Virus record (IMG/VR): IMGVR_UViG_3300022150_000093
Span: 1 to 49,056 of that record
DNA: 49,056 nt
Reading direction: 5' to 3' (one strand)
Source of the DNA: a virus
Position numbers and translations under genes: made by a program. The stretch's first letter is position 1. Every line of letters starts with the position of its first letter. The notes below the pieces were generated by a model. That model was not told the origin of the DNA. It ran no database searches and worked only from the letters and a program-made list of their open reading frames with translations. Below, one piece after another: positions 1 to 49,056 of the stretch.

Positions 1-2580
1 TCAGGCATGTTCCGATTTCCATTTATACAACAGTTCAAGCGCTTGCAGCGGGGTAAGTTCATCCGGCTTGAGTGTGCGCAATATGTCGACCATGGGATGC
101 GCGGCACTGGCAAACAGGTCACTTTGCAATGGCGCTTTGCTGGCAAGGCGGGGTGCTTGGCTCTGCTGGTTAAGGCTCTGTTGTTCAAGCTGCGCCAGGT
201 GCTGCCGAGCGCGTTCGATGACCGGTTTGGGTACGCCCGCCAGTTGGGCCACCTGCAGGCCGTAGCTCTGGCTCGCTGGACCGGGTAGTACGCTATGCAG
301 GAACACGATACGTTCATTGTGTTCGGTGGCATTGAGGTGCACGTTGGCAACACCTGCATCGGTATCGGCTAGGCTGGTGAGTTCGAAGTAGTGGGTCGCA
401 AACAGACTGAAAGCGCGTATCTGACCCAGATACTCTGCCGCCGACCAGGCCAGTGACAAGCCATCAAAGGTGCTGGTACCGCGGCCGACTTCATCCATGA
501 GTACCAGGCTGGCATCGGTTGCGTTGTGCAGGATGTTGGCGGTTTCACTCATCTCGACCATAAAGGTCGAGCGGCCGCCGGCCAGGTCGTCGCTGGAGCC
601 GATACGGGTAAAGATGCGGTCCACCAGCGAAAGTTCGACGGCCTGGGCCGGCACATAGCTGCCGATATGCGCGAGCAGCACAATCAACGCGGTCTGACGC
701 ATATAGGTCGACTTACCGCCCATGTTCGGGCCGGTGATGATCAACATCCGCGTGTCGGGGTCCAGCAGCAGGTCATTGGCCACAAAGGGCCCATCCAGCA
801 CCTGCTCGACCACGGGGTGGCGGCCCTGCTGAATGTGCATCTGGCTGCCCTCGACAAACTGCGGGCGACAATAGTCCAGCGTGCTCGCCCGTTCGCTCAG
901 GGTGGTCAGCACATCCAGTTCAGCCAGGCTGCTGGCGGTGTCCTGCAGGACCGCAAGATCATCGTTGAGCCGGTCGATCAGCGCCTCGTAGAGCAGTTTT
1001 TCCCGCGCCAGTGCTCTGCTGCGGGCGGACAGAGCCTTGTCTTCAAAGATTTTCAGCTCGGGCGTGATAAAGCGCTCGGCGCCCTTGAGGGTCTGGCGCC
1101 TGATATAGTCGGCTGGCGCCTGGGCCGACTGCCCGCGGGACAGCTCGATAAAATAGCCATGTACCCGGTTATAGCCGACTTTCAATGTCGACAGGCCGGT
1201 GCGCTCGCGTTCGCGGTTTTCCAGATCGATCAGATACTGGCCGGCGTTCTCGCTGATATTGAGTAGTTCGTCCAGCTCGGCATCGTAGCCGGGCTTGATC
1301 ACGCCGCCGTCGCGAATCACCGCAGGCGGGTTTTCAATCACCGCGCGTTCCAGCAGTTCGGCCAGGTCAGGGTAGGTACCGACCTGGGCCGCCAATTGCC
1401 GCAGGTGCGGGGATTCCAGAGGCTGCAGGGCCTCTTGCAGGCTGGGCAGGGTAGCCAACGCATCGCGTAGGCGCGCCATGTCACGCGGCCGCGCGGAGCG
1501 CAGCGCTACGCGGGCGAGAATCCGCTCTATGTCGCCAATGCCTTTGAGCACCGGCTGTAAGGCTTCGTGATAGTGCTGATCCAGCAGGGTGCTGATGCTG
1601 TCCTGGCGCGACTGCAGCACCGCTGCATCGCGCAGGGGGCGATTCAGCCAGCGCGACAGCAGCCGGCTACCCATTGCCGTGGCGGTATGATCAAGCACGT
1701 CGAGCAGCGTGTTGTCGCGGCCACCCGCCAGATTGCAGTCGATTTCCAGATTGCGGCGGCTGGCGCTGTCAATGATCACGCTGTCTTCGAAGCGCTCCAA
1801 AGTCAGGGCGCGAATATGCGGCAGGGCGGTGCGCTGGGTTTCCTTGGCGTAACTCATCAGCGCGCCAGCGGCGCCCAGGCCCAGTTTCAGATCCTGGCAG
1901 CCGAAGCCGACCAGATCCTTGGTGCCAAACTGCTGGGTCAGCAGCTTGAAAGCGCTATCGCGATCAAACTCCCAGGGCGCACGCCGGCGTACTGCGCGGC
2001 GGCGTTCGATCGGCGTGTTGCTCTCCCAGTCATCGGGTATCAGCAGTTCAGCCGGGGCCAGACGCTCCAGCTCACCTAGCAAAGTCTCCCAGCCGGCCAG
2101 CTCCATCACGCAAAAGCGGCCGCTGTTGATATCCAGCGTCGCCAGGCCAAAACCGCGTTCGCTGCCCACCAGCGCGGCAAGCAGGTTGTCCCGCCGCTCG
2201 TCGAGCAGGGCTTCGTCACTGACGGTGCCGGGCGTGAGTATACGAACTACCTGGCGTTCTACCGGTCCCTTGCTGGTGGCCGGATCGCCGATCTGTTCGC
2301 AGATCGCCACCGACTCGCCGAGTTTGACCAGCCTGGCGAGGTAGCCTTCGGCCGCATGGTAAGGGATGCCGGCCATGGGAATCGGTTGCCCACCTGACTG
2401 CCCGCGCGAGGTCAGGGTAATATCCAGCAGTCTTGCGGCCTTTTTCGCGTCGTCGAAAAATAGCTCGTAGAAATCGCCCATGCGATAGAACAGCAACTGC
2501 TCTGGATGATGCTGTTTGAGCCCAAAATATTGTTGCATCATGGGTGTGTGCTTAGACGTTTCTTGATTATCTTTGCGCAT
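1..2580 (-). CDS. mutS: DNA mismatch repair protein MutS
   Basis: MutS recognises base mismatches and small loops and starts methyl-directed mismatch repair with MutL. The 859-residue product has the usual family length. The mismatch-reading F-x-E motif (F37, E39, within GDFYELF) is present, as are the Walker A motif GPNMGGKST near residues 614-622, the DEVGRGTST Walker B region and the FATHYFELT motif. The gene is complete, with its stop at the window edge. The first ten residues before HTPMMQQY differ from the short leaders I know from other pseudomonads, and no clear ribosome-binding site precedes the ATG. The start lies only 27 bp from the integrase stop, so native upstream control has probably been replaced by phage DNA. 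Confidence 0.98.
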
Positions 2581-2607
2581 CAGTTACTTAGGTTCTGTGT
2601 GTAAATT

Positions 2608-3870
2608 TTATGGGGCAGTATTGGGGCATTTTGTTTGCGTTTCCATTGCTTGCCAGATCCGCAGTAGCTCACCTTCAGACGCTTCATCCATCCACTTGCC
2701 GTACACCTGCACAAGCATGGTGAAGTCTTTGTGCCCCATCTGTTTTGCGATGAATGCAAGGTTACCATGCGCGGTGATGCACCAGCACGCGAAGGTGTGG
2801 CGGGTTTGGTAGGGTTTGCGTGGGCGGATTCCGGCGCGGCGTTGGATGTTGCTCCACTTGGTGTTCCATGCGGTGGGTTGGAACCAGTCATTGACGCTTT
2901 TGCGGCGGGCCTGCAGCTTGGGTGACAGCAGCGGGGTGATGATGTCTGTTCTGCTCTGGTGCCGGTTGATGGCTACTTCTACTGGCTGGGGCGCGCTGCC
3001 TTTGGCCAGGCGCAGCAGTACGCGGGCGGCGGCGACGGCCGGGGGCAGTAGCAGCACGGTGCGGGGCTTGCTGGTTTTGGGTACCTTGAAGGTGCCACGG
3101 CTGGTGACTGAGCGCTTTACTTGGACGCTGGCTTTGGCTAGGTCCAGATCCTCGACGGCCAGGCCGCAGAGTTCGCCGGGGCGCAGGCCGGTATAGACCA
3201 TGAAGGTGATGGCGGCGCTGTCTTGTTCGTGCAGGCAGCCTGTGTTGATCAGCTGGTCGAATTCTTCCCTGGTCAGCGGGTCGGGATCTTCTGTGATGTT
3301 TTCAAAGCGGTTGCACGCATCGGCCAGGCCGGGCTGGGCGTAGCCGTTCTTTTCCATCCAGTCCATAAAGCCGCTGAGCGTTGCCAGGTAGTGGTTGACG
3401 GTCGACGGCTTGCGGGTGCTGATCAGATCGGCGCGCAGCCGTTGCAGGTCGCGGGGCAGCAGGGCGCTGGCTAGCCTGTCTTTGCCGAGCGACTCAATGC
3501 ACACGTTGAAGGCGTGGCGGTACCGGGATTCTGTGTCTGGGGTGATGTCGATCGCTTTCAGCGGTATGTAGATGGCGGCGAGTTCTGCCAGGCGTGCATT
3601 GCGATGGGTTGCGCTGCTGCCGGCGTGCTTTGACTCTGGGAATGCCTCTGCATAGTTGAACGTGCCCATCTTGATAGCATGCAGCACGGCCGCGCGCTTC
3701 TGGGCGGCGTGCTTGATGTTGGCCTTGGTGATCGGCAGGCCCAGCGTTTCCCTGTAGCGCTGGCCCTTCCACATGAAGATGATGCGCAGGCTGTTGCCGT
3801 GTTGCTCAACGCCTGGTGTGTTGGCCAGTTCGGCTTCTATGCCCCCTGCTATGCCGCGCTCTCTACCCAC
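2608..3870 (-). CDS. int: Phage tyrosine-recombinase integrase
   Basis: This is a site-specific tyrosine recombinase of 420 residues that inserts and, with the excisionase, removes the prophage. The N-terminal 80 residues resemble the DUF3596-type arm-binding domain, followed by a core-binding region and the catalytic domain. Visible catalytic residues are R230 (TGLRPGE), K265, R357 in YQTRHTF (with Tyr at the place of the usual first His), H380 (MGHKD) and the nucleophile Y390 (VYGKW). The start is a GTG with a GGAAGAGG ribosome-binding site inside the end of the excisionase gene, overlapping it by 22 bp. It is transcribed toward mutS and stops 27 bp from it, which marks the left end of the prophage. 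Confidence 0.95.
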   Translation of the reverse strand: MGRERGIAGGIEAELANTPGVEQHGNSLRIIFMWKGQRYRETLGLPITKANIKHAAQKRAAVLHAIKMGTFNYAEAFPESKHAGSSATHRNARLAELAAIYIPLKAIDITPDTESRYRHAFNVCIESLGKDRLASALLPRDLQRLRADLISTRKPSTVNHYLATLSGFMDWMEKNGYAQPGLADACNRFENITEDPDPLTREEFDQLINTGCLHEQDSAAITFMVYTGLRPGELCGLAVEDLDLAKASVQVKRSVTSRGTFKVPKTSKPRTVLLLPPAVAAARVLLRLAKGSAPQPVEVAINRHQSRTDIITPLLSPKLQARRKSVNDWFQPTAWNTKWSNIQRRAGIRPRKPYQTRHTFACWCITAHGNLAFIAKQMGHKDFTMLVQVYGKWMDEASEGELLRIWQAMETQTKCPNTAP

Positions 3871-4034
3871 CGGTCCACCTCTTCCAAGTTGATGAATACT
3901 CTATTGTCTATTGCCTTGCGCCAGATCCGCCCCTCCGGCCAGGTGCCGTTTTTGACCTTGTGGCGGATGGCATCTTCGCTGTAGCCGGTCAGCTCAGCGG
4001 CGCGCTTGATCAGTACCCAGCGTGGTGAGTTCAT
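3849..4034 (-). CDS. xis: Excisionase (DUF1233-like)
   Basis: This small basic protein of 61 residues has a winged-helix/MerR-like DNA-binding pattern: RAAELTGYSEDAIRHKVKNG followed by W-P-E-G and an EEVDRWV helix. That is characteristic of phage excisionases, which bend att DNA and direct the integrase toward excision. It lies immediately upstream of the integrase on the same strand and overlaps its start. It also overlaps the stop of the preceding small gene by an ATGA junction, so it is probably translationally coupled to the early operon. Its identity rests on the sequence pattern plus position. Confidence 0.85.
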   Translation of the reverse strand: MNSPRWVLIKRAAELTGYSEDAIRHKVKNGTWPEGRIWRKAIDNRVFINLEEVDRWVESAA

Positions 4035-4168
4035 TGGTGTTTGCTCCTGCCGAGTTCCTGGCGTTGCTTTGAGCAGCGGTCATGGTTGCCCTGGTTGCGT
4101 CGGCGCTGGCAGATGTCGCAGAGCTGGGGCAGGTCCAGGTTGCGGAGGATGATGGGTTTGCGTTTCAT
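4031..4168 (-). CDS. Small phage protein with possible zinc-binding cysteines
   Basis: This 45-residue basic protein starts at the ATG at 4168, two bases after the stop of the upstream gene, and ends in an ATGA overlap with the excisionase. A C-x2-C pair (CDIC) followed by an H-x3-C arrangement could bind zinc. The function is unknown. The tight coupling on both sides and a sensible start support it as real, although a longer out-of-family extension is open upstream. Confidence 0.6.
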   Translation of the reverse strand: MKRKPIILRNLDLPQLCDICQRRRNQGNHDRCSKQRQELGRSKHQ

Positions 4169-4170
4169 GC

Positions 4171-4509
4171 TCACTTCACACCCTCCAAGTAGTAATACGT
4201 GGTCGTGGTGGGCGTCATGATTGAGAAGGATTTTTGGCAGCACCTTTTCAGTAGTGCCTGGCCCAATGCCAACGCGTCTGCGTTGATGTCTACCGGCACT
4301 TTGTCGAATCGTGGGTAGTTGATCAGTCCGATGATGGCCCCCGATTCCTCGCCGCCGGTATATATATAATCGGTCGGCGTCACGGTTACGCAGAGGCCTG
4401 TCATGCAGTATTCGCGGCACACCTGCTTGATCTGTTGCAGGTCACCGGCGATGAAGATGCTCACCTGGTACGTCGCGGCCTGCATGCTGTTGTGGATTAG
4501 CCCGTTCAT
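4171..4509 (-). CDS. Conserved-looking phage protein of unknown function
   Basis: The 112-residue product begins MNGLIHNSMQAATYQ. I chose the ATG at 4509 because it overlaps the stop of the upstream PP-loop gene (ATGA), as at most junctions of this operon. The open frame extends further upstream, but only inside that neighbour's coding sequence. The product has an alternating beta-like N-terminus, a Thr/Tyr-rich C-terminus and several cysteines with no recognisable motif spacing. No function can be assigned. It belongs to the leftward early operon. Confidence 0.65.
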   Translation of the reverse strand: MNGLIHNSMQAATYQVSIFIAGDLQQIKQVCREYCMTGLCVTVTPTDYIYTGGEESGAIIGLINYPRFDKVPVDINADALALGQALLKRCCQKSFSIMTPTTTTYYYLEGVK

Positions 4510-5567
4510 GCTGCCTCCCCTGTAAGCCGAGGTGGCGTGCTGCTTTCGTCGCACAGCCCGTAGGATGAGCTGCAAGCGCTGGCGTCTGCATTCTCGGTGA
4601 ACAGGTCGTAATGAATGCCCCCCCTGGTCGTCTTCGACCATTCCACGGCCTGCCGAATGCTGGCCACTTCCATGATTTCCAGAGCTGACATATTGGCGAT
4701 TGAGCCCTTCGGATGCTTGGCGTTGGAGCCTGCGAAAAAGGTAGCAGCCCCGCGCTTGCTCGCTTGTTGAACGATTTTTTCCCAGCGGTCGATACGGTCA
4801 ATTGCTTCCGGGAAGCGCAGGGCGATTTCGCGCAGCTCATCCTTGCGGCAGTTGATGCAGGGCATGCACCCGACTCGGCCCATGCCTTGGGAGTAGAGCG
4901 GGTTGGGTTTAATGCCCATGTAGCGGTGGGCTTCAAATACGCCTTCGATATCCCACTTCAGGATCGGCCGGTAGTTGTACAAACCACCACCAACATAATC
5001 CGTCTCGGGCAGATAGCGGCGGTTGATCGATTCAGCAGCGCGCACGCCCTGCCAACTGATGATCATGCTGCTGGTTTCCATCAGGGGCATCACTACCTGT
5101 TCAAGCATCGGCTCTGTTTTAAGCTCTGAGGTGCAGAACTGGGCTTTGCGTGATGGGAACCGGCCTTTCCAGATGCATAGGTCCAGGAATGGGTTACCGG
5201 TTGGCTGGAGTACATCGAGTGCGGCTAGAACCACGCTCTCTTCTATGCCCTGGGCCCGCCATTTGGTTTCAATGAAGCGGCGCTTACCTTCGATCTGGCG
5301 GGTAAAGTCGGCTTTGACTCGAGTGATCTTTACGCCTGTCGCTTGCTCCAGGTAATCCAGGTAGGCATAAGTTTCATCGTGCTCATTGCCGGTGTCAGCG
5401 AAAGCGCCCTGCAGGTTGGGTACGTCCATGCACATGGCCACCAGCAGGGTGGCTGTTGAGTCTTTGCCGCCTGACACTGACACGACGTTGCGCTGCGGGC
5501 CGGTTAGTTCGTTGGTTGGAAGCCATGGCCAGTTGATTATCAGCTCTTTAGTGGGGATGAGATTCAC
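4506..5567 (-). CDS. PAPS-reductase-like PP-loop protein
   Basis: This 353-residue protein belongs to the phosphoadenosine phosphosulfate reductase/ATP pyrophosphatase superfamily. The PP-loop SGGKDS occupies residues 32-37. Cysteine-rich segments (QFCTSE and GCMPCINCRKDE) resemble iron-sulfur or metal ligands. Cellular PAPS reductases make sulfite. Phage members of this family have unclear roles, and relatives such as DndC take part in DNA sulfur modification, so a nucleic-acid role is possible but unproven. The start overlaps the stop of the DNA methyltransferase gene (ATGA, 5564-5567), which suggests coupled synthesis and perhaps a joint function in DNA modification or anti-restriction. 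Confidence 0.85.
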   Translation of the reverse strand: MNLIPTKELIINWPWLPTNELTGPQRNVVSVSGGKDSTATLLVAMCMDVPNLQGAFADTGNEHDETYAYLDYLEQATGVKITRVKADFTRQIEGKRRFIETKWRAQGIEESVVLAALDVLQPTGNPFLDLCIWKGRFPSRKAQFCTSELKTEPMLEQVVMPLMETSSMIISWQGVRAAESINRRYLPETDYVGGGLYNYRPILKWDIEGVFEAHRYMGIKPNPLYSQGMGRVGCMPCINCRKDELREIALRFPEAIDRIDRWEKIVQQASKRGAATFFAGSNAKHPKGSIANMSALEIMEVASIRQAVEWSKTTRGGIHYDLFTENADASACSSSYGLCDESSTPPRLTGEAA

Positions 5568-7648
5568 GCTGCCACCTCCAGCTGCTCAACCGGCGCCGGC
5601 GGGTTGACTCGCAGTAGCGCTGCCATGGGGTAGGGGCTGACGCTGTTGCCTACCATTTTGACCTGGGCGGATTTGCTGAATGTGCGGCCGTCGTGGCCGT
5701 GGGTGTGAATGTAATTGCTGGGGAAGCCTTGGCAGCCGTAGAGCTCGGGTGGCTGGAGCATGCGCAGGCCTATGTCGATGATGACGTAGGGGTTGCCCTG
5801 GATGACGACGGTGACCAGTGCCAGGCGGTCTTTGGTAGTGATGGTGGGCAGTGGCGCGTTCGGCGCTGAGGTGTTGTCTGTGCCGTAGTAGCTCATCAGG
5901 AAGGCGGCAACGCGCAGGGCTTTTTCTTCGATCACTTCCGGTGACAGGGTGCATTCGACCACGGCGGTCTTGCCGCCACCGCCTGCGGTGGTTGTTGGGG
6001 CTGGCTGATCCATGACCTGGCCAATGCTGTTGCCGAACTGGCGCGACAGGAATGCAGTGGCGATCGCGTGGTGGGTGCCGTTGGCGTTGACGGTACGGAG
6101 CGGTTCATCAAGCTGGCGCACGTCGCAGTGTTGGTTCAGTTGCACCAGGTTGGCGGCGACCAGCTGCTGTTGGCTGCCGGTGTTGGTGATGGTGCTGGCT
6201 GGCTTGGTGAGTGCGTGCCCGGGCGTGGTGTTGAATCCGCCGTTCATTTGGGCGAGGTAGGCGCTGGCGATCGCATGCTTTACGCCGCCGGCGACTACGG
6301 TGCCCAGTGGCTTGTGGATGTCGAGCGCGCGCGGGGCCTGGCCTTGGCTTTCACCGTAGCCGGTTTGCACCAGCGTGGGCGCTGCCAGCATCATTTCGCC
6401 GCGGTGTGCGGTGGTGATGGTGGGTAGCGGTTTGGTTGGGTCGTTGATGCGGTCGCTGCCGTGGTGTGTGGCGGGCAGCAGTACGGCGCTGGCTACGCCC
6501 ATGGCATGAGCTGCGCCGGCAGGTCGGGCGCAGTTGCCGCCGCTGGTGATGACGGGCAATGGTTCGTCCAGGCGCTGGCCTGCGTGTTGGCCACGGAATT
6601 TGACCAGGGTCGGTGCTGCAACGGCAATGCCGGGCGCGGTGGTGATCGTCCGGGCTGGTTCCAGCGCTGACCAGACGTTGGGCCCTCTGCCCGTTGTTTT
6701 GCTGTTGGCCACGTTCACCAGGGTCGCCACGCTAGTGATCGGCACAATGAACGGCTGGTTGGTGTTGAGCACGAACTTGTGAATGCCCTTGGCGATACGG
6801 CGCATGGTGGCGTCGGCCAGTGGGCGGGGTCGCTCGAAGATGGACGGGCAGGGCAGGGTGAAGTCGATATGCTCTGCTGCGGCCGGCCACTTCTTTTGGC
6901 CGCGCTTGGGCTTTTCAAAGTGGGTGGGCTCTGGCCAGTTGATGGGTTGGCCGTCGCAGCGGGCGACGAGGAACAGGCGTTCGCGGGTGGTGGCGGCGCC
7001 GAAGTCGCACGCTTTGAGCAGCTTGTGGTCGACCTGGTAGCCGAGCTGGCCGAGGTGCTGCAGGAAGGCGCGCCATGTTTTGCCTTTGCGCTTGGGGTCC
7101 GGTACCAGGAATTGCTGCTGCAGCGGTACGCGCTCACCGGGTGCGGCCACGCGGTTGATGGTTTTGCCGGTGGTGGGGCAGGTGATGCGCTCGAGCGTTA
7201 CCACGCGGCCGGTGGCTTTGCAGCGCTTGGCGATCAGCGGGCCCCAGTTGCGGATCTGCATGACGTTTTCCATGGTGATCATGTCTGGCCTTGCCTGGCC
7301 TGCCCACATGCAGATGACCCACGACAGTGACCGGCTGGCGGTACTACGCGGTTGGCCGCCAGCTGCTTGGCTGTGGTGGGTGCAGTCGGGGCTGGCGTGC
7401 AGGTGGGCGACCTGCCTGCCCATGGTGACGGCCAGGGGTTTGACTTCGTACACGTCGCAGGTGAAGTGCCGGGTGTGCGGGTGGTTGATGATGTGCATGC
7501 TGACGGCGTCGTCGCTGTGGTTGACGGCGATATCAACGGGCATGCCGGTGGCCATTTCGGTGCCGGTACTGGCTCCGCCGCCGCCAGCGAAGAGGTCGAC
7601 GCGGATTTTGTCGGCGTAGTTGAGTTGGTATTGGGTGTGGAGGTTCAT
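5564..7648 (-). CDS. Phage DNA cytosine-5 methyltransferase with tandem internal repeats
   Basis: This 694-residue C5-cytosine methyltransferase probably shields phage DNA from host restriction. Motif I (DLFAGGGG) spans residues 18-25. The catalytic cysteine is C89 in the atypical motif IV SPDCTHHS, where most relatives have PPCQ. ENV (motif VI) is at 127-129. The C-terminus has a QPPELYGCQGFP segment and a GNSVSP motif, corresponding to motifs IX-X. Between the two halves lies a long region with about eight degenerate copies of a P-(L/A)-x-T-(I/V/T)-T/G unit, 30-50 residues apart, which looks like duplicated target-recognition modules. An AAAGGAG ribosome-binding site precedes the ATG. Confidence 0.93.
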   Translation of the reverse strand: MNLHTQYQLNYADKIRVDLFAGGGGASTGTEMATGMPVDIAVNHSDDAVSMHIINHPHTRHFTCDVYEVKPLAVTMGRQVAHLHASPDCTHHSQAAGGQPRSTASRSLSWVICMWAGQARPDMITMENVMQIRNWGPLIAKRCKATGRVVTLERITCPTTGKTINRVAAPGERVPLQQQFLVPDPKRKGKTWRAFLQHLGQLGYQVDHKLLKACDFGAATTRERLFLVARCDGQPINWPEPTHFEKPKRGQKKWPAAAEHIDFTLPCPSIFERPRPLADATMRRIAKGIHKFVLNTNQPFIVPITSVATLVNVANSKTTGRGPNVWSALEPARTITTAPGIAVAAPTLVKFRGQHAGQRLDEPLPVITSGGNCARPAGAAHAMGVASAVLLPATHHGSDRINDPTKPLPTITTAHRGEMMLAAPTLVQTGYGESQGQAPRALDIHKPLGTVVAGGVKHAIASAYLAQMNGGFNTTPGHALTKPASTITNTGSQQQLVAANLVQLNQHCDVRQLDEPLRTVNANGTHHAIATAFLSRQFGNSIGQVMDQPAPTTTAGGGGKTAVVECTLSPEVIEEKALRVAAFLMSYYGTDNTSAPNAPLPTITTKDRLALVTVVIQGNPYVIIDIGLRMLQPPELYGCQGFPSNYIHTHGHDGRTFSKSAQVKMVGNSVSPYPMAALLRVNPPAPVEQLEVAA

Positions 7649-7776
7649 GGCTTGGCTCCTTTGTGGGAGATGGCCACCTCAACCCAAGGCGAAAAAAACG
7701 ACGCGGACCGGGCGGTCCATCGTGTCCATCCCCATCGTGGAGACCCCGGCAAGCGAGGTAGGAAATTGGCTTTCAT
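7645..7776 (-). CDS. Possible small coupled ORF (43 residues)
   Basis: This open frame fills the otherwise empty gap upstream of the methyltransferase. Its ATG at 7776 overlaps the stop of the preceding gene (ATGA) and its stop overlaps the methyltransferase ATG (ATGA). The double overlap matches the rest of the operon and is the main support. The product is basic, with four Trp residues in WGWTRW and SPWV segments, and matches no family I know. It could simply be a translational bridge. Confidence 0.45.
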   Translation of the reverse strand: MKANFLPRLPGSPRWGWTRWTARSASFFSPWVEVAISHKGAKP

Positions 7777-8144
7777 CACTTGCCCTCCAGCAGCGCGCGC
7801 GCCTGGTCGTACAGGGCGCATTCGGTGCAGGGCTGGCCGGCTCTACCGTCTGCCCAGTCGGAATCCCATATGCCCGGTTCCGTGTGGCAGTGGTCGGGTG
7901 AGCCTTGGGGGCTGTTGTCCTCTTTGTTCCATGCGTCGACCAGGCCTTGGAGCAGGGCGCGGGGCATGGGTATTACTTCGGATTGATCTGCCGGTGCACT
8001 CAGCCGTGCAATTTCCTGCTGGGCGTCCCTGGCCATGATCCGGATCAGGTTCTTGGCCACTTGCTGAGCCTGTGAGCGGGCTTTCCAGCGGGTGAGTTGT
8101 TCTGATACCAGGACCGTGAGCTTTACGAAGTTGGTTTGAGTCAC
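7776..8144 (-). CDS. Hypothetical early phage protein (GTG start)
   Basis: The product has 122 residues and begins VTQTNFVKLTVLVSEQL. I chose the GTG at 8144 because a strong GGAGG lies six bases upstream and the codon overlaps the stop of the preceding gene (GTGA). The ATG start of the longer open frame would lie inside the neighbour. The C-terminal half carries several Cys and His residues (DHCHTE, CTECALYDQA) that could bind a metal. The function is unknown. Confidence 0.7.
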   Translation of the reverse strand: MTQTNFVKLTVLVSEQLTRWKARSQAQQVAKNLIRIMARDAQQEIARLSAPADQSEVIPMPRALLQGLVDAWNKEDNSPQGSPDHCHTEPGIWDSDWADGRAGQPCTECALYDQARALLEGK

Positions 8145-8557
8145 GGCTGTATCCTCCACTTGATGATCTCTTTGGCGGCGGCGCGGGTCTCTCTGTGGGC
8201 CTGGCCGTAGCCGCTCAGATGCCGTTCCCAATCGGCAATGTTGCTGTCGGCGTGCCTCAGTTGGTCGAGGTAGTACTGTTCCAGCCAGTTGTGATCCAGC
8301 ACGGTGCGGCCGGATGATGTGTTGAGCTCGAACAGCTTTTGGGGATTGCCTGGCGGTACTACAACGACGGTGGCTTCAATGTCTTGGTGCTGGAGCCTGT
8401 AACGCAGATTACGGGCCTGTGGTTCGCTCATGCACACCACGCGGTCACCTGGTTGCAGGCTGTTGATCAGGGCGGCGGTGCGGCCTGTCTGGCGGGCGCT
8501 GTGAAAGTAAACCTGCACGGCGCCGCGTACGGCTGCGCCTATTCCGAAGGCGTCCAT
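8141..8557 (-). CDS. Hypothetical early phage protein
   Basis: This 138-residue protein has a segment GRTAALINSLQPGDRVVCMSE that recalls a nucleotide-binding loop and strand but lacks a full Walker A motif. A Val-rich strand and a charged helical C-terminus follow. It overlaps the upstream gene by one base (TAATG) and the downstream GTG by four, consistent with coupled translation in the leftward operon. The function is not recognisable. Confidence 0.7.
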   Translation of the reverse strand: MDAFGIGAAVRGAVQVYFHSARQTGRTAALINSLQPGDRVVCMSEPQARNLRYRLQHQDIEATVVVVPPGNPQKLFELNTSSGRTVLDHNWLEQYYLDQLRHADSNIADWERHLSGYGQAHRETRAAAKEIIKWRIQP

Positions 8558-8949
8558 TAGTTGGCCTCCGGGGATTTAGCGTTCATTGCTGCGTCAATGG
8601 CTGCGCGTTGGGCTGCCAGGCATTGAGGCGCGCCTTGCTCCCATGCCCCGCAGAATTCGACGTGTGGGTAGCGCAACGTGCCCATGAAGCCTTCTTCTAC
8701 ATAGATTTCGAGGCGGTTGGAGCCCCAGGGCGGCGCCACTTCAGCTACTACCTTGCGGCAGTTTTGCAGCATGAATTCCAGCCGCTTTTCATCGGTTGTC
8801 TCTGGGAATACATACGTTCCGCAGAGCATGCCGAGGTCGTCGTCTTGCTCGTAGTGGTCCTTGTCGTCTGCGCCGGCGCGTACGAGCGCCCAGGCGATCA
8901 TGAGGCCGCCGAGCAGGATCAGGCCGATGATTAGTTGGTTGTCAGTCAT
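8557..8949 (-). CDS. Hypothetical membrane-anchored early phage protein
   Basis: The product has 130 residues. Residues 5-25 (QLIIGLILLGGLMIAWALVRA) form one hydrophobic transmembrane segment or signal anchor. An acidic stretch (DDKDHYEQDDD) and a soluble domain with four cysteines follow. No lipobox is visible. The start overlaps the stop of the upstream gene (ATGA). The function is unknown; membrane-anchored early phage proteins may affect superinfection or the host envelope, but nothing here shows that directly. Confidence 0.7.
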   Translation of the reverse strand: MTDNQLIIGLILLGGLMIAWALVRAGADDKDHYEQDDDLGMLCGTYVFPETTDEKRLEFMLQNCRKVVAEVAPPWGSNRLEIYVEEGFMGTLRYPHVEFCGAWEQGAPQCLAAQRAAIDAAMNAKSPEAN

Positions 8950-9458
8950 GGCTTCACCTGCCCGTTGTAGTCGGCTAGCAACACGTTGATGGGGTTGTCC
9001 GGGAACATTTGCTCCGGCATGCGAGTAGCTTGCAGTTCGCGGATCAGATGAGGAGCGCTGATCAGGCAGGTGAGTACTTCTTTCAGGGCGCTGCGGGTGA
9101 CGGTGATTTTGTCCGTCTTCTGATCGGCCTGGGGAGCCGTTGCCACCGGGGTGCTTGCACTTCGGTACAGGGTTTCGCCTTCCTCGAGCTTTATCAGTTG
9201 CTCGATCATTTGGGTGCCGAACAGTTGGTGCTTTACTACCCGTGCGGCGGGGGTGAGTCCGGGCTGGCTGTTATGCATGGCCGCCTGAACATAGTTGGCG
9301 GCGTCCAGCAGCTCTTCCAACAGGTGCTGAAGCCATTGCTGTTGGGTCAGGTCGCTCCGTTCGGTGGTCACGCCGTACTTCTGCAAGCCGGCCTCGGCGC
9401 GCTCCAGCAGTAGCTGGCGGTTGCGTTCGACATTCTGGTCAGGTGCTGACACGGTCAT
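8946..9458 (-). CDS. Hypothetical early phage protein
   Basis: The product is about 170 residues (MTVSAPDQNVERN onward). The start is uncertain: the ATG at 9458 overlaps the upstream stop but sits only one base from a strong AAGGAGG, while a GTG two codons later (9452) has ideal spacing of about seven bases and may be the true start. The N-terminal half (LLLERAEAGLQKYGVTT, HLLEELLDAANYVQAAM) resembles the helical, MazG-like or nucleotide-pyrophosphohydrolase-type helper domains common in phages. That assignment is tentative. Confidence 0.65.
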   Translation of the reverse strand: MTVSAPDQNVERNRQLLLERAEAGLQKYGVTTERSDLTQQQWLQHLLEELLDAANYVQAAMHNSQPGLTPAARVVKHQLFGTQMIEQLIKLEEGETLYRSASTPVATAPQADQKTDKITVTRSALKEVLTCLISAPHLIRELQATRMPEQMFPDNPINVLLADYNGQVKP

Positions 9459-9661
9459 ACCTCCTTCTCGCATTCGGCGCGGAGCAGCAGCACGTCTATG
9501 CGCAGCTTCTGGTCCTGCAGGTTCTGGATGGTGCTGCGGGCTCGTCCGGCATCGCGATCGGTGAGCGTTGGTAGGCGCTTTTGCAGCAGCAGGATGTTGC
9601 TCTGGTGCGCGGCGTGCTGTTCGCTCAGTTCGCGCAGCTCTTTGAGGAAAGGCTTGCTCAT
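9455..9661 (-). CDS. Small helical phage protein
   Basis: This 68-residue charged protein is predicted to be nearly all helix, with heptad-like leucines (LKELRELSEQHAAHQ, NLQDQKLRIDVLLLRAE). It could form a coiled coil. The ATG overlaps the stop of the upstream gene (ATGA). The function is unknown. Confidence 0.65.
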   Translation of the reverse strand: MSKPFLKELRELSEQHAAHQSNILLLQKRLPTLTDRDAGRARSTIQNLQDQKLRIDVLLLRAECEKEV

Positions 9662-10227
9662 GCTGCGGCGTCCTGTGCTGGCGTTACAGGTGCCGCTGCA
9701 GCAATCAGGGCGGGGCGGAGTTTGTCGGCCAGGCGCTTGGCGCTGTTGGCGAGGCGGTCGGCTTCTTTGGATGCGGCGAACTGCTGGGTGGCGTGGAGCG
9801 CCGGTGCGGCTATGCGTAGCTTTTCTGCCATCTGTTCGATGGTGGTGATGTCGCGCAGTGTGATGTATTCAGGGAATGGCGGGGCGCTTTGCAGTAGGGC
9901 GACTGCGCGGCCCAGGCGTTCGGCTTCCTGGTGCAGGGCCGTGTTGTCTCTGTGTGCGCTTTTCAATTCCGCTGTGACCTTTCGTACTTCATCAGCGTTC
10001 TGCTGTTTCAGTTTGTCGATGTCGCCCTGGTGCAGGTCTGCCTCTGCCCGCAGGCCGGCAATGGTGCTGCGCAGGGCTTCAAAGTGTTCCACGGTCACTT
10101 GGTTTTCATCGTCGCGGCCTTTGTAGTAGGCATCATTGCGGGCTTTGAATGCCCACGCAGCGGCTACCAGGGTGCAGGCGATGGCGATGATCAGGGCGCT
10201 GACGACAGTAGTGGTTAGGTCAATCAT
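9658..10227 (-). CDS. Membrane-anchored coiled-coil phage protein
   Basis: The product has 189 residues. An N-terminal transmembrane helix (TVVSALIIAIACTLVAAAWAF, residues 7-27) is followed by a long charged coiled coil (about 50-110) and an Ala-rich tail. The layout recalls inner-membrane spanins or small membrane scaffolds, but the gene sits in the early operon and not in the lysis cassette, so a lysis role is unlikely. The ribosome-binding site AGGAG lies eight bases before the ATG. The function is unknown. Confidence 0.7.
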   Translation of the reverse strand: MIDLTTTVVSALIIAIACTLVAAAWAFKARNDAYYKGRDDENQVTVEHFEALRSTIAGLRAEADLHQGDIDKLKQQNADEVRKVTAELKSAHRDNTALHQEAERLGRAVALLQSAPPFPEYITLRDITTIEQMAEKLRIAAPALHATQQFAASKEADRLANSAKRLADKLRPALIAAAAPVTPAQDAAA

Positions 10228-10302
10228 GGTTGTGTCTCCTGACCCGGCGCCGGGTACGTGGTGGGTGGACGGCGCCGGGTGGTTTGGCTGCGGTTGGGGC
10301 TA

Positions 10303-11118
10303 TCAGGCGGCGAGCTTGAAGGTGCCGACGGTTAGCGTGGTATGTGCGCCCAGATCGTTCAGCAGTACTTGCTTGAATTCCTGGGCCATTTCTTCTTCTT
10401 GCTGCTCCTGCATTACCCAACGGGGAATGAGGGTGGGCTTGTCACCGGTGCGGATGCTGAGGCGCAGCACGAAGGTGCGTTCGCCGAGGCCGTCATAGGG
10501 AACGGTGGTGAACAGCAGATCGGCCGGTTGCTTCTCGGCGTGGGCAGCTTCGATGCTGTCCATGCTGCTGCGGGTGGCGCCAAAGTTGCTTTCAGTGCTT
10601 GTGCGCTCCGCAGTGGCCTTGACGGTGATGGAGCGGATCTTCTGCACAGCAGCAGAGACCTCCATGATTTCACCCTGGGCATCGATCACTTGCAGGTAGC
10701 TGTTCCAGTCTTCCATCCATTCGGCCAGTTGGGTCTGGCTGAGGTGTTGGCCGGCGATCTGCTGCATGGCCTTGAAGGCGGCGGTGGGCTTGAGTATCAG
10801 CAGGGCTTCATCATCGGCGTGGCCGGGCTCTTCGATATAGCCCAGGTTGAAGATGACGCTGCAGGCCATTTTGTCGGCATCGATAAAACCGTCTGCGTTT
10901 TCTTCTTTGTGCTCTTCGACGTATTTGCAGAAGTCGGCGATGGATTCAGTGCGCAGCTGGCCACGGAAGCGGCTGCGGAATTGCTGCAGGTGCTCGATGT
11001 TTTGCAGCTTGAAGCTGCTCGGCACCAGGATGGCCGGGGTGAACGCTTCAACCACTTTGCCGCTGGCCACGTGGGCGGTTTCGGTGAGCTGGTTGAGCGT
11101 GTCGAGTGGTAATGGCAT
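10303..11118 (-). CDS. DUF2303 family phage protein
   Basis: This 271-residue protein resembles the DUF2303 family found in early regions of many temperate phages (FTPAILVPSSFKLQNIEHLQQFRSRFRG near the N-terminus, later LSQTQLAEWMEDW). No enzymatic motif is visible and no function is established. AAGGAAG precedes the ATG at a good distance. The next gene, encoding a 114-residue protein, commonly travels with this type in phage early operons. The gap of 75 bp downstream (10228-10302) holds no ORF. Confidence 0.8.
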   Translation of the reverse strand: MPLPLDTLNQLTETAHVASGKVVEAFTPAILVPSSFKLQNIEHLQQFRSRFRGQLRTESIADFCKYVEEHKEENADGFIDADKMACSVIFNLGYIEEPGHADDEALLILKPTAAFKAMQQIAGQHLSQTQLAEWMEDWNSYLQVIDAQGEIMEVSAAVQKIRSITVKATAERTSTESNFGATRSSMDSIEAAHAEKQPADLLFTTVPYDGLGERTFVLRLSIRTGDKPTLIPRWVMQEQQEEEMAQEFKQVLLNDLGAHTTLTVGTFKLAA

Positions 11119-11164
11119 TGGGTACTTCCTTTTGGTGGGTGGATAGGTGCTGCGTTGGGTGCGC

Positions 11165-11509
11165 TTAGGTGCGCGGTTCTACCGGGGCCTGTTCACGCTT
11201 GAACAGTTGGCCGGTGGGGTTCTCGGCAAAGAGCTTCAGGCCCTCTGCGGTAACGTGCATGGGGGTTTTAAGGGCTGTGTCTTCACGCTTGCTGCCGCGT
11301 TTGGTGGGCGTGAGAAAATCAAGCTTGTGGGTGATCTCGACCTGGTGGCTTTCGCCGATCTGGGCGATATCCAGCGTGATAACGACTTTGCCTTTCTTGC
11401 CGTGCTCGACAACGCCAGCGGCGACATCGGATAGGGCGCGGCCCATCTGGTTGGCGAATACGCCGGCGTTGAGGTTGGCGATAAAGTCGCCTGGTTCGGT
11501 TGCTTTCAT
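11165..11509 (-). CDS. Hypothetical early phage protein, partner of the DUF2303 gene
   Basis: This 114-residue protein has a helical N-terminus (FANQMGRALSDVAAGVVEHGKKGKVVITLDI), a beta-rich middle and a basic C-terminus ending in EPRT. AGGAG lies seven bases upstream of the ATG. It precedes the DUF2303 gene in the same operon with only 46 bp between, which suggests joint action. I cannot assign a biochemical role. Confidence 0.7.
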   Translation of the reverse strand: MKATEPGDFIANLNAGVFANQMGRALSDVAAGVVEHGKKGKVVITLDIAQIGESHQVEITHKLDFLTPTKRGSKREDTALKTPMHVTAEGLKLFAENPTGQLFKREQAPVEPRT

Positions 11510-11540
11510 GGTGGTGCTCCTGTTGCTTTAGCTGATGCGG

Positions 11541-11789
11541 CTATGCCGCCATGAGTGCCTGGGCCTGCACGCGGGTGTCGAGCCAGCGGGCGAGGTCGGG
11601 CAGGTAGATCACTCGCGGCGCGCGGTTGGAGTCGTGCAGGCGTGAGGGATGCAGGGCTACTTCGCCGTCTTTGATGAGGCGTAGCAGGTGTCTGTCGGTT
11701 TTGATGTGGGGCAGGTGCTCGGTGCGCACTTGCTCCAGCGTGAGGTAGGGCAGGGTGTAGCGGCGTTTGAGTTGCTCAAGGGTGCTCAT
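11541..11789 (-). CDS. PrtN-like transcriptional activator
   Basis: This 82-residue protein resembles the pyocin activator PrtN family, which in Pseudomonas aeruginosa activates pyocin genes after DNA damage. Matching features are LEQLKRRY, TLEQVRTEHLPHIKTDRHLLRLI, the DSNRAPRVIYLPDLARWLD segment and the overall size. In a prophage it could be a phage activator or could affect host bacteriocin promoters. The start overlaps the upstream stop by an ATGA junction. Confidence 0.75.
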   Translation of the reverse strand: MSTLEQLKRRYTLPYLTLEQVRTEHLPHIKTDRHLLRLIKDGEVALHPSRLHDSNRAPRVIYLPDLARWLDTRVQAQALMAA

Positions 11790-12124
11790 GCGACCCCCTT
11801 TATGCGCAGCAGCTCGACGATGCCCTGGGGGCTGTTGCCGAAAACGGTTTGAATCAGGTGCGGGCCGTCCAGCACCATGACCATCAGGTTTTTACCCTGG
11901 GCATTGCCGGGGGCCACGGCGACTGTGTACGGCGCCGGTACTGCGGCGCGGGCTGCTGCGTAGGCTTCGGCCAGTGCCAGATCGCTGCTATGCAGCAGGT
12001 CCAGCCGGGTGAGGGCGTCTTGCCCTGCGGCCTGCGCTTGGTCCGCTGATACGGTGCCTGGGTGGCGCAGGTGCAGGGCGTAGAGTTTGAGTGCGCCGCG
12101 GGCGCTGTCGACCAGGTGCATCAT
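11786..12124 (-). CDS. Hypothetical early phage protein
   Basis: The 112-residue, Ala-rich product has a helical N-terminal half and a C-terminal part with VMVLDGPHLIQTVFGNSPQG. No family is recognised. Coupled starts and stops on both sides (ATGA) support it as a real gene of the leftward operon. Confidence 0.65.
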   Translation of the reverse strand: MMHLVDSARGALKLYALHLRHPGTVSADQAQAAGQDALTRLDLLHSSDLALAEAYAAARAAVPAPYTVAVAPGNAQGKNLMVMVLDGPHLIQTVFGNSPQGIVELLRIKGVA

Positions 12125-12414
12125 GCTGCTTGCTCCTGATCTACTTGCTCTACTTTCACGCCCAGTTCTTTGGCCAGCCAGAGCAGCCCGCGTGGAGTGA
12201 CCAGGGTTTGGTAATACAGCTGGCCTTTGCCATTGTTCATCAGCGGGTTTTTGGCGTGCTGCTTGAGCTTGATGACAAAGCGGCCGGCGTCGATATCGCG
12301 CTGGCGGGGGAGGCGGTTGTGGTCGAGGATGCCGCGCTCTTTGAGGTCGCGGGTCAGGCGGTTCTGGCCGCTGCGAAGCATCTTGGCGGCGTCGCGGAGG
12401 GTGAGGTTATGCAT
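12121..12414 (-). CDS. KilA-C/antirepressor-type DNA-binding protein
   Basis: The 97-residue product begins MHNLTLRDAAKMLRSGQNRL. It matches the C-terminal domain of phage antirepressors (KilA-C/Ant): LTLRDAAKML, LTRDLKERGIL and the TPRGLLWLAKEL signature near the end. Such domains bind DNA and can counter phage repressors. It is the domain alone, without an N-terminal Bro or Rha partner. I chose the ATG at 12414, where AGAGGGGG lies about ten bases upstream; the open frame extends further into the neighbour. Confidence 0.75.
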   Translation of the reverse strand: MHNLTLRDAAKMLRSGQNRLTRDLKERGILDHNRLPRQRDIDAGRFVIKLKQHAKNPLMNNGKGQLYYQTLVTPRGLLWLAKELGVKVEQVDQEQAA

Positions 12415-12658
12415 GGTGGCTGTCCCCCTCTGAGCTGGCCGCCGCTTCTGATGCATCCGCATAGTTCGCGCCGATGGCAGCCATATCGCGCAGCAGGCTA
12501 GCTTCCGAAAAGGTGATTACCTGAGCGCGCTGAGCGGCGCCGATGGCGCCCATGGGCTGGCCGTAATTAATGCCACCTGCATAGCCAGTAGGCCCAAATC
12601 GAACGTCCATCAGGGATTCGCGGATGTACTCGAGTACTGCCGGGCGTTGGGCGCTCAT
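12407..12658 (-). CDS. Hypothetical early phage protein
   Basis: This 83-residue protein begins MSAQRPAVLEYIRESLMDV. The ATG at 12658 overlaps the upstream stop (ATGA), which decides the start against a longer open frame. It is Gly- and Ala-rich with no known motif. It overlaps the KilA-C-type gene by eight bases. Confidence 0.6.
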   Translation of the reverse strand: MSAQRPAVLEYIRESLMDVRFGPTGYAGGINYGQPMGAIGAAQRAQVITFSEASLLRDMAAIGANYADASEAAASSEGDSHHA

Positions 12659-12939
12659 GCTGCACGCTCCAGCCGCCCGTTGGCGCAGTCGTCTATCCAC
12701 TGTTTTACCTGATTGGTGAGCTGGTCAGCCGGTGCTTTGGGCAGCATCAGGGTGTGCAGTTCCAGCCCGATCCGCAGGTGGCAGCGCACTTTTTCGGCTT
12801 CGGGGTGTATTTGCAGGGTGCCGTCGCGGCGTTTGGTGCTGCCGTCTGGTTTCTGCTGGGCAAATACAACGCTGTAGCTGCCAGCACAGCGCACCTGGGT
12901 GGGCAGCAGCTGTTCGCTGAGGGCGGTGAGCTGGATCAT
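12655..12939 (-). CDS. Hypothetical early phage protein
   Basis: The 94-residue product has a beta-rich N-terminal half (GSYSVVFAQQKPDG, GTLQIHPE) and a helical end (LTNQVKQWIDDCANG). It is coupled on both sides by ATGA overlaps. No function can be inferred. Confidence 0.6.
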   Translation of the reverse strand: MIQLTALSEQLLPTQVRCAGSYSVVFAQQKPDGSTKRRDGTLQIHPEAEKVRCHLRIGLELHTLMLPKAPADQLTNQVKQWIDDCANGRLERAA

Positions 12940-13292
12940 GCTGCGCGCCCTCCGCCGTTCCCGGGGTCGGTGGGGTCGATCCAGCCGCCGTTGCCGGGGT
13001 CTTTGGGCTGGGTTTGCTTGGTGCTGAATGCGGGTGATGCCAGCCGGCGAATGAAACTGCCAAAGCTCATTAGATCCAGAAGCGATTCGGCATCGATAAA
13101 CTCTTGGCCTGGTCTGCGCTCCCAGGTGTAGGTTTTGCGAGGTTCTACAAGGGATGGGGCGGCAGGATTGTCACCCACGACCACAGTTAGGCCGGTGCGA
13201 AAGCTGATGGCTTCAACTAGGGCTGGGTTGGACAGTACTGCTGGATGGAGATAAATACGGCATGGGGCCGAACTATGGTTGTTTGGTTGCAT
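12936..13292 (-). CDS. First gene of the leftward early operon, unknown function
   Basis: The product has 118 residues from the ATG at 13292 (MQPNNHSSAPCRIY). A TTG ten codons upstream is open but less likely. The N-terminal part (RIYLHPAVLSNPALVEAISFRTGLTVVVGDN) looks like a small alpha/beta domain. The C-terminus repeats a DPGNGG motif twice. It is the promoter-proximal gene of the leftward operon, about 33 bp from the -10 element of the promoter described at 13325-13353. Confidence 0.65.
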   Translation of the reverse strand: MQPNNHSSAPCRIYLHPAVLSNPALVEAISFRTGLTVVVGDNPAAPSLVEPRKTYTWERRPGQEFIDAESLLDLMSFGSFIRRLASPAFSTKQTQPKDPGNGGWIDPTDPGNGGGRAA

Positions 13293-13324
13293 TTCGCGAT
13301 CCCGTGGTGGGTGGATACGCAACC

Positions 13325-13353
13325 AGTAAAACGAATTGTTTTGATCCTGTCAA
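13325..13353 (-). promoter_or_regulatory. Leftward early promoter (pL-like)
   Basis: Read on the minus strand, TTGACA (plus positions 13348-13353) and TTTACT (13325-13330) are separated by exactly 17 bp. The -35 is perfect and the -10 matches four of six. It lies between the repressor stop and the first gene of the leftward operon. Its -35 abuts and overlaps the symmetrical operator at 13352-13368, and a second AAAAC/GTTTT inverted repeat sits in the spacer and -10, so repressor binding would block it. Confidence 0.75.
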
Positions 13354-13368
13354 CAACGAAACGTTGTT
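13352..13368. promoter_or_regulatory. Repressor operator, leftward
   Basis: A 17-bp perfect inverted repeat AACAACGAAACGTTGTT (7-bp arms, 3-bp centre) overlaps the -35 of the leftward promoter. Its size and symmetry match lambdoid CI operators. Related 17-mers occur upstream of the Cro-like gene. Confidence 0.7.
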
Positions 13369-13396
13369 AACTACATGTCAATTACCGCGATATGTT

Positions 13397-14071
13397 TTAT
13401 AGCTCCCCGGCATGCCATACGATTCGACCTTCAATTCGGAGGTGCCCTATATCGGAGTCGGTGGCCTCTTCATCTGGGAATAGGGATTTATTCAGGTTGT
13501 CACTACAAATTACCCAGCCCCTGGTGTGGGACTGAAATAAACGTTTAATGCTGATCTGGCCGTCAGGTCGACACAGTGCGTAAACTTTACCGCTGACGGG
13601 GGTGGTCTGCGACTCATCGATAAGCAACACATCACCATCAACGATTGTAGGCTCCATGCTCATGCCTTCTGCATAAATCACCCGGAGCTTTTCTGGCTTG
13701 AGATTCATCCTTTTCAGCCAGTCAACCTTGAAAACAAGTCCTCCTTTGACTTCTACGTGATCATTATCATAGCCGCTGCCGGCGCTGCCTTTTGCTGTGT
13801 ATTGAGGTACCACAGCATATTGCGCGCCTGATTCACCGGTGCTTACTGAGGTTTCAACCTCGCCAATAAGGTAAGCCGCGGTTGTCTTTAGGGCTGCAGC
13901 GATTTTTTTAAGATCGTCAATGCTTGGCTCGCGAACGTTATTTTCGTAATTACCGATTCGAGCTTGAGCGCTTTTGCCTTCCCATCCACACAGCTCGCCA
14001 AGTGCGCGCTGCGAAACGGAGGGATGCATGGCCTCTCTGAGGTTTCTGATTCGATTGCCTAATGTATTCAT
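13397..14071 (-). CDS. CI-type phage repressor with S24 self-cleavage domain
   Basis: This 224-residue repressor maintains lysogeny. An N-terminal helix-turn-helix (about residues 18-50, SQRALGELCGWEGKSAQARIGNYENN) binds operators. The C-terminal S24/LexA-like domain has the serine nucleophile S138 (EGMSMEPT) and lysine K176 (SIKRLF). An Ala-Gly pair at 97-98 in the linker is a plausible RecA-stimulated cleavage site. It is divergent from the Cro-like gene across a 101-bp operator region, as expected of a lambdoid immunity region. It would respond to SOS. Confidence 0.95.
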   Translation of the reverse strand: MNTLGNRIRNLREAMHPSVSQRALGELCGWEGKSAQARIGNYENNVREPSIDDLKKIAAALKTTAAYLIGEVETSVSTGESGAQYAVVPQYTAKGSAGSGYDNDHVEVKGGLVFKVDWLKRMNLKPEKLRVIYAEGMSMEPTIVDGDVLLIDESQTTPVSGKVYALCRPDGQISIKRLFQSHTRGWVICSDNLNKSLFPDEEATDSDIGHLRIEGRIVWHAGEL

Positions 14072-14079
14072 CTGTCAAT

Positions 14080-14142
14080 TATCACGAAATGTTTTGTTGT
14101 GCGTGCTTACTTATCGTGTTGCGCTCAAAACAAAACGTTGTT
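14080..14142. promoter_or_regulatory. Divergent operator region between repressor and cro-like gene
   Basis: Two degenerate copies of the 17-bp operator lie here, at 14080-14096 (core ACGAAATGTT) and 14126-14142 (core AAACGTTGTT, 14 of 17 matching the perfect copy). They sit between the divergent repressor and Cro-like genes, where repressor and Cro would set the lysis-lysogeny switch. A GATAAT lies close to the repressor start on the minus strand, but I could not fix either promoter with confidence. Confidence 0.6.
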
Positions 14143-14172
14143 AGTCTCGCCTCATTGATAGAGGAACCTTTC

Positions 14173-14397
14173 ATGAACCGAATTGCTGAAATACGTGCCG
14201 AGGGCAATCTGAGCCAAGCGCAGCTTTGTAGCAAACTGGGCTGGTCGCAAGGTCGAATTAGCAACTATGAGTCGGGCGCTAGAACCCCCGGACTTGATGA
14301 CAGCCGGCGCATTGTTGAGGCGCTCAATGCCTTAGGCGCTACATGCACGCTCGACGATGTCTTTCCGCCTACAGAACTAAACCAGGAGGCCGCATGA
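14173..14397 (+). CDS. Cro-like helix-turn-helix regulator
   Basis: This 74-residue DNA-binding protein has a clear HTH (LSQAQLCSKLGWSQGRISNYESGARTPG, residues 13-40). It is the first rightward gene, divergent from the CI-type repressor, and is the expected Cro counterpart. I chose the ATG at 14173, with AGAGGAA about six bases upstream; the longer open frame would run through the operators. Its stop overlaps the next gene (ATGA). Confidence 0.85.
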   Translation: MNRIAEIRAEGNLSQAQLCSKLGWSQGRISNYESGARTPGLDDSRRIVEALNALGATCTLDDVFPPTELNQEAA

Positions 14398-14624
14398 CAT
14401 CACCCAGTATCTACGCAGATGATTTTGGCATTGGGACTGGGCTTGAAGTCGCTATTGCGCATACCGATCAGGGTCTGGTGCTGCAAGCGCGCCTGAACGG
14501 CAAAGCGTTCGAGAGCTATGCGCCACTGGATACTGAAACGGCTCTGGAAGCGGCGGGGTACCTCATTCGAGGTTCTCAACCACCACGCGCCCTGTTTGCT
14601 TGTCGCGGTACACCTGTTGGTTGA
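14394..14624 (+). CDS. Small early phage protein
   Basis: This 76-residue acidic protein begins MTSPSIYADDFGIGTGLEV. A very good AGGAGG lies four bases before the ATG and the start overlaps the Cro stop (ATGA). Its position after cro recalls lambda cII, but there is no HTH. The 3' end overlaps the convergent gene at 14563-14769 by 62 bp. Confidence 0.6.
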   Translation: MTSPSIYADDFGIGTGLEVAIAHTDQGLVLQARLNGKAFESYAPLDTETALEAAGYLIRGSQPPRALFACRGTPVG

Positions 14625-14769
14625 ATTCAACCTGCACCAGGGTTGGGCTGCGTTGCTTGAGGCGGTAGAAGTCCAGGCCACTGAAGTCCAGTTCCATGGT
14701 GTCGGGATAGCCGTTTAGGAGGTCTTTAAGCATGCCAACCGTGATCAATTCGCTAGGGTTCTGAGCCAT
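14563..14769 (-). CDS. Conserved-type small phage protein, convergent orientation
   Basis: The 68-residue product begins MAQNPSELITVGMLKDLL and contains DFSGLDFYRLKQRSPTLVQVEFNQ, a pattern I associate with a conserved small protein in phage and mobile regions. The start at 14769 follows AGAAGGAA. It is the only minus-strand gene in the rightward early region. The longer open frame upstream is probably not coding. The function is unknown. Confidence 0.6.
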   Translation of the reverse strand: MAQNPSELITVGMLKDLLNGYPDTMELDFSGLDFYRLKQRSPTLVQVEFNQQVYRDKQTGRVVVENLE

Positions 14770-14951
14770 GACAGGTTCCTTCTGAAATAACAACAGCGGC
14801 CCTGGTAAACCAGAGCCGCAAATAGGTGCCGGGAAGTGGTCCACCCACCACAGACAGTCCACTCCCCAGGCGTACGACACAACCATGCCGCAGACCAAGC
14901 ATAAGCGGGTTACCCGCGTCTTGGCTACGGCGTTACAGGGGATTTAACGCC

Positions 14952-15440
14952 ATGAGTCGAGCTACTCAGTTGCCTGATCCGGTGATTGCGCCGGACATTC
15001 ATCAAGCCATTTACCTGGCTAGCCGTGATTACAAGGGGGCGCAGACGGCGCTGGCCTATACGGTCGCGGTTGATCCGGGCACCTTTCAGAAGAAGGTGAG
15101 CCTTTCCAATACGACGCACAAGTTGACCCTGCAGGAGTTTCTGGCGGTGGTTGAGGCGACGGATGACCAGCGTATTGATGATGCCTATGCGCGGCAGCGT
15201 GGCGGGTTGTTCTTCCGGCCTACGCCAGTGCCTGCGACCAACGATGCTTTGCGCGCTCTGGGCAAGCTGCTGGCTGCTGAGGGTGCGTTTGTTGCCAGCC
15301 TGCATGATGGGGTGGCGGACAACGTATGGACCGCCGAGGAGGTTGAAGACCTGGAGGTGCACGGGCACAGGGTGATTGCGAAGGTGCTGGGCATTATGGC
15401 TGGGGCCCGGCAGGCGATGGAGGGCACCGACAATGGCTGA
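14952..15440 (+). CDS. CII/CP76-type phage regulatory protein
   Basis: The product has 162 residues. The N-terminal part (PDIHQAIYLASRDYKGAQTALAYTVAVDPGTFQKKVSLSNTTHKLTLQEFLAVVEATDD) matches the Phage_CP76/YmfL-type regulatory family, in which this segment forms a DNA-binding helix-turn-helix. Such proteins act as CII-like activators at the lysis-lysogeny decision. The ATG at 14952 follows AGGGGAT. The upstream 180 bp (14770-14951) holds no other gene. The remaining C-terminal part is helical. Confidence 0.75.
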   Translation: MSRATQLPDPVIAPDIHQAIYLASRDYKGAQTALAYTVAVDPGTFQKKVSLSNTTHKLTLQEFLAVVEATDDQRIDDAYARQRGGLFFRPTPVPATNDALRALGKLLAAEGAFVASLHDGVADNVWTAEEVEDLEVHGHRVIAKVLGIMAGARQAMEGTDNG

Positions 15441-15654
15441 TTTCTGTGATGTAGGGTCTGAGCGTACGCAGCAGATGCTGGATGATGCTCTGGCTGCGCG
15501 CCGTGCGATCGCTGAAAGGCCGGTGGTCGATCATCAGTACTGCGAAAGCTGCGGCTGCGCTATTCCCCTCAAGCGCCGTGAAGCGCTGCCGGGCGTGGAT
15601 ACCTGCGTTGACTGCCAGCAGATTCTAGAGATCTCGGGGGTGCGCCGTGGATAA
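15433..15654 (+). CDS. TraR/DksA-family zinc-finger protein
   Basis: This 73-residue protein carries the four-cysteine finger CESCG...CVDCQ with an intervening IPLKRREALPGVDT segment, typical of phage TraR/DksA-like proteins. Members bind the RNA polymerase secondary channel and alter host transcription. It overlaps the preceding gene by eight bases and the following GTG start by eight. Confidence 0.85.
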   Translation: MADFCDVGSERTQQMLDDALAARRAIAERPVVDHQYCESCGCAIPLKRREALPGVDTCVDCQQILEISGVRRG

Positions 15655-15955
15655 GCAAACCCCTCCCATTCAGGTGCTGGCACAAGGGTATGCCGATGCG
15701 GTGTGCCTGGGCGGCATAGACCTGTGCGCTGACTTCTCGATTGAAAGTGAGCAGGGCAAGGCGCTGTTCTGGACGATGGTGCTGGGTGGCGTTGTCGGTT
15801 GCATGACGGCGCAGATCGGCGCAGAGCTGACCCGTTATGCCCTGGAGCAGGTGAAGGGTATACCTGAAGGGCTGGAGCGCGCGGCGCAGGAAGCGAATAA
15901 GCCGGCGTTGCGGTTGGTTGTGCCGGGTGCTGATCAGGAGGTGCCCCATGGGTGA
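15647..15955 (+). CDS. Hypothetical phage protein (GTG start)
   Basis: The 102-residue product starts at a GTG overlapping the zinc-finger gene, with GGGGG upstream. The central part (ALFWTMVLGGVVGCMTAQIGAELTRYALEQV) is hydrophobic but interrupted. The function is unknown. The 3' end overlaps the DUF5131 gene start by eight bases, and its distal codons contain the AGGAGG of that gene. Confidence 0.65.
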   Translation: MDKQTPPIQVLAQGYADAVCLGGIDLCADFSIESEQGKALFWTMVLGGVVGCMTAQIGAELTRYALEQVKGIPEGLERAAQEANKPALRLVVPGADQEVPHG

Positions 15956-17006
15956 CAAGACGGGCATTGAGTGGACAGACGCGACCTGGAACCCGATACG
16001 GGGTTGCTCCCGCGTGAGTGAGGGTTGCCGTAACTGCTATGCGGAGACGGTGGCGGGGCGGTTTAGTAAGCCTGGGTTGCCGTATGCGGGGCTGATCGCC
16101 AAGGGCGGGCAGTGGAATGGCCAGGTGCGGTTGCTGCCTGAGATGCTGGACCAGCCGTACCGCTGGACGAAGCCAAGGCGCATCTTTGTGAACAGTATGA
16201 GTGACCTGTTTCACGAGAATGTGCCCTTTGAGTTTATCGCTTCGGTGTTTTTCGTTATGGGCGTCACCACGCGCCACACCTACCAGATTCTGACTAAGCG
16301 GCCCGAGCGCATGCTGGCGTTCTTTGATTGGCTGGGTGAAGACGACCGCTATGACGATGAAAGGATCATGGACTACTGGCCCAAAGGGTTGGAGTGGACG
16401 CCGGCGCACGGCGGGCGGGGTGGTTACGACAACTGCGGGCCGGTGTGGCCGTATGAGAACGTTTGGCTTGGTGTGAGTGTTGAGGATCAGGCGACTGCTG
16501 ATGAGCGCATTCCCTTGTTACTGGAAGCGCCGGCGGCGGTGCGGTGGATTAGTGCTGAGCCGTTGTTGGGTCATGTTGATATTGCTTGGGCGCTTGGTCA
16601 CATCTTCGGGATCGCTGCCGGGTTTTTGGAGCGTGGTAGCTTTTCACCTGGCTTGGAAACACTGAGACCACTTGATTGGGTTGTGGTGGGTGGTGAGTCT
16701 GGTGCCAAGGCCCGGCCTATGCACCCTGATTGGGCGCGATCGTTGCGTGACCAGTGCGCTAAGGCCGGTGTGCCTTTCCTGTTCAAGCAGTGGGGCGAAT
16801 GGTCGCCGCGTGGGCCTGAGTCGATGGGTTATAAGCCTGTCGATGATGTGCCCAGAATACGGCTGACGGATCTGGGCGAGAACGGCCACGACCTGGGCGC
16901 GGAAGGTGAAAACCAAGTGCATATGCAGCGTATCGGCAAGAAAGCCGCTGGCCGCTTGCTGGATGGCGTTCTGCATGACGGTTATCCGGGGGTGGCTGAT
17001 GCCTGA
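15948..17006 (+). CDS. DUF5131 (Gp37/Gp68-like) radical-SAM-type protein
   Basis: This 352-residue protein belongs to the DUF5131 phage family. Its N-terminus has IEWTDATWNPIRGCSRVSEGCRNCYAE, with spaced cysteines that could hold an iron-sulfur cluster as in radical-SAM enzymes. It continues with LLPEMLDQPYRW, ILTKRPERM and VVVGGESGAKARPMHPDWARSLRDQC, all family hallmarks. The substrate is unknown. AGGAGG seven bases upstream fixes the ATG at 15948. It lies in the early operon just before the primase. Confidence 0.85.
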   Translation: MGDKTGIEWTDATWNPIRGCSRVSEGCRNCYAETVAGRFSKPGLPYAGLIAKGGQWNGQVRLLPEMLDQPYRWTKPRRIFVNSMSDLFHENVPFEFIASVFFVMGVTTRHTYQILTKRPERMLAFFDWLGEDDRYDDERIMDYWPKGLEWTPAHGGRGGYDNCGPVWPYENVWLGVSVEDQATADERIPLLLEAPAAVRWISAEPLLGHVDIAWALGHIFGIAAGFLERGSFSPGLETLRPLDWVVVGGESGAKARPMHPDWARSLRDQCAKAGVPFLFKQWGEWSPRGPESMGYKPVDDVPRIRLTDLGENGHDLGAEGENQVHMQRIGKKAAGRLLDGVLHDGYPGVADA

Positions 17007-18060
17007 TTTCCCTGATCTGACGCTGGATGACTTGGCTGGCATTCTTGACTGCGTGTCTGCCGACTGTGGTCACGAGACGCGCGCGCGGGTGGCGATGGGT
17101 ATCAAGCATGAGTTTGGTGAGGATGGTTTTTCGGCCTGGTCATCTTGGTACCGGAATGCTCCAAAGTGGACTGAGAGTGAGTTGAATAGCATCTGGAAAT
17201 CCTGCAAGGGGTCTGGTGCTAAGGGCACGGTCACTATAGGCAGTGTGATCAACTTGGCTAAGGAAAAGGGCTGGACCCGTGAACGGCGTGAGCTGTCTGC
17301 TGCTGAAAAGCGCCAGATGAAAAAGGATCAAGAAGCCAGGCGCTTGAAACGCCAGGCGGAGCTGGAAGCGGATCAGGCGCGGTTGCTGGCGATGCAACAG
17401 CAGGTGCAGGCGGCGACGATGCGATTGTTGGCTGAGTACACCAAGCCGCGCGGGAAAAGTGACTACCTGGCGCGCAAGCAGGTAAGTGCCTTTGGTGTGC
17501 ACTTCATTACGCGGCCTGTGGTGTTGAGTATTGATGACCAGCTGCAGCGCTGCGATCTGTGGGCGGGTGATGATATCAAGCGGTTCTTTGATAGCCTGCC
17601 GAACCCGCGCCCTGACCACCACAGTTTCATGATGCTGAAGCCTGGCACGTTCATTGTGCCGCTGGCGGATATTGATGGGGTGATCTGGTCGTTTCAGTCG
17701 ATCAGCCCGAGCGGTACCAAGCTGTTCCCGAAGTACGCGCGCAAGTCGGAGTGCATGCATTGCATTGGGTCGCTGGAAGATGCCGAGGTGATTGCTCTGG
17801 CTGAGGGCTATTCCACCTCAGCCAGTTGCTTTATGGCGACTGAGTGGGCGCTGGTGATGACGGTTGATGTGGGCAACATGGCGAAGGTGGCCAGGTTGCT
17901 GCGGGCGCGGTACCCGAATGCGAAGCTGGTGTTGGCGGGTGATGATGACCCGAAACCGGACGGCAAGAACCCTGGCCGCACTCAGGCGGAAGCTGTGGGT
18001 GCTGAGCTGGGTGTTGTGGTGGCGTTCCCGCGTGTGCCGAGCCAGAAGGTGGCGGCATGA
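16999..18060 (+). CDS. Phage primase with PriCT-2-like and Toprim domains
   Basis: The product has 353 residues. Residues 1-90 (DLAGILDCVSADCGHETRARVAMGIKHEFGEDGF...WSSWY) match the PriCT-2-type primase C-terminal module. A charged coiled coil follows. The C-terminal half is a Toprim domain, with the acidic strand EVIALAEGYSTSAS and the DDDP motif (LVLAGDDDPKPDG). It would synthesise primers or load replication proteins at the phage origin. It overlaps the helicase gene by four bases. The start at 16999 overlaps the end of the upstream gene by eight bases. Confidence 0.85.
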   Translation: MPDFPDLTLDDLAGILDCVSADCGHETRARVAMGIKHEFGEDGFSAWSSWYRNAPKWTESELNSIWKSCKGSGAKGTVTIGSVINLAKEKGWTRERRELSAAEKRQMKKDQEARRLKRQAELEADQARLLAMQQQVQAATMRLLAEYTKPRGKSDYLARKQVSAFGVHFITRPVVLSIDDQLQRCDLWAGDDIKRFFDSLPNPRPDHHSFMMLKPGTFIVPLADIDGVIWSFQSISPSGTKLFPKYARKSECMHCIGSLEDAEVIALAEGYSTSASCFMATEWALVMTVDVGNMAKVARLLRARYPNAKLVLAGDDDPKPDGKNPGRTQAEAVGAELGVVVAFPRVPSQKVAA

Positions 18061-19811
18061 CTGCGCGCAAGATTGACTGGAATGATCTGCACTGCGAGTT
18101 CGGCCTTGATGAGGTGCGGCATCAGCTGCTGAAGGCGGCGGCGAATGAGCCGGCCGCGCGGCAGGCCAGCCAGGCTGATGTGATGGCGGACCTTCCCCCG
18201 GCCCCATCTGCGGCTGAGCCCGCCGGCTCTGGAAACGGGGCTGCTCCTACTGAGGGGGAAGGGGAGGGCTGGACGCTGGAAAGGGTGCTTGCACGCTTTG
18301 CGTTGGTTGAGGGCGAAACCAAGGTGTTCGATCTGTACCGCAAGGCGACTGTGAAGAAAACCGGGTTTGAGGCGATGCTGGGCAAGGCGCTGGCTAAAGC
18401 CTGGTTCGATCTGACCAATAAGAAGATGATTGATGTGGACCATGCTCGACGCCTGGAAGCGGAGGCGAAGCTGGGCAGGCGCTTGCAGAAGGTGACGGGC
18501 GAGAAGGGCCCGGATGTGTTCTGGCGCTATGTGTACCTAGATGGTTCGCAGGATATCTATGACCGGCAGTTGCGGCAGCGGTTGCCCTCGGGCGCTGTGA
18601 AGCTGGCGTTGGGTGATGCGTTCAGTGCTTGGCAGAACTCGAACCAGCGCCGGACGATACCTGCGGAGAATCTTGTATTTGACCCGCGCATGACTCAGTG
18701 CCCTGCCGATACCATCAATACGTTTGAGGGCTTGCCCCTTACCCCGAACCCCGATCATGAGTTGTGCGCTGGCATCGTGAAGCTGGTGCGGTTCTTGTGT
18801 AATGGCCAGGATGATGCGTTGCACTGGCTGCTGTGCTTTCTGGCGTACCCGTTGCAGAAGGTGGGCGCGAAGCTGGACACGGCGGTGCTGATGCATTCGA
18901 CCATGGAAGGCTCGGGGAAGTCGCTGCTGTTCGATAAGGTGATGCGCGTGATCTATGGGGAGTATGGCGCGACGGTCGGGCAGGCGCAGTTGGAGTCCAG
19001 CTGGACGGCCTGGCAGGCGAACAAGCTGTATGGCCTCTTTGAAGAGGTGGTAAGCCGCGACCAGCGTTACAACCAGGTGGGCAAGATCAAGCACATGGTG
19101 ACGGGCGCAACGGTGCGCATTGAGTCGAAGTTTGTGAACGGCTGGGAAGAGGCGAACTATATGAACGCTATCTTTCTGAGCAACGAGATTATGCCCTGGC
19201 CGATTGGCGAGAATGACCGGCGGATGTTGGTGCTGTGGCCGGAGCGTACCCTGCCGCCCAATGCGCAGCAGCGCATCAAGTGGGAGTTGGCCAATGGTGG
19301 TATCGAGGCGTTCTACCATTATCTGCTTGAATACCCTACGGGTGACTTTGACGAGCGCACGCGGCCGCCGCATACACCAGCCCGGCAACGGCTGGTTGAG
19401 CTGAGCCGGGCCAGCTGGGAAACGTTTTACTTTCAGTGGCGGGCAGGTGAGCTGGGCGTGCCCTTTGATATGTGCCTGACTCAGGATCTGCATGATCTGT
19501 TTCTGGAGTGGTGTGCAAAGTCTAAAGAGCACTCGTTGAGCGGTACCAAGTTCAGCCTGTTCCTGTCGACCAAGCCGGATACCTACAAGACCACCACGCA
19601 GATCGGCTGGGTGGATGATCACAAGATGAAGCATCGCTCGATGTTCTTTACGCCTTCCCCGCCCGCCAACCTGAAGCTGTCTGACTCCGCGCAGGTGGGG
19701 CAACAGGTGCATGAGTGGCGCCTGGCTGCGTGGCGGGCAGGGTGGAAGCTTGAGAAGTGGGAGAAGTGCGTTGGCTTTGCAGCGCCGCTGGCCGGATCTG
19801 GGGGCAAATGA
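18057..19811 (+). CDS. DUF5906/SF3-type replicative helicase
   Basis: This 584-residue protein has a Walker A loop (HSTMEGSGKSLLF) near residue 282 and further ATPase features (LYGLFEEVVSRDQRYNQVGKIKHMVTG, YMNAIFLSNEIMPWPIGENDRRMLVLWP) typical of DUF5906-domain primase-helicases. The N-terminal 90 residues are a Pro/Ala-rich linker region. With the overlapping primase it forms the replication module. The iteron-like array at 19825-20104 begins 14 bp after its stop and may be its target. Confidence 0.88.
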   Translation: MTARKIDWNDLHCEFGLDEVRHQLLKAAANEPAARQASQADVMADLPPAPSAAEPAGSGNGAAPTEGEGEGWTLERVLARFALVEGETKVFDLYRKATVKKTGFEAMLGKALAKAWFDLTNKKMIDVDHARRLEAEAKLGRRLQKVTGEKGPDVFWRYVYLDGSQDIYDRQLRQRLPSGAVKLALGDAFSAWQNSNQRRTIPAENLVFDPRMTQCPADTINTFEGLPLTPNPDHELCAGIVKLVRFLCNGQDDALHWLLCFLAYPLQKVGAKLDTAVLMHSTMEGSGKSLLFDKVMRVIYGEYGATVGQAQLESSWTAWQANKLYGLFEEVVSRDQRYNQVGKIKHMVTGATVRIESKFVNGWEEANYMNAIFLSNEIMPWPIGENDRRMLVLWPERTLPPNAQQRIKWELANGGIEAFYHYLLEYPTGDFDERTRPPHTPARQRLVELSRASWETFYFQWRAGELGVPFDMCLTQDLHDLFLEWCAKSKEHSLSGTKFSLFLSTKPDTYKTTTQIGWVDDHKMKHRSMFFTPSPPANLKLSDSAQVGQQVHEWRLAAWRAGWKLEKWEKCVGFAAPLAGSGGK

Positions 19812-19824
19812 TGCCGTTACATGC

Positions 19825-20104
19825 AAGGGTTGCTAGGCATGCGCTAGGGTTCGATTTACCAACCCTAGCACGCAAAAACTTTGCCAGATCATGGGTTTAC
19901 GCCTCCGTGCTAGGGTTGCACCGCTTACGGGGGCGCGCGCGCGTAAAAAACATCAAAACAGCCTATATGGCGTTTTTTTCTCACGCACAAGGAAATAACC
20001 CTAACAACCCTAGCAACCCTAACACTTAGATTAAAAGATACTGATTTATAAGGGTTTTAGGTTGCTAGGGTTGGGTTAGGGTTTGGCGGTTTCGTACTAG
20101 GGTC
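19825..20104. repeat. Iteron-like array of G(C/T)TAGGGTT, candidate replication origin
   Basis: The 313-bp gap between the helicase gene and the next ORF is filled with a 9-bp motif in both orientations. Clear copies lie at 19843-19851, 19861-19869, 19909-19917, 19997-20005, 20006-20014, 20015-20023, 20064-20072 and 20075-20083, with degenerate ones near 19825-19837 and 20095-20104. The three at 19997-20023 are exactly tandem. The flanking clusters are complementary and enclose an AT-rich segment (20024-20050). The position after primase and helicase fits a phage origin. A GCGCGCGCGC tract lies near 19933. Confidence 0.65.
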
Positions 20105-20124
20105 TGATTTTAAGGGGTAAGCCG

Positions 20125-20562
20125 ATGATTGAAGTGATCGAAAGGGCACTGATTGCTTGGGGGCATGAGTTCCGGACGCGGGGCACTGTAGCGGCGTTGC
20201 CCTGCACGTTGGGGTCTGCCATCGATAACAAGGGCGTGTTCATCCGCAGTACGGCTGGGCAGGGCGGGGGTGGGGTTGATCTGTACTCGGGCGACCTGGG
20301 CGCAGTCGGTAGCGCTGTTGAGGCGGCGCTGGTTGCGATCCGCCAGCCGGTGCCTGCCGGTGGGCTGGGGCAAGTGGGTGTTGAGCTGGTGAAGCTGGCC
20401 CGCGTGCGTTACCTGGCTGACCCTATGCCGTTGGTTGAACATCAGATGAGGCGGATGGGCTGGCGGAGTGAGACCACGCACGGGGTGAAGCTGCACCACC
20501 TGCACAGCGCGTTGGAGCCTGTGCTGCTTCGTGAACTGCCTTGGCTGAAGCGCGTTGCATAA
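20125..20562 (+). CDS. Hypothetical protein in the late-regulator position
   Basis: This 145-residue protein (MIEVIERALIAWGHEFRTRGTV...) has a basic C-terminal half (VEHQMRRMGWRSETTHGVKLHHLHSALEPVLL). AAGGGG precedes the ATG. It occupies the place between replication and lysis/packaging genes where lambdoid phages carry an antitermination protein Q. No Q-family motif is recognisable, so that is inference from position only. Confidence 0.65.
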   Translation: MIEVIERALIAWGHEFRTRGTVAALPCTLGSAIDNKGVFIRSTAGQGGGGVDLYSGDLGAVGSAVEAALVAIRQPVPAGGLGQVGVELVKLARVRYLADPMPLVEHQMRRMGWRSETTHGVKLHHLHSALEPVLLRELPWLKRVA

Positions 20563-20732
20563 AGTTGCTACCGTTCGTCGGGCGTTATATGCGCCCATTA
20601 TGAGTGCAAACCGAGTTGGGCGCAGGACCGGCGCAAATGGCGATAATAGGGGGTTTACGCCATTGGGGGTATGAGGGTTAATAGCAGCTATCTTTGTATA
20701 GCTGCGTCAGATCAGACCAGTTTAGAGACCCA
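20563..20732. promoter_or_regulatory. Non-coding leader with symmetrical elements upstream of the late genes
   Basis: No ORF is seen. The segment holds GGGCG-ttatatg-CGCCC (20579-20595) and a perfect 8-bp stem GCAGCTAT/ATAGCTGC with a 6-base loop (20684-20705), and is followed by a terminator. This resembles a late-promoter leader subject to antitermination. No confident -35/-10 pair was identified. Confidence 0.4.
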
Positions 20733-20757
20733 AACCCGGCCACCGCGCCGGGTTTTT
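20733..20757 (+). terminator. Rho-independent terminator upstream of the candidate holin
   Basis: AACCCGGC (20733-20740), a six-base loop and GCCGGGTT (20747-20754) run into five T residues. It lies between the possible late regulator and the late genes, a place where antitermination would act. Confidence 0.75.
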
Positions 20758-20780
20758 CATTTCTGTGAGCTGGAGCCCTC

Positions 20781-21146
20781 ATGACTGATCCAAACCAAGT
20801 CCTACAAGAAACTGGCAAAGCCATTGAGGATCTACCGCTGTGGCTGTGGATCCTGATCTGCTTGGCCGGTGGCTTCGGGGAGGCATGGCGGGCATCACGC
20901 GACCCAGCCATAACCTGGGGCGAGATCTGCAAGCGAGTAGTGCTGCGTGCCGGTGCCAGCTCCATGTTCGGCCTGGGAACGTTTATGCTCGTCTGGTGGT
21001 GGGTAGACAACCCTGTGCCTGCTGCTGCATGCGGCATCCTTGTTGGGCTGATCGGAGCGGACATCGCCAGCTCACTGTATGAGCGCTGGTTTGCTAAAGG
21101 TATGGGTGTGTCTGGCGGCTCGGCCGGCGGCCCCGTGAATCAGTAA
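20781..21146 (+). CDS. Candidate holin (three transmembrane segments)
   Basis: This 121-residue protein has three hydrophobic segments (LPLWLWILICLAGG, ASSMFGLGTFMLVWWWV, ACGILVGLIGADIASSL) and a short polar C-terminus, matching phage holins of the three-pass class that open the inner membrane for the endolysin. It is placed just before the packaging genes, 25 kb from the amidase and spanins. The assignment rests on topology and size only. Confidence 0.6.
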   Translation: MTDPNQVLQETGKAIEDLPLWLWILICLAGGFGEAWRASRDPAITWGEICKRVVLRAGASSMFGLGTFMLVWWWVDNPVPAAACGILVGLIGADIASSLYERWFAKGMGVSGGSAGGPVNQ

Positions 21147-21883
21147 TGATCAAGGTAACCACGCGAGGGCTACAGCAATCCCTCGCCGGCCTTAACCGAC
21201 TTACCGATACGGTAATCCCTGGCGCTATAACGGACTCATTGAACTGGACCTCTTACAACCTGCGCGAGCGTTTGCAGGAAGAGATCAAGGGCGTGTTCGA
21301 CAGGCCCACCCGGTTCACGGTGGATAGCATTGAGGTAATCAAGGCCACGCCCAACAGGGAGTCGGCAACTGTTCGCCTCAAAGACTATTCATCCAAGGCC
21401 GCACCCGCTGCGATCTGGCTGGCACCGCAAGTATACGGTGGCGCTCGAAGCGATAAGCGAAGTGAGAAGCTGCTGCGGGATCGCGGGATACTGCCCGCAG
21501 GGATGAACGTCGCACCTGGTGCGGGAATGAAGCTGGATTCGATGGGCAACGTTGGGCGTGGCCAGATGCAGAAGATCATCTCCGGCCTTGGTGCTTCGTT
21601 CGATCCCTACCAGCGCAGCACGAACAGTCGCCGCAGTGCTGGCAACCGAAAGCGTTTCTTTGTGATGACCAAGGGCAAGCGGCCTATTGGTATTGCTGAA
21701 CGGTTCGGCCCTCGCAAGGAGCAAGTGCGCATCGTGTTGGCATTCATCAGCAAGCCCAACTACCAGCAGCGGTTCGACTTCTACGGCATTGGCGATGCGT
21801 TCGTTGCTGAGGATCTGCCGCGTACGTTTGAACGGGCGATGGAGCGTAGGCTGGGTGGTGGTCGTCAACGATTGGCTGCCTGA
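21146..21883 (+). CDS. Phage morphogenesis protein, possibly minor tail protein Z-like
   Basis: The 245-residue protein begins MIKVTTRGLQQSLAGLNRLTDTVIPGAITDSLNWTSYN, reminiscent of lambda minor tail protein Z (tail completion), which has a similar pattern of an N-terminal helical repeat followed by basic segments. The start overlaps the holin stop by one base. It is located before the terminase genes instead of after the capsid genes as in lambda, so the assignment is tentative. Confidence 0.5.
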   Translation: MIKVTTRGLQQSLAGLNRLTDTVIPGAITDSLNWTSYNLRERLQEEIKGVFDRPTRFTVDSIEVIKATPNRESATVRLKDYSSKAAPAAIWLAPQVYGGARSDKRSEKLLRDRGILPAGMNVAPGAGMKLDSMGNVGRGQMQKIISGLGASFDPYQRSTNSRRSAGNRKRFFVMTKGKRPIGIAERFGPRKEQVRIVLAFISKPNYQQRFDFYGIGDAFVAEDLPRTFERAMERRLGGGRQRLAA

Positions 21884-21894
21884 TTTGTGCCGGG

Positions 21895-22026
21895 GTCCCT
21901 GGGCCCTAGGGACTCAGCAAGGGTAATTCGAATCCCGCTTGTTTTTTAGTGGGGGGGTGTGGAAGTTAGTTAACAGGGGTTAATTCTGTGCTGTCCGGTT
22001 AACTGTTTGGTTTATTGGTTAACAGG
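21895..22026. promoter_or_regulatory. Candidate cos region upstream of terminase
   Basis: A near-perfect palindrome GTCCCTGGGCCCTAGGGAC lies at 21895-21913 and could be the nicking site. Downstream, GTTAAC-type hexamers lie at 21969-21974, 21979-21984 (GTTAAT), 21998-22003 and 22018-22023, spaced 10, 19 and 20 bp, close to whole helical turns. This resembles the cosN-cosB arrangement next to nu1 in lambda. The segment between genes 21884-22034 holds no ORF. Confidence 0.45.
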
Positions 22027-22034
22027 TGCCTGCC

Positions 22035-22634
22035 ATGACGTTGATGAGGAAGTCGGAATACGCCGATAGCCGGGGCTGGTCGCGGGCTTATGTCTCGAAG
22101 CTGGCCAAGGCTGAGCGGTTGGTGATGTCCGACTGCGGCAAATTCGTTGATGCCGAGGCCACTGATGCGCTGCTGGCTGAGACGGCGGACCCCAGCAAGG
22201 CGGGTGTGGCGGAGCGGCATCAGCAGGACCGGATTGATAAGCATGTGGGTGACCTGGTCAAGCCTGCCGCGCCCACTACACCGGCGCCACCCAGCCAGCC
22301 GAAAGACAAAGGCACCACCGTAGATGGGCACAACTTCCAGAATGCCCGGGCCAAGCGCGAGCACTTCCTGGCTGCGCTGGCTGAAAACGAGTTTCGGCTA
22401 AGCCAGAGCCAACTGGCCGTGGTGGAGGATATCCGCCGGGCTGGATTCACGACGGCTCGCATGCTGCGCGACCTTCTGCTGGGAATGCCCCGGCAAATTG
22501 CTGCCGAGTTGGCAGCGATCAACGACCCCTGGGAACTGGAGCGCAAGCTAACCGAAGAGCTGCGGCGCGTGCTGGCGGATGCGGAACGCATCAGCGCCTC
22601 TGACCTGGAGGATGCAATCACCCCCACGAAGTGA
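22035..22634 (+). CDS. Terminase small subunit (Nu1-like)
   Basis: This 199-residue protein begins MTLMRKSEYADSRGWSRAYVSKLAKAERLVM, a winged-helix/HTH DNA-binding domain, followed by a Pro-rich linker and a helical C-terminal half that would bind the large subunit. It matches small terminase subunits of the Nu1 type, which recognise cos DNA. It lies immediately before the GpA-type large subunit. I prefer the ATG at 22035 over an in-frame GTG nine bases earlier. Confidence 0.8.
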   Translation: MTLMRKSEYADSRGWSRAYVSKLAKAERLVMSDCGKFVDAEATDALLAETADPSKAGVAERHQQDRIDKHVGDLVKPAAPTTPAPPSQPKDKGTTVDGHNFQNARAKREHFLAALAENEFRLSQSQLAVVEDIRRAGFTTARMLRDLLLGMPRQIAAELAAINDPWELERKLTEELRRVLADAERISASDLEDAITPTK

Positions 22635-22639
22635 GCCCT

Positions 22640-24664
22640 ATGGACAACGCCTACGCTGACGGTGCTGCAGAGTACTGCGCCGCGTTCGTTGAAGGGCTTC
22701 GCCCGGATCCGGATCTATGGATCGATGTGTGGGCTGACGAGAACATGGTGATACCGCGCGAGTCGGGCGCGGCTGAGCCGGGGCCTTACCGCACGGACCG
22801 CACGCCCTATGCGCGCGACCCAATGCGCTCCCTGTCGCCGATGCATCCGGCCAAGCGCGTGGTGACCATGGTCGCCTCGCAGCTGATGAAAACGCAGATC
22901 GCCATGAACTGGATGGGCGGCTGCATGCATATGGCGCCGGCGAACATCCTGGCATTGATGCCCACCGGCATCCTGGCCAAGCGCCTATCCAGCCGCGTGG
23001 CGAAAACGATTGATGCGGTACCGGTGCTGACCGAGCGCGTTGCAGCGGTCAAGTCGCGAGACTCGCGCAACACGATTGATACCAAAGAGTTCCAGGGCGG
23101 CACGCTGCACATTGCCACCGCGGGCTCGGCGTCGAACCTGTCGGAACTGTCAGCCAGGTTCATCTACGGCGACGAGATCGACCGCTGGGACGTTGACGTT
23201 GATAACGAAGGCGACCCAATTGAACTGGCGGAAAACCGAGCCTCAACGTTCGGGCGCAACGCCAAGATCTACTACTCCAGCTCGCCGACGATCAAGGATG
23301 CCTCACGCATCCATGATCTGTTTTTGCAGGGTGATCAGCGGCACTACTACGTCCCATGCCCGCACTGCAAACAGCACCAGGTGCTGCTGTGGGAAAACCT
23401 GAAGTACTCGGAAGATTACAGCCGGGTGCAGTACCTGTGCAGCCATGCTGGCTGCGGTGCCCTGATTGATGAGCACCACAAAAAGTGGATGCTCGAGCAC
23501 GGCGAATGGCGTGCGCACGCTGAGGGTGATGGCGAGACCGTCAGTTACACGCTGAACGCGTTGAACGCACCGCTGGGCTGGGTCAGTTGGATGGACCTGG
23601 CCAAGCAGTATGACAAGGCCTCCAAGGCGATGGAGCGGGGCGACCCTGAACCCATGCAGGTGTTCTACAACACCCGCCTGGCGTTGGTGTGGGACGCCAC
23701 CATTGCCGGCACCAAAGCCAGCGAGCTGCAGGAACGTGCCGAGGATTACCGCCTTGGCACCGTGCCGCGCGGTGCATTGGCGCTGGTCTGCGCGGTAGAC
23801 GTGCAGGGTGACCGCCTGGAAAAGCTGACGCTTGGCATCGGTGAAGGCATGGAGCGCTGGGTGGTAGACCATGAAGTGATCATGGCCGACCCCAGCCTTG
23901 AAAGCACTTGGCAGTTGCTGGACGAAAGGCTGAAGCGCCGGTACCGGAATGACAGTGGCGTTGAGATGGCCATTCTGGCAACCGCTATCGACTCTGGCGG
24001 CCATCACACTGACGAGGTTTATCAGTTCTGCCGACTGCGCCGGTGGCGCAACGTGTTTGCAATCAAAGGTTCCAGCCGGCCAGGCCGCCCGGTGATTGCG
24101 CAGCGGCCCTCAAAGGTAGACGTGACCTGGAGAGGCACGATCTTCAAGGAAGGGGTGGAGCTGTGGTTCATCGGCACGGACACCGCCAAGGACTGGATCT
24201 ACAATCGCTATCACCTCGTTGATGGCCCAGGCGCGATTCACTTTAGCCAAGACCTGGCTGAAGACTTCTACAAGCAGATTGTGGCGGAACGCCGGGTTGC
24301 CCGGTACGTGAAAGGGCACAAGCGGATCGACTGGATCAAGGGCAAGGGCGAGCGTAACGAAGGCCTGGACCTGTTGGTGTATTGCCTGGCAATGGCGCAC
24401 TACCTGGGCCTGAACCGCTACACCGAAAAGGACTGGGAGAACCTGCGCATGCGGCTCTGCCAGCCCAGCTTGTTTGAGCATGCGGCCGAAGCCCAGCCCG
24501 CAGCCGTTGATGATGACGCAGGCGAAGCAGAGGAGTTGCCCGCAAAGGCGGTACCAGTAGCGGTGAAGCCCTTGGCGGCACCCAAGCCTAAACCACAACC
24601 CCAGCCCGCGCCGGCCAACTCCATGCGGAGGTTTGGCCGCAGCGGCTACCTGAGCAGGCGGTAA
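22640..24664 (+). CDS. Terminase large subunit (GpA family)
   Basis: This 674-residue ATPase/nuclease packages DNA and cuts cos. The N-terminal motor has a GpA-type Walker A variant (SQLMKTQ, residues 80-86) and Walker B (YGDEID, about 176-181). A zinc-ribbon-like CPHCKQ...CSHAGCG follows. The nuclease half contains the acidic VDVQGDRLEKLTLG and DSGGHHTDEVYQF segments. The C-terminus is Pro/Ala-rich. A GTG at 22631 overlapping the upstream stop is an alternative start; the ATG at 22640 has a slightly better ribosome-binding site. Confidence 0.95.
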   Translation: MDNAYADGAAEYCAAFVEGLRPDPDLWIDVWADENMVIPRESGAAEPGPYRTDRTPYARDPMRSLSPMHPAKRVVTMVASQLMKTQIAMNWMGGCMHMAPANILALMPTGILAKRLSSRVAKTIDAVPVLTERVAAVKSRDSRNTIDTKEFQGGTLHIATAGSASNLSELSARFIYGDEIDRWDVDVDNEGDPIELAENRASTFGRNAKIYYSSSPTIKDASRIHDLFLQGDQRHYYVPCPHCKQHQVLLWENLKYSEDYSRVQYLCSHAGCGALIDEHHKKWMLEHGEWRAHAEGDGETVSYTLNALNAPLGWVSWMDLAKQYDKASKAMERGDPEPMQVFYNTRLALVWDATIAGTKASELQERAEDYRLGTVPRGALALVCAVDVQGDRLEKLTLGIGEGMERWVVDHEVIMADPSLESTWQLLDERLKRRYRNDSGVEMAILATAIDSGGHHTDEVYQFCRLRRWRNVFAIKGSSRPGRPVIAQRPSKVDVTWRGTIFKEGVELWFIGTDTAKDWIYNRYHLVDGPGAIHFSQDLAEDFYKQIVAERRVARYVKGHKRIDWIKGKGERNEGLDLLVYCLAMAHYLGLNRYTEKDWENLRMRLCQPSLFEHAAEAQPAAVDDDAGEAEELPAKAVPVAVKPLAAPKPKPQPQPAPANSMRRFGRSGYLSRR

Positions 24665-24666
24665 CC

Positions 24667-24879
24667 ATGGCATTTGTACAAGCTGATCTAGACCGCATTG
24701 AGCGTGCGATCGCACGCGGTGAACGGTCAGTGCGCTATTCGGACGGTCGCTCAGTGGAATACCGAAACATTGAAGACCTGTTGAAAGCGCGCAACGAGAT
24801 AGCCAAGGCGCTGTCTCCGAGCAACGTTCCCCGGCGCCGGTCTTACCGGCTTTATCACAAGGGCAAGGGTATCGCGTAA
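24667..24879 (+). CDS. Head-tail joining protein (gpW-like)
   Basis: The 70-residue protein (MAFVQADLDRIERAIARGERSVRYSDGRSVEYRNIEDLLKARNEIAKAL) matches the gpW fold: two helices around a short hairpin. gpW fits into the portal vertex before tail joining. It sits between terminase and portal, as in lambda. Its stop overlaps the portal start (TAATG). Confidence 0.92.
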   Translation: MAFVQADLDRIERAIARGERSVRYSDGRSVEYRNIEDLLKARNEIAKALSPSNVPRRRSYRLYHKGKGIA

Positions 24880-26351
24880 TGAACCGAGTGAAGACCCAGC
24901 CCCGCAGGCTGAAAGCCAACAACAGCGCATATGAAGGGGCTGGGCAAGGTCGGCGCGCTCAAGGTTGGGACGCGCCAGACGGCTCGATCAGTACCCTGTC
25001 TATTCCACACATACGCACGCTGCGCAACCGTGCCAGAGCGGCAGAGCGCAACGATGGGTACGCGCTGAGCATTATTGAAAAGCGCGTAAGCAATCTGATC
25101 GGTACCGGCATTTGCCCGCGGCCGCAGATTGATGACCCAGACCTGCGTTCAGCCATGAACCTGCTCTGGGAAGACTGGGTGGATGAAGCAGACGCCGATG
25201 GCCGCACCGACCACTACGGCCAGCAAGCGCTGGTAAGCCGGATGGTTGAGCGCGACGGGGAGTGCTTCGCGCGGATGCGGCCCCGCAGGCCAGAGGACGG
25301 CTTTGCAGTGCCGCTGCAAGTGCAATTGCTGGCAGCAGACTTTGTGCCGCTGGACAAGAACGAACGTGCCCGCAACGGCAACCAGATCAAGGCCGGGGTG
25401 GAGTTCAATGGATTCGGCCAGCGCGTAGCGTACTGGATGTACCGGCAACATCCTGGCTCATTCAACGTAATGGGCACGGTCAACCAGCTGGTGCGGGTAC
25501 CGGCCAGTGAAGTGCTGCACATCTTTGAGGTGATAGAGCCCGGCCAGGTGCGCGGCGTACCCCGGCTGGCAGCGGTGCTTAACCGCTTGCGCTCGCTGGA
25601 CAACTACGACGACGCAGTGTTGTTCCGCCAGGAAGTGGCGAACCTGTTTGCTGGCTTCATCAAAAAGACAGCGCCGGACGGGCCTGCAGATCTGGACCCT
25701 ACAACTGGGCGGCCGTTCGAGCGTGACCGCTCTGGCGACCCGATGATCGGCCTTGAGCCGGGCACCATGAATGAGCTGTACGACGGCGAAGAGGTGCAAT
25801 TCTCCGACCCGCCGGATGCAGGCAGCACTTACAAGGACTTCATGCGGCAGCAGCTACAAGCGGCCGCTGAGGGGGCAGGCATTCCTTACGGGCTGCTGAC
25901 TGGCGACATGACCGGGTTGAATGATCGCCTGCTGCGCGTGCTGATCAACGAATTCCGCCGCCGGATCGAGCAGCTGCAATTTGGCGTGTATGTGCACCAG
26001 TTTTGCCGCCCCGTTCGCGCCGCCTGGATGGATATGGCGTATCTGAGTGGCGCTCTGGTGTTGCCTGATTACGTGCGGCGCCGGCGTGAATACTTGCGCA
26101 CCCGCTGGATCCCGCAGGGGCATGCCTACATGCACCCGGTACAGGACGTACAAGGCAAGCTGCTGGAGATTGGCGGCGGGCTGGCCAGCCGCAGCGAGCA
26201 TGCACTGCGCACCGGCTATGACGCTGAAGTAATAGATAAAGAAAACGCCCAGGACAACGAGCGCGCCAAGCGCCTTGGCCTGGAATACAAAGCCTCCACC
26301 GCTGCCGTCGACGACGAAAGCGCACCACCTGGCAACGAGGATCAGCAATGA
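24879..26351 (+). CDS. Portal protein (lambda gpB family)
   Basis: This 490-residue portal forms the ring through which DNA enters the head. Characteristic segments are RNRARAAERNDGYALSIIEKRVSNLIGTG, AEVLHIFE-like SEVLHIFEVIEPGQVRGVPRLAAVL, DAVLFRQEVANLFAGFI and GIPYGLLTGDMTGLN. The length fits the family. The stop overlaps the protease start (ATGA). Confidence 0.95.
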   Translation: MNRVKTQPRRLKANNSAYEGAGQGRRAQGWDAPDGSISTLSIPHIRTLRNRARAAERNDGYALSIIEKRVSNLIGTGICPRPQIDDPDLRSAMNLLWEDWVDEADADGRTDHYGQQALVSRMVERDGECFARMRPRRPEDGFAVPLQVQLLAADFVPLDKNERARNGNQIKAGVEFNGFGQRVAYWMYRQHPGSFNVMGTVNQLVRVPASEVLHIFEVIEPGQVRGVPRLAAVLNRLRSLDNYDDAVLFRQEVANLFAGFIKKTAPDGPADLDPTTGRPFERDRSGDPMIGLEPGTMNELYDGEEVQFSDPPDAGSTYKDFMRQQLQAAAEGAGIPYGLLTGDMTGLNDRLLRVLINEFRRRIEQLQFGVYVHQFCRPVRAAWMDMAYLSGALVLPDYVRRRREYLRTRWIPQGHAYMHPVQDVQGKLLEIGGGLASRSEHALRTGYDAEVIDKENAQDNERAKRLGLEYKASTAAVDDESAPPGNEDQQ

Positions 26352-27541
26352 AAATGAATCGGCATGTGATTGGCATGGCACTTGCGGCACTTGCCGCATT
26401 GCCATTCCGCGTGTTCAACAAAATGGCCTCGCCTGAGTTGGATGAAAAGCATTGGTACCGCATTGACAACAATGCGGAGGAACCCGGCAAACCCATTGAA
26501 GTGCTGGTATATGGCGAGATCGGCAACTGGGGCATCACAGCCGCACAGTTCTTTCGTGATCTGGCTGCAGTTGATGATGGTGTGCGACAGATTCACGTGG
26601 GCTTCAACAGCAACGGCGGCGACATCAGCGATGGCTTTGCCATGCACAACGGCTTGAATCGGCTTGGTGAGCGCTGTGTCGGACGGATCGACGGGTTTGC
26701 GCTCAGTGCTGCGGGCATTGCCGTGACTGGCTGCCACAAGGTTTGGATGGCGGACAATGCCATGTTCATGATGCACAACCCCTGGACCTGGACAAGCGGT
26801 GACAGTGATGTGTTTCGCAAGATGGCGGATGTGCTTGACCAGTTGGTGACCGGCATTATTGCCAGTTTCAAACACCGCCCGATCACTGTCAGCGACGAAG
26901 AGCTCAAGCGGATGATCAACGCGGAGACATGGCTAACAGCGGAAGAGGCCAAAGCGATCGGGTTGGTTGATGAGATCCTCTCAGGCGGTGCTCGCGTCAA
27001 TAGCCACGGAGATACGCGCATCATGAACCGGTACCGCAACATTCCGGATGCCGTCAAAGCACAACTGGATGCAGAGCCGGACCCAGAGCCGCCAGAACCC
27101 AATCCAGCGCCGGAGCCGCCTGCCCAGGATGACCCCCCGGAGGAAGATCAGGAGCCAGAGCAGATTGCAGCCACACTCGCGATCGAGCTGATTGCCGCCT
27201 GCACCAAGGAAGGCATCGGCAACTTTGCCCAACACATCATCAAAGCCAGCGGCTTGAAGAGCCAGGCCGATGTGCAGCGCGAGATTACCCGCGCCAAGAA
27301 CATCCGCGACCTGTGTGCTGCGGCGCGCATTCCTGAGAAGGCAGAAGGTTTCATCAGCATGGGCCTGACGGAAGATCAGTCACGCGCCCGGCTGTTTGAC
27401 GCGCTGGCCGGCTCAGGCTTTGGGGAGATCGACAACAAAGGCCCTACGGACAACCCGGCCCCAGCGGCCACCACCCGCGCAGTAAACCCTGGCGATATTT
27501 ACGCCAAACGTAAAAACAACGCAGCGAAAGGAGCAGCGTAA
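26348..27541 (+). CDS. ClpP-like head maturation protease with scaffold region
   Basis: The 397-residue protein combines a ClpP-type serine protease (residues about 50-215) with a C-terminal extension. S120 in DGFALSAAGIAV is the nucleophile and H143 in MMHNPWT the general base; HVGFNSNGGDISDG forms the oxyanion region. A Pro/Glu-rich linker (about 240-285) leads to a helical C-terminus likely to act as scaffold, like lambda C/Nu3. It lies between portal and decoration protein. Confidence 0.92.
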   Translation: MKMNRHVIGMALAALAALPFRVFNKMASPELDEKHWYRIDNNAEEPGKPIEVLVYGEIGNWGITAAQFFRDLAAVDDGVRQIHVGFNSNGGDISDGFAMHNGLNRLGERCVGRIDGFALSAAGIAVTGCHKVWMADNAMFMMHNPWTWTSGDSDVFRKMADVLDQLVTGIIASFKHRPITVSDEELKRMINAETWLTAEEAKAIGLVDEILSGGARVNSHGDTRIMNRYRNIPDAVKAQLDAEPDPEPPEPNPAPEPPAQDDPPEEDQEPEQIAATLAIELIAACTKEGIGNFAQHIIKASGLKSQADVQREITRAKNIRDLCAAARIPEKAEGFISMGLTEDQSRARLFDALAGSGFGEIDNKGPTDNPAPAATTRAVNPGDIYAKRKNNAAKGAA

Positions 27542-27900
27542 TGCAAATTAAAACAGAAGGCGTCCATGCCGGTGAGTTCCTCCTTTCGGAGGCCCCTGGC
27601 ACACGCAGCCGCGATGAAGGCGTGCTGGCACCCACAGCGGTTGACCTGCCCGCCGGCCAGATCCTTGGCGTTATTACGGCTGATTCCACCTACGCCCCTT
27701 ACGATCCCGAGGCCGTAGACGGCACCGAGACCGCAGCGGCCGTGCTCTTCAACCCCAAGCCAGCGAGCGATGAAGCACAGCTGGCCACACTGGTAGTGCG
27801 TGACGCTGAGGTGGTTGATACCCGGCTCACCGGCCTGGACGAAACCTCTGAAGCCGGCTTGCTGGTGGCAGGGATCGTGGTGCGCGAAGGCACACCTTAA
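27541..27900 (+). CDS. Head decoration protein (lambda gpD-like)
   Basis: This 119-residue protein is beta-rich and matches the gpD family that trims and stabilises the expanded capsid: GEFLLSEAPGTRSRD, LPAGQILGVI, AAAVLFNPKPASDEAQLATLVVRDAEV. Position before the major capsid gene is as in lambda. Its ATG overlaps the protease stop by one base. Confidence 0.9.
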   Translation: MQIKTEGVHAGEFLLSEAPGTRSRDEGVLAPTAVDLPAGQILGVITADSTYAPYDPEAVDGTETAAAVLFNPKPASDEAQLATLVVRDAEVVDTRLTGLDETSEAGLLVAGIVVREGTP

Positions 27901-27927
27901 ACCTCACCCTCAACCCGCAACCCATTC

Positions 27928-27953
27928 AAAGCCCTGCCTAGCAGGGCTTTTGC
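27928..27953 (+). terminator. Stem-loop terminator between decoration and capsid genes
   Basis: AAAGCCCTGC (27928-27937), a CTA loop and GCAGGGCTTT (27941-27950) form a 10-bp perfect stem with a short T tail. It may trim or attenuate transcripts so that decoration and capsid proteins are made at different levels. Confidence 0.65.
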
Positions 27954-27971
27954 ATTTCAGGAGCACTACAC

Positions 27972-28961
27972 ATGGCTGATATTAATATCTTTGAGGATGA
28001 GGCGTTCAGCGTGCCCAACCTCGTTGCTACCATCAACGAAGAGCAGCGCGTGCCGGGCCGTATTGCCGAGCTGGGGCTGTTTGAAGAAGAGGGTAGCCTG
28101 ACTACCACCGTCGAGATCGAGAAAGACGGCGACACCCTGCACCTGGTGCCAGCGGCTGATCGTGGCGCACCTGGCTTGGTTGTGACTGGGCCCAAGCGCA
28201 GCTTGATCCCTTTCACCACCATCCACCTGCCGCAGACGTTTACCATCCTGGCAGATTCCATCCAAGGCATCCGCGCCTATGGCAGCCGCACTGAACTGCA
28301 GGCCGTGCAGGATGTGGTCAACGCTCGTTTGATGAAGGCTCGGCGCGGGTTGGACGCTACGCATGAGCATCAGCGCATTGGCGCTATCAAGGGCATTATC
28401 GTTGACGCTGATGGCACCTCTGAGCTTCTGAACCTATTTGATCGGTTCGGTATCTCGCAGCAGACGCTGGCCATGGAGTTCGGCACCGCAGACACCAGCG
28501 TCAAGTCTGCGACAGCCCTGGACATGCAGGAAGACGCGCTGGGCAATACCACTGTCAACGGTGCTCGCGCTATGTGCGGTCGCACCTTCTGGACGGCGCT
28601 CATCAGCGATGACTCTGTGCGTGAAACCTACCTGGCCACTGAAGCTTCAGCAGCCCTGCGTGGCGATCGCCGACAGGCGTTCGAGTTCGGCGGCATTACC
28701 TGGGAACGCTATCGCGGCCATGTGAATGGCCAGCGCTTTGTTGCCGACGGTGAAGCTTACCTGGTGCCTGAAGGTGTGCCAGAGCTGTTCATGTCTGTGT
28801 TCGCCCCCGCGAACTACATGGAGACCGTCAACACGCTGGGCGTGCCTTACTACGGCAAGCTGGAGCGTTTGCCGTTCGACAAGGGCGTTGCAGGCGAAGC
28901 GCAGAGCAACCCGCTGCACATCTGCACCCGGCCGCGCGCGATCATCAAACTGACCGTTTAA
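27972..28961 (+). CDS. Major capsid protein (lambda gpE family)
   Basis: This 329-residue HK97-fold capsid protein resembles gpE: FSVPNLVATINEEQRVPGRIAELGLFEEEG near the N-terminus, ATHEHQRIGAIKG in the middle and GEAYLVPEGVPELFMSVFAPANYMETVNTLGVPYYGK near the C-terminus. It follows a stem-loop and has CAGGAG upstream of the ATG. Confidence 0.95.
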   Translation: MADINIFEDEAFSVPNLVATINEEQRVPGRIAELGLFEEEGSLTTTVEIEKDGDTLHLVPAADRGAPGLVVTGPKRSLIPFTTIHLPQTFTILADSIQGIRAYGSRTELQAVQDVVNARLMKARRGLDATHEHQRIGAIKGIIVDADGTSELLNLFDRFGISQQTLAMEFGTADTSVKSATALDMQEDALGNTTVNGARAMCGRTFWTALISDDSVRETYLATEASAALRGDRRQAFEFGGITWERYRGHVNGQRFVADGEAYLVPEGVPELFMSVFAPANYMETVNTLGVPYYGKLERLPFDKGVAGEAQSNPLHICTRPRAIIKLTV

Positions 28962-28970
28962 GGCAGCACC

Positions 28971-29294
28971 ATGAGCAGCCACTTTGACGACGCCTTTGCC
29001 GAGGCGGATGACATCCTGTTTGACACCTTCGGCGAGAAGGAACTGCCGCAGTACTACCCACCCGGCTCGGCCCATGGCCAGCCGGTGAAGGTGGTGCTGC
29101 ACCGTAACCTGCAGATGGTAGGCGCGGGTGGCGTGTTCATGGTGGTGCAACTGGCGGTGGACCTACGCAAGGTGCAGATCCCTGCACCGCAGCGCAAGGC
29201 CGTGCTGGTAATGGACTGCAAGCGGTACGTGCTGGAAGAGCCGCTGCTGGATGACGCGCTGATCACCCGTTACTCACTCAACCCCTTGGAATAA
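28971..29294 (+). CDS. Head-tail connector protein, gpFII-like
   Basis: This 107-residue protein starts FDDAFAEADDILFDTFGEKE, like lambda FII and related head-tail attachment proteins, and is followed by beta strands (VFMVVQLAVDLRKVQI, KAVLVMDCKRYVLEEP). It lies directly after the capsid gene where FII sits. FII-type proteins bridge portal-W and the tail. Confidence 0.75.
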   Translation: MSSHFDDAFAEADDILFDTFGEKELPQYYPPGSAHGQPVKVVLHRNLQMVGAGGVFMVVQLAVDLRKVQIPAPQRKAVLVMDCKRYVLEEPLLDDALITRYSLNPLE

Positions 29295-29296
29295 CC

Positions 29297-29770
29297 ATGG
29301 CAAGACGCAACCTGCAGAGCGAGGGCCGCAAGGCGCTCAAGGCTCGCCTGGGTACCATCACTCCTGAGAACAACTACAGCACGCGTGCCGGTACCAATGT
29401 GCAGAGCGGCTGGTTTAACGAGGTGATCCAGGCAGAGAACGTCGCTTACCCGCTGGTGGTAGTGCAGCGCGCTAAAGACCAGGACCCCAAGCATGGCGCA
29501 GACGGCATCCGCAAACACTGCGGCTTCAACATCATCGGCGCGGTGAAAGCCGGGCTGGATGATTACGAAGACGCGCTGGACGATCTGGAGCTGGACTTGA
29601 TCGAGTGCCTGATGCCACTGGAAGGCGTGCCGGTGGAATGGTTGCCCAATGGCATTCCAAAGCTGGTGATAGGCGCCGCACAGCAGGTGCCACCTGGTGA
29701 GGGCTTGAATGCCGCCACCGTGATTATTCCCGTTTATCTGCACCTGTTCGTGCAGGCCCACCCTGATTGA
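29297..29770 (+). CDS. Tail terminator or completion protein (gpU-like position)
   Basis: This 157-residue protein follows the FII-like gene and precedes the tail tube, the place of lambda Z/U. The pattern of QSEGRKALKARLG, YPLVVVQRAKDQ and TVIIPVYLHLFVQ is compatible with a tail terminator fold. The family was not identified with certainty. Confidence 0.6.
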   Translation: MARRNLQSEGRKALKARLGTITPENNYSTRAGTNVQSGWFNEVIQAENVAYPLVVVQRAKDQDPKHGADGIRKHCGFNIIGAVKAGLDDYEDALDDLELDLIECLMPLEGVPVEWLPNGIPKLVIGAAQQVPPGEGLNAATVIIPVYLHLFVQAHPD

Positions 29771-29784
29771 TTGAGGTACACCGC

Positions 29785-30000
29785 ATGACCGTCAAATCTG
29801 ACAAAGCGGCTGACAAAGCCAAAGGCCCAGAGCGCAAGGAATACACGCTCAAAGCCAACCATACCCACCGTGGCAAAGAGTTGAAGCCTGGTGACAAAAT
29901 AGAACTGACTTCCAGCCAGGCCCGTTTCCTGCGTGAGAAGTTGGTTGCCGCTACCACCAGTGCTGCTGCCGATCAGGCCGCGGCCGTGAAAGAGGGCTAA
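29785..30000 (+). CDS. Small phage protein (DUF7210-like)
   Basis: The 71-residue protein has a KEYTLKANHTHRGKELKPGDKIELTSSQARFLREKL core, a small beta domain common in phage and Mu-like elements between tail completion and tail tube genes. The role is unknown. I chose the ATG at 29785, with TTGAGG about eight bases before, over a TTG upstream. Confidence 0.75.
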   Translation: MTVKSDKAADKAKGPERKEYTLKANHTHRGKELKPGDKIELTSSQARFLREKLVAATTSAAADQAAAVKEG

Positions 30001-30003
30001 GCC

Positions 30004-30792
30004 ATGCCATGGGTTAAAGAAACAGCGGTTATCGGCGGCACGCTCAAGATCCGGCGCGCTGGCAGTGGTTTGCCATTTGAGCCTATGGGCCTCAGTTCTT
30101 CCGTGCAGCAAACGCACGAGACCAATCAGCTCCGTATTGAAGATGCTAGCAACCCCGTGGGTGGCACCTATGACAAGCTGGAAAAGATCACGCAGATGGG
30201 CATTGCCATCAACCTGCGCGAGATCTTCAGCCGTAACTTGGCTCTTCAGCTTTATGGCACGGTTTACGACGTGCCTAGCGAGCAGATCACGGAAGAGGAG
30301 CGCATAGTCAAAGTGGGTGGAACTTCAATGCTGAGCAAGATGCCGCTCACCATTGACAGCATCGTCGACGAGGCCACTGGGCTGATTGAGTACGCTGAGG
30401 ACATTGACTGGCTTATCACTGGTGCTGGCTTTGAAGTGTTGGCTGGTGGTGATCTGGCGACTGCTATTGAAGCGGCGCCTGATGGCGAGGCCTTTAAGGT
30501 TCTCGTTGATTACACCTCTGCTGATTACGATGAGATCGAAGCGCTGACCGACTCGGGCGTGGAATGGGAGCTCTTGTTTGAAGGCGCCAATGCTGTAGGC
30601 ACCAAGGGCAAGATCAATGCTCACTACTGGACGGTCCGCTTTGGCCTGGCAGCGAGTATGGACTTCATCAACGTTGAAGACTTCATGGGCCAGGCAGTGA
30701 CGGCTGAGGTGCTGTATACCTCGGGCCGAGGCCAAGGCCGCAGTGCATTCATGAAGATCAACAAGCAGAAGAACGTGCCGCTGGCGGCGTGA
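30004..30792 (+). CDS. Major tail tube protein
   Basis: This 262-residue protein is placed like lambda V between tail completion and the tail chaperone genes. The sequence (MPWVKETAVIGGTLKIRRAGSG...LITGAGFEVLAGGDLATAIEAAPDG) is beta-rich, as expected of tail tube subunits that polymerise around the tape measure. Identity comes from position and general composition. Confidence 0.7.
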   Translation: MPWVKETAVIGGTLKIRRAGSGLPFEPMGLSSSVQQTHETNQLRIEDASNPVGGTYDKLEKITQMGIAINLREIFSRNLALQLYGTVYDVPSEQITEEERIVKVGGTSMLSKMPLTIDSIVDEATGLIEYAEDIDWLITGAGFEVLAGGDLATAIEAAPDGEAFKVLVDYTSADYDEIEALTDSGVEWELLFEGANAVGTKGKINAHYWTVRFGLAASMDFINVEDFMGQAVTAEVLYTSGRGQGRSAFMKINKQKNVPLAA

Positions 30793-30848
30793 CGTTATGA
30801 AAGTGCTGGGCTATCCTCCCTGATTTGGATGGTCAGGGAGGATGGGTT

Positions 30849-31424
30849 ATGGAATGTCCAGCGTGTGGGTATGTTCCGAAGGAAGGCGAAGGCGATGGTG
30901 TGAGCTGCCCTGATTGTCATGTCTTTTATCACAAGGTGCTGCAGCGTCAGCTCAGGGAGCTGGAGTCAAAACAGAACGCAGCGTTGAGCGCAAATGCTCC
31001 AAAAAAACAGGTTGCTATGCCTGCCGCTACCACGAAGGTTGGACGCAGTGGTTGGTTTACAGCGCAGATGATATTCCTTGGCTTGGTGTTCGTGATTTTT
31101 ATGGTTCAGTGCTCAAGCGGAGGGCGTTCCTCTTCTTCTAATCAGGCCAGGCCGGCCGATTCGGCCGAGATGCGAGAGATTAAGATGCATCGGGTTGCGC
31201 GGGATAATGTGAATGCAAGGCTGAAAGACAGCGATTCTGCTCAGTTCCGGAACCAGTTCATCGGCAAGGCAGGCACGCCGTGCGGCGAGGTTAACGCGAA
31301 AAATTCTTTCGGTGGTTATACCGGTTATAAGCGTTTTGTTGCTTCCGGTGGTGGGTTGGCGGTGCTGGAAGACGATATGGCGCCGGACCAATTTGAAGAA
31401 ACTTGGCGACAGTTATGCCGCTAA
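30849..31424 (+). CDS. Cargo gene: zinc-ribbon membrane protein
   Basis: This 191-residue protein interrupts the tail operon. It has an N-terminal zinc ribbon (CPACGY...CPDCHVFY, residues 3-24), a transmembrane helix (TAQMIFLGLVFVIFMVQCSS, about 80-100) and a C-terminal domain with VNARLKDSDSAQFRN and CGEVNAKNSFGGYTGYKRFV, a module seen in many bacterial envelope and phage proteins. AGGGAGG precedes the ATG. Placement between tube and chaperone genes marks it as a moron, perhaps expressed in the lysogen. It is not needed for the tail by any known logic. Confidence 0.8.
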   Translation: MECPACGYVPKEGEGDGVSCPDCHVFYHKVLQRQLRELESKQNAALSANAPKKQVAMPAATTKVGRSGWFTAQMIFLGLVFVIFMVQCSSGGRSSSSNQARPADSAEMREIKMHRVARDNVNARLKDSDSAQFRNQFIGKAGTPCGEVNAKNSFGGYTGYKRFVASGGGLAVLEDDMAPDQFEETWRQLCR

Positions 31425-31572
31425 CAGATTATTTAATAAGCCCCCCCTCACGCGGGTTTGTCTTGCATTGGTATAGCAGGGATGCTGACTACCTTGCGCT
31501 CTGAAAGTGAACTGATTTGGCTGGGCGCTGAGGCAGTGATACATTTCTTCCATACGTCAGGGAGGAAAGTAC

Positions 31573-32127
31573 ATGCGGATTTTAATATTGGGACTAGTCA
31601 TTTTTTTAGCTTCTGGTGCTGCCAGCGCTCAATCTGTGCATCGGTGCGTGGACGCTTCAGGGAAAGTCACTTTTACCCAAGCAGGCTGCGGTACGGTGCT
31701 TCAGCCGGATCAGGTGTACGACGCAACCAATATCGCCCCTAGTGGCGGTTCGTCCGTGGTGCCTTATGGTCGCGTGCCTGATACCCGCCGTGAGCCGCAG
31801 GATGCAACAGAGCCAAGATTTAAAGTCGTTGGGCCTAATGGCAGATGCAGAGCAACCGGTACTGAGAGTGAAGCCTACAGAAATGGCTACCCATCAAGAG
31901 GCATGTCTGTTGCTCAGGTGCGCTCTATGTATGGAGCCCCTGACCAGGTTTCAGCCTCGAGTAATGGCTATCTTAGGCACACCTGGTACAGCACGGACAC
32001 GCTTCCAATGCGAAGCGTAAGCTACGACGAAAATCAATGCGTATCTGAGGTTTTTGCTAGTCAAAATTATCGCAGGGAGCCAGAAAGGCGTCAGCCAGGC
32101 ACCCGGGCGAACACAGTGCGCCGCTGA
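31573..32127 (+). CDS. Cargo gene: secreted DUF4124-like protein
   Basis: The 184-residue protein has a clear signal peptide (MRILILGLVIFLASGAASA) and then SVHRCVDASGKVTFTQAGC, the start of DUF4124-type periplasmic domains. The rest (GMSVAQVRSMYGAPDQVSASSNGYLRHTWYS) resembles the SmpA/OmlA-like (BamE) fold. It is flanked by its own ribosome-binding site (GGGAGGAAAG) and a terminator, so it forms an independent unit. It probably alters the lysogen's envelope, but the role is unknown. The 148-bp gap before it (31425-31572) holds no further gene. Confidence 0.8.
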   Translation: MRILILGLVIFLASGAASAQSVHRCVDASGKVTFTQAGCGTVLQPDQVYDATNIAPSGGSSVVPYGRVPDTRREPQDATEPRFKVVGPNGRCRATGTESEAYRNGYPSRGMSVAQVRSMYGAPDQVSASSNGYLRHTWYSTDTLPMRSVSYDENQCVSEVFASQNYRREPERRQPGTRANTVRR

Positions 32128-32150
32128 AAATCTGTAATTCAAACTAAATA

Positions 32151-32172
32151 AACCCGCTCCGGCGGGTTTTTT
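32151..32172 (+). terminator. Terminator after the secreted cargo gene
   Basis: AACCCGC (32151-32157), loop TCCG, GCGGGTT (32162-32168) and a T run. It separates the cargo unit from the tail chaperone genes. Confidence 0.8.
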
Positions 32173-32189
32173 ATTGCCTGGAGAAAAGT

Positions 32190-32492
32190 ATGGCCGGTAT
32201 GGGCAAGAGTGTTGTTGCGAAGATGGGCGAGCGCGAGGTGATTTGCCGGGAACTGACGGTGGAGGCCATGCGCGGCTTGCTGGCCCGGGCGCCGGAGACG
32301 GACCTGGTGAGCATGGCGCTGTATGAGGATGTGCAACTGGGTGACCTGCCTGCCTTCACGGATCTGTCGGCGGCTGAGGTGGGCGAGGCTCACCCTAGCG
32401 AGCTGGATAAGGTGATGGAAGGCATCAGGGAGGCTAACCCGCATTTTTTCGCGATGCTGGTCAGGGTCACCAAAGCGCCTCGGCCAGCTTAG
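32190..32492 (+). CDS. Tail assembly chaperone, short form (gpG-like)
   Basis: This 100-residue acidic protein precedes the tape measure gene, the place of lambda G. It has MGEREVICRELTVEAMRGLLARAPETDLVSM and an acidic middle. Such chaperones keep the tape measure protein soluble until the tube forms. The gene contains a TTTTTTC slippery heptamer that gives a longer frameshift product. Confidence 0.85.
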   Translation: MAGMGKSVVAKMGEREVICRELTVEAMRGLLARAPETDLVSMALYEDVQLGDLPAFTDLSAAEVGEAHPSELDKVMEGIREANPHFFAMLVRVTKAPRPA

Positions 32493-32596
32493 CGAGCCTG
32501 GATACTCTGATTTGCCACTTGACGACGATGGGCCACCAGCGGGTGCTGGATTACCCGTGGTCGTTGTTTCTGCGTGCGTTGAAGCCGACCAAGTGA
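32190..32596 (+). CDS. Tail assembly chaperone, -1 frameshift form (gpGT-like)
   Basis: Ribosomes that slip back one base at T-TTT-TTC (32444-32450) read on without a stop to the TGA at 32594-32596, giving about 135 residues. The added part includes SLDTLICHLTTMGHQRVLDYPWSLFLRALKPTK, which overlaps and passes the short-form stop and has no start codon and ribosome site of its own. This mirrors the G-GT arrangement of lambda and most siphophages, where the long form binds the tape measure. Confidence 0.8.
32444..32450 (+). promoter_or_regulatory. Programmed -1 frameshift site (TTTTTTC)
   Basis: The heptamer is in the correct X-XXY-YYZ phase relative to the chaperone frame (codons TTT TTC), so both tRNAs can re-pair on TTT TTT in the -1 frame. 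It lies 40 bp before the stop of the short form. Confidence 0.8.
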
Positions 32597-32603
32597 GGGT
32601 GTG

Positions 32604-35600
32604 ATGACTGATGTAGAGCTGCGCCTCACGGCCAATATCGACGAAGCCACGCGGGACGTGCGCACGTTCAGCAAGACCTACAAGGAAATGGTGGGCGCGG
32701 TAGAGAAGCCGCTGCGCCGGGTGACTGCCTTCCGCGATCTGGAAACCAGCCTGGAGAGCACGCAGAAGAAAATGCGCGAGGTGCGCGACCGGGTGCGGGA
32801 GCTGGGTACCGAGCTGGCGAACACGGCGGCGCCGTCACAGGCGATGCAGCAAGGCTACCGCAGCGCGGTTAATGAGCTGAAAGGGCTTGAGCGGTCCGAA
32901 GGTACGCTTACCAATCAGATTGCGCGGCGGCGCTCAGAGTTGCAAGCGGCCGGCATTGATACCAAGAACCTGGCCACCGAGCAGTCGCGCCTGGCTGATG
33001 AGCTCACCCGTGCACTGGGTGCGGGCCGCGCTGATGCGGCGCTGGGCGCTGCCCGGCAGAATCTGGGCGTGGGCGGCATTGAGGCCACCCAGTTGCAGTT
33101 GGTGGGCCTGCGCGAGCAGTACCGGCTGCTTACCCGCGACGGGAACCTGTCTGCCAAGGAACGGGCTGAGGCGGAAGCCACATACCGGCGCAGTGTGGGT
33201 GAAACGCTGGAACGCTTGCGCTCCATGCGTGAAGCGACCCGCCAGAACGCCAGCCAGGCCGAACGTGAAGCGCTGGCCACGGCGCAGCGGCATGAAGCGG
33301 CCCGCATGGGTATTCGCCGGCTGGCGGCTGAGCAGCAGTTGGCAGCGGTGCAGGCCCGCCAGGCAGGGCTGGAGCAAGCGCGCAATGATTTGGGCGTGAA
33401 CCGGTACCGGGCCTTGCAGGCTGAGATTGTGCAGGTGCGCAACCAGTTTGAGCTGCTGCGCCGCAGCGGCGGCTTGACCAATCGCGAGCTGGCCCTGGCG
33501 CAGCGCGCTATGACCCAGCGGGTGCGTGAAACCCAGCAGGCCCTGCGGGAAATGAACGCGGAGCAACGCCGGGGCATGGCTGGCCTGGGCGGCATGCTGG
33601 GTGTTTTGGGGCCGGTGGCCGGTGGCTATGCGGCGCTGCGCGGCGTGCGGGGTGTATCGAACATATCGGACGGTTGGGTAGAAATGACCGACCGCATTCG
33701 GATTGCGACCGGCTCGCAGGCAAATTTTGAGAGCGGTATGGAGCGCCTTGAGGCGATCAGTGACCGCACCTATACCAGCATGGCGAACAATGCGGAGCTG
33801 TTCATCCAGTCGCTGTCGCCGCTGCGTGAGCGCGGTTTTGGCGAGGCAGAGACGCTGCAGTTTATCGAGGCCATCGGCCTTGGCCTGGTGGCCAGCGCAG
33901 CCAAGGGGCAGCGCGCCGAGGGCGTTATCAACCAGTTAAGTGGTGCGCTGCAAACGGGTGAGCTGCGGGGTGATGCATTCAACTCCATGCTGCGGGTAAC
34001 CCCGGCACTGGCTGATGCGTTGGCCACCGGGCTGGGCAAGACCCGTGAGCAACTGGCGGAAATGGCCCGTGAGGGGCAACTGACCACGGATGTGTGGGTG
34101 CCTGCGCTGATCAGCCAGACCGATACCCTGGGCACCGCGGTTGATGGCATGGCGGTAACCGTTGAGGACGCCATGACCCGCCTAAACAATGCCTGGACAA
34201 AGGCGATTGGCGAATCGGATGTGTCGCCTTTGGTGCAGGCCATTGAGGACCTGCGCGAGGTGATCAGCGACCCGGCCGTGATGGAAGGGCTGACCAACCT
34301 GGCGTCACTGCTGGTGAGCATTGCAGGTATTGCGGTGCAGAGCGGTGGTGAAGTGGGCGACCTGGCTGGCCGCTTTGGCTTTGCCTTGCGGCAGGCGCGC
34401 GGACTGACCGGCGAGCTGGAGGAAATGGACCGGCAGATAAAGGATCTGGACCGGAGCATTGCCGGTACCGGCATGAACACCACGCTGGCCGGGTTATTCA
34501 TTGGCCGTGACCAACTGGTGCAGATGCGCGAGGCCCTGGTGGCGCGTCGCAACCTGATGTTCCAGAACAAGGAAGAGGAAGTACAAATCGACAGCGACCG
34601 GCTGACGGCGTACCGGTCCTATGTAAGTAGCCTTGACGGCCTGCGCAAGGAACAGCTGGACAAGCTGAAAAGCTGGCACAGCGAGCAGAAGCGGCTGGAA
34701 ACGGCAGCACTGCGCGACATTGAGAAGATTCGCGCTGACCGCACCAAGATTGAGGAGCGCTATGACGATGCGCTGCTGAAAATCCGGGGCGGCGGCGGGC
34801 CGGGCTCGTTTCTGCAGGCGTCTGGCCTGCGCGGTCAGGCTCAACGGGCTTTGCAGGCTGGCGACCTTGAGCAAGCATCAAAGCTTGCGCAGAGAGCCAC
34901 GCAGATGCTAGTTGACCTGGCTGAGGCCGGCGACAACACCTATGGCTATGAAGGGCTTTTGAGCAGCCTGCGCGCGGTGGAAATGGAAGCCAGCCGCATT
35001 GAAGAAACCCGTGCAGAAGAGAAGCTGGCCGCGCTGCGCCAGAGCATGGCGGATGTGGAGGAACAGGCGAAGGCTTTGCAGGATATGCCGGTGTCTGTAG
35101 ACCTTGACGAAGCCGCGCTGGCGGGCGTGCGTGAAAAGCTGCTGGCCTTGGCGCGGGACATGAAGCAGGAGCTGATTCTGCCTGTAACCGTCACTGCGCC
35201 AAGCCTGCCAGCGAATGGGCGGCCTGCCGACCCGGACGTGCCAATGGGCTTTGCCGAGGGTGGTTGGACTGGTCCTGGTGGCAAGTACAAGTTTGCGGGT
35301 TATGTGCACGCCGACGAGTACGTGCAACCCAAAAGCCGGATGCAAGAGCCCGGCGCGCTGGCGTTTATGGAGCGGTTTCGCCGGTACGGCATGCGAGCGC
35401 TGCCAGGCTATGCAGAGGGCGGGCTAGTGGGCCGCGCGTTGCCGTATTTGCCACCTGCGCCTGCGGGCAACACCAACTCCCCCAGCGGCACACCGCTGCA
35501 CCTGAGCATTGGCGGGGAGACCCATACCGTGTATGGCGATGCTGATGTGATTGGCACGCTGGCCCGGGCTGTGCGTACACAAAACCTACGATCAAAGAGA

Positions 35601-35606
35601 CGATAA
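32604..35606 (+). CDS. Tail tape measure protein
   Basis: This protein of about 1000 residues fixes tail length. The first 330 residues are almost all charged coiled coil (many KMREVRDRVRELG-type segments). A hydrophobic stretch (LGGMLGVLGPVAGGYAALRG) follows, then the typical tape-measure domain (GSQANFESGMERLEAISDRTYTSMANNAELFIQ, GQRAEGVINQLSGALQTGELRGDAFNSMLRV) and a C-terminal part with further coils and Gly-rich ends. It directly follows the chaperone frameshift pair. The ATG at 32604 has GAGGG six bases upstream. Confidence 0.95.
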   Translation: MTDVELRLTANIDEATRDVRTFSKTYKEMVGAVEKPLRRVTAFRDLETSLESTQKKMREVRDRVRELGTELANTAAPSQAMQQGYRSAVNELKGLERSEGTLTNQIARRRSELQAAGIDTKNLATEQSRLADELTRALGAGRADAALGAARQNLGVGGIEATQLQLVGLREQYRLLTRDGNLSAKERAEAEATYRRSVGETLERLRSMREATRQNASQAEREALATAQRHEAARMGIRRLAAEQQLAAVQARQAGLEQARNDLGVNRYRALQAEIVQVRNQFELLRRSGGLTNRELALAQRAMTQRVRETQQALREMNAEQRRGMAGLGGMLGVLGPVAGGYAALRGVRGVSNISDGWVEMTDRIRIATGSQANFESGMERLEAISDRTYTSMANNAELFIQSLSPLRERGFGEAETLQFIEAIGLGLVASAAKGQRAEGVINQLSGALQTGELRGDAFNSMLRVTPALADALATGLGKTREQLAEMAREGQLTTDVWVPALISQTDTLGTAVDGMAVTVEDAMTRLNNAWTKAIGESDVSPLVQAIEDLREVISDPAVMEGLTNLASLLVSIAGIAVQSGGEVGDLAGRFGFALRQARGLTGELEEMDRQIKDLDRSIAGTGMNTTLAGLFIGRDQLVQMREALVARRNLMFQNKEEEVQIDSDRLTAYRSYVSSLDGLRKEQLDKLKSWHSEQKRLETAALRDIEKIRADRTKIEERYDDALLKIRGGGGPGSFLQASGLRGQAQRALQAGDLEQASKLAQRATQMLVDLAEAGDNTYGYEGLLSSLRAVEMEASRIEETRAEEKLAALRQSMADVEEQAKALQDMPVSVDLDEAALAGVREKLLALARDMKQELILPVTVTAPSLPANGRPADPDVPMGFAEGGWTGPGGKYKFAGYVHADEYVQPKSRMQEPGALAFMERFRRYGMRALPGYAEGGLVGRALPYLPPAPAGNTNSPSGTPLHLSIGGETHTVYGDADVIGTLARAVRTQNLRSKRR

Positions 35607-35609
35607 ACC

Positions 35610-36119
35610 ATGGCTGCACCTTTGATTCTGGGGGGTATTGAGGTGACGCTGCACAGTGGTGCAGCGGAGCTGACGTACAGCGAGGCCGGCGGCGCGACCG
35701 ATACGGTGCTGAGCGGCGGTGCAGTGGTGCGCTCGCGGCACTGGAGCAAAGAGCTGATCACCATCAGCGCCGCCGGTGGCTGGATGGCAACCGGGCTGGA
35801 TGCCCTGGACTGGGATGCGGAGCACCTGCTGCTGTGCAATAAGCCCAAACGCATGGCGACCATGCCTGGGGTGCTGGACGTAACCCTGACCAGCGACCCG
35901 CGCCCGGATGTGCAGGTGTTTGCGCATGCCCTGGTCGGACGCGACTGGGTACCGGCTGAGGTGGTTGTTGTGGGCAGGGATGCGACGGTGACGCCGGTGG
36001 CGGGTGCGGTGCAGTACCGCGTTGGCTGGTACCCGATGTTTACCGTGTTATGCGCGCGGCCGCCAGAGTCTAGCGGGGCGGGTGGTGTGGACTGGCAACT
36101 CGTTTGCCGGGAGGCCTAA
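35610..36119 (+). CDS. Tail protein after the tape measure, unknown type
   Basis: This 169-residue beta-rich protein (MAAPLILGGIEVTLHSGAAELTYSEAGGATD) is the first gene after the tape measure and is likely a distal tail or tip subunit by position. No lambda M, L or K homology is visible. Its stop overlaps the next start (TAATG). Confidence 0.65.
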   Translation: MAAPLILGGIEVTLHSGAAELTYSEAGGATDTVLSGGAVVRSRHWSKELITISAAGGWMATGLDALDWDAEHLLLCNKPKRMATMPGVLDVTLTSDPRPDVQVFAHALVGRDWVPAEVVVVGRDATVTPVAGAVQYRVGWYPMFTVLCARPPESSGAGGVDWQLVCREA

Positions 36120-37843
36120 TGCTGAACAGTCAGCCGTTGAACAGCGGCCCCCTGAACAGCCTGCCGGCCTTAGGCGCGGAGCCGCCAGCGGTGATCATTA
36201 CGCCCGGCCGCAGCTTTGTTTGGCGCTGGGTTGCCATGCTGGGTGGCGAGGATGTGTCTGCCCAGTTGACCGGGCCGGTGCGCGTTGAGTGGGACGAGGA
36301 GGGCGACATGGTCGCCAGCCTGGCCCTGTGGTTGGGTGAGGAGCCGGTGAGCATCCGTGCTTACACCGGCAAAGAATTGACCCTGGATTTTGTGGTGCAG
36401 GTCGATCCGGATGTGGTGAGCCGCCGGTTTACGGGCTACCTGGTGCAGCCTGATTTTGATGTGCTGACGCGGGTGCTGAGCTGCACCGGTACTACGCGCC
36501 TGCAGGATGCTTTTGAGGCGATGTCGGTAGAGGCGATTGATGCGGCCGTTGGCGGCAGTTGGTCGCCTGATGTATTTGAGGAAACCGCCGGCCGCAGCCG
36601 TTGGGATTACGCCCTGGAGCGCATGAGCACGCGGCCCGCCGGGCTGAATGCAGCCCGCAACGGCCAGCCGCGCGTCACGCCCTGGTACCCGCCTGGCGTG
36701 GCGTTCGAGTTCGCTGAGGGCAGTACCGTTTACCAGAGCCTGGATATTGCCCTGGCAACCCTGAGCGATACCACCAACGTACTCGAGTTGGAAATTGATT
36801 ACCGCTACCCGCGCTACCGGCAGCGCAACCAGACTTACGGCTGGCTGCACCCAGGCACGGGAGGTAACACCAGCCTATTGGGGTTTAACGCCTGGCGTGA
36901 GGATTCGACCGAGCTGCCGGATGTGCCGATGATTGAGGATGCGGTGGAGTCCGCCGGCTGGTTTATCAGTTGGGTGCGGTGGTACCGCCTGCCAGGTGAC
37001 CTGCCCAATGAGCCAGCGCCCTGGTACAACAAAAACGTCGACCTGCTGTTGGGTGCTGAATTTGTGGCGGTGGTGCGCTGGGCGCAGCGGGCGGTAGAGC
37101 GCTACGTGGTGCGGTTGGTGATTCAGGATGCGCTGGACGCCGTGGGCGAGGTGGTTGCCCGCGACCGGGTGGTGCTGGATACGGATACCGATGCTGACCG
37201 GCTATGGGAACAAAGCCGCGAGACCGAAACCGATGAGCCGCCAGAAACGGACAACCCGCTAGACCGCCTGCCGCGCCGCGACCAGGAGCGGCTGGATGCC
37301 GCAGCGGATACGGCGTTACGCCGCGGCCGCGTGCAGTTGCTGGGGGCCCAGCGCGCCAACGTGGTGAGCTGGCAGGTGCCGCTGGCCCACGCGCTGGATG
37401 TGGACGGTGGCCAGCGCTTGCGGCTGCATGACCAGGGCGCGCTGGTGACCGGCACCGTGGTTGCGCTGACCGAGGAAGCAGACATTGAAACCGGTGAAGC
37501 CATGCTGACCATCAGCATGGCAGTGAGCCAAGGTGATGCCGCCGCCGTGGCGGATGTGCTGGCCCTGCCGGCCGCCCCGGCGTTTGAGGATGACCAGGCG
37601 CCGGTGATTGATGGGGTGCTGCCGACCCAGATCGGCCTGCGCATCAGCAGCCCGCCGTATGACGAAGAGCTGCCCGGCTTTGCAGGTAGCTACTCCATCG
37701 GCAACGGCGACCCGGCGCTGCGGTACCCGCGGCGGTTTGCAGTACCGACCCCGGAAATACCCGCGCAGTGGCGTGACGAGATTGTGGCCGAGCAGTTGGT
37801 GACGATCCGCGTTGCACCGCCTGTTGATCAACTGGAGGTATGA
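36119..37843 (+). CDS. Putative tail tip/hub protein
   Basis: The product has 574 residues from the ATG at 36119, with GGGAGG upstream. It is rich in Asp, Glu, Trp and Arg and contains sections like SFVWRWVAMLGGEDVSAQLTGPVRVEWDEEG and DTTNVLELEIDYRYPRYRQRN. A position two genes after the tape measure suggests a baseplate hub or distal tail role in this phage group. I know no domain for it. Confidence 0.6.
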   Translation: MLNSQPLNSGPLNSLPALGAEPPAVIITPGRSFVWRWVAMLGGEDVSAQLTGPVRVEWDEEGDMVASLALWLGEEPVSIRAYTGKELTLDFVVQVDPDVVSRRFTGYLVQPDFDVLTRVLSCTGTTRLQDAFEAMSVEAIDAAVGGSWSPDVFEETAGRSRWDYALERMSTRPAGLNAARNGQPRVTPWYPPGVAFEFAEGSTVYQSLDIALATLSDTTNVLELEIDYRYPRYRQRNQTYGWLHPGTGGNTSLLGFNAWREDSTELPDVPMIEDAVESAGWFISWVRWYRLPGDLPNEPAPWYNKNVDLLLGAEFVAVVRWAQRAVERYVVRLVIQDALDAVGEVVARDRVVLDTDTDADRLWEQSRETETDEPPETDNPLDRLPRRDQERLDAAADTALRRGRVQLLGAQRANVVSWQVPLAHALDVDGGQRLRLHDQGALVTGTVVALTEEADIETGEAMLTISMAVSQGDAAAVADVLALPAAPAFEDDQAPVIDGVLPTQIGLRISSPPYDEELPGFAGSYSIGNGDPALRYPRRFAVPTPEIPAQWRDEIVAEQLVTIRVAPPVDQLEV

Positions 37844-38347
37844 ATGGCAACGCCAGATGAGCGCGCGGCGCGGATACGGGGCAACCTGAACACCCGCGCC
37901 GAGCGGTTGAGCGGTAACAACAACAGCCGGGCTGAGCGCATACGCGGCAACCTGACGGCGCGGGCGCAACGGCAAACGCGGGACCTGGTGGAAGGGCTGC
38001 AGGGGCTGATGGTGCCCGAAAGGCCCTTGCCCCGCCTGCCCCGTGCCGAGCCGCGCGGGGCAATCCCGGCGGCACGGGGCTACTCAGAGCGTAATCACCA
38101 GCCTGGCACGGAAGACGGAAGCGAGGGCGTTGCCAGCCCCTTCACTGAAGGTGCAACCCCTGCTGAGGGGCCAGTGCTGGACCGGGAGTACTGGGATACC
38201 ACGCAGAGCTTTTCATACGACTACCTGCTTGCCTTTGAGATAAAGCCCCTCAAGGTGCTGAAAATGCGTGATGCGGAGAACAGGTTGGTTGAGCTGCGGT
38301 TTGCTGATCCTTCTGATACGCCGCCGCCTGATGACGGGGATGACTGA
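37844..38347 (+). CDS. Tail-region protein with RGNL/RAER repeats
   Basis: This 167-residue protein begins with about three copies of a 12-13-residue unit: ARIRGNLNTRAERL, NNNSRAERIRGNL and TARAQRQTR. A Pro-rich middle and a C-terminal domain (DYLLAFEIKPLKVLKMRDAENRLVELRF) follow. The ATG lies one base after the preceding stop. The function is unknown; location suggests a tail-tip component. Confidence 0.65.
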   Translation: MATPDERAARIRGNLNTRAERLSGNNNSRAERIRGNLTARAQRQTRDLVEGLQGLMVPERPLPRLPRAEPRGAIPAARGYSERNHQPGTEDGSEGVASPFTEGATPAEGPVLDREYWDTTQSFSYDYLLAFEIKPLKVLKMRDAENRLVELRFADPSDTPPPDDGDD

Positions 38348-38349
38348 CC

Positions 38350-40125
38350 ATGTTTGATAGCCGCATAACGGAGTGGGCGCCGGGCCAGGTGCGCCGGTTT
38401 GGTTTGCCCTGGCATGGGCTGAAAGCCAATAACAAGCGAGAGTTTGAGGGGCGACTGGAGACGCTGACGCTAGATAATGGGCGGGTGATTCAGCTGGGGC
38501 CTGGGGTCTTTGATACGTTCGGGGGTGTAGTTGGCAACAGCTACCGCTATAGCGACCCCAGGGCCGTGCCGATAGAAATGACCCCGGAAGAGGCGGCGGT
38601 ATGGGATGAGGCGGGGGCTCAGTGGCGCACTGATGGGCTGCTGCCCCACCAATTCGCCGGCCGGTGGGTGTATTTTGATGGCGAACAAAACTGGCGTGTT
38701 GAACTGGTGAACCACCAGGCAAATAACCCGACACTGAATCTGAGGCGTACCGCTGTGATCGGCCCCGAGATTCCGTTTCCGCCCAACCCTGTGGTGGCAA
38801 CGGTCGCGGTTCAATCGCTGAGCCCGCCGCCGGCCATCAGGGAGGCGCTGGCAGGGACGGCGCGCGAAGGCGTCATTGTTATGCAAACACCAACAGGCGA
38901 CCGCGCTTTGTGGATTACGCGGCGTAATGCGCAGTTTGGCCTGCGCGACTACCAACTGCCGATTTACGAGCTGTGGGAATACGTGCTGACGACTATTGAC
39001 GGCGAGATCAGTTGCCAGCGCACTTTGCTCTGGGACATGGGCGAGGCGCTTGATAGCTTTGAGCTCAGTGATACCCGGCCAGGCCTGCCGCCATATCTTG
39101 GCGTTGATGCCTCTGCCTTCTGGACGCTTGAGAGCGCGACAGACGAAGGCGCTAACGTGTTGAGCGAGTTTGAGTGGACGTTGACTGAGGTAAGCAGTCC
39201 GACGCGTATGCTTATCAGCCATGAGCGCAATATTGTCCGCCGCTACACCGGCGTGCTGGCGACAGCCTATTATGACGATGAGCAAAATGTGTGCCTCGTT
39301 ACAGTAAATGCAACGGCTACCTCAGACAGCGTTGCGGTTACTACGGGCTCGTTGATTGAAGATAGACAGGGCTCGGCTTTTGTGGGCAGAAGTCTTTCCG
39401 GTGGCAGTACCGAGTACTTTTGGAACGGCATTGAATCGGTAACCCCGCCTGAATACACGCTGCAGCTAACGATGAATTACCAAGTGTCTTCAGCCGTGGT
39501 GTTTGATTTGATTGACGCCGGCGTGGTTGTCAGCCAATTCAGAGCGCAGGGTACTGGCAGCCAGCAGAGGGTAGAGCGCAATACGTGGGACCGCTGTGGT
39601 TTTTACAATGACGCGCGCAATTTCGACATAGTGGCACCGCCCGGGTACGGCCCGCAATCGCCCAGCGATGGCGCCGTACTGCAAAACAACGTGACGCACA
39701 CAGAAAGCTTTTCTTTGGATGACGTGGTGTTTGCCAGTGGTAGTGAGTCGACCACCAGCCAGGTGTTCGGGCTGGATGCAGTTTGGTACGCCATTCAGTT
39801 AGCGCTGCCTACCAGCGCTATGCTGGTCAACTTTGGGATAAGCATGAACATGCGAACGGAGAGCGCGCAGATTGTCGTGAGGCCAGTGCATTACAACCTG
39901 GCTATGCCTGCGCTTATGGGCAGTTACCGGCCTACCGATTTACCTGAAGACCGCCGATACCGCGTTGGCAGAATCGCCTGCCGGGGCGAGGTGCTGCCGG
40001 GCTTGTTCGCGTATAACGGCCCGGACGAAGACAGCGGCTTTAATAACTTTGGTCTTTTCGGCGCATGGAATGCGGTAACAGGGCAGTGGGTGCGAGATGC
40101 CGTTGCTCACGTTGAGTACATCTAA
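38350..40125 (+). CDS. Large tail-tip protein, unknown family
   Basis: This 591-residue protein (MFDSRITEWAPGQVRRFGLPWHGL) is predicted to be mostly beta, with many aromatic residues and short repeats of strand-loop pattern. It lies in the tail-fibre region and is a plausible central tail-tip or fibre-network protein. No known family is recognised. The adjacent genes on both sides are short accessory tail proteins. Confidence 0.6.
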   Translation: MFDSRITEWAPGQVRRFGLPWHGLKANNKREFEGRLETLTLDNGRVIQLGPGVFDTFGGVVGNSYRYSDPRAVPIEMTPEEAAVWDEAGAQWRTDGLLPHQFAGRWVYFDGEQNWRVELVNHQANNPTLNLRRTAVIGPEIPFPPNPVVATVAVQSLSPPPAIREALAGTAREGVIVMQTPTGDRALWITRRNAQFGLRDYQLPIYELWEYVLTTIDGEISCQRTLLWDMGEALDSFELSDTRPGLPPYLGVDASAFWTLESATDEGANVLSEFEWTLTEVSSPTRMLISHERNIVRRYTGVLATAYYDDEQNVCLVTVNATATSDSVAVTTGSLIEDRQGSAFVGRSLSGGSTEYFWNGIESVTPPEYTLQLTMNYQVSSAVVFDLIDAGVVVSQFRAQGTGSQQRVERNTWDRCGFYNDARNFDIVAPPGYGPQSPSDGAVLQNNVTHTESFSLDDVVFASGSESTTSQVFGLDAVWYAIQLALPTSAMLVNFGISMNMRTESAQIVVRPVHYNLAMPALMGSYRPTDLPEDRRYRVGRIACRGEVLPGLFAYNGPDEDSGFNNFGLFGAWNAVTGQWVRDAVAHVEYI

Positions 40126-40139
40126 CAGCAGGACTCATT

Positions 40140-40883
40140 ATGCGATTTGAAAACAACTACCTGCAGCAGCTTACGCTGCCTGCCGGGGCGACCTCGGCCG
40201 CTTTGGCGTTACCCGATGGTGAGTATGTGCTGACCCTTGCCGAGGGACTGGTGAGTACGCGGTGGGAAATCGTACGGGCCGTTGTGGCGGGCGGCACCGC
40301 GACACTCACGCGAGGGCAAGAGGGTACGGATGATCAGCTTTGGCCGCAGGGTAGCGTGATCTACTGCGGACTGACGGCCGGCACGCTGGCTAATATGCTC
40401 CAGCGGCTGCCGGAGCTTGGCGTGCTCGATGACATCATCGCGCGCCTGGAGGAGCTTGAAAGCCCTGAAGCCGGCGGCGGAGACAATCAGTTTACAATTC
40501 TGACTGGTAGCGTGACCTCTGGTGACTACAGCTATATCGGCTTTGACGCGACTGATGGAGTAGGGCAGATAATCAAGGTGCCGGACCTTTTTGCAGGTTC
40601 TGGCGGGATCGGACTTGGGTTCATGCGTGTGGAAAAGTGGGGCAACCCGGAGCAGTACGCGGTGACAGCATCGGGCACCAGCGAGGATCTTGTACCCGCC
40701 GGCTACTACGACATTGCTGGGCCGGGCATTCCCTCAGGTATAACGGTGCAGATATTCTCAGAGCCGCTGAGCAATGGTTTCGCCTGGTCCTTTTACCATG
40801 AGCTTGGCACGACGCCCGTCGCCTGGCCGGAGGCCACCGAGATCACCGTTACAATTACGCAAGAAGAAGCTCAGCAGTCCTAG
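40140..40883 (+). CDS. Tail fibre-associated protein
   Basis: This 247-residue protein contains the phage-tail signature RGQEGTDDQLWPQGSVIYCGLTAGTLANM, frequent in proteins of tail fibre networks. The C-terminal half is beta-rich (NQFTILTGSVTSGDYSYIGFD). An accessory structural role is inferred. The 48-bp gap after it has no gene. Confidence 0.65.
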   Translation: MRFENNYLQQLTLPAGATSAALALPDGEYVLTLAEGLVSTRWEIVRAVVAGGTATLTRGQEGTDDQLWPQGSVIYCGLTAGTLANMLQRLPELGVLDDIIARLEELESPEAGGGDNQFTILTGSVTSGDYSYIGFDATDGVGQIIKVPDLFAGSGGIGLGFMRVEKWGNPEQYAVTASGTSEDLVPAGYYDIAGPGIPSGITVQIFSEPLSNGFAWSFYHELGTTPVAWPEATEITVTITQEEAQQS

Positions 40884-40931
40884 GTATTCCCCCTCTCTTA
40901 GCAATTAATACCCTTTTGGAGACAGCCGCTT

Positions 40932-41501
40932 ATGCAGCCGGCGAACGTACCCCTGTGCCTGATTCCCGGCACTACCCATCGCAGCGTGCTGCGGGTGATG
41001 CAGCCGCAGTTTGAATACCGGCCGGTGACGGCTATAGCCGCCAGTGCCCCGGTGCGCTTGACGGTGCCCGGGCATGGCCTGCCGGCTGAGAGCTGGCATT
41101 GCTGGCTGACGCGGGTGCAGCAGATGCCAGAGCTGAACCGCGAGCCGCTGCGGCAACTACCGCACCGGGTAACGGTGGTGGATGACGACACGCTGGAGAT
41201 TAACCGCATCAGCGCCACCGGGCAGCAGCCCCGCGGCGGTGAGCTGGTGTATCAGCCCCCGGTGGATCTGGCCGGGGTTGAGGTGGTGATGCGTGTGTTC
41301 GACAAGGCCGGCGGGGCGGTGCTGCTGGAGCTGAGTTTGGGAGACGGCCTAGAAATTGTGGGCCCGGGCACGATTGAGCGGGTGATCAGCGCGGACCGGG
41401 TGATACCCCCGACAGCGGCCTGGTACTGGGTAGAGGTGCGCTACCCAGACGGCACAGAGCACCGCTACTGGCAGGGGAGCGTGACCCTGGGGAATGCGTG
41501 A
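40932..41501 (+). CDS. Tail accessory protein, unknown family
   Basis: The 189-residue product (MQPANVPLCLIPGTTHRSVLRVMQPQFEYRPVTAI) has segments like PVRLTVPGHGLPAESWHCWL and YWVEVRYPDGTEHRYWQGSVTLGNA, reminiscent of immunoglobulin-like baseplate upper or carrier domains. TTTTGGAG precedes the ATG. The role is inferred from its place. Confidence 0.6.
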   Translation: MQPANVPLCLIPGTTHRSVLRVMQPQFEYRPVTAIAASAPVRLTVPGHGLPAESWHCWLTRVQQMPELNREPLRQLPHRVTVVDDDTLEINRISATGQQPRGGELVYQPPVDLAGVEVVMRVFDKAGGAVLLELSLGDGLEIVGPGTIERVISADRVIPPTAAWYWVEVRYPDGTEHRYWQGSVTLGNA

Positions 41502-41791
41502 TGGACGGCTGTTACACGCTAGAAGCGCCGTGTGCCGAGCAGGACCAGGCCGTTGCGGTACCGGTAGCCTTTGAGGAGCAAGGCGCGGCGCTGAGTGATG
41601 TGACCGAGCACGCGGTGACGGTGGATGTTGAGCCTGAGGTGGTGCTGGTGACGGCAGGGGAGCAGGGGCCACCTGGTGCGCCGGGCCCCGGCGCCTTCGC
41701 TGCATGGCTTGAGCGCAACCCCGGCGGCACCTTTGAGCAGTTCATGTCAGAGCTGGGCTCTGGCGCAATTTGGCAAACAACTGAATGGTGA
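41501..41791 (+). CDS. Short collagen-like tail protein
   Basis: The 96-residue protein has a short collagen-like GEQGPPGAPGPG stretch followed by AFAAWLERNPGGTFEQFMSELG, a C-terminal motif common in phage fibre-associated proteins. A trimer-forming adaptor for a fibre is plausible. The ATG overlaps the preceding stop; a GTG three bases earlier is an alternative. Confidence 0.65.
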   Translation: MDGCYTLEAPCAEQDQAVAVPVAFEEQGAALSDVTEHAVTVDVEPEVVLVTAGEQGPPGAPGPGAFAAWLERNPGGTFEQFMSELGSGAIWQTTEW

Positions 41792-41795
41792 GCAC

Positions 41796-42356
41796 ATGGC
41801 ATTGGTGAAATTTTACAAAGTGGCGTCCCTACCTGGCTCGCTTGAGCCAGACGCGTTTTATTACGTTGAAAACGGCAGCTATGCCGAAAGCTACATTACC
41901 AATAAGGCCGGCGTGGCACGGGGTGTAGGCAACTCCGCGATGATCAACGCGCTGATTGATGCAGCCATTACCGACGCCTTGGCCGACTACAACGCCCTGG
42001 AGATCGTGGCGGACATAGCCGCACGTGACGCCCTGGCTTTGACCCGCAATGCTCTGGTGCTGGTGATTGACGCCAGCGCAGATGCCACGGTGGACGCAGG
42101 CTCTGCGCTGTATGCCTACAACCTGGCTACCACCAACTGGACCAAGGTGGCTGAATACGAGTCGATGGACATTGTCATTCAATGGTCGGCGATTCAGGGC
42201 CGGCCCAGCTCCAGCCCCGCGCAGATCGACAGCAGCGTGAGCCAGGCGCACAGCCACAGCAACAAAGCCGTGCTGGATGACCTGACCGATAACGCAGGCC
42301 GCCTGAACTACAAAGGCGCAGCCATCACCACCGAGTGGCAAACCAACAACTGGTGA
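41796..42356 (+). CDS. Fibre accessory protein A (paralogue of the next gene)
   Basis: The product has 186 residues from the ATG at 41796. The N-terminus (VKFYKVASLPGSLEPDAFYYVENGSYAESYITNKAG) aligns with that of the following gene (IRQHKVVAALPAPLEANSLYYVRAGTGFDVYVTNSTG), so the two arose by duplication of a fibre module. The C-terminal part has AQAHSHSNKAVLDDLTD-like His-rich text typical of phage tail fibres. The upstream open frame belongs to another gene. Confidence 0.65.
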   Translation: MALVKFYKVASLPGSLEPDAFYYVENGSYAESYITNKAGVARGVGNSAMINALIDAAITDALADYNALEIVADIAARDALALTRNALVLVIDASADATVDAGSALYAYNLATTNWTKVAEYESMDIVIQWSAIQGRPSSSPAQIDSSVSQAHSHSNKAVLDDLTDNAGRLNYKGAAITTEWQTNNW

Positions 42357-42361
42357 CAGCG

Positions 42362-42889
42362 ATGAGTGTGATTCGCCAACACAAGGTAGTGGCTGCGCTG
42401 CCGGCTCCGTTGGAGGCAAACAGCCTTTATTACGTGCGCGCCGGTACCGGGTTTGATGTGTATGTAACCAATAGCACTGGCCTGATTGCGGCATACAACC
42501 TCAACGCCTCAGCAACCCTGGATGCAATAGTGCCACCGCTGCTGGGCGCGATCGCTTACAACACCGACATGGGCGGCCAGGCCGCACGCGCCGTTACTGA
42601 TGTGATTGGCACCGAGCGTGCGGTTGAGCAGTTACTAGGCCAAGCGGTTTACAACGCGGATCTAGTCGGCCAGCTAGTACGGCTACTCACGGCTGACACG
42701 ATGGCCTTGAAAGGCCTGAGCGTGACCGCACTGGATATCAATGCAGACACCCTGCGCCTGCGCTCCACCCGCACCCCTGCTGCGGCAGACGCAGCAGGCG
42801 AGGCCGGCGAGTGCTGCTGGGATGCCGATTACCTTTACCTGTGCGTAGCGACTAACACCTGGAAGCGCACCCCCTTAACAACATGGTGA
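42362..42889 (+). CDS. Fibre accessory protein B (paralogue of the previous gene)
   Basis: The product has 175 residues beginning MSVIRQHKVVAALPAPLEANSLYYV, with the N-terminal module shared with the gene just upstream. The C-terminal half (ADTLRLRSTRTPAAADAAGEAGECCWDADYLYLCVATNTWKRTPL) is a short beta domain often seen at the ends of phage fibre proteins. It probably forms part of the tail-tip network carrying the variable adhesin. Confidence 0.65.
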   Translation: MSVIRQHKVVAALPAPLEANSLYYVRAGTGFDVYVTNSTGLIAAYNLNASATLDAIVPPLLGAIAYNTDMGGQAARAVTDVIGTERAVEQLLGQAVYNADLVGQLVRLLTADTMALKGLSVTALDINADTLRLRSTRTPAAADAAGEAGECCWDADYLYLCVATNTWKRTPLTTW

Positions 42890-42893
42890 CCCG

Positions 42894-43232
42894 ATGAACT
42901 ACATGGAATCTGCGGTAACCGGTGACAGCTGGACGCGCTGCTGCGCCGTGAAAGTAGCCAACAGCTACCAGCAAGCCCCGCTGGTGGAGTTTGTGGAGGA
43001 GCGCCTGACGGCGCTGAGCGACGGCCGCACCTTGCGCGAGAGCGGAGCCGCACCGCTGAGCCTGCGCTATGAGCCTGGCATGCAAATACCCATGAGGGAC
43101 CCCGCCACAGGCCTGCCGACCGGCGATACATTCCCCATCGATCTAACCCACGCCATGATGTACAGCGCCTACCTGTACGCAGCAGAACAGCGCGACGCGA
43201 TGCAAGCACCGCCGGCAGAGGAGCCCATCTGA
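42894..43232 (+). CDS. Small tail protein preceding the variable adhesin
   Basis: This 112-residue protein (MNYMESAVTGDSWTRCCAVKVANSYQQAPLVEFVEERL) has no recognised family. Its stop overlaps the start of the DGR variable protein (TGATG), so the two are co-translated, which suggests an attachment or chaperone role for the adhesin. Confidence 0.6.
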   Translation: MNYMESAVTGDSWTRCCAVKVANSYQQAPLVEFVEERLTALSDGRTLRESGAAPLSLRYEPGMQIPMRDPATGLPTGDTFPIDLTHAMMYSAYLYAAEQRDAMQAPPAEEPI

Positions 43233-44269
43233 TGGCCTTGACCATATCAGTGACTGACGTGCTGCGCCGCAGCGTCGAAGCGGCCAGCGGCGGGCGCAAT
43301 ACCGTGCTGTACACCACTAAGGGCCAACCCTGTTATATGCACGTGGTGCCGCAGTTTAGCGATGCTGACGGCGTGCACCCCATGTTTGTGGTGGGCGGTG
43401 TGAACAAGCCCCAGCGCTTTATTGGCATGTATCCCGGCGTGATCCGCAGCGGTGAGCTGTTGAGCCTGCCGGGTGAAGATCCCGCGAACAGCGTCAACTT
43501 CGACAACTTTCTCAGCACTGCCCGCAGCAACGGCAATGGCTGGGGATTGATGACCAATGCAGACTGGGCGGGCACTGGGCACCTGTGCCTGCAAAACGGG
43601 TTCCAGCCCAACGGCAACACCAGCTACGGCCGCAGCTCGGACGTGCCGGCTGAGCAGGGCGTGCGTGGCGACGGGCTTGCCATCGGCAGTACCTCCGGCA
43701 ACGCGAGAACCCAGACCGGCTCCGGACCCACAACGTGGCGCCACGACAACACGCCCTGGGGCATAGCCGACTTGAACGGCAATGTGTGGGAATGGTCGCC
43801 GGGCATGCGCATCGTGGCCGGCGAGATCCAGATAGTGCCCGGCAACGACGCAGCTTTAACCGCGCTGGATCTGTCTGCAGCCAGCACGGCGTGGCGCGCT
43901 ATAGATGGCGCAACGGGCGCGCTGGTCAGCCCTGGATCGGCAGGCACAGTGCATTACGCCGTGTCGGGCTCAGGCGATTACACGCTGGTGCGTAATAGCG
44001 GGGGCACTTTTGAGGGTATGACCAACCCCGGAGGCCAGCCTGTGAGCGCCGCTGCACTGACAATACTGAGGCGGCACGGCCTGTTCCCGCGGCAATCTAG
44101 CGGGCTGAGCGGTGATGCCTTTTACATCACGCTAACAGGCGAGCGCGTGCCGGTCCGTGGCGGCAATTGGGCGAATGGCGCGGCCGCTGGCGTGGTCGCG
44201 CTGCGCCTGAACTTCACCCGCTCGAACGCGGTCGCGAACGTCGGTGCCCGCCCCGCTTTTGCGGCCTGA
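43232..44269 (+). CDS. DGR variable protein: C-type-lectin/FGE-like tail adhesin
   Basis: This 345-residue protein is the target of the diversity-generating retroelement and by position is the phage receptor-binding tip protein. The middle carries the formylglycine-enzyme-like signature WGIADLNGNVWEW, typical of DGR C-type-lectin-fold proteins. The last 42 residues (ERVPVRGGNWANG...NVGARPAFAA) contain the variable repeat; the RGGNW and GARP framework residues are unchanged from the template while interspersed codons differ. Variable residues in such folds form an exposed binding surface. In Bordetella phage BPP-1 the same gene order (adhesin, avd, TR, RT) switches host tropism. The start overlaps the preceding gene. 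Confidence 0.93.
   Translation: MALTISVTDVLRRSVEAASGGRNTVLYTTKGQPCYMHVVPQFSDADGVHPMFVVGGVNKPQRFIGMYPGVIRSGELLSLPGEDPANSVNFDNFLSTARSNGNGWGLMTNADWAGTGHLCLQNGFQPNGNTSYGRSSDVPAEQGVRGDGLAIGSTSGNARTQTGSGPTTWRHDNTPWGIADLNGNVWEWSPGMRIVAGEIQIVPGNDAALTALDLSAASTAWRAIDGATGALVSPGSAGTVHYAVSGSGDYTLVRNSGGTFEGMTNPGGQPVSAAALTILRRHGLFPRQSSGLSGDAFYITLTGERVPVRGGNWANGAAAGVVALRLNFTRSNAVANVGARPAFAA
44143..44257 (+). repeat. DGR variable repeat (VR)
   Basis: The 115 bp of the adhesin 3' end align without gaps to the TR at 44730-44844. There are 11 substitutions at the 22 TR adenines (7 to G, 3 to T, 1 to C) and only two at other positions (both T to G). The 3' end holds the identical GC-rich GGTGCCCGCCCCGCT expected of the initiation-of-mutagenic-homing site. 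Confidence 0.95.
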
Positions 44270-44292
44270 TACCTGCATCTTTCACTCTGTTG

Positions 44293-44312
44293 AGCCCGGC
44301 GATAGCCGGGCT
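44293..44312 (+). promoter_or_regulatory. DGR hairpin/cruciform with GATA tetraloop downstream of VR
   Basis: A perfect 8-bp stem AGCCCGGC/GCCGGGCT encloses the loop GATA, which fits the GRNA tetraloop reported for DGR target hairpins. It lies 35 bp past the VR core and 23 bp past the adhesin stop. Such structures increase retrohoming at the VR. No T run follows, so it is not a terminator. Confidence 0.8.
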
Positions 44313-44325
44313 GTAAGGATCGCGC

Positions 44326-44709
44326 ATGACCGATGTTGCAAGGATTACCGAGCCGGGCCAGCACGCGCTGGAGCTCGGGCGCAAATGTGAAGATATGATC
44401 GCCACGGCCTATGTGGCGCTGCGGCAATTCCCCAAGTTTGAGCGGCATGTGCTGGGCGCTGAAATACGCCAGTCTCTTTGGCAGCTGCTGAGGTTAGTAA
44501 CGATCTGCGGCCGGCGTTACCACAAGAAAACCACGCTCGAGCAACTGGCCGTTGAGATTGATATGTTGCGCAGTTATGTGCGCACGGCCATGAAGCTGAA
44601 GTATTTGAGCTTTGATAAATACGAGCGATGGCAACGCCAGATTGATGAGATTGGCCGCATGATCGGCAGCTGGATTAACAAGCTGCGAGCACGCGAGCAA
44701 AGAGGGTAG
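44326..44709 (+). CDS. avd: DGR accessory variability determinant (Avd)
   Basis: This 127-residue, basic, all-helical protein matches the four-helix-bundle Avd family (S23-like): GQHALELGRKCEDMIATAYVALRQFPKFERHVLGAEIRQSLWQLLRLV, then VEIDMLRSYVRTAMKLKYLSFDKYERWQRQIDEIGRMIGSWINK. Avd forms a pentamer that binds the reverse transcriptase and template RNA and is needed for mutagenic homing. It sits between the target gene and the TR, the standard position. Confidence 0.9.
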   Translation: MTDVARITEPGQHALELGRKCEDMIATAYVALRQFPKFERHVLGAEIRQSLWQLLRLVTICGRRYHKKTTLEQLAVEIDMLRSYVRTAMKLKYLSFDKYERWQRQIDEIGRMIGSWINKLRAREQRG

Positions 44710-44997
44710 TAAAGGGCTGGGCGTTATGCGCGCGTGCCGATCCGTGGCGGCAATTGGACGAATGGCTCGGCCGCTGGCGTGTTCACGCTGAACCTGAACA
44801 ACACCCGCTCGAACGCGAACACGAACATCGGTGCCCGCCCCGCTCTTGAGGATCGTCAGAAGCGGTAAGCCTAAGGGCTCGCCGACAGCACACCTTCAAA
44901 AGGACGCCCATTCCTCGGCGCAAGCCGGAATACTAAACAGACAGGCCGTTCCAGTAGCCCGCGACCGTTCGGCCCTGTCGACCCAAAAGCAGGAAGC
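44710..44997 (+). ncRNA. DGR template RNA and structured spacer (inferred extent)
   Basis: The avd-RT interval of 288 bp has no gene. It contains the TR and a 153-bp spacer before the RT start. In Bordetella DGR the RNA across TR and the adjoining spacer is the template and primer for cDNA synthesis. The extent given is inferred from gene boundaries. Confidence 0.6.
44730..44844 (+). repeat. DGR template repeat (TR)
   Basis: The invariant template lies between avd and the reverse transcriptase. In the adhesin frame it reads RVPIRGGNWTNGSAAGVF followed by further Asn- and Thr-rich codons; its AAC, ACG and ATC codons place adenines at the changeable positions. It runs as a same-length copy of VR from 44730 and identity breaks down after 44844. 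Confidence 0.95.
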
Positions 44998-46113
44998 ATG
45001 AAAACTTACTCAAATTTGATTGAACAAATATACGACTTTGAGAATCTGTACCGTGCCTGGCTGCGAGCAGCACAGGGCAAGCGGGCGCGCCCGCAAGTAA
45101 TGCGGTACGGCTACCACTTGGAAGAGAATCTGATAGAACTGCAGAACCACTTGGTGTGGGGCACCTGGCAAACAGGCGAATACCGGCACTTCACGCTGCA
45201 TGAGCCCGTGTACCGTGAAGGCGCGGCGCTGCCATTCCGCGATCGAGTGATGCACCACGCGCTGGTGGCCATCATTGAGCCCTGCTTTGCGCCCAGCTGG
45301 ATAGATCACAGCTACGCCTGCCGCGCTGGCAAGGGCACCCATAGAGGCGCGGACTACGCCCAGGCACTCATCCGCCGCGTACAGCGGCAGCACGGGCAGG
45401 CTTATGCGCTGAAGGCCGACATCAGCAAATACTTCAGGAGCATTGATCACGGTGTACTGAAGCGCTTGATACGCCGCAAGATCACCTGCAAGCCGACGCT
45501 GGATCTGATCGACGGCGTTATTGATTCAACAGCAAGCCCTGATGATGCAAGGCCCTACGGCATACCGCTGGGCAACCTCACCAGCCAACTGTTCGCCAAT
45601 GTATACCTTGATGCGCTGGACCAGCACGTAAAGCACCGCCTGAAAGTGCGCCATTACGTGCGCTACATGGATGACTTCGTGATCATCCACCACGACAAGC
45701 AATACCTGCACACCTTGAGGCTCGAAATTGAAGCCTGGCTGGCAGACCAACTGCACCTTAAAACCAACAGCAAGACACAGATATTTCCCGTCGGCACCCA
45801 CCATGGCCGGGGCCTGGATTTTCTCGGGTACCGCATATGGGCAACTCACCGCCGCCTGCGCAAAGATTCTATTGGCCGAATCAAGCGCAGCCTAAAGCGC
45901 CTGCAGCGTGAATACGCCACCGGCGAAATTGACCTGGAACAGATTAGGCCAGTAGTGCATAGCTGGCTGGCTCATGCCTCGCATGCTGATACTCATGGGC
46001 TGCAAGTTGCGATACTGGGGGCGTTTGGGTTTGTGAGGGATGATCCGAAAGCGGCTAGTTCTGAGTTTCGTCCATCGGCGGGCGCCCAGCAATCTCCTCA
46101 CGCTGAACCGTGA
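44998..46113 (+). CDS. DGR reverse transcriptase
   Basis: This 371-residue reverse transcriptase copies TR RNA with adenine-specific errors. Motifs: [12 protein letters not shown] (D141), [17 protein letters not shown] (residues 189-205), [10 protein letters not shown] with the catalytic YMDD at 223-226, then [12 protein letters not shown] and LDFLGYRI. The LGxxxSQ form replaces the QGxxxSP of group II intron enzymes and is diagnostic of DGRs. No maturase or endonuclease domain is present. The last 20 codons overlap csrA on the other strand and look unconserved. It is preceded by GGAAGC. Confidence 0.95.
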
Positions 46114-46234
46114 CATGCTTCGGCGCATCAACGCCGAGCTTGCAGCGTTGGGCGCCGTCGCCTTTGAGTACCGTGATGGTGATGTCGTCGCCGATGGTGA
46201 TGGCTTCGCCGATCTCGCGCGTGAGTATGAGCAT
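46055..46234 (-). CDS. csrA: Phage-encoded CsrA/RsmA RNA-binding regulator
   Basis: This 59-residue protein matches Csr[24 protein letters not shown], then [17 protein letters not shown]. Key RNA-binding residues L4, R6 and the Arg of QREEI (residue 45, one later than in E. coli CsrA) are present. CsrA binds GGA motifs near ribosome-binding sites and represses or stabilises mRNAs. The ATG at 46234 has GGAGAGGGA upstream, itself with two GGA motifs. It lies antisense to the DGR reverse transcriptase and overlaps its last 59 bp, an unusual arrangement. No confident promoter is visible in the 66 bp upstream. Confidence 0.9.
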
Positions 46235-46302
46235 AAGAAGTCCCTCTCCAAAATAACGATGATGCCCGGCTGATCCGCCTGCGTCTGCGAACCTTTTCAC
46301 AT

Positions 46303-46325
46303 AACCGCCTTCTGGCGGTTTTTTT
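46303..46325 (+). terminator. Terminator after the reverse transcriptase gene
   Basis: AACCGCC (46303-46309), loop TTCT, GGCGGTT (46314-46320) and a T run to 46325. It ends the DGR transcript before the endolysin gene, 66 bp beyond the csrA start. Confidence 0.8.
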
Positions 46326-46350
46326 ATGCCTGCGATTCAGGAGCAACCCA

Positions 46351-46887
46351 ATGCAAGCAAAAACACTGTTTATCAGCGCCGGACATTCCGATGCTGACCC
46401 CGGCGCTGTGGGCAACGGTTATACCGAGGCCACCATCGTGCTGGAATTTCGGGACCTGCTGGCCGGGGCTTTGCGCGCTCGGGGCGTGGCGTTCACCAAG
46501 GACGGGGAGCGTGGGCAGAACCTGCCACTGGCGAAGGCCTGGCGGATGGCGGCGCAGCACGATATTGCCCTGGAGTTTCATTGCAATGCTTTTCACTTGC
46601 CGACGGCTACGGGGGTTGAGACGTTGAGCTGGCCGGGCCAGATGGAGTTGGGGCTGCGCATTTGCAAGGCCATCAGCGAGACACTGGGCATCGCTAACCG
46701 CGGGGCGAAAGGTGAGGCCAGCGGGCAGCACAGCCGGCTGGCGTTTGTGAGTAGCGGGGGCGGGACGATCGTGGAGCTGTTCTTCATCAGCAACCAGCGC
46801 GACGTGGACATATACCAGCGCTGGAAGCTGCAACTGGCGGAGGTGCTGGCCAATTTGCTGGCGGAGGAGGTGATGCGTGCCGACTAA
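46351..46887 (+). CDS. Endolysin: N-acetylmuramoyl-L-alanine amidase (Amidase_3)
   Basis: This 178-residue cytoplasmic amidase cleaves peptidoglycan amide bonds during lysis. H12 (SAGHS), E26 (GYTEATI) and H77 (EFHCNA) are the zinc ligands and E142 (TIVELFF) is the catalytic glutamate. There is no signal peptide, so release depends on a holin. GGAG lies upstream of the ATG. It overlaps the i-spanin start by 11 bp. Confidence 0.93.
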   Translation: MQAKTLFISAGHSDADPGAVGNGYTEATIVLEFRDLLAGALRARGVAFTKDGERGQNLPLAKAWRMAAQHDIALEFHCNAFHLPTATGVETLSWPGQMELGLRICKAISETLGIANRGAKGEASGQHSRLAFVSSGGGTIVELFFISNQRDVDIYQRWKLQLAEVLANLLAEEVMRAD

Positions 46888-47344
46888 ATACAAGCTGTTG
46901 ATGCAGTTGGCCGGCGGCGTGGCGGTGTTGGCGGTGCTGGTTGGCATCGCCTGGTGGATCGTCTCCCCACGCATTGAGCTGCAGGTGCAGCGCGCGGAGC
47001 GGGCCGAGAAGGATCTGGCCAAGGAACAGGAGCTGACGAAGATGCAGGCTCTGGTGCTGGAAGGCCAACAGCGGGAGATTGACCGCGCTGCGGATATCGA
47101 CCGGGGCATCAAGCGGCTGCAGCAGACGATTACACAACAAGGCCGCCGGCAGGACCGGGCCATTGAGGAGTTAAAGCGTAATGATCAAACCATCCTGGAT
47201 TACTTTGCTTTGCCTGTGCCTGCTGATGTCGGCGTGCTCTACGCACGCCCCGACACCACCGACCCTGCCGCCTACCGCGCCGGTAATGAAGTGCGACCTG
47301 GTGCTGTGCTACCTGCCGGGCCGGGGGCCGCTGACGGTGACTGA
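46877..47344 (+). CDS. Inner-membrane spanin (Rz-like)
   Basis: The 155-residue protein has an N-terminal transmembrane anchor (LMQLAGGVAVLAVLVGIAWWIV, residues 8-30) and a long periplasmic coiled coil (about 35-110, QVQRAERAEKDLAKEQELTKMQ). This is the i-spanin architecture that, with the o-spanin, fuses inner and outer membranes at lysis. The o-spanin gene is nested in another frame within it. It follows the endolysin directly. Confidence 0.9.
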   Translation: MPTKYKLLMQLAGGVAVLAVLVGIAWWIVSPRIELQVQRAERAEKDLAKEQELTKMQALVLEGQQREIDRAADIDRGIKRLQQTITQQGRRQDRAIEELKRNDQTILDYFALPVPADVGVLYARPDTTDPAAYRAGNEVRPGAVLPAGPGAADGD

Positions 47345-47444
47345 GGATTGGCGGTTGGCGTTGGATGATGTGGAGGCGGCGTTGGAGTCTTGCGCCCTCC
47401 AGGTTAAGGGATGTATTCAGCGGCAGTCCCTTGCCCCTGAGTGA
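47181..47444 (+). CDS. Outer-membrane spanin lipoprotein (Rz1-like), overlapping Rz
   Basis: The 87-residue lipoprotein starts inside the Rz gene in a different frame and extends 100 bp past its end. The signal (ITLLCLCLLMSAC) ends in a lipobox with the acceptor Cys at residue 19. A Pro-rich segment (THAPTPPTLPPTAPV) follows, as in o-spanins. Together with Rz it links the two membranes. A GAGG site precedes the ATG. Confidence 0.88.
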   Translation: MIKPSWITLLCLCLLMSACSTHAPTPPTLPPTAPVMKCDLVLCYLPGRGPLTVTEDWRLALDDVEAALESCALQVKGCIQRQSLAPE

Positions 47445-47991
47445 CTACCTGGTTAGAGGTAGATCGGTACGATTTCAAGCAATGTGTGCGCAATACGCAG
47501 CAGCTCGATAGCCAGCTGTAACCATAACGATTGCATAGAATGATCCCCATGCGTGGTGGGCCATAGTTATATGCAGATTGACAGCCGACTTTACAAAACT
47601 TAATGTGACCTACGTGACTAGGTGTCGGTGAAAGCTGCACGCCTCATACAAGCCTGAGCGCAGTGCAATGCGTTTGGGCTTTTTTTTGCCTGTTTATTCC
47701 CGTTTACCAGCCCGCTCTCTAACATCTCAAGGGGTCCTTGGTTTTCGTGCCCTCCTAGAAATACATCGCCCTCGCAACCGTTAAACACAACATGTTGTGG
47801 TATTTGCAGAATTGATCACTAACGGGGCTAATGCTAGACGGACTTGCCCTTGAGCGCAACTCATAAATATTAATGCTTTGCAATATCTACCCGACGAATG
47901 ACACTTTTTTGTTGCAGAATCGGCAAGCGTTCGCTAAATATTGCTATGGCTGGAGGTTGGAAATTAGGCATCTCGGCTGAAAGCAAATTGA
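47445..47991. other. Non-coding segment between the spanins and the right-end genes
   Basis: I see no credible gene in 547 bp. It is more AT-rich than its surroundings. It contains a terminator (47649-47687) and a perfect 14-bp palindrome CACAACATGTTGTG (47786-47799). A prophage junction could lie here, but I found no match to the mutS-side sequence. Confidence 0.6.
47649..47687 (+). terminator. Terminator of the lysis operon
   Basis: AAGCCTGAGCGC (47649-47660) pairs along 12 positions, with a few G-T wobbles, with GCGTTTGGGCTT (47669-47680) around an 8-base loop. A T run follows. It is the first such structure after the spanin genes. Confidence 0.7.
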
Positions 47992-48690
47992 TTAGATGGC
48001 GTCAATGAGGCTGGGTCCTTTGTTCTTAACATTTCCGACATCCTTGCCCACCTCGTACCATTCAAACGATTCTGTAGGCTCGGCATGGTGCCTGGCCATA
48101 TCCTCGGCGCGCTCCGGTGCCAATCCACTTTCCAGCCATTCCCTGGCCACATCTGGCGGCAGCACCACGGGTGCCCGGTCGTGAATGTCGACCATGCCCT
48201 TATCGCTTGCTGTAGTGACGATCGCAAAGCCATCTGTGTCGCTTGCCTGCCCATCCTCCCCGCGGTGGAAATGGCCGATGGCGGCGTAGAACATGGGCTC
48301 GTCTGATTTCAGCTTGATGTAGTAGGGCTGTTTTCGCTTTGAGTCGTCCGGATCCTTGACCCATTCATACCAGCCGTCTGCCGGTACCAGGCAGCGGCCA
48401 TTCTTCCAGACGGTCGACCAGTATTTGCTGGTGACGGCCGTTTCCAATCTCGCGTTGATCGCAGGCGGCCTCTTGCCTTTGCCCCGGGCCCAGTGCGGGG
48501 CATAGCCCCAAGGCACGGCGCTCATGCGCAGGCCGTCTTCATCCAGGTGCAGCAGTTGCACGTGGGTAGTGGGCGCAATGTTGTAGCGCTCTATCGGCTC
48601 GTCGCTGGGAGTAAAGGCGATGGGTGCTTTCCAGTTGAGCCGTTCAAGGTAACGAATCTGTGCCCTGTACTGAGTGAAGCGTCCGCACAT
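47992..48690 (-). CDS. yedK: YedK/HMCES-type abasic-site DNA protein (SRAP)
   Basis: This 232-residue SRAP protein forms a covalent crosslink to abasic sites in single-stranded DNA and shields them. C2 is the N-terminal nucleophile after Met removal; N79, E109 and H170 (MVDIHDRAPVVL) are the other active-site residues. AGAGGGAAAAGG precedes the ATG. It follows the DUF2493 gene by 12 bp on the same strand. It could be phage cargo or a host gene just outside the prophage. Confidence 0.92.
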   Translation of the reverse strand: MCGRFTQYRAQIRYLERLNWKAPIAFTPSDEPIERYNIAPTTHVQLLHLDEDGLRMSAVPWGYAPHWARGKGKRPPAINARLETAVTSKYWSTVWKNGRCLVPADGWYEWVKDPDDSKRKQPYYIKLKSDEPMFYAAIGHFHRGEDGQASDTDGFAIVTTASDKGMVDIHDRAPVVLPPDVAREWLESGLAPERAEDMARHHAEPTESFEWYEVGKDVGNVKNKGPSLIDAI

Positions 48691-48702
48691 AGCCTTTTCC
48701 CT

Positions 48703-49056
48703 CTATTTGTATGGTTGATAAACCGGCACCCCCGCAGCGCGAGCCCCCGCAATCAGATTCATGTACTCCCCTTGGCCAGGGAAGGCCACAACCCCATCCG
48801 GTTTCATCTCAAGCATCTGCTGCGTGCGGATCTGCTCCGCATACCTGCCGTTCTTCGTCCCGCCCACCGGGCACCTGGTCATCAGCTGGCCACACTCCAG
48901 CGCCCACTCCCTAGCCCAGCGATCCGCACCGGTAGGGCAGTCGCCCTGGATAATCTCTTTTATGGATCTGTACGTGTGTATGTGATCCAGCACCCGGTAG
49001 ACAGCGCGCTTGTCATTGAAGTGCCTACCGCCGCAGACGATGATTCTGACTGGCAT
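48703..49056 (-). CDS. DUF2493 SLOG-like nucleotide-binding protein
   Basis: This 117-residue protein has the SLOG/DUF2493 hallmarks RIIVCGGRHFNDKRAVYRVLD, EIIQGDCPTGADRWAREWA and a C-terminal PDGVVAFPGQGEYMNLIAGARAAGVPVYQP. Members are thought to bind nucleotides or their derivatives and are frequent in phages. The start codon sits at the window edge, so an upstream extension cannot be excluded. It leads the YedK-type gene in an apparent two-gene unit. Confidence 0.88.
   Translation of the reverse strand: MPVRIIVCGGRHFNDKRAVYRVLDHIHTYRSIKEIIQGDCPTGADRWAREWALECGQLMTRCPVGGTKNGRYAEQIRTQQMLEMKPDGVVAFPGQGEYMNLIAGARAAGVPVYQPYK

Follow-up and report, generated by a model that had tools for sequence, protein, structure and literature searches.

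What is encoded in the roughly 300 bases that lie between the primase-helicase gene pair of a temperate phage and its next gene? The window analyzed here is a virus record taken at its full length of 49,056 bases, and its annotated gene content is that of a temperate tailed phage, with an integrase, CI/Cro/CII-like regulators, primase, helicase, terminase, portal and tape measure. A nucleotide search of a phage collection gave no match; relatives were located in the genomes of Halopseudomonas and Pseudomonas and in sequence-related viral contigs. Taking together sequence comparison, a structural model and analogy with studied replicons, we consider it very probable that the gap is an iteron replication origin and that the C-terminal domain of the helicase itself reads it. 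The features on which this reading draws are as follows.

16906-18060, plus strand: primase subunit, PriCT_2, 384 aa (PF08707, 8e-10; phrog_2249 DNA primase, 1e-61)
18057-19811, plus strand: SF3-type helicase subunit, DUF5906, 584 aa, proposed initiator (PF19263, 6e-17)
19452-19808, plus strand: C-terminal winged-helix domain, residues 466-584, proposed iteron reader (model, Pox_D5, covariation with the word)
19542-19565, plus strand: predicted recognition helix, residues 496-503, with residue 496 a Gly in the window (DSSP on the model)
19812-20124, no strand: candidate replication origin, the whole intergenic gap, directly after the helicase stop (19811) and before the next gene (20125)
19822-19851, plus strand: left iterons L1-L3, starting at 19822, 19831 and 19842 (relaxed site search)
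19861-19870, minus strand: left inverted iteron L4 (relaxed site search)
19908-19917, plus strand: left iteron L5; its partner in relatives, L6, is degenerate in the window (site search, alignment of relatives)
19933-19945, no strand: alternating purine-pyrimidine (Z-DNA-prone) CG tract GCGCGCGCGCGTA, a run of 13
19973-19979, no strand: T tract, conserved in most close relatives (alignment)
19997-20024, minus strand: middle iterons M1-M3, a 9-bp tandem starting at 19997, 20006 and 20015 (site search)
20025-20060, no strand: AT-rich segment, candidate unwinding element (75% AT, 36 bp)
20063-20104, plus strand: right iterons R1-R3, starting at 20063, 20074 and 20095 (relaxed site search)
20125-20562, plus strand: PA0613-like gene downstream of the array, used as linkage control (NF051483, E 2e-4, below cut-off; phrog_4300)

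The repeat array in the gap

A sequence-only reading of this DNA had described at least eight copies of a telomere-like word in both orientations, and the count holds. The exact word GYTAGGGTT occurs 9 times in the window, compared with a mean of 0.36 and a maximum of 2 in dinucleotide shuffles, and 8 of these copies lie at 19843-20083. Shuffles of the gap yield at most 5 comparable sites, as against the 8 observed. The ninth lies isolated at 14752, upstream of a CII-like gene; it fits the chance expectation and was treated as chance. With a relaxed search the array grows to 11 sites between 19822 and 20104, comprising the 8 exact copies and 3 weaker ones. It fills the gap after the primase-helicase pair, as had been claimed, and includes the three exact tandem copies at 19997-20023 with their 9-bp spacing; what had been missed are the three weaker sites, the CG tract and the full layout of the left-hand group, in which three direct sites are followed by one inverted and one direct site. 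To the right of this group come the GCGCGCGCGCGTA tract, the T tract, the three inverted sites, 36 bp of AT-rich sequence and the three direct sites. The inverted clusters do flank an AT-rich core, and only 0.016% of the window's 30-mers are as AT-rich as the best 30 bp of this segment. A short word repeated several times next to AT-rich sequence is a mark of iteron-type origins, and the gap shows it. Within the gap we saw no promoter- or terminator-like site and found no RNA family match, and the strand-switch analysis suggested earlier brought no support, since the GC skew of the window does not change sign at the array.

A fixed layout and a changing word

We compared the gap across 63 non-redundant relatives, window included, and found a median of 11 sites and a minimum of 8. 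The common layout is three direct, one inverted and two direct sites; an alternating purine-pyrimidine tract; three inverted sites in 9-bp steps; about 36 bp of AT-rich sequence; and three direct sites. Spacing varies little (43-49 from M3 to R1, 11-12 from R1 to R2, 19-21 from R2 to R3), and the AT-rich segment has a median AT content of 70% and a length of 33-38. Where the helicase is about 50% identical or more, the array is found at the same place and with the same spacing. The sequence-only reading was to be refuted if the motif proved not to be conserved beside homologous primase-helicase genes; this check did not refute it, as an array stands there at the same position, with a word that changes in concert per lineage. 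Alternating purine-pyrimidine runs of at least 14 are present in 79% of the relatives' gaps as against 0.8% of equally long background windows. In Microbulbifer, Spongiibacter, Oxalicibacterium and Halomonas, where helicase identity drops to about 34-42%, long runs of this kind also lie next to the helicase gene, together with an unrelated word (TCAGACA or GACCGGCA, for instance).

The word of the window is TGCTAGGGTT, and other lineages carry TTACTAGGGT, TGTCTAGGGT, TGGTTAGGGT, TGACTAGGGT, TGTGTCAGGT, TGTGTCGGGT or TGTGTTGGGT; TGTGCAGGGT is the word of Moraxella phage Mcat4, where helicase identity is down to 33%. Copies agree within one genome, and the word changes in concert from lineage to lineage while the layout is kept. 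Arrays that mix several words, as seen in L073, L079 and L121, are as expected for a change in progress. The helicase cores of L072 and L060 fall among the TGTGTTGGGT relatives, yet both have other words and other reader residues. In these two, as in L065 and L037 (phage KT1), the N-terminal primase part diverges from the window more than the helicase part does; in L037 and L065 whole-protein identity is 44% versus about 60% for the helicase. Recombination between the primase and helicase halves therefore appears to take place without regard to the origin word.

The relatives amount to a natural experiment, with many origin words, one scaffold and matching reader sequences, in which the joint change of an initiator and a dozen binding sites becomes directly testable. 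They also place a previously unannotated candidate origin in named phages, among them Turba, Lodos, Meadow, PG1, pAN and KT1. No description of this phage origin was found in the open-access literature.

The protein that follows the word

When the word is mapped onto protein trees, 7 word changes are needed for the C-terminal domain of the helicase, 11 for the helicase core and 12 for the primase, and for iteron base p4 the corresponding numbers are 2, 5 and 7. In a sliding window the minimum of word changes falls at helicase residues 380-569. The PA0613-like gene served as a control for linkage, as it is about as close to the array as the C-terminal domain but on the other side. Over the same 50 rows it requires 11 word and 5 p4 changes, against 7 and 1 for the C-terminal domain, so mere nearness explains the word match poorly and linkage alone is disfavored as the cause of the covariation. 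Judged by these sequence comparisons, the word tracks the C-terminal domain of the DUF5906 helicase, and neither the primase nor the gene across the array. Block exchange of the neighboring C-terminal domain together with the array could yield part of this match, although the neighbor on the other side does not match. Independent word changes are few, and with only 2 well-supported independent pairs a sign test cannot reach significance. We also considered the primase subunit as the reader and rejected it, as similarity among primase sequences is not in step with the word.

An AlphaFold (AF2) model of helicase residues 430-584 has a mean pLDDT of 87, and DSSP assigns to it two helices (475-489 and 496-503) followed by two strands (516-519 and 525-528), an order of predicted elements that is the winged-helix plan. 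The Pox_D5 family PF03288, which we take to be a winged-helix model of P4/D5-type primases, matches the C-terminal domain in 30 of 44 relatives (best 1.3e-5), the window copy not being among the matches listed. A fold search of the PDB with this domain gave weak winged-helix matches only (Cdc6/Orc1, E 0.16), with P4 alpha absent among the matches listed. Searched by sequence, the solved structures gave no credible match to the domain (Hsp75 and RFX5 among others, E at least 0.29).

The best single predictor of the word is residue 496, the first residue of the predicted recognition helix; residues 517 and 527, which the model places in the wing strands, also predict p4. With Asp or Glu at residue 496, p4 is C in 19 of 19 relatives, a pairing for which an acid-to-cytosine contact is chemically plausible. 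Gln or His occurs with G, as does the Ser of the Moraxella relative, and Ala occurs with T in three of four cases (the exception, L060, has C), while Gly, found in the window and in L046, goes with C or T. We think it possible, though less likely than not, that these pairings reflect a protein-DNA code in which residue 496, helped by the wing residues, sets p4, with Asp/Glu specifying C, Gln/His G, Ala T and Gly either pyrimidine. Each change of reader would then make a phage rewrite its full dozen copies, and the scaffold would stay fixed, along with its Z-DNA-prone tract as a sensor of supercoiling. If true, such a code would create private, mutually incompatible origins.

Alternative readings and known replicons

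The sequence-only reading had offered a regulator binding region as its alternative, and this has lost ground. A CI-, Cro- or CII-like protein controlling downstream late or lysis genes from these sites would suit a gap that precedes PA0613-like and holin genes, and the isolated copy at 14752 does lie upstream of a CII-like gene. We nevertheless regard it as improbable: promoter- and terminator-like sites were not seen in the gap, eleven sites in three groups around a melting-like core would make an unusual operator, and the word tracks the DNA-binding domain of the helicase.

Equally small is the chance that the inverted clusters form a large hairpin acting as a single-strand or cruciform origin, as has been proposed for plasmid pRN1 and Bordetella phage BIP-1, where a stem-loop was put forward and the origin was said to lack iterons (PMC4234260). 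The array as a single strand does fold far better than its shuffles (z -5.3), with the three inverted sites pairing with the three direct ones, and in pRN1 the stem-loop lies downstream of the primase-helicase, as the gap does here (PMC4234260). However, the two arms differ in spacing (9 versus 11 and 20), so the pairing looks like a by-product of inverted iterons; a hairpin would also leave the left group unexplained, and the word follows a winged-helix domain, a fold of the double-strand-binding type. The pRN1 protein ORF904 and the phages BIP-1 and BPP-1 share with the window a primase, an SF3 helicase, a winged helix and a candidate origin downstream, and in BIP-1/BPP-1 the PriCT_2 type as well; they differ in that a stem-loop is proposed there and an iteron array here. 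BPP-1 (L123), a near-identical sister of BIP-1, itself carries AAACGAGGCAA as two inverted tandem pairs with an alternating tract between them (about 26,610-26,715 of its record), between bbp28 and an endonuclease gene and about 470-570 bp beyond the primase stop. In a phage type for which a stem-loop had been the sole proposal, these pairs are, from their sequence, a candidate iteron origin.

That the array is a chance or selfish simple repeat, which its likeness to TTAGGG might suggest, can be dismissed, given the excess of copies over expectation and a layout that is conserved while the word changes.

The iteron origin with an unwinding element, which the sequence-only reading also preferred, is best understood beside the SaPI and PICI replicons. 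In SaPIs, the C-terminal domain of Rep recognizes iterons that lie downstream (PMC7581432), and in PICI origins two iteron sets flank an AT region 3' of rep (PMC6092414), a layout that the authors there called unique to PICIs. The kernel of three inverted sites, AT-rich segment and three direct sites has this same arrangement. Further shared features are a primase and an initiator helicase, split or fused, an origin directly 3' of the helicase gene (PMC6092414, PMC7581432) and a C-terminal domain as origin reader, the last two being predictions in the window. In contrast to these satellites, which have no full virion gene set of their own, the window and its relatives are ordinary temperate tailed phages, and the window has terminase large subunit, portal and tape measure genes. 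The putative origin is also larger, with 11-12 sites in three groups at fixed spacing and an additional alternating purine-pyrimidine tract, and the helicase is of the DUF5906/NrS-1 type. A candidate PICI-like origin kernel, with additions, thus occurs in non-satellite temperate phages, and because a wide group of them has this layout, it bears on the ancestry of PICI replicons.

Under the iteron-origin reading, the C-terminal winged-helix domain would bind the repeated word as double-stranded DNA, as its covariation and predicted fold suggest. By analogy with SaPI Rep and P4 alpha, helicase subunits would gather on the inverted and direct clusters that border the AT-rich segment, melt this segment and form rings, after which the primase subunit would start strands. 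As for the left group and the CG tract, they probably aid assembly or absorb supercoil stress, though this is speculative. The alpha primase-helicase of satellite phage P4 likewise has a C-terminal winged helix, of Pox_D5 type, which reportedly reads iterons; P4 differs in having a single fused protein and two sites, ori and crr, that lie apart. The subunits here are split, and the TIGR01613 P4-family primase model gives 12.6 bits, far below its cut-off of 108.7. By sequence, the closest solved structure to the helicase is the helicase region of the phage NrS-1 primase-polymerase (6k9c, profile E 8e-24); the NrS-1 genome differs in having two copies of an 8-nt priming site, TTTGGTTA, of which there is none in the window.

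Downstream of the gap the PA0613-like and holin genes follow, giving the order primase, candidate origin, PA0613-like gene, holin, and PrtN-like and DksA/TraR-like genes lie near the locus in relatives (window 20125-20562; L038-L043). This phage gene order draws on families whose names come from the pyocin region of P. aeruginosa, which suggests shared ancestry without the replication part. Elsewhere in the window, a 694-aa protein (5564-7648) has DNA methyltransferase family matches in separate stretches, and a diversity-generating retroelement is present (44143-44264, 44730-44851, 44998-46113), with a template repeat that precedes the reverse transcriptase gene (phrog_1423) and a variable repeat, 88% identical to the template, at the 3' end of the gene at 43232-44269; 12 of the 15 differences between the two repeats are at template adenines.
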